Positions 1 through 20,720 of a DNA stretch of 20,720 nucleotides are shown here, piece after piece. Every line of letters starts with the position of its first letter. Position 1 is the first letter of the stretch. This DNA comes from Clostridiales bacterium (GTDB taxonomy: Bacteria; Bacillota_A; Clostridia; Peptostreptococcales; Anaerovoracaceae). The stretch is taken from assembly GCA_015058265.1 (NCBI GenBank), contig SVCR01000002.1, positions 1 through 20,720 of the forward strand, written 5' to 3'. The notes below the pieces were generated by a model, which was not told where the DNA came from, ran no database searches, and saw only the letters and a program-made list of their open reading frames with translations. The position numbers and the translations under genes are program-made.

Positions 1-1120
1 TGAAAGTCGTGAGCATACATGTAGCTCTTCTTTCTCTCTCATCACGAATTGTACGGCATGCCATGATAGCAGGGATACCGCAGCCTGTTCCGATAACTAC
101 AGGGATAACAGATTTGCCCGAGAGACCTACTCTCTTGAAAATCGGATCCATTACCGCACTGACACGTGCCATATAGCCGCAGTCTTCCAGCAGAGCGATC
201 AGGAAGTACATTACCATTACGAGCGGCAGGAAGCCTACAACCGCTCCGACACCGCCAACGATACCGTCAGCGAGGAGAGCCGACAGGATAGCAGGGCTGT
301 TTTCCAGCTGGCCGGCTACCCATCCCTGGAAGGTCTCGATCCAACCTACAAGCCAATCAGCGATCATCGGTCCGAGCCATGCCTGGGACACCCAGAATAC
401 GAACCACATAACTAAAGCGAAAATAAAGATACCGGCAATCGGATTAGTCAGGACAGTATCGATCTTATCCTGCTTGTTTGTTTCTGCTGAAGCGATCTTT
501 CTCTTTTCAACAGAACCGACGATCTTGTTTACAAAGTCATAGCGCTTGCGGTCTTCTGCATCTACTGCATCTTTATCGTGAAGGTTGATATCTGCCTGCA
601 GATAAGGAGCCTCCTGCAAGGTCCCTGCAAGAGAGATAGCTTTGGCGATCATCTCGGCAAGGCCATTGTTCTTCTCGTCGACTGATACTGTCTTGAATAC
701 AGGACAATTCAGCTTAGCAGAAAGCTTGTCTATATCGATCTCTGTTCCCTCTTTCTCATTGATATCGCTCTTATTAAGAGCAACAACGACAGGGATACCG
801 AGCTCGAGCAGCTGCGTAGTAAAGAACAGTGATCTGCTCAGATTAGTTGCATCCACAATATTAACGATCGCATCCGGATTAGCGGTACGAACGTACTCAC
901 TTGTGATACCTTCTTCAGGTGTAAACGGAGACATCGAATATGCTCCCGGAAGGTCGACGGCAATTACTTCCTGCCCTCCGGAGTATTCCTTCTTCAGCTG
1001 GTACTCTTTACTGCCGACCGTTACACCGCCCCAGTTTCCAACCTTTTCATTCCTGCCTGTAAGGGCATTGTACATAGTTGTCTTGCCGCTGTTAGGGTTA
1101 CCGGCAAAAGCGATTCTCAT
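1..1120 (-). CDS. feoB: Ferrous iron transporter FeoB, C-terminus cut off by window edge
   Basis: FeoB imports Fe(II) through the cytoplasmic membrane and carries a GTPase domain at its N-terminus. About 373 residues are visible. The G1 loop GNPNSGKTT is at residues 7-15, the G3 motif DLPG follows, and the G4 motif reads NKSD. A cytosolic linker leads into membrane segments (PIAGIFIFALVMWFVFWV and a later hydrophobic stretch) with the family gate signatures LEDCGYMARVSAVMD and GCGIPAIMACRTIRDERERR. The ATG at 1118-1120 has a strong GGGAGG site five to six bases upstream. feoA lies upstream with a 68-base gap, so the two are probably one operon under the promoter near 1494-1522. The rest of the membrane domain lies left of position 1. 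Nothing suggests a broken gene. Identification is from recalled family motifs. Confidence 0.96.
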   Translation of the reverse strand, partial: MRIAFAGNPNSGKTTMYNALTGRNEKVGNWGGVTVGSKEYQLKKEYSGGQEVIAVDLPGAYSMSPFTPEEGITSEYVRTANPDAIVNIVDATNLSRSLFFTTQLLELGIPVVVALNKSDINEKEGTEIDIDKLSAKLNCPVFKTVSVDEKNNGLAEMIAKAISLAGTLQEAPYLQADINLHDKDAVDAEDRKRYDFVNKIVGSVEKRKIASAETNKQDKIDTVLTNPIAGIFIFALVMWFVFWVSQAWLGPMIADWLVGWIETFQGWVAGQLENSPAILSALLADGIVGGVGAVVGFLPLVMVMYFLIALLEDCGYMARVSAVMDPIFKRVGLSGKSVIPVVIGTGCGIPAIMACRTIRDERERRATCMLTTF

Positions 1121-1173
1121 ATAAGTTCCTCCCTATTCCATTTCCATAGTTATTAATTGACTGTATTCTGCAG

Positions 1174-1214
1174 AACACAAAATTGCTGTCAGATTATGAT
1201 CGCTTCTGACAGCA
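1174..1214 (-). terminator. Hairpin between feoA and feoB, candidate attenuator
   Basis: Positions 1184-1193 and 1205-1214 form a perfect 10-bp inverted repeat (TGCTGTCAGA / TCTGACAGCA) with an 11-base loop that contains the feoA stop codon. Read on the minus strand, the stem is followed by ATTTTGTGTT, a modest U-rich tract. It may act as a weak terminator, or as a 3' stabiliser of feoA mRNA that sets the FeoA:FeoB ratio. The stem is seen directly; the function is inferred. Confidence 0.55.
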
Positions 1215-1413
1215 GGCGATCCAGGTTGTACCTGCCATCCTTTATCACAGCTATACAGCTGTTCTTCTTCTTGGATATAAGAGTGATAGGCTCACCTGTA
1301 TAACATCCGAGGCGGAAGAGGAATGAGTTCATCTCATCATCATCCGTGTTGATCTCCTTGATGATATAAGTGTTGCCAGGTTCTGCACTCATCAAAGTCT
1401 TCTTTTCGTCCAT
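1189..1413 (-). CDS. feoA: Ferrous iron transport accessory protein FeoA
   Basis: A small cytosolic SH3-like protein that assists FeoB. The sequence shows the FeoA pattern: an N-terminal turn (SAEPGNTYIIKEIN), a central RLGCYTGEPITLISKKKNSCIAVI strand region and an ending DGRYNLDRLLSEAIII, where FeoA proteins usually have a motif of the type R-L-A-x-x-I. I place the start at 1411-1413 (MDEKKTLMS, 74 residues) because AGGAG lies nine bases upstream of it. An in-frame ATG at 1435-1437 would add eight residues (MSKQEIIL) but has no clear ribosome binding site. It is the first gene after the putative iron-regulated promoter and precedes feoB. FeoA is a short, divergent family, so the context with feoB carries much of the weight. 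Confidence 0.88.
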   Translation of the reverse strand: MDEKKTLMSAEPGNTYIIKEINTDDDEMNSFLFRLGCYTGEPITLISKKKNSCIAVIKDGRYNLDRLLSEAIII

Positions 1414-1488
1414 TAATATAATCTCCTGTTTCGACATGTCTTAGGATGTAATGTCGTCCCATGGCCGGTGGTTCGACATCTTTAACAT

Positions 1489-1510
1489 AGTTAGTTATAC
1501 TAAACTAACT
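1489..1510. promoter_or_regulatory. DtxR/IdeR-like palindromic operator over the feo promoter
   Basis: Eight-base arms AGTTAGTT (1489-1496) and AACTAACT (1503-1510) are separated by six bases. The layout resembles the DtxR/IdeR consensus TTAGGTTAGCCTAACCTAA. The site covers the -10 box and part of the spacer of the feo promoter, where a metal-loaded repressor would block transcription. The palindrome is observed; the identity of the regulator is inferred. Confidence 0.6.
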
Positions 1511-1522
1511 CTTTGATGTCAA
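1494..1522 (-). promoter_or_regulatory. Sigma-A type promoter of feoAB
   Basis: On the minus strand a perfect -35 TTGACA (1517-1522) is followed after exactly 17 bases by TATAAC (1494-1499), one base off the -10 consensus. The predicted transcript start is near 1487, giving a leader of about 75 bases to the preferred feoA start. The DtxR-like palindrome overlaps this promoter. Confidence 0.8.
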
Positions 1523-1589
1523 GGCATTTTCAAGTCTTTTCAGAACTGTTCTGCATTCTTACGCATACGTAATGGTAAGAAATAAGAGC

Positions 1590-1623
1590 AAAACAAAAGA
1601 GGCTGATTCATCTCTCAGCCTCT
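1590..1623 (-). terminator. pfkA: Intrinsic terminator of the SPFH-pfkA transcript
   Basis: Positions 1598-1606 (AGAGGCTGA) pair with 1615-1623 (TCAGCCTCT), a 9-bp stem with an 8-base loop. On the minus strand the stem is followed by TTTTGTTTTGCTC. It lies about 47 bases after the pfkA stop and upstream of the feo promoter, so it separates the two transcription units. Confidence 0.85.
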
Positions 1624-1669
1624 GATAATATTGATCCGGTTGAAACTCTCTGCCTGTATCTGCAGTTTG

Positions 1670-2635
1670 CTACATGCTCAGGACGTTTACTGTCTTGTAC
1701 AGATCTTCGTTGAAGCCTCCGTCAAGAGCGAGAGCTTCTTTAAGATCGAACGCTATTACCGCTCCCTGCTGCTCGCCTATGGCTTTGTTGGTGCTGCCGT
1801 TCTTTATCAATTCGACTGCTTTAATTCCGCACTCTGTAGCGAACATTCTGTCCATGAATGACGGGGATCCGCCTCTCTGCAGATATGAAAGTACGACCAG
1901 CTTGACTTCCCTGCCTATCCTTTCGCTGAGCATGCGGGCAAGATCGTGGGACTCTACAGGATAGCCCTCTGCCTTGATGATGATGCTGTGCATCTTTCCG
2001 CTGTTGATACCCTGGATAACCTTACGGGAAATATCATTCAAATTGACATCATTCTCAGGAAGCAGTACTACTTCAGCTCCGCCTGCTATTCCTGAATACA
2101 GAGCTATATCTCCGCAGTGGCGCCCCATTACTTCAATAATAGTAGTCCTGTCATGGGCCGAGCTTGTATCTCTTATCCTTGAGATCGCGTCAAGAACTGT
2201 GTTTACAGCAGTATCGAATCCGATCGTGCGGTCCGTATAAGAGAGGTCGTTGTCTATAGTGCCCGGAATACCCATAATGTTGATACCATAATTCTCGGAC
2301 AGTTTGAGTGCACCGGTCAGAGATCCGTTACCGCCGATGACTACGAGGTCTTCGATCCTGAAGGTCTCCAGATTGCGGGCAGCTCTAGCCATTCCTTCTT
2401 CTGTCATAAAGCGTTCGCTGCGCGCGGTCTTGAGCATCGTTCCCCCGCGATGCAGGATATCCGAGACGCTTCTTCTGTCGAGCTTCTCAAACTCACCTTC
2501 TATCAGGCCTTCATATCCGCGAGAGATCCCGTATACTTCCATATCGCTGTATATACCGTATCTCACCACTGCTCTCACTGCAGCATTCATTCCCGGCGCA
2601 TCTCCGCCGCTTGTCAGAACTCCGATTCTTTTCAT
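1670..2635 (-). CDS. pfkA: ATP-dependent 6-phosphofructokinase
   Basis: Phosphorylates fructose 6-phosphate to fructose 1,6-bisphosphate, the committed step of glycolysis, in the cytosol. The 321-residue length fits bacterial PfkA. Visible motifs: SGGDAPGMNAAVRAVVR (9-25), the nucleotide loop VVIGGNGS (98-105), the catalytic PGTIDND (124-130, with the catalytic base Asp128), MGRHCGD, and YLQRGGSP near the end. Gly104 and Gly125 indicate ATP rather than pyrophosphate as donor. Oddly, residue 103 is Asn where E. coli PfkA has Asp103, a Mg-ATP ligand. The gene starts at ATG 2633-2635 with a weak AGGG-type site and follows the SPFH gene by 32 bases, so they probably share a transcript that ends at the hairpin near 1600. 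Confidence 0.94.
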   Translation of the reverse strand: MKRIGVLTSGGDAPGMNAAVRAVVRYGIYSDMEVYGISRGYEGLIEGEFEKLDRRSVSDILHRGGTMLKTARSERFMTEEGMARAARNLETFRIEDLVVIGGNGSLTGALKLSENYGINIMGIPGTIDNDLSYTDRTIGFDTAVNTVLDAISRIRDTSSAHDRTTIIEVMGRHCGDIALYSGIAGGAEVVLLPENDVNLNDISRKVIQGINSGKMHSIIIKAEGYPVESHDLARMLSERIGREVKLVVLSYLQRGGSPSFMDRMFATECGIKAVELIKNGSTNKAIGEQQGAVIAFDLKEALALDGGFNEDLYKTVNVLSM

Positions 2636-2667
2636 AATACTATTTACCCTATCCCTTCATCTGCTCA

Positions 2668-3711
2668 CTAAATCAAATCCTTGCGGCGGCTCTCGATATC
2701 AGTCCTGATAGCGTCGCCTGTTGCAGCAGCGTGTTTGCCTTCTTTGCTCGTCTCTTCATTGATGCAAGGATCTACTTCTACTACAGGTGCCGGCTTGGCA
2801 CTATTATCTACAGGTGTGGCATCACCGATCCCAAGGGATTCAGACACCACGCCCAAAGTCGATACGACCTTGGTAATATCTGTCGGCATATAGATCTTGG
2901 TCGCTCTTCCGTCTGCTACGTCTCTCAATGCCTCAAGTCCCTTGAGCCTGAGTACGCTCTCATCGATATGAGCTTCTCTGAGCTTCTCAAGTCCGTCAGC
3001 CTGAGCTTCATAAACGAGTCTGATGGATTCAGCTTCACCCTGTGCAAGAGCGATCTTGGCTTCCTTCTCAGCCTCAGCTGCGAGGACCTTAGCCTTCTTG
3101 TCACCCTCTGCTCTTGATACTACAGATTCCTGGTGAGCCTGAGCTTCAAGTACAGTCTGACGTCTCTCACGCTCAGCCCTCATCTGCTTTGTCATTACTT
3201 CTTCGATCTCTCTCGGCGGATCGATATTCTTGAGCTCAACTCTGTTTACCTTGATGCCCCATGGATCAGTCGCCTCATCGAGTATCGCCTCCATCTGCGA
3301 GTTGATGGTCTCACGGCTGGACAGTGTTGTATCAAGCTCCATACCGCCGATGATGCTTCTCAATGTGGTAGCCGACAGGTTCTGGAGACCGGCTATCGGA
3401 TTCTCAACACCGTATGTGTATTTCTGAGGATCAAACACCTTGGAAAATACTACTGAGTCGACTTTGACGGAAACATTATCCTTGGTGATGACCGGCTGAG
3501 GCGGAAAGTCGAATACCTGCTCTTTGAGAGAGATCTTGTTTACGATCTGGTCAAAGAACGGGATCTTGACGTGAAGTCCCGCATACCATACTGAGTGGAA
3601 CTTACCGAGTCTCTCTATAATATATGCATGCTCCTGCGGTACTATCCTGATATTGATGAATATCAGCAGGAGAAGTATCACTATTAGTATTGACATAAAT
3701 ATATAACCCAT
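2668..3711 (-). CDS. SPFH/Band 7 (stomatin/prohibitin-like, QmcA type) membrane protein
   Basis: An inner-membrane scaffold protein of the SPFH superfamily; such proteins form large oligomeric cages or microdomains. I start it at ATG 3709-3711, because AAAGGAGG lies six bases upstream; the longer open frame to 3807 has no such site and starts with unlikely residues. This gives 347 residues: one membrane anchor (about 3-21), the Band 7 domain (about 22-185, with VPQEHAYIIERLGKF and PWGIKVNRVELKNIDPP), then a long Ala/Glu-rich coiled coil (about 175-250) and a low-complexity charged tail. The usual NfeD-type partner is not next to it; pfkA follows instead. An extended -10 and an 18-bp palindrome lie just upstream. 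Its exact role in this organism cannot be told from sequence. Confidence 0.93.
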   Translation of the reverse strand: MGYIFMSILIVILLLLIFINIRIVPQEHAYIIERLGKFHSVWYAGLHVKIPFFDQIVNKISLKEQVFDFPPQPVITKDNVSVKVDSVVFSKVFDPQKYTYGVENPIAGLQNLSATTLRSIIGGMELDTTLSSRETINSQMEAILDEATDPWGIKVNRVELKNIDPPREIEEVMTKQMRAERERRQTVLEAQAHQESVVSRAEGDKKAKVLAAEAEKEAKIALAQGEAESIRLVYEAQADGLEKLREAHIDESVLRLKGLEALRDVADGRATKIYMPTDITKVVSTLGVVSESLGIGDATPVDNSAKPAPVVEVDPCINEETSKEGKHAAATGDAIRTDIESRRKDLI

Positions 3712-3726
3712 TGCAGGCCTCCTTTC

Positions 3727-3744
3727 ATGACCGGTACCGGTCAT
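3727..3744. promoter_or_regulatory. Perfect 18-bp palindrome in the leader of the SPFH gene
   Basis: ATGACCGGTACCGGTCAT is identical to its reverse complement. It lies between the predicted transcript start and the ribosome binding site of the SPFH gene, 15 bases before the start codon. It could be a repressor site or form an RNA hairpin close to the Shine-Dalgarno sequence. No known regulator is recognised. Confidence 0.6.
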
Positions 3745-3762
3745 TCTGAATACGTGTCTCTG

Positions 3763-3771
3763 ATTATAACA
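3763..3771 (-). promoter_or_regulatory. Extended -10 promoter of the SPFH-pfkA operon
   Basis: The minus strand reads TGTTATAAT, a perfect TATAAT (3763-3768) with the TG of an extended -10. No good -35 is present at 17 bases, which extended -10 promoters tolerate. The expected transcript start is near 3756. Confidence 0.65.
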
Positions 3772-3798
3772 TGATTGTGTTATTATATATAAGAAATT

Positions 3799-3833
3799 CG
3801 TGAGCATTCTGCGCTAAAACGTTTTCGCTCACG
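3799..3833. repeat. Nested inverted repeat in the divergent SPFH/ltrA intergenic region
   Basis: Arms CGTGAGC (3799-3805) and GCTCACG (3827-3833) flank a 21-base interior that holds a separate perfect palindrome AAAACGTTTT (3816-3825). It lies in the 241-base region between the divergent SPFH and ltrA genes, upstream of both promoters' likely start points, so it could be a shared operator. The rest of this intergenic region is AT-rich; I could not place a convincing promoter for ltrA. Confidence 0.5.
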
Positions 3834-3952
3834 TAATTATACTCTATTTCAATCAGAATAAATATAGTTATTTAAAATTGATCCGCATTTCGCCGAACTT
3901 CGTATTCAGACGATCGTGCGAATAACGGAATCCATCCGGAGGGAGGCGCAAA

Positions 3953-5095
3953 GTGCCGGATTTTCTTAAATCAGATGAGAAAAAAGTAGAATACGTAGAA
4001 CTCATATACGATCTGATATTCGTATATATGATAGGCCGTAACAATTCGCTGGTCACACATGTGCCGGGAGGTTTTATTGATTACGGACTGTATCTGACAT
4101 ATGTGCTGTGCACTTTGATAACTATCCAGATATGGTATCTGACCACACTCTTTATAAACAGGTACGGCTCCAACCGACCTTCAGAATATATCTGTCTGTT
4201 TATCAACATGTTTCTTCTTTATTATATGGGGGACGGGACGAGTGCCGAGTGGAGCGGTTCCTTCTATAAATATAACTTTGCCTGGCTGCTTATAATATTC
4301 AACCTTCTCATACAGTATATTATCAAATACCGCTCTGCTTCGACTGCAGCGCCTTGGGAGAAAGCAAACATAGCATTCTTCATCCGCCTTCTCTCAACGA
4401 TAGCATTTCTGATTGCAGTCGGCATAGCACTTTACAAACCGCTGGGAATAGCTCTTACCCCAGTCGCCATGGTCGCCGGTATTATCATTACCGCAGCAGG
4501 ACGCAGCAAGCTCGACCTTGTAGCAGTCGACTTTCCTCACCTCTCGGAGAGGATAATGCTGTATGTTGTCTTTACCTTCGGCGAGATGATAGTAGCGATC
4601 GCATCATACTTCAGCGGCCCGGTGACTTTGAACGGGACTTATTATTCTGCAATGATATTCCTGATTGTCGTCGGCCTCTTTATGAGCTACGGCTTTCTGT
4701 ATGATCACCTCATAGACAGGGAAATGCATATCAGCGGCAACTCATATATGCTGATCCATATTTTCATTATTTTCGCCCTCAACAATCTGACGCTGGCGTT
4801 TGAATTCATGCGTGAGGAAGAGGTACCGGTGATCCCCAAAACCGTATTCCTGACGCTCTCATTTGTTATTTACTATTTATTCATCTTCATGCTGGTACCT
4901 TTCACTATAGGATATGACAGAAAGCTTACAAGCTTCCGCTGGTTCGGGATCACTCTCGCCGCTTTCATCGTACTTATGGCGATAACATATAACGCGCCGT
5001 TCCTGTCTATTGCGATATCTGTCGCTCTGACATTCGTCATCTGGTATTTCGAATACTCATACAGGAAACATCTGCACGATGACAGAGGAATTTAG
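3953..5095 (+). CDS. Low temperature requirement A (LtrA) family membrane protein
   Basis: A 380-residue polytopic membrane protein with roughly ten hydrophobic segments. Family hallmarks are the N-terminal KKVEYVELIYDLIFVYMIGR (10-29), which matches the LtrA pattern of Glu-Leu-x-Tyr/Phe-Asp-Leu-x-Phe-Val, and HLSERIMLYVVFTFGEMIVA (196-215), which matches the HLSERxGLxxIIxLGExIxx signature. The family is named after a Listeria mutant with impaired growth at low temperature, but its biochemical function is unknown. The start is GTG at 3953 with GGAGGGAGG at 3938-3946, seven bases before it. It is divergent from the SPFH gene and lies upstream of, but separately promoted from, the amino acid ABC genes. 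Function stays open; the family call is fairly sure. Confidence 0.85.
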   Translation: MPDFLKSDEKKVEYVELIYDLIFVYMIGRNNSLVTHVPGGFIDYGLYLTYVLCTLITIQIWYLTTLFINRYGSNRPSEYICLFINMFLLYYMGDGTSAEWSGSFYKYNFAWLLIIFNLLIQYIIKYRSASTAAPWEKANIAFFIRLLSTIAFLIAVGIALYKPLGIALTPVAMVAGIIITAAGRSKLDLVAVDFPHLSERIMLYVVFTFGEMIVAIASYFSGPVTLNGTYYSAMIFLIVVGLFMSYGFLYDHLIDREMHISGNSYMLIHIFIIFALNNLTLAFEFMREEEVPVIPKTVFLTLSFVIYYLFIFMLVPFTIGYDRKLTSFRWFGITLAAFIVLMAITYNAPFLSIAISVALTFVIWYFEYSYRKHLHDDRGI

Positions 5096-5135
5096 AATGT
5101 ATGCTCAAAAATACCTTGGAAAAGCGCACTTTGCC

Positions 5136-5164
5136 TTGCATAAAAATTCACAATCCGTTATTAT
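5136..5164 (+). promoter_or_regulatory. Promoter of the amino acid ABC transporter operon
   Basis: TTGCAT (5136-5141), a 17-base spacer and TATTAT (5159-5164) make a good sigma-A match. The predicted start near 5171 leaves a leader of about 90 bases before the binding protein gene. It lies just after ltrA, so the ABC operon need not depend on ltrA transcription. Confidence 0.6.
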
Positions 5165-5194
5165 CATGCAGGATGGTACAAACCGCCCTTTTAC

Positions 5195-5227
5195 TCCGGA
5201 AAATGTTCACTCTTCATGCATTCCGGA
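5195..5227 (+). promoter_or_regulatory. Leader hairpin upstream of the binding protein gene
   Basis: TCCGGAA (5195-5201) and TTCCGGA (5221-5227) can pair into a 7-bp stem with a 19-base loop, inside the predicted leader and ending 18 bases before the ribosome binding site. No U-tract follows, so it is not a plain terminator. It could affect stability or translation. I recognise no riboswitch class. Confidence 0.4.
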
Positions 5228-5260
5228 TCATTGCACATTGAATTAAGGAGACAATATAAA

Positions 5261-6052
5261 ATGAAAAAGAAATCATTAATGATCTTACTTGCTTTCACAA
5301 TGGTGTTCGCCCTCGCATTCAGTTCCTGCGGCGGCAGCTCTGACAGCGGCGAAGAAGCAAGCGAAGAATCCGCAACAACACTCAAGGTCGTTACAGAGGC
5401 AACTTTCGCACCATTTGAGTCGACAGACGAAGACGGCAACATCATCGGCTTTGACGTTGATATGATGAACGCTATCGCAGAGAGCCAGGGCCTCAATATC
5501 GAATGGGTCAACATGGAGTTCGACTCACTGATCCCTGCACTTCAGTCCAACCAGGGCGATATCATCTGCGCAGGCATGAACAAGCTCGCAGGCGACCGTG
5601 CTGAGAAGGTAGACTTCGGTGAAACATATTTTGAAAGTGATCTCATGCTCCTCGTCAAGTCAGATTCTGACCTCGCAGGCATCGATGCAGTTACACCTGA
5701 CATGAAGCTCGCAAGCCAGATCGGAACAACAGGCGGAGATATGGTTCAGCAGATGAAGGAAGACGGAAAGATCGCTGACGGCGTAGTGCTCAACGCATGG
5801 ACTGACTGCTATCTGCAGCTCCAGAACGGCGACGTTCAGGGTGTCATCGTTGACAAGCCGGTAGGCAATGCTTACCTCAACTCACACAGCGATATCGCTA
5901 AGTTCGTTGGCGAAAGCTTCGGTGAACACGAAGAGTTCGCATTCGCTGTACAGCAGGGCAACACAGAGCTCCTCGACAAGCTCAATGCAGGCCTTGCAGA
6001 ACTCAAGGAAAACGGAAAGTACGACGAACTCGTAGATAAGTGGTTCTCATAG
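5261..6052 (+). CDS. Polar amino acid ABC transporter substrate-binding lipoprotein
   Basis: The extracytoplasmic receptor of an amino acid importer. The start is ATG 5261-5263 with AAGGAG ten bases upstream; an upstream in-frame ATG at 5216 adds 15 non-signal-like residues and is rejected. The 263-residue product begins with a lipoprotein signal peptide (KKK then a hydrophobic core) ending in a lipobox-like AFSSC with Cys23 as the lipidated residue, followed by a Gly/Ser/Glu linker. The mature part is a typical family 3 solute-binding protein: TFAPFESTDEDGNIIGFDVDMMNAIA (48-73), the GDIICAGMN segment, and an FGETYFES region in place of the usual F-S-x-P-Y-Y. The permease and ATPase follow. 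Cystine, glutamine or another polar amino acid is possible; the substrate cannot be read from the sequence. Confidence 0.93.
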   Translation: MKKKSLMILLAFTMVFALAFSSCGGSSDSGEEASEESATTLKVVTEATFAPFESTDEDGNIIGFDVDMMNAIAESQGLNIEWVNMEFDSLIPALQSNQGDIICAGMNKLAGDRAEKVDFGETYFESDLMLLVKSDSDLAGIDAVTPDMKLASQIGTTGGDMVQQMKEDGKIADGVVLNAWTDCYLQLQNGDVQGVIVDKPVGNAYLNSHSDIAKFVGESFGEHEEFAFAVQQGNTELLDKLNAGLAELKENGKYDELVDKWFS

Positions 6053-6053
6053 T

Positions 6054-6171
6054 CATAAGAAGGGGCCCATCTCTACAGAGTAGTGATGGGAAGATCTCTT
6101 ATGACCATCAAGCATAAGAAGGGGCCCATCTCTACGGAGTAGTGATGGGAAGATCTCTTATGACCATCAAG
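6054..6171 (+). repeat. Two tandem 59-bp hairpin units between binding protein and permease genes
   Basis: Two head-to-tail copies of a 59-bp unit (6054-6112 and 6113-6171) differ at one base (A or G in the loop region). Within each unit CATAAGA pairs with TCTTATG on the outside, CCCATC with GATGGG inside, and CTAC with GTAG at the tip (three- or four-base loop), with a small mismatch and an internal loop between the stems. The two hairpins are separated by ACCATCAAG. They start two bases after the binding protein stop codon. By analogy with repeats after other binding protein genes, they may protect the upstream mRNA end and lower permease expression; that is inference. Confidence 0.9.
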
Positions 6172-6187
6172 CATAAAGCAAGGACCC

Positions 6188-6210
6188 GGCTCTGTCACGA
6201 ATGAAGAGCC
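6188..6210 (+). repeat. Third, unrelated hairpin before the permease gene
   Basis: GGCTCT (6188-6193) and AGAGCC (6205-6210) form a 6-bp stem with an 11-base loop. It follows a partial copy of the start of the 59-bp unit (CATAA at 6172), as if a third unit had degenerated or been replaced. It ends 17 bases before the permease ribosome binding site AAAGGA (6228-6233). Confidence 0.5.
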
Positions 6211-6240
6211 TATCATATACGCAAGTGAAAGGAATAAGGA

Positions 6241-6915
6241 ATGGGAATATATGTTAAAGGATTCCTGATCGCCTGTAAGGGTATTCCTGCTACAGTATGT
6301 GTAAGTCTGATATCAATTGTAATAGGGGCAGCTCTCGGGCTGCTCCTTGCATTATGTTCTCAGACCAAGAGCAAGATACTGCAGGTGATCGCAAAAGTTT
6401 ATGTAGATATCGTCAGAGGAACTCCAATGCTCGCGCAGGCATTGATCATGGCATACGGTGTGCCTTGGCTGGTGCAGTCGTGGGGCATTGACTTCAAATG
6501 GCCTCAGATGGTGATCCCGGCTGTCATCGTCTGCGGATGCAACTCCGCAGCATACATGTCCGAGGTTATCAGATCCGGTATCCAGGCCATCGATAAGGGT
6601 CAGATGGAAGCCGCAAGGTCACTCGGAATGAGCCACGGCATGGCAATGAGACTCATCATTATTCCGCAGGCTGTCCGTATCATCCTGCCGGCATTCTGCA
6701 ATGAGTTCGTTACCCTCATCAAGGAGACATCCGTACTCGGCTACGTAGGAGTAGTTGAGATCCTGCGCCGCGGACAGCTGTGGAACTCCTCGTCGTTCGA
6801 GACATTCCCTGCATATATCGGCGTAGCGCTTGCATATATGGTGCTGACGATCCCTCTGTCCAAGCTCATCAATGGTTATGAGCGCAGGATGGCAAGAAAG
6901 GAGGCCGCTGCATGA
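6241..6915 (+). CDS. Amino acid ABC transporter permease
   Basis: The membrane subunit of the importer, of the HisM/GlnP type. The 224-residue length is usual. Visible features: hydrophobic segment 17-40, the [12 protein letters not shown] motif (55-66), [17 protein letters not shown] (101-117), and the cytoplasmic EAA loop [31 protein letters not shown] (120-150) that docks on the ATPase. The start ATG 6241-6243 has AAAGGA seven bases upstream. Its stop overlaps the ATPase start by four bases (ATGA), so the two are translationally coupled. Only one permease gene is present, so it probably forms a homodimer. It sits behind the tandem hairpins that separate it from the binding protein gene. 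Confidence 0.94.
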
Positions 6916-7637
6916 GCATGATAGAAGTCAAAGGTCTCAAGAAGAGCTTCGGTGATCTTGAGGTATTAAAAGGTATCGACCAGAATATCGAAAAAGGCGA
7001 GGTGCTCTGCATCGTCGGACCGTCCGGTTCGGGCAAATCCACAATGCTCCGCTGCATCAACAGGCTGGAGGAGCCGACAGGCGGAGAGGTATTCATCGAC
7101 GGTGAGCTGATCACTGATAAGAACCTTGACAGGATCAGGACCAAGATGGGAATGGTATTCCAGCAGTTCAACCTCTTCCCTCACATGTCTGTTCTCGACA
7201 ACCTCACATGCGGTCCGGTCAACGTGAAGAAAGAAGACAAGAAAGCTTCAGAGGAAAAGGCTATGCAGCTTCTCTCGAGAGTAGGTCTTGCAGCTAAGGC
7301 TGATCAGTTCCCGCGCAATCTTTCAGGCGGACAGCAGCAGCGTGTAGCCATAGCCAGAGCACTTGCGATGGATCCGGAGGTACTGCTCTTCGATGAGCCG
7401 ACAAGTGCCCTGGACCCTGAGATGGTCGGCGAAGTACTTGATGTAATGAAAGATCTGGCTCACGATGGAATGACCATGATCGTGGTGACCCACGAGATGG
7501 GCTTTGCTAAAGAGGTAGCGGATAAAGTCATATTTATGGATGGCGGATACATCGTCGAGCAGGGAACTCCTGATGAGGTGCTGAACCATCCTAAGATGGA
7601 ACGTACTCAGGACTTCTTAGCTAAGGTCCTCATCTAA
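6912..7637 (+). CDS. Amino acid ABC transporter ATP-binding protein
   Basis: The cytosolic ATPase that drives the importer, of the GlnQ/HisP/ArtP class; 241 residues, a normal length. All nucleotide-binding motifs are intact: Walker [10 protein letters not shown] (36-44), Q-loop FQQFNLFPH (83-91), signature LSGGQQQR (137-144), Walker [15 protein letters not shown] (157-170) and switch His194 in THEMGF. The start ATG overlaps the permease stop and is preceded by AAAGGAGG seven bases upstream; a second ATG two codons later is possible but further from the site. It is the last gene of the three-gene operon and is followed by a strong terminator. Confidence 0.96.
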
Positions 7638-7727
7638 GAACAGCTCCGTAATAAAGTCAAACAACTTCTGAATCCCAGGATCCGGATGATCTGCGGATTT
7701 CGGATCTGAAGTCGGAACAAAACAAAC

Positions 7728-7775
7728 AGCGCTGATCGCTGCATGACGCGGCAATCAGCGCTTATTATTATTATT
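7728..7775. terminator. Bidirectional intrinsic terminator
   Basis: AGCGCTGAT (7728-7736) pairs perfectly with ATCAGCGCT (7754-7762); inside, GCTGC can pair with GCGGC around ATGAC. On the plus strand TATTATTATTATT follows; on the minus strand GTTTGTTTTGTT follows. It sits between the convergent ABC operon and macro domain gene and can serve both. The remaining 205-base gap also has a weaker GATCCG/CGGATC inverted repeat near 7680-7707. Confidence 0.88.
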
Positions 7776-7842
7776 CACAGCGATACTCCGGCATCTTCTG
7801 TTCTCCGGTCTGTACTGCACTGATATCGCTGATCCACCGGTG

Positions 7843-9033
7843 TCAGCAAACGGACCCCAGCAGCTGCTGATCATATTCAAACAGCAGAGCGTTGATCTCA
7901 TATATATCGAATATCCTGTTGATAATACAATACTGTACTATCAGATCGGCTTTGCTGCTTGGTGAAAATGCAAGTCCTGCCCTCTTCAGGAAATCGACTG
8001 TCTCATCCAGATTCAGCTCCAGCGCTACCGCAAGAGCGAGTGCCGTCGATCTCGAAGGCTTATAATCCGGATTGCATCTGATCTTGGAAAACAGTTTGCG
8101 GTCTATGTTGGCCCGCTTATACACCTGTGTATCAGTATAGCCCCTGTCATCTATCATCTTGAGAAGACTCTGCTGGAAGGTCATCCCAAGTCCGCTCATC
8201 ATTTCATCAAGACTGTCCGAAGCTCCGATGCTTTGCTCATATAAGCCGTGGAAGAATCTGTCGAACTCTTCCTCAGTCATTTCAGCACCTTCTTTACCTA
8301 TGCTGGCCAGAGGCGCCATATCCTCTTCTTCCTGAACTGCCGCCTCTTCCGCTTGCGGGTATCTTTCGGCTTCGCGGATGCTCCCGAAATCAAATTCTGC
8401 TGTCCTCTCCATGCTGCCGGAAAGGATCCCTGTCGCCTTGTTACGGAAAGCCCTGCCGCGCAGAGGCATTGTGCGGGAGTTGTATTCAACGGCGATCTGT
8501 TCGTCTACATAGTTTTCATCGATAAACTGTTCGACCCCATCTGCGATGGCTTCTGACAGACCGAACGACTCCCTGTCAAATACGACCAGTGTCACGTCCA
8601 TATCGGATAACTTCAGGAACTCCGATATCTCATCCAGCGCTGTCTCAAGAGCTTTGTCTCTCGGGAATCCATATGATCCGGTTGATATCAGAGGAAAAGC
8701 TATGCTGTCACATTTGAGCTGTTGAGCAGCGAGAAGTGAATTGCGGTAGCACGAAGCAAGGATCTTTGCTTCGTCCTCATTTCCTCCCCTCCATACCGGT
8801 CCGACTGTATGGATGATATATCTGGCACTCAGTCCGAGTCCGGAAGTAACTGCAACCTCACCCGGCTTGATATCGCCTATCTTCTTTCTTTCCTCAAGAA
8901 GCAGTTCTCTTCCTGCAGCCTGATATACCGCAGAATCGGTTCCTGATCCTATCGCGGGATGCGGGTTCGCCGTATTTACTATAGCATCGGCATCAACCTT
9001 AGTTATGTCGTTTCTGATAATATTAAATGGCAT
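7843..9033 (-). CDS. Macro domain protein fused to a C-terminal HTH-like domain
   Basis: Residues 1 to about 175 form a macro domain, which binds or hydrolyses ADP-ribose and related ligands: RNDITKVDADAIVNTAN (7-23), the phosphate loop PAIGSGTDSAVYQAAG (26-41, a variant of the common G-G-G-G-V-D-x-A-I-H form), IIHTVGPVW, and PLISTGSYGFP (114-124). Residues about 176-270 are a linker with an acidic, probably disordered part. The C-terminal part (about 275-396) contains GYTDTQVYKRANIDRKLFSKIR...SRSTALALAVALELNLDETVDFLKRAG, which looks like an XRE-type helix-turn-helix and resembles a conserved clostridial C-terminal domain I recall but cannot name. The start has GAGGG eight bases upstream. It is a single-gene unit with its own promoter and terminator. 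ADP-ribose-linked regulation is plausible; the target is unknown. Confidence 0.88.
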   Translation of the reverse strand: MPFNIIRNDITKVDADAIVNTANPHPAIGSGTDSAVYQAAGRELLLEERKKIGDIKPGEVAVTSGLGLSARYIIHTVGPVWRGGNEDEAKILASCYRNSLLAAQQLKCDSIAFPLISTGSYGFPRDKALETALDEISEFLKLSDMDVTLVVFDRESFGLSEAIADGVEQFIDENYVDEQIAVEYNSRTMPLRGRAFRNKATGILSGSMERTAEFDFGSIREAERYPQAEEAAVQEEEDMAPLASIGKEGAEMTEEEFDRFFHGLYEQSIGASDSLDEMMSGLGMTFQQSLLKMIDDRGYTDTQVYKRANIDRKLFSKIRCNPDYKPSRSTALALAVALELNLDETVDFLKRAGLAFSPSSKADLIVQYCIINRIFDIYEINALLFEYDQQLLGSVC

Positions 9034-9074
9034 ATATGTGACCCTCTTCGCATCAATACGTTAGTTATTCTGAT

Positions 9075-9103
9075 ATTGTACCATATTCCAATTGCGGATT
9101 TAA
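9075..9103 (-). promoter_or_regulatory. Promoter of the macro-HTH gene
   Basis: TACAAT (9075-9080 on the minus strand) with TTAAAT (9098-9103) at 17 bases. The -10 is good and the -35 poor. The predicted start near 9068 gives a leader of about 35 bases with a usable ribosome binding site. Confidence 0.45.
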
Positions 9104-9212
9104 TTGCCTTTTTAGTCGGACCACCGGCTGACCATCAATACTGTCATGCTCAGGTCGTAACTTTACAAGCTGCAGCAGTTGTCATCATTTAGAGGCGTGG
9201 ATCATCACCACG

Positions 9213-9221
9213 TGCTATAAT
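9213..9221 (+). promoter_or_regulatory. Extended -10 promoter giving a leaderless mRNA
   Basis: TGCTATAAT is a perfect TATAAT with extended -10 TG. Its last base is only six bases before the ATG at 9228, so transcription should begin at or next to the start codon. Just upstream, CGTGG (9196-9200) and CCACG (9208-9212) form an inverted repeat over the spacer, a possible operator. Confidence 0.6.
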
Positions 9222-9227
9222 CGTCTC

Positions 9228-10031
9228 ATGGATGATTTTCTTATTATACTACTCAATAAAGTCTCATGGTATATGGAGCAGCCTGCTGTCTTCGGCTCTT
9301 TTCACATTGCCGCAGCTGCTTTGGCAATAGCTGCAGCTGTCTCGGGGGCAGTATTGTTATGCAGGAAACAAGTCAGCAGGAAATCAGTTCACAAAGTGCT
9401 GTTCACATGCGGCATCGTTCTCCTGATCCTGGAACTATTCAAGCAGCTATTCCTATTTTATATAGTCAATGGCGGCGCATATGACTGGTGGTTCTTCCCT
9501 TTCCAGCTTTGTTCTGTTCCTATGTACCTGTGCATACTGCTGCCGCTCACTCGCGGTCAGTTGAGAAAGACTTTTCTTTCATTCATGGCCGGCTTCACTT
9601 TTACCGGTGCGCTGGCAGCTCTGATATATCCTGAGGATATGTTGAGATCATACGCTGTCCTGACTGCTCACGGATTCATATGGCACAGCATCCTGCTGTT
9701 CATCAGCCTGACTGTCGTACTGACAGGGGTCGCTGACCTCTCAGCAAGAGGATCAGCTCATGCCGCTGTTCTTTTCGTCCTGCTCTGCGTCCCTGCTGTA
9801 TGTATCAATATATTCGCTGAACCACTGATGAAGAATGCCGGGCTTCCGCATACCTATGCCGCGATGTTCTACCTGAACCCGTTCCACTATTCTCCGCAGC
9901 CCTTCGTCTCGTCTGTACAGGAATATACAAGCATACCATTCGGCCTGCTCGTATATATGTGTGCTGTTGTCCTTGTCAGCACTTGTATAAGCATCCTGCT
10001 TAGCCGCCTCTCAAAGGCAGTCTTCAGGTAA
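9228..10031 (+). CDS. YwaF/TIGR02206-type integral membrane protein
   Basis: A 267-residue membrane protein with about seven hydrophobic segments. The pattern FFPFQLCSVPMYLCILLPL (89-107) and AHGFIWHSILLFISL (147-161) matches the TIGR02206/YwaF family, whose function is unknown. The end of the protein (residues 205-230) has an aromatic-rich NPFHYSPQPF stretch before the last membrane segment. No ribosome binding site is visible before ATG 9228, and the -10 box ends six bases upstream, so a leaderless mRNA is likely; a downstream ATG (codon 16) has no better site. It stands alone: divergent from the macro-HTH gene and convergent with the phosphorylase gene, only 13 bases away, with no clear terminator between them. 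Confidence 0.82.
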   Translation: MDDFLIILLNKVSWYMEQPAVFGSFHIAAAALAIAAAVSGAVLLCRKQVSRKSVHKVLFTCGIVLLILELFKQLFLFYIVNGGAYDWWFFPFQLCSVPMYLCILLPLTRGQLRKTFLSFMAGFTFTGALAALIYPEDMLRSYAVLTAHGFIWHSILLFISLTVVLTGVADLSARGSAHAAVLFVLLCVPAVCINIFAEPLMKNAGLPHTYAAMFYLNPFHYSPQPFVSSVQEYTSIPFGLLVYMCAVVLVSTCISILLSRLSKAVFR

Positions 10032-10044
10032 AGCTCAATGCTGA

Positions 10045-13000
10045 TCACAGCAGGATCTCTATATCCCACTCACCGCTGTGCGGCCTTTCCATAACTCCGT
10101 TGAAGTTCTTGCCGTTTACCTTATAGACTGTTTCAGCCCCTGTTCTGAACTCTCCTGACTCAGAAACGACTTTAACATGCATGACAGCATCGCCTGTGTT
10201 GACGGTATATTTGAGGCTGTCTGTTCCCGGTCTCAGCAGCGGATCGAAGATCACTTGATCCGAACGCATATCCAATCCGAAATATTCATATACACCGAGG
10301 GTGAGCCATGAAGCAGTTCCCGACAGCATAGGTCCGATATTCTCACCGGTCTCACTGTTATTGTATTGCGTACAGAATCTCGGGTTGCCTCTCAAAACAA
10401 ACGGGTCCTCCATCGCTTTGTACGGAAGCGTCAGATCCATCATGAAGAAAGCGAGTTCTCTCAGATCCTCGGCAAGCTCCGGATCGCTGACATACTTAGC
10501 GGCTTTGACAGAAGCCACAGCGGCCATCATTGCCGCATGCTTGAATACACCGCAGTTCTCCCTGTCTCCCGGGAAATAGAGTGCCGTGCCTGTCGCGACT
10601 CCGAGCTTGTCAAAGTCGACAAGAGTACAGAGCTTGAGTCCTGCATCAGTTCTGAGATACTTATTGACTGTATCCAGCATTACGCGGATCTGATCCTCAG
10701 TTGCTGTATCCGACAGCACTGACCAGCTGTATGAATTGAGGAAATAGCATCCGTCGATGTCCGGATCGAGCGACAGACCGTCCCCGCCTGCTCCCAGATA
10801 TGTATATTCCCTGCCGTCGTTGATGAGGCAGCGAGCGTAGAAATCTCCCTTCCATGCAGATCCTCTGACTTTGGCTCTGACGTCCTCTGCCATCTCCAGG
10901 GCAAAGCTTTCAGTCTCTTCATCGCCGATCATACCGGCCAGCGCAGCAGTCTCATCTGCCGCTATGATAAGCAGGAAAGCGTTCATCACGCTCTCGCACA
11001 GCTCGTTATCGAATGGCACACCGTATTCCTGCCCTCTGTCTCTAAGCTGCTTCAGATACAGTTCTTCTTTCTCCGGTCCCTGCATCACACCATTATCGAG
11101 TCTGAGAGTATCATTCCAATCTGCTTTGTCGAGCAGAGGCAATCCGTGCTTGCCGACAGAGATCCTGCCGCTGTAGGTCAATATCGCCTTGATCGTATCC
11201 CACAGACTTCTTCTTTCAACGACATGCTCAGGCTTATCGTTTTGGCTGTTCTGATCACCCGATTCTTTTCTTACAGTATTATGCAGGCTTGCTATCTCGA
11301 ATTCCTGTTTGAGGAAATCGACATCGCCTGTCAATCTTACATATCTTCCCACAGCCTGAAGCAGCCAGAGCTGGTCATCAGAACAGTCTCCCGGCTCTTT
11401 GCCTCTGAATGTGAAATTGTGATTGGCATATCCCATCTTCCATACGTGCTCTACCCACGTGCCGATCAGCTCACGAACGAGATCCGCCTGACCGTTGGCG
11501 CACATATAGTACATGGAAGCGAAAATATCCTGGATCTCACGGAACCCTGTCTCTCTGTAAGACTTCTTAGTCCACGCGAAGGCTCTCGACACGTATGTCT
11601 GATACAGCACCTGGAACGGCAGATTTCTGGCCGTGTATGCATTGAATTCCTCATCTTCCGTCTCAGGGATCAGATAGGAAGAATACTTGTCGAACGAAGA
11701 GTCTATGCAGTCCAGAACATTACCGAGATATTCCGGATCACAGCATTTAGTGAACAGCCTGCTTACAGCACCGGCTGCGTCAATAGTTATATCATGCTCT
11801 GCATTGCACATACCTGCAAGAGAATCGATCACGACCTCTTCTCCGTCCGGAAGCTCGAATGACTTTGCCATTGCGAAGAAGGACGCCATTTTGCGCTGCA
11901 GTTCATTGGAGAGATGCGCGCCGTATTCAGGATGCTCGAGAGTTCCGTTTCCTATGAACTCCGTCCGGCCTGAACAGAATTCGTCCATCGGCTCACCGTT
12001 GCATACCAGCATTGCGAATCTCTTCTTCATGTTGAGATCAGCCGGTTTGGCATTGAGTGTGACCGCTGTCGCCCTGCCTTCGCTGTCGCGCATCAGGGCA
12101 CTTTCCACAACTATGTTGGTAAAGACAATATCCTGAGCGAGCTTGTCCGCATCATTTATGGCAAACACTCCCGTCGCTGCCAGCCTGAGGCTGCGGTCAC
12201 GTCCCGAAGCGTTGCGGATACGGATCCTCTGCGCCTCGACTGCATCCGGGAGTCCGTCCTCCTGAGGCAGGAGGAATATAGTCCTCGATATCTCAAGGCC
12301 GTCATCAGTGCTGTATGTGATGACAGTCTTGTTCTGAGAATGACAGCAGACCGCACTCTTGACGTTAGTGTGGATATCCGCTGAATAGAATATCTGCCTG
12401 CCCTCTTCGTAAAGATAGAACTGCCTGTTAGCAGGCTCTCCGTTTTCTTCCGCATTAACGGTATAACGAGTAGCCAGCACCTGATCGCCTCCTGCTGCCC
12501 TGAAGGAACCGCGTCCCAGCGCATCAGTAACACTCTTAGGCGTTGTGCAAAGCGGGTATGGATATCCCGCTCTGTCTCCGAGGAGGAGATTGACAGGATA
12601 ATGAGTGCCTATCTGTCTGGATCTGAAATCCAGTATCAGCTCTCCCCTGCTGTTGATATGTCCGCAGCTTTCCGCAAGCCTGTTCTCAGCCTCAGATATG
12701 AGTCTGCATATTTCCTGCGGCAGCTCGGCTGCCGCGATCCTTCTTGCATCTCCGTCTGTGTCTGCTGTTTCCCATGCAGCCTTCACAGATGCCGTCATTT
12801 CTCTATTTGATGAAATAAGCAATTTCCGGCTGTCACCTGATCCTGTCACCAGGAGGCTGCCCTTTGCTCCGGATGCAAACGCGCAGAACGCAGGAACATT
12901 GAGCAGCTCTGCGCATATCGGCATATGCATGCCAAGTCCGCTTATGCCCATTACTCTTGTACGGGCCGCATCAAGAAAAGCTGCATCAGTACATCCGGCG

Positions 13001-13086
13001 ATATCGATGCCGGAAAATGCAGCCGCCAATGCTTCTTCAGGTGTGACATTCAGCTGTCTTGCGGTTTCCTGTTTGAATATGTCCAT
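10045..13086 (-). CDS. Large GH94-like glycoside phosphorylase (GH36-type fold)
   Basis: A 1013-residue cytosolic enzyme (no signal peptide). The (alpha/alpha)6 catalytic part carries the GH94 signatures CSDDQLWLL (568-576) and KADWNDTL (654-661), where the Asp residues of DWND include the expected general acid, and near the end NNSETGENIGPMLSGTASW. The beta-sandwich part lies at about 145-450. Residues 1-140 form an extra helical region I do not recognise, and the protein is longer than cellobiose phosphorylases (about 800 residues). Known members cleave beta-linked gluco-oligosaccharides with phosphate to give sugar 1-phosphates; the substrate here is open, and the common N-terminal substrate motifs are absent. 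Start ATG 13084-13086 has GGGAG close by. It is the third gene after the transglutaminase-like protein and D-lyxose isomerase genes. Confidence 0.78.
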   Translation of the reverse strand: MDIFKQETARQLNVTPEEALAAAFSGIDIAGCTDAAFLDAARTRVMGISGLGMHMPICAELLNVPAFCAFASGAKGSLLVTGSGDSRKLLISSNREMTASVKAAWETADTDGDARRIAAAELPQEICRLISEAENRLAESCGHINSRGELILDFRSRQIGTHYPVNLLLGDRAGYPYPLCTTPKSVTDALGRGSFRAAGGDQVLATRYTVNAEENGEPANRQFYLYEEGRQIFYSADIHTNVKSAVCCHSQNKTVITYSTDDGLEISRTIFLLPQEDGLPDAVEAQRIRIRNASGRDRSLRLAATGVFAINDADKLAQDIVFTNIVVESALMRDSEGRATAVTLNAKPADLNMKKRFAMLVCNGEPMDEFCSGRTEFIGNGTLEHPEYGAHLSNELQRKMASFFAMAKSFELPDGEEVVIDSLAGMCNAEHDITIDAAGAVSRLFTKCCDPEYLGNVLDCIDSSFDKYSSYLIPETEDEEFNAYTARNLPFQVLYQTYVSRAFAWTKKSYRETGFREIQDIFASMYYMCANGQADLVRELIGTWVEHVWKMGYANHNFTFRGKEPGDCSDDQLWLLQAVGRYVRLTGDVDFLKQEFEIASLHNTVRKESGDQNSQNDKPEHVVERRSLWDTIKAILTYSGRISVGKHGLPLLDKADWNDTLRLDNGVMQGPEKEELYLKQLRDRGQEYGVPFDNELCESVMNAFLLIIAADETAALAGMIGDEETESFALEMAEDVRAKVRGSAWKGDFYARCLINDGREYTYLGAGGDGLSLDPDIDGCYFLNSYSWSVLSDTATEDQIRVMLDTVNKYLRTDAGLKLCTLVDFDKLGVATGTALYFPGDRENCGVFKHAAMMAAVASVKAAKYVSDPELAEDLRELAFFMMDLTLPYKAMEDPFVLRGNPRFCTQYNNSETGENIGPMLSGTASWLTLGVYEYFGLDMRSDQVIFDPLLRPGTDSLKYTVNTGDAVMHVKVVSESGEFRTGAETVYKVNGKNFNGVMERPHSGEWDIEILL

Positions 13087-13128
13087 TATTACTCCCTATT
13101 ATGATCGATTCTTCTTAGTTCAAAGTCT

Positions 13129-13161
13129 CATTTCGCTTTTCAGCTGCGGATGGCCGAAATG
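13129..13161. repeat. Inverted repeat between D-lyxose isomerase and phosphorylase genes
   Basis: CATTTCG (13129-13135) and CGAAATG (13155-13161) form a 7-bp stem with a 19-base loop in the 83-base gap. No U-tract follows in the direction of transcription, so read-through into the phosphorylase gene is likely. It may tune the ratio of the two products. Confidence 0.4.
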
Positions 13162-13169
13162 CGCAAGAT

Positions 13170-13850
13170 CTATTCTGCGGGAGGATATTCGAAGCAAAGC
13201 AGCCTGTACGGCGGCTCATCCTCTTCTATCTCCGGAAATCTGTATACAGGCTCATAGAATCTGTTGTCTGTATTATCATCATTGCACTGCGATACCTCTC
13301 CTATGAGTATGCTTCCCGAACCCGGAACAGCATGGAACTCATGGTACTGATGAGGCCACAGAGTCAGGCTTTGCCCGGGCTCCAGTCTGACCTCGGTACC
13401 TGCGGGCACATAGTATGAGCGCCCGTCCGAATTTACGAGAACATCGGTATCAGCCAGGCCGCCGTTTCCGTCGTCATTATAGACCTGAATGAGCAATATC
13501 CCGCCGCCTCTGTTGATGATATCTTCAGATTTGACGAAGTGAAAATGCATCGGGGATATCATATCGTCCCTGATGAAAAGCAGCTTCTCGGCGTAGGTCT
13601 TCTTGTAACGCGGATCATTTTGATTTCCGTTGCGCAAAGTGATAAGTCCCATGCCGACCTTGTTAAAATCACCAAGACCGTAGTCTGTTATATCCCATCC
13701 GAGCATATTGTCACGGATCTCGTCGTATTCGTGTCCTTTGCTCTTCCAGTCTTCCGGAGTCCAATCGCAGAAAGGAGGCAGGCTGAAACCTGTCTCCCTG
13801 ATAAGCTCCTCCATCTCGCGTATAACGCTGTTGATTTCTGAACGCTTCAT
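13170..13850 (-). CDS. D-lyxose isomerase (D-lyxose ketol-isomerase)
   Basis: A cytosolic metal-dependent cupin that interconverts D-lyxose and D-xylulose; family members often also act on D-mannose/D-fructose. The 226-residue length fits the family. Diagnostic features: LPPFCDWTPEDW (24-35), GMGLITLRNG (66-75), the metal-site block SPMHFHFVKSEDIINRGGG (99-117) with His102, His104 and Glu109 as likely ligands, a later His in WPHQYHEFH (165-173), and the ending GEVSQCNDDNTDNRFYEP (184-201). Start ATG 13848-13850 is preceded by AGGAG at eight bases. It follows the secreted protein gene by 18 bases and precedes the phosphorylase by 83, pointing to one sugar-use transcript. Mannose as the true substrate is equally possible. 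Confidence 0.88.
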   Translation of the reverse strand: MKRSEINSVIREMEELIRETGFSLPPFCDWTPEDWKSKGHEYDEIRDNMLGWDITDYGLGDFNKVGMGLITLRNGNQNDPRYKKTYAEKLLFIRDDMISPMHFHFVKSEDIINRGGGILLIQVYNDDGNGGLADTDVLVNSDGRSYYVPAGTEVRLEPGQSLTLWPHQYHEFHAVPGSGSILIGEVSQCNDDNTDNRFYEPVYRFPEIEEDEPPYRLLCFEYPPAE

Positions 13851-13868
13851 ATTCTTATCTCCTGCCTG

Positions 13869-15860
13869 TTACTTAGTCCTCACGCGCTTCGCTGATGACC
13901 AGTCAGAATAGTATGTCTTGCCTTTCACTGTCATATACGTGCGGACACGTACATAGTATTTCTTTCCCGATTTCAAACCGGTGATCTTCTTAGAAGTCTT
14001 CGTGTAGCCCTTGATCTTGACTGACTTCTTCCCCTTGCTGAAATTCTTATTAAGAGCACACTGCACCTGATATCCGGTGATGCGTGATGATGACATCTTA
14101 GTCGCTACGCGCTTCCATTTTATCGTGAAGCCCTTCTTCTTTCCGGTCAGCTTGCGGACCTTGCTCTTCTTAGGAAGGATCTTGAATGTACAGGTCCTGC
14201 TTGACCCTTCGAAATCACCGATACCTGTTATCTTGACGGTCGCTTTGCCTACATCGACATTGTTGCTGATGCTGAACTCGTAATCAACACCCTTCTCCAG
14301 TTTATAACCCCCGATCGACAGCACCGGTTCGCACTTCCTTGCTTTGCCCGTCCATGTCTTCGAGCTGAGTCCCGAGACCTCGGTAGTATAAACAACTCTC
14401 TCAGCGATACCACACTTAGTACAGTAATGTTTCACTACCGAATAGCCAGACAATGCCGGCCCGAGAGTCCATACAGGCGAAGTGAAGCTGTGAACATGCT
14501 CATCGTCTGTATACGTCTCAGACGACACATAGTCTGAGCTGGAAATAGCCACATCGGAGGATGTATACAGATCATACATATCAGCATAATACTTATATAC
14601 TAAAGATGTGAGTGCTTGCCTGAATGTATAGCTGTCACCGGAGCGTGAGCTATATCCTTTAAGGAACAGCTTGTCGGGAGATCCGATCGTACCACTATCA
14701 CAGTTGGTGACATCGACGAGGTAATTATTGCCGTTCTCCATATGCATGATATTCCACATATGCGGTCCGCCGGACATCGTGCCCCATGCCGTCCTGCATT
14801 CCAGTTCACTGCTTCTGAATTCGGTCAGATCGCATAACAGCTGAAATGCCTTAGAGTAACCCTCGCACGTCACTCTCGTTAAAGGATCACCGTCAAACAC
14901 ATATATCAGCTGCCATGGATCGCCGTAGTCATCGTTAGGAGATGCATTGCGATTGTATGATGTCATCTGGCATATCGCTTTGCGGTATTCCTGCAGCTTG
15001 ATGTAGTCGCTCTTATCTTCATTCACAATGACGATAGCCGCGGCATTACTGGCGGAATCAGTCGCAAGCCGCGCCTTGTCAGTATCCACACGATACGTAT
15101 GAGTATTGCCTGATGCACTGTAATCTGACGATACAGGCATATAGAACTCAATGACCGGGTGCTCGAACTCAGTGTAGTCAAAGTTGATCCATGTTCCATT
15201 CTTATCGGTCCTTATTTTATTGGCAACCGAGTTAAAGGTCAGCGCCGTCTTGTCATACCAGTACAATTCATAAGGGCAGTCGACCATAAGAGCGTCCAGG
15301 ATCAATGAGCTGTCGAAGTTCAGTACATCCTCAAGATATTTCCTCTTTGCCTCAGTGGAGATCCCTCCATTCGATACAGTCGAACTGAGCCCGAGATCGG
15401 ATGCGTAGCGCAGAGTATTGCTTTTATTCAGGCCCTCTATCGGGACCTGTATTTCCGTCGACGATCTCTTTCCGGCAGCTATCTTCTGTATTTCTGCCTT
15501 GAGTCCGTCATAAATGATCTTGTTGTTGCCTGTAAGCCTTGCTCCGGCAGCTTTGCGCGGTCCGGAGCGCTTTGCGTCCTGCTGATCTGAACCTGCCGGG
15601 TCATGTATCTCCGTACCGGCCTCTTCGGCTGCGAGATTCTCCACATACTGAGTCAGGAGCTCATCATTGTCAGGAATACCGTCTGTTGATACCTCGATCT
15701 CTTCCTGCAGCGGATCCTCAACGAGCTCTCCTTCATCCGCAGCAACAGTCTGAGGTTCCGCCTCTTCGGCTGCAAACGAAACGACCGGCGCAGCAGCAAC
15801 GGCTGCCGCGAGCGTAAGGCATAGTATCAAGCTGCTAAACTTTCTTAACAACATCTTCAT
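13869..15860 (-). CDS. Secreted transglutaminase-like protein with Ig-like and FN3-like modules
   Basis: A 663-residue exported protein. The N-terminus is a Sec signal peptide (MKMLLRK, hydrophobic core, likely cut after SFA near 30), then an acidic linker to about 105. The transglutaminase/protease-like domain spans about 110-430 with a Cys-His-Asp triad: TCEGYSKAFQLLCD (Cys332), PHMWNIM (His367) and LVDVTNCD (Asp383). A small module with CTKCG (480-484) follows, then an Ig-like surface repeat (about 495-562, GGYKLEKGVDYEFSISNNVDVGKATVKITGIGDFEG) and a Lys-rich FN3-like domain (565-663). It lacks an LPXTG or membrane anchor, so it may be released or bind the wall through its basic C-terminus. 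A GGGAG site could serve ATG 15858-15860 or, better spaced, ATG 15852-15854. It leads the cluster with D-lyxose isomerase. Substrate unknown. Confidence 0.85.
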   Translation of the reverse strand: MKMLLRKFSSLILCLTLAAAVAAAPVVSFAAEEAEPQTVAADEGELVEDPLQEEIEVSTDGIPDNDELLTQYVENLAAEEAGTEIHDPAGSDQQDAKRSGPRKAAGARLTGNNKIIYDGLKAEIQKIAAGKRSSTEIQVPIEGLNKSNTLRYASDLGLSSTVSNGGISTEAKRKYLEDVLNFDSSLILDALMVDCPYELYWYDKTALTFNSVANKIRTDKNGTWINFDYTEFEHPVIEFYMPVSSDYSASGNTHTYRVDTDKARLATDSASNAAAIVIVNEDKSDYIKLQEYRKAICQMTSYNRNASPNDDYGDPWQLIYVFDGDPLTRVTCEGYSKAFQLLCDLTEFRSSELECRTAWGTMSGGPHMWNIMHMENGNNYLVDVTNCDSGTIGSPDKLFLKGYSSRSGDSYTFRQALTSLVYKYYADMYDLYTSSDVAISSSDYVSSETYTDDEHVHSFTSPVWTLGPALSGYSVVKHYCTKCGIAERVVYTTEVSGLSSKTWTGKARKCEPVLSIGGYKLEKGVDYEFSISNNVDVGKATVKITGIGDFEGSSRTCTFKILPKKSKVRKLTGKKKGFTIKWKRVATKMSSSRITGYQVQCALNKNFSKGKKSVKIKGYTKTSKKITGLKSGKKYYVRVRTYMTVKGKTYYSDWSSAKRVRTK

Positions 15861-15910
15861 CTTCTCCCTGTCCCCTTTTGTTCCGCGAAGTGTTGAGTCC
15901 CTTTAAATAA

Positions 15911-15919
15911 AATATAACA
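15911..15919 (-). promoter_or_regulatory. Extended -10 promoter for the transglutaminase-isomerase-phosphorylase cluster
   Basis: The minus strand reads TGTTATATT, one base off TATAAT with an extended -10 TG. No -35 is evident. It would give a leader of about 45 bases. Confidence 0.45.
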
Positions 15920-15993
15920 TTTATCTGACCGGAAATATCCTTTTTCTCACTGTATTTTCCTGTATTAATGGTTTTTCAGTTCTGTTACTGCGG

Positions 15994-16011
15994 CTCGGTC
16001 ACGTGATCGAG
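15994..16011. promoter_or_regulatory. 18-bp near-perfect palindrome centred on CACGTG
   Basis: CTCGGTCACGTGATCGAG is palindromic except for one symmetric pair. It lies 29 bases after the cysteine-rich protein gene and about 75 bases upstream of the extended -10 of the next cluster. No U-tract follows on the minus strand, so an operator is likelier than a terminator. Confidence 0.5.
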
Positions 16012-16039
16012 TTGTAAATGCGCTCCTGAAAATGCCATC

Positions 16040-16564
16040 TTATTGCTCTTCTCTTGAATCTGCCTCCACAAGATCATATATCAGGGGATCCCTTATGAGA
16101 TGCTTCCACACCGTATATGTCGCGCGGATGAAATCCTCCTGAAGCTCTGTCTCCTCCTCTACCATAGGGCAGCAGTAAGGCAGGTCAGAATCATTGTAGA
16201 TCAGCTGCAGTTCTCCGTCCTCTGTGAGATAAGGAGCGAGCGGGAAAGTCCTGCACTGTATCGGTCTGAGGCTGCGTTTGCACTTATCAGGTCCTCCGCA
16301 TCTGACAAAGTAGACCTTACCATGCCACGATTCGGGGAAATCGTATTCCTCCGTATCCTGCACAGACCACGACAGCCATCCGTCTTTACGGTCATGTATC
16401 TTGTCCTCTCCCGGGAGCAGATATATCCCTGTCTCCTCGTCAGCACCGGCATTGCAGCATGCCGCGCCGCATATCATCCCGCAGTCAAACGGGACCGGTG
16501 ATACCCTGTCAAGAAGACGGTAGATCGCCCTGTATGTTCTTTTCCTCGTTGTTCCCTTGATCAA
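16040..16564 (-). CDS. Conserved cysteine-rich protein, putative metal or Fe-S binding
   Basis: A 174-residue soluble protein of the kind annotated as conserved hypothetical in Clostridia, with a loose resemblance to YkgJ-like zinc/iron-binding proteins. Nine cysteines stand out: Cys28, Cys32, Cys36, Cys37 (FDCGMICGAACC), Cys89, Cys95, Cys104 (VRCGGPDKCKRSLRPIQCRTFPLAP) and Cys131-132 (YCCP). The RPIQCRTFPLAP block is the most recognisable. The only start candidate is TTG at 16562-16564: an in-frame stop, which is also the stop of the upstream sulfhydrylase gene, lies just before it and the next Met is residue 30. Three bases separate the genes, so translation is probably coupled. The link with methionine/sulfur metabolism suggests handling of a metal or sulfur species, but no function is established. 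Confidence 0.8.
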   Translation of the reverse strand: MIKGTTRKRTYRAIYRLLDRVSPVPFDCGMICGAACCNAGADEETGIYLLPGEDKIHDRKDGWLSWSVQDTEEYDFPESWHGKVYFVRCGGPDKCKRSLRPIQCRTFPLAPYLTEDGELQLIYNDSDLPYCCPMVEEETELQEDFIRATYTVWKHLIRDPLIYDLVEADSREEQ

Positions 16565-16567
16565 TGA

Positions 16568-17872
16568 CTATCCCACTTTGTTCAGAGCCTGATCGAGATC
16601 GGCGATAATATCATCTGCGTTCTCAAGTCCTACTGACAGCCGGATCAGACCCGGATCGATACCGGCCGCAAGCTGAGCCTCTTCAGAGAGCTGTCTGTGG
16701 GTCGTGCTCGCCGGATGAAGTACACTGGTGTGGATATCCCCAACGTGAACGACGATACTGCAGAGCTCAAGATTCTCCAGGAACTTCTCTCCTGCTTCTC
16801 TGCCGCCCTTGACACCGAAGCTCATTACAGCTCCTGCTCCTCTCGGCAGATATTTCTGCGCCATCTCATAATACTTGTCTCCCTTGCGTCCCGGATAGAT
16901 GATCCAGTCGACCATCGGATGGTCAGCAAGGAAGTCAGCGATCTTGACAGCGTTCTTGACGTGGCGCTCCATGCGGACATCAAGAGTCTGCAGGCCCTGA
17001 TGTGTGAGGTATGCATTCATCGGTGCCATAGTGCAGCCGAGGTCTCTGACGAGAACTGCTTTGAGGCGTGTGCAGAATGCCGCCTTTCCGAACTTCTCAT
17101 AGAAGTTGAGTCCGTGATAGCTCTCATCCGGAGCTGCCATGCTCGGGAACTTGAGGTTTCCTTCATCATCCTTGACAGACCAGTCAAAGTTGCCGCCCTC
17201 TATAACACAGCCTCCGATGCTGGTCCCGTGGCCGTCTGCGAACTTAGTCGTCGAGTGAGTCACGATATTAGCGCCATACTCGATAGGTCTGCAAAGTGCA
17301 GGTGTAGCAAGTGTATTGTCTACGATGAACGGGACCTTCATCTGTCTCGCTGCTTCAGCGAATTTCTCGAGGTCGAGCACGCTGAGTGCAGGATTGCCCA
17401 GAGTCTCACCGAACAGAGCCTTAGTATTAGGCTTGCACAGAGCAACTATATCCTCAACAGGCATATCCTGATCGAAGAAATCCACTTCGATCCCCAGCTT
17501 GCGAAGTGTAACGTTGAACAGGTTGTGTGTTCCGCCGTAGATATTCGTTCCGCTCAGGACGTGATCTCCGGCCTCACATATATTGAGTATGGAAATAAGC
17601 GTCGCCGCCTGTCCGGATGAAGTTGCCATGCCGGCTGTGCCGCCTTCGAGCAAAGCCATTTTCTGCTCCAGCTTGTCTACTGTAGGGCTGCCCAGTCTCG
17701 CGTACATAGGATTAGGGCTGTCCAGATCGAAGAGCTCGGCCACATCATGCGCGTTATAGTATCTGTAGGTCGTGCTCTGGATGATCGGGAGGTTCTGCGG
17801 CTCGGCACTGCCGGCCTTATATGCTCCGTGTACACATCTGGTCTCAAAGTTCATGTCCTTCATCTCTTTCAT
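16568..17872 (-). CDS. metY: O-acetylhomoserine sulfhydrylase (aminocarboxypropyltransferase), MetY type
   Basis: A cytosolic PLP enzyme that makes homocysteine from O-acetylhomoserine and sulfide, a direct route to methionine. The 434-residue length fits MetY better than the shorter gamma-lyase group. Motifs: FETRCVHGAY (9-18), PNPMYARLGSPTVDKLE (53-69), SSGQAATL (85-92), VDNTLATP (184-191, with PLP-contacting Asp185) and the PLP lysine Lys210 in HSTTKFADGHG, then RLSVGLENADDIIADLDQAL at the end. Start ATG 17870-17872 has AAGGAG nine bases upstream. It lies 61 bases after the activase gene without an obvious terminator and is followed almost without gap by the cysteine-rich protein. A gamma-lyase activity cannot be excluded. 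Confidence 0.92.
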   Translation of the reverse strand: MKEMKDMNFETRCVHGAYKAGSAEPQNLPIIQSTTYRYYNAHDVAELFDLDSPNPMYARLGSPTVDKLEQKMALLEGGTAGMATSSGQAATLISILNICEAGDHVLSGTNIYGGTHNLFNVTLRKLGIEVDFFDQDMPVEDIVALCKPNTKALFGETLGNPALSVLDLEKFAEAARQMKVPFIVDNTLATPALCRPIEYGANIVTHSTTKFADGHGTSIGGCVIEGGNFDWSVKDDEGNLKFPSMAAPDESYHGLNFYEKFGKAAFCTRLKAVLVRDLGCTMAPMNAYLTHQGLQTLDVRMERHVKNAVKIADFLADHPMVDWIIYPGRKGDKYYEMAQKYLPRGAGAVMSFGVKGGREAGEKFLENLELCSIVVHVGDIHTSVLHPASTTHRQLSEEAQLAAGIDPGLIRLSVGLENADDIIADLDQALNKVG

Positions 17873-17933
17873 GATTCCATTCTCCTTTTTTATCTATGAT
17901 CTGTTCTGATCCTGTGAACCGGTCCATTATTAT

Positions 17934-18824
17934 TTATCTGAAATCCGCGATACGGACTCCCTGGTCCGCCGCGATCCTTCTGAGGTGATCCATCTGTTCC
18001 CTTGACGGGGTGAAGAATTCCGGGTGATCATATGAGATCCCGAGAGCCTCATATTTTATCTTTCCGTATCTGTGATAAGGCAGCAGCTCCATCGCAGCCT
18101 GCGGAACGTTGTCATGCACGTAGGCCGCGGATGAACGGATATTGTCCTCATCATCATTGACGCCGCCTATCACCGGTATCCTGATAACGATCTCCGCGTC
18201 CAGATCTGCCAGCTTGCGGATGTTATCCAGTATCCTGTCATTGCGTACGCCTGTGTAGAACTCATGCCTGTCAGGATCCATCATCTTGAGATCCATGAAT
18301 ATCATATCCATACGCTCAAGCGACGGTCTCACTCTGTCAAAGTCAAAGTATCCGCAGCTCTCTATATCCATGCTGTATCCGAGATCATAGATCTGTCCGG
18401 AAAGATAGTCGAGCAGCTCAGGCTGGGAAGCAGCTTCGCCGCCTGAGAAAGTTATGCCCCCTCCGCTGTATGCGTAGAACAGCCTGTGTTTGTGGATCTC
18501 TCTGATGATATCATCGGCGTCCCTGTAGGTCACCATGAAGGCTCTTGATCCTTCCGGGCATGCCTCGACACATCTTCCGCATGCTATGCAGTCCGCGCGG
18601 CGTTTATTCATATCTATATCTATCCCCTGAGGGCATGCAGATACGCATGAACCGCAGCCTATGCATTTGCGCTGATACCAGCCGACCTTCTCTTCCGGGG
18701 TAAATCCTTCCGGATTCGAGCACCACTTGCATCTGAGAGGGCATCCGGCCATGAATATCGTCGTCCTGATACCATCCCCGTCATTGACCGAGAACGGCTG
18801 CAGCTGCATTATATATCCTTTCAT
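17934..18824 (-). CDS. Glycyl radical enzyme activating protein (radical SAM)
   Basis: Uses S-adenosylmethionine and a [4Fe-4S] cluster to install the glycyl radical on its partner enzyme. The 296-residue protein has the radical SAM motif CPLRCKWC (Cys28, Cys32, Cys35), two ferredoxin-type cluster motifs CIGCGSCVSACP (54-65) and CIACGRCVEACP (79-90), and the SAM-binding SGGE (127-130). The two extra clusters place it with activases of non-PFL glycyl radical enzymes rather than with the short PFL activase. Its ATG overlaps the stop of the glycyl radical enzyme gene (ATGA), with GAGGAG five bases upstream of the ATG inside that gene, so both are coupled. This makes the partnership clear. Confidence 0.95.
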   Translation of the reverse strand: MKGYIMQLQPFSVNDGDGIRTTIFMAGCPLRCKWCSNPEGFTPEEKVGWYQRKCIGCGSCVSACPQGIDIDMNKRRADCIACGRCVEACPEGSRAFMVTYRDADDIIREIHKHRLFYAYSGGGITFSGGEAASQPELLDYLSGQIYDLGYSMDIESCGYFDFDRVRPSLERMDMIFMDLKMMDPDRHEFYTGVRNDRILDNIRKLADLDAEIVIRIPVIGGVNDDEDNIRSSAAYVHDNVPQAAMELLPYHRYGKIKYEALGISYDHPEFFTPSREQMDHLRRIAADQGVRIADFR

Positions 18825-20720
18825 CAGAACTCCTCATGGGCGTTTCTCGCCATGATCGAATCCTGCATTTCTTTGGAGAGATTGGTGAACTGAGCGCTGT
18901 ATCCGGCAACTCTGACCAGCAGGCTGCGGTATTTGTCAGGATTAGCCTGCGCGTCCTTCAGGACCTCGTTGGATATAGTATTGAATTGAACGTGGAAGCC
19001 GCCAAGCGCAAAGTAGCTCTGGAGCATTGCTCCGAGATTGGCCCTGCCTCGTTTAGTCGCAACGAGATCGTGGTTGAGTCTCAGGTTCAGCAGGGTCCCG
19101 CCACTGTGGATATCGTGATTCATCTTAGCCGCGCTGCGGAGCGCCGCAAGGCAGGTCGAAGTATCGCTGCCTGTGTATGGCGAAACTCCTTCGTTGATCG
19201 GGTCGCATGCGTGTCTTCCCTCCGGAGTAGCTCCGAGGACTTTGCCCGTAGGAAGATAATTCGATATGCCCATGAACGCGGTGACAAAGTGATTGCCGTA
19301 GAGATCGTCATACTGCGTCACCTCGCTGTAGAAGAAGTCAGCAAGTTCTCTGGCGATCGAATCGACATAATCTATGTCATTGCCGTATTTAGGGCAGGCG
19401 AGCGCCCTCTCTCTGAGCTCCTCATAGCCTTCCCAGTTATTGTCTATAGCATCGATCAGCTCGGCCATCGTGGTCGTTCCGTCCTCAAATACGAGCTTCT
19501 TGATAACAGCCAGCGAGTTTGCCGTGACTGAAAGTCCTACGCCTGTGAAGACCGGCCCGATATTATACTTAGCTCCTCCATCGACAAGATCCCGGCCGTT
19601 CTTCATGCAGTATTCATTGCATGCCGACATATAAGGTCTGTGGCCTATCTCCTTATGTATCTCCTGAGCTGTGATCAGGCTGATGACGCCGTGCCTGACG
19701 AGATATCTGAACTGTTTCTTCCAGGCTTCTATGACCTCATCCAGCGACGCGAACGTCTTAGGATCCTTCTCAGGCAAAGCTACCTGCTCTCCGGACAGAC
19801 GGCTGCAGCCTCTGTTCAGAGCGAATTCCAGTGCCGCCGCGAAGCTGATGCTGGCAGCCGATGTCCATTCGAAAGTCTTTCTCGAATGAGGGACAACACA
19901 GCCGCAGTTGTTCCAGTCGCGCGCATCTTCCGGTTTGTAGCCGAGGTTGGACAGCATCTGGTATCCTGTTCTGTCTCCGTGTATAGCCGGGAAGCCGCAT
20001 CCTGTCGATACGAGTTCGGTCACCGCTTCGAGGAATTCAGGCGGGCAGTCAGGATGTATCCTGCAGCTGAGAGTCGGCTGATGGGTCATGCACTCCCTTG
20101 TCGCCTGGATAGCCATATACGAAATAGTGTTGGTAGCATCTGATCCGTCGACCTTGGTCCCTCCGACTGTCAGATTCTCGAAATTAGTATAGCCCGCGAA
20201 GAAGCTGGCTGTATTCTTGGAAATAGTCCATGCCCACTCGCTGTACTTGAGCCAGAGGCACTCGACCAGTTCAAGGGCGGAGTCATAGTCGATAACACCC
20301 TTCTCCTCGTCAGCTTTATAATACGGATACATATACTGATCGAATCTCCCCGGATTCCATGCCAGCGGATTCTCAGCTATGACACCGCCCAGCTGTACGA
20401 ACCATACGAACTGGACAGCCTCTCTGAATGACTTCGGCGGATTCTCAGGTACGACGGCGCAAACGCGGGATATCTCTTCCAGCTCTGCCTTCCTGGCCGG
20501 ATCCTTCTCGACTGCAGCCATCTCTGCCGCTTTGGCCGAATAGCGCCTGCCGAGAGTGATCATTCCGTCTGCTATGAGGATCATCGACTTGTAGAAGTCT
20601 ATCTTCTTCTTATCCTCAGCATTGGTCTCATCGAGAGTCTTGATATATGCCTCTGCCTCTGCACGGATCCCTCCGTACCCCTTAGGCAGCAGGACATCGA
20701 TATAGTCAGCCGATATCTCT
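18824..20720 (-). CDS. Glycyl radical enzyme of unassigned class, N-terminus beyond window
   Basis: About 631 residues of a pyruvate formate-lyase-like enzyme; the frame stays open to the right edge, so the apparent Met at 20584 is internal. Visible: WNPGRFDQYMYPYY near 20350-20310, HPDCPPEFLEAV, the active-site loop NNCGCVVPHSRKTFEW (19867-19908), and the C-terminal glycyl radical motif RVAGYSAQF with the radical Gly codon at 18902-18904. Well-known dehydratase and lyase classes (choline lyase, glycerol, propanediol and hydroxyproline dehydratases) carry G-C-x-E at the active-site loop, where Glu is the catalytic base. Here that residue is Val and the loop holds two cysteines spaced by one residue. 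The reaction is therefore uncertain. The activase follows with overlapping stop and start. Confidence 0.9.
   Translation of the reverse strand, partial: EISADYIDVLLPKGYGGIRAEAEAYIKTLDETNAEDKKKIDFYKSMILIADGMITLGRRYSAKAAEMAAVEKDPARKAELEEISRVCAVVPENPPKSFREAVQFVWFVQLGGVIAENPLAWNPGRFDQYMYPYYKADEEKGVIDYDSALELVECLWLKYSEWAWTISKNTASFFAGYTNFENLTVGGTKVDGSDATNTISYMAIQATRECMTHQPTLSCRIHPDCPPEFLEAVTELVSTGCGFPAIHGDRTGYQMLSNLGYKPEDARDWNNCGCVVPHSRKTFEWTSAASISFAAALEFALNRGCSRLSGEQVALPEKDPKTFASLDEVIEAWKKQFRYLVRHGVISLITAQEIHKEIGHRPYMSACNEYCMKNGRDLVDGGAKYNIGPVFTGVGLSVTANSLAVIKKLVFEDGTTTMAELIDAIDNNWEGYEELRERALACPKYGNDIDYVDSIARELADFFYSEVTQYDDLYGNHFVTAFMGISNYLPTGKVLGATPEGRHACDPINEGVSPYTGSDTSTCLAALRSAAKMNHDIHSGGTLLNLRLNHDLVATKRGRANLGAMLQSYFALGGFHVQFNTISNEVLKDAQANPDKYRSLLVRVAGYSAQFTNLSKEMQDSIMARNAHEEF

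Follow-up and report, generated by a model that had tools for sequence, protein, structure and literature searches.

A glycyl radical enzyme with Cys-Gly-Cys-Val-Val in its cysteine loop marks an apparently uncharacterised class sister to CutC

The window, a 20,720-nucleotide stretch of contig SVCR01000002.1 from a Clostridiales bacterium, ends within a gene for a glycyl radical enzyme (GRE) whose cysteine loop reads Cys-Gly-Cys-Val-Val. GREs are oxygen-sensitive enzymes, and among the relatives of CutC, the gut enzyme that releases trimethylamine from choline, the Glu two residues after the thiyl Cys (the CXE Glu) is thought to be essential. The question is whether this Glu has truly been lost and, if so, what chemistry such an enzyme might perform. 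The features concerned all lie on the minus strand, and residues are numbered after the full-length homologue P0001 (window residue n = P0001 residue n+159).

16568..17872, minus strand: O-acetylhomoserine sulfhydrylase-type gene, its link to the GRE unproven (TIGR01326, 566 bits, cut-off 495)
17934..18824, minus strand: radical SAM GRE-activating enzyme with ferredoxin-like 4Fe-4S domains (TIGR02494, 302 bits, cut-off 174)
18824..20719, minus strand: GRE gene, its 5' end beyond the window edge (PF02901 and PF01228; full-length relatives of 790 residues)
18902..18904, minus strand: glycyl radical Gly, P0001 G765, in RVAGYS
19892..19906, minus strand: Cys loop motif Cys-Gly-Cys-Val-Val, P0001 431-435 (codons and alignment)
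19892-19894, minus strand: Val replacing the CXE Glu, P0001 V435
19898-19900, minus strand: thiyl Cys, P0001 C433
19904-19906, minus strand: extra Cys of the loop, P0001 C431
20717..20719, minus strand: Glu codon, P0001 E160, at the CutC Asp216/HypD His160 site; the gene's first codon in the window (alignment)

The GRE frame spans 1896 bases with a terminal stop codon and no internal stop, and encodes 631 of about 790 residues. Its product combines a PFL-like domain (552 bits) with a C-terminal Gly_radical domain (107 bits), the pair of domains expected of a GRE. The codons TGC GGC TGT GTT GTC, running in frame from 19906 down to 19892, translate as C-G-C-V-V; the original prediction of this motif without a frameshift is thus confirmed by the codons and the unbroken frame. 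In HMMER alignments to CutC chains, the second Cys of the motif falls on the thiyl Cys and its second Val on the CXE Glu. The same loop reads G-C-V-E in solved propanediol and glycerol dehydratases, in E. coli PflD and in a CutC, and pyruvate formate-lyase (PFL) has an adjacent Cys-Cys, compared to C-G-C in the window GRE.

Relatives were collected from a scan of genome contigs, of which the best 79 loci were kept, and from whole-genome searches, giving 139 loci, the window included, with 126 distinct sequences. As some genomes were present twice, the 63 clusters formed at 85% identity, and not the loci, served as counting units. The alignment comprises 126 full-length rows, namely P0001 and 125 of the 139 loci (ORFs of 780-859 residues, 113 of them distinct); alignment A1 holds 58 of 64 listed sequences. 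The motif CGCVVPH was found in 138 of the 139 loci at at least 50% identity, the exception (L061) being a fragment that starts past the motif, and WNNCGCVVP in all 120 protein matches listed, which are the best 120 of 5046. Conserved across its relatives in this way, the motif reflects neither chance nor sequencing error. Every one of the 126 rows carries C-V-V, and the CXE motif of GRE eliminases is absent throughout; the predicted loss of the Glu is therefore a true replacement. In 15 aligned reference GREs the same position is Glu in 14 and Ser in the remaining one, a PFL. The change from Glu to Val probably points to a chemistry unlike that of the CutC group.

The radical machinery is retained. 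All 126 rows possess the RVxG[FYW] fingerprint and the mid-protein Cys typical of GREs, and the radical Gly is nowhere replaced by the Ala, Ser or Thr of an aminoacyl radical enzyme. Among 43 chosen positions, 31 are identical in all rows, including S152, K153, W154, R155, E160, H372, N430, C431, C433, V435, H437 and G765; C431, the extra Cys, lies two residues before the thiyl Cys. The dN/dS ratio is 0.03-0.05 in four of eight pairs, the other four having saturated synonymous sites. An activase gene, the partner expected of a GRE, lies within seven genes of the GRE in 59 of 63 clusters, and in the window it has one base in common with the GRE stop codon. Judged from the sequences, the family, which retains its thiyl Cys, radical Gly and activase, is under purifying selection and apparently forms an active GRE class. 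With one match counted per genome, 39 of the 247 genomes from one order and 41 of 300 from one class carry the GRE.

The activases themselves are less uniform. The ferredoxin motif CxxCxxCxxxC is present in 96 of 127, and 30 of the 127 beside a GRE are ORFs of at most 275 residues (called mechanically; for example L048:11905-12678, L021, L028 and L057), 27 of which do not contain the motif. The auxiliary cluster domain thus seems, from these sequences, to vary within one GRE class.

Phylogenetic analysis of 52 rows (29 sequences, every second cluster representative, together with P0001 and 22 references, and with no IslA, HplG or X-succinate synthase rows) resolved the CGCVV group as one clade (100/100), placed among the eliminases as the sister of CutC (100/94), which indicates an eliminase ancestry. 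Near-full-length members share at least 52% identity with P0001, and the next relatives about 40% or less. The family scores far below the cut-offs of the NCBIfam GRE equivalogs that it matches: the window fragment and the full-length protein of Dethiosulfatibacter aminovorans (L048) reach 573 and 746 bits against TIGR04394 (CutC, cut-off 1050) and 476 and 593 bits against NF043068 (HypD, cut-off 1100), and the window fragment reaches 123 bits against TIGR01255 (PFL, cut-off 994). The N-methyl-cis-4-hydroxyproline dehydratases 8id1 and 8iof have the same fold at 39% and 33% identity, a likeness of fold and identity only; PFL and X-succinate synthases also share the GRE fold, and the lists of related structures exclude no GRE family. 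Monophyly and scores below the matched cut-offs uphold the proposal of a separate, uncharacterised class. The accessible parts of the open-access literature, among them those of PMC8473560, PMC7077986, PMC11528403, PMC12358834 and PMC11574389, hold no account of it, a statement about these texts and not a claim of absence from print. Overall, the initial observation is almost certainly correct and the sign of a widespread GRE class that is apparently uncharacterised.

Where, then, might a catalytic carboxylate reside? According to PMC8473560, CutC Asp216 and HypD His160 occupy equivalent sites, as does IslA Gln193. This site is Glu (E160) in 126 of 126 rows; the 15 reference rows, with H, R or D at position 160 and either E or S at position 435, show neither Glu160 nor Val435. 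PMC7077986 places HypD His160 at 2.5 Å from the CXE Glu (Glu436), so with E160 in the class the carboxylate may have been relocated. The same paper describes HypD Asp278 as essential and proposes it, rather than the CXE Glu, as the base for the amine, with the radical forming beside nitrogen; an eliminase acting beside nitrogen therefore need not use the CXE Glu as base. HypD Asp278 has no aligned residue in the class, where the neighbouring position is Leu in all 126 rows, and the Asp339 position is Q, S, N or A. In the class, then, none of HypD's Asp278, Asp339, His160 and Glu436 is retained, and just one of the four HypD acid-base positions under comparison (160, 278, 339 and 436) is occupied by an acid. 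Compared to CutC, the class has Val for the CXE Glu, an extra loop Cys and a CutC score below the cut-off, and the Asp216-Tyr208 pair is replaced by Glu160 and Ser152; at the HypD Tyr450 site the class has Asn or Ser. D149, D151 and D408 are further conserved acids. With an acid at one of four positions, either the carboxylate has moved from the Cys loop to strand β1, or the substrate is an ammonium compound without a hydroxyl that needs deprotonation; the latter reading is favoured since further pocket positions differ from those of CutC. The original prediction had gone on from the missing Glu to chemistry without that base or to an uncharacterised class. The distinct class and the replaced Glu speak for that step, but the sister position to CutC, the invariant E160 and the precedent of HypD Asp278 weaken it, and the loss of the base itself is less secure.

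Our leading proposal, put forward tentatively, is an amine or amino-acid eliminase mechanism in a catalytically competent, apparently uncharacterised GRE class sister to CutC, an amine or amino acid being the favoured substrate. The activase would place a radical on G765, from which it would pass to C433. C433 would abstract hydrogen from a small ammonium-bearing amine or amino acid, perhaps freed in some lineages by neighbouring M20 amidohydrolases, with E160 holding the substrate nitrogen. The substrate radical would arise beside the nitrogen, no hydroxyl would need deprotonation, and the CXE Glu would therefore be dispensable. E160 would accept the amine proton, the β substituent would leave, and the imine or enamine product would be handed on; genes for RidA and pyruvate:ferredoxin oxidoreductase (PFOR) follow in some operons.

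Several observations count against this proposal. CutC keeps its CXE Glu despite having an acid at the site equivalent to E160, and many loci consist of regulator, GRE and activase only. Neighbours within seven genes of the GRE include helix-turn-helix/cupin regulators (28 of the 63 clusters), GntR/FCD regulators (21), M20 genes of one cluster (13), paired Gate-domain membrane proteins (8), PFOR (6), RidA (4) and enolase-superfamily genes (3); every PFOR and RidA case stems either from the class of G008 or from Sporomusa-type records. When three M20 subfamilies are counted within five genes of the GRE, they occur in 19 of the 63 clusters, with 30 of their 33 genes on the GRE strand; for one of the M20 proteins, carboxypeptidase G2 is the best relative of solved structure. 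The excess of M20 genes near the GRE is not significant (about 18 of 485 nearby genes against 2 of 110 distant ones; Fisher p 0.56; one locus per cluster), and as a clue to the substrate the M20 link is kept as a lead only.

In Dethiosulfatibacter aminovorans, the GRE is preceded by genes for a DcuC-family carrier, two enolase-superfamily proteins, an M20 protein and a CoA-transferase III, the last overlapping the GRE by four bases. Enolase-superfamily neighbours score 345-360 bits, above the NCBIfam cut-off of 200.65 for o-succinylbenzoate synthase, and the best solved relatives of one of them are N-acylamino acid racemases. A regulator-like protein of about 440-450 residues with only weak C-terminal helix-turn-helix Pfam matches (family 146; L048, L157, L169, L178 and L180) is divergent from the M20/transporter modules in six of six cases. 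At Rfam gathering thresholds, no riboswitch or T-box was found beside the GRE in 14 sources; a Clostridiales-1 RNA (L039:9337-9504, 107 bits, gathering 48) directly upstream of the GRE is the sole case of its kind among them.

In L001, L005, L008 and the window, GRE-activase pairs about 90% identical sit at different sites: behind ilvE, behind an aspartate kinase, or ahead of an O-acetylhomoserine sulfhydrylase-type gene. It looks as though the pair had moved like a cassette. Because the Mogibacterium-type neighbours, ilvA with ilvE in L001 and aspartate kinase in L008 (identities verified), differ between such similar GREs, they were set aside as uninformative. Elsewhere, the window encodes a GH94-type phosphorylase-like protein of 1013 residues (10045-13086), whose gene adjoins a D-lyxose isomerase gene (13170-13850), and an apparently secreted protein of 663 residues (13869-15860) that carries a fibronectin type III domain at its C-terminus and weakly matches a transglutaminase-related lipoprotein.

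The first alternative to the amine eliminase is an alcohol eliminase resembling CutC or a diol dehydratase, its carboxylate supplied by E160 on strand β1 instead of position 435 in the Cys loop. The joint fixation of E160 and V435, both foreign to the 15 reference rows, the 2.5 Å between His160 and Glu436 of HypD (PMC7077986) and the sister position to CutC make it a possible reading, yet a doubtful one, as other pocket residues (Ser152 at the Tyr208 site, Asn or Ser at the HypD Tyr450 site) differ from CutC as well.

PFL uses two cysteines and likewise has no Glu at the +2 position from its thiyl Cys. This parallel, the Ser of the PFL row and the invariant C431 lend some weight to carbon-skeleton or C-S chemistry that needs no base, in which an amino acid or thioether would be rearranged, epimerised or split by radical scission, the Glu being dispensable for such reactions, with C431 and C433 as a hydrogen relay; the eliminase lineage in the tree speaks against it, and we consider it unlikely. 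Rather unlikely, too, is the version in which an eliminase-descended class has given up acid-base catalysis in the Cys loop for base-free isomerisation, epimerisation or C-S/C-N scission by a Cys-Gly-Cys two-thiol relay. Replacement of a glutamate mutase, a particular case that co-occurrence does not support, was suggested by L035, where methylaspartate mutase S, L and E and methylaspartate ammonia-lyase are encoded downstream of the activase. The ammonia-lyase occurs in 33 of 247 genomes: 10 of the 39 that have the GRE, leaving 29 GRE-positive genomes without it, and 23 of the 208 that do not; the B12-dependent mutase is present in 12 of 51 GRE-positive genomes, including all eight tested that have the ammonia-lyase. 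The B12-independent role was accordingly rejected as unsupported. A link to sulfur or methionine metabolism, raised by the sulfhydrylase-type gene 61 bases downstream of the window activase, a relative of it in L027 and two genes upstream in L025 that by eye resemble mtnK and mtnA, was dropped for too few cases.

A variant CutC still acting on choline or a close quaternary amine is improbable: CutC is the nearest family by tree, profile and fold, and an acid occupies the Asp216 site, but 573 and 746 bits fall short of 1050, the CXE Glu and the Tyr208 site are both replaced, and no cut-type cluster recurs among the neighbours. A degenerate, inactive GRE, suggested by the loss of a residue essential in relatives, a single stop within the match in two genomes (G719 and G1060) and a gene in two frames at some loci, is scarcely credible given dN/dS of 0.03-0.05, the 31 invariant positions, the universal radical Gly motif and the activase near the GRE in 59 of 63 clusters.

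A clade that has fixed Val while keeping its radical machinery is a natural experiment on the role of the Glu. Genes for which CutC is the best curated profile should not, for this class, be read as those of trimethylamine producers; the class marks an anaerobic pathway not yet assigned.
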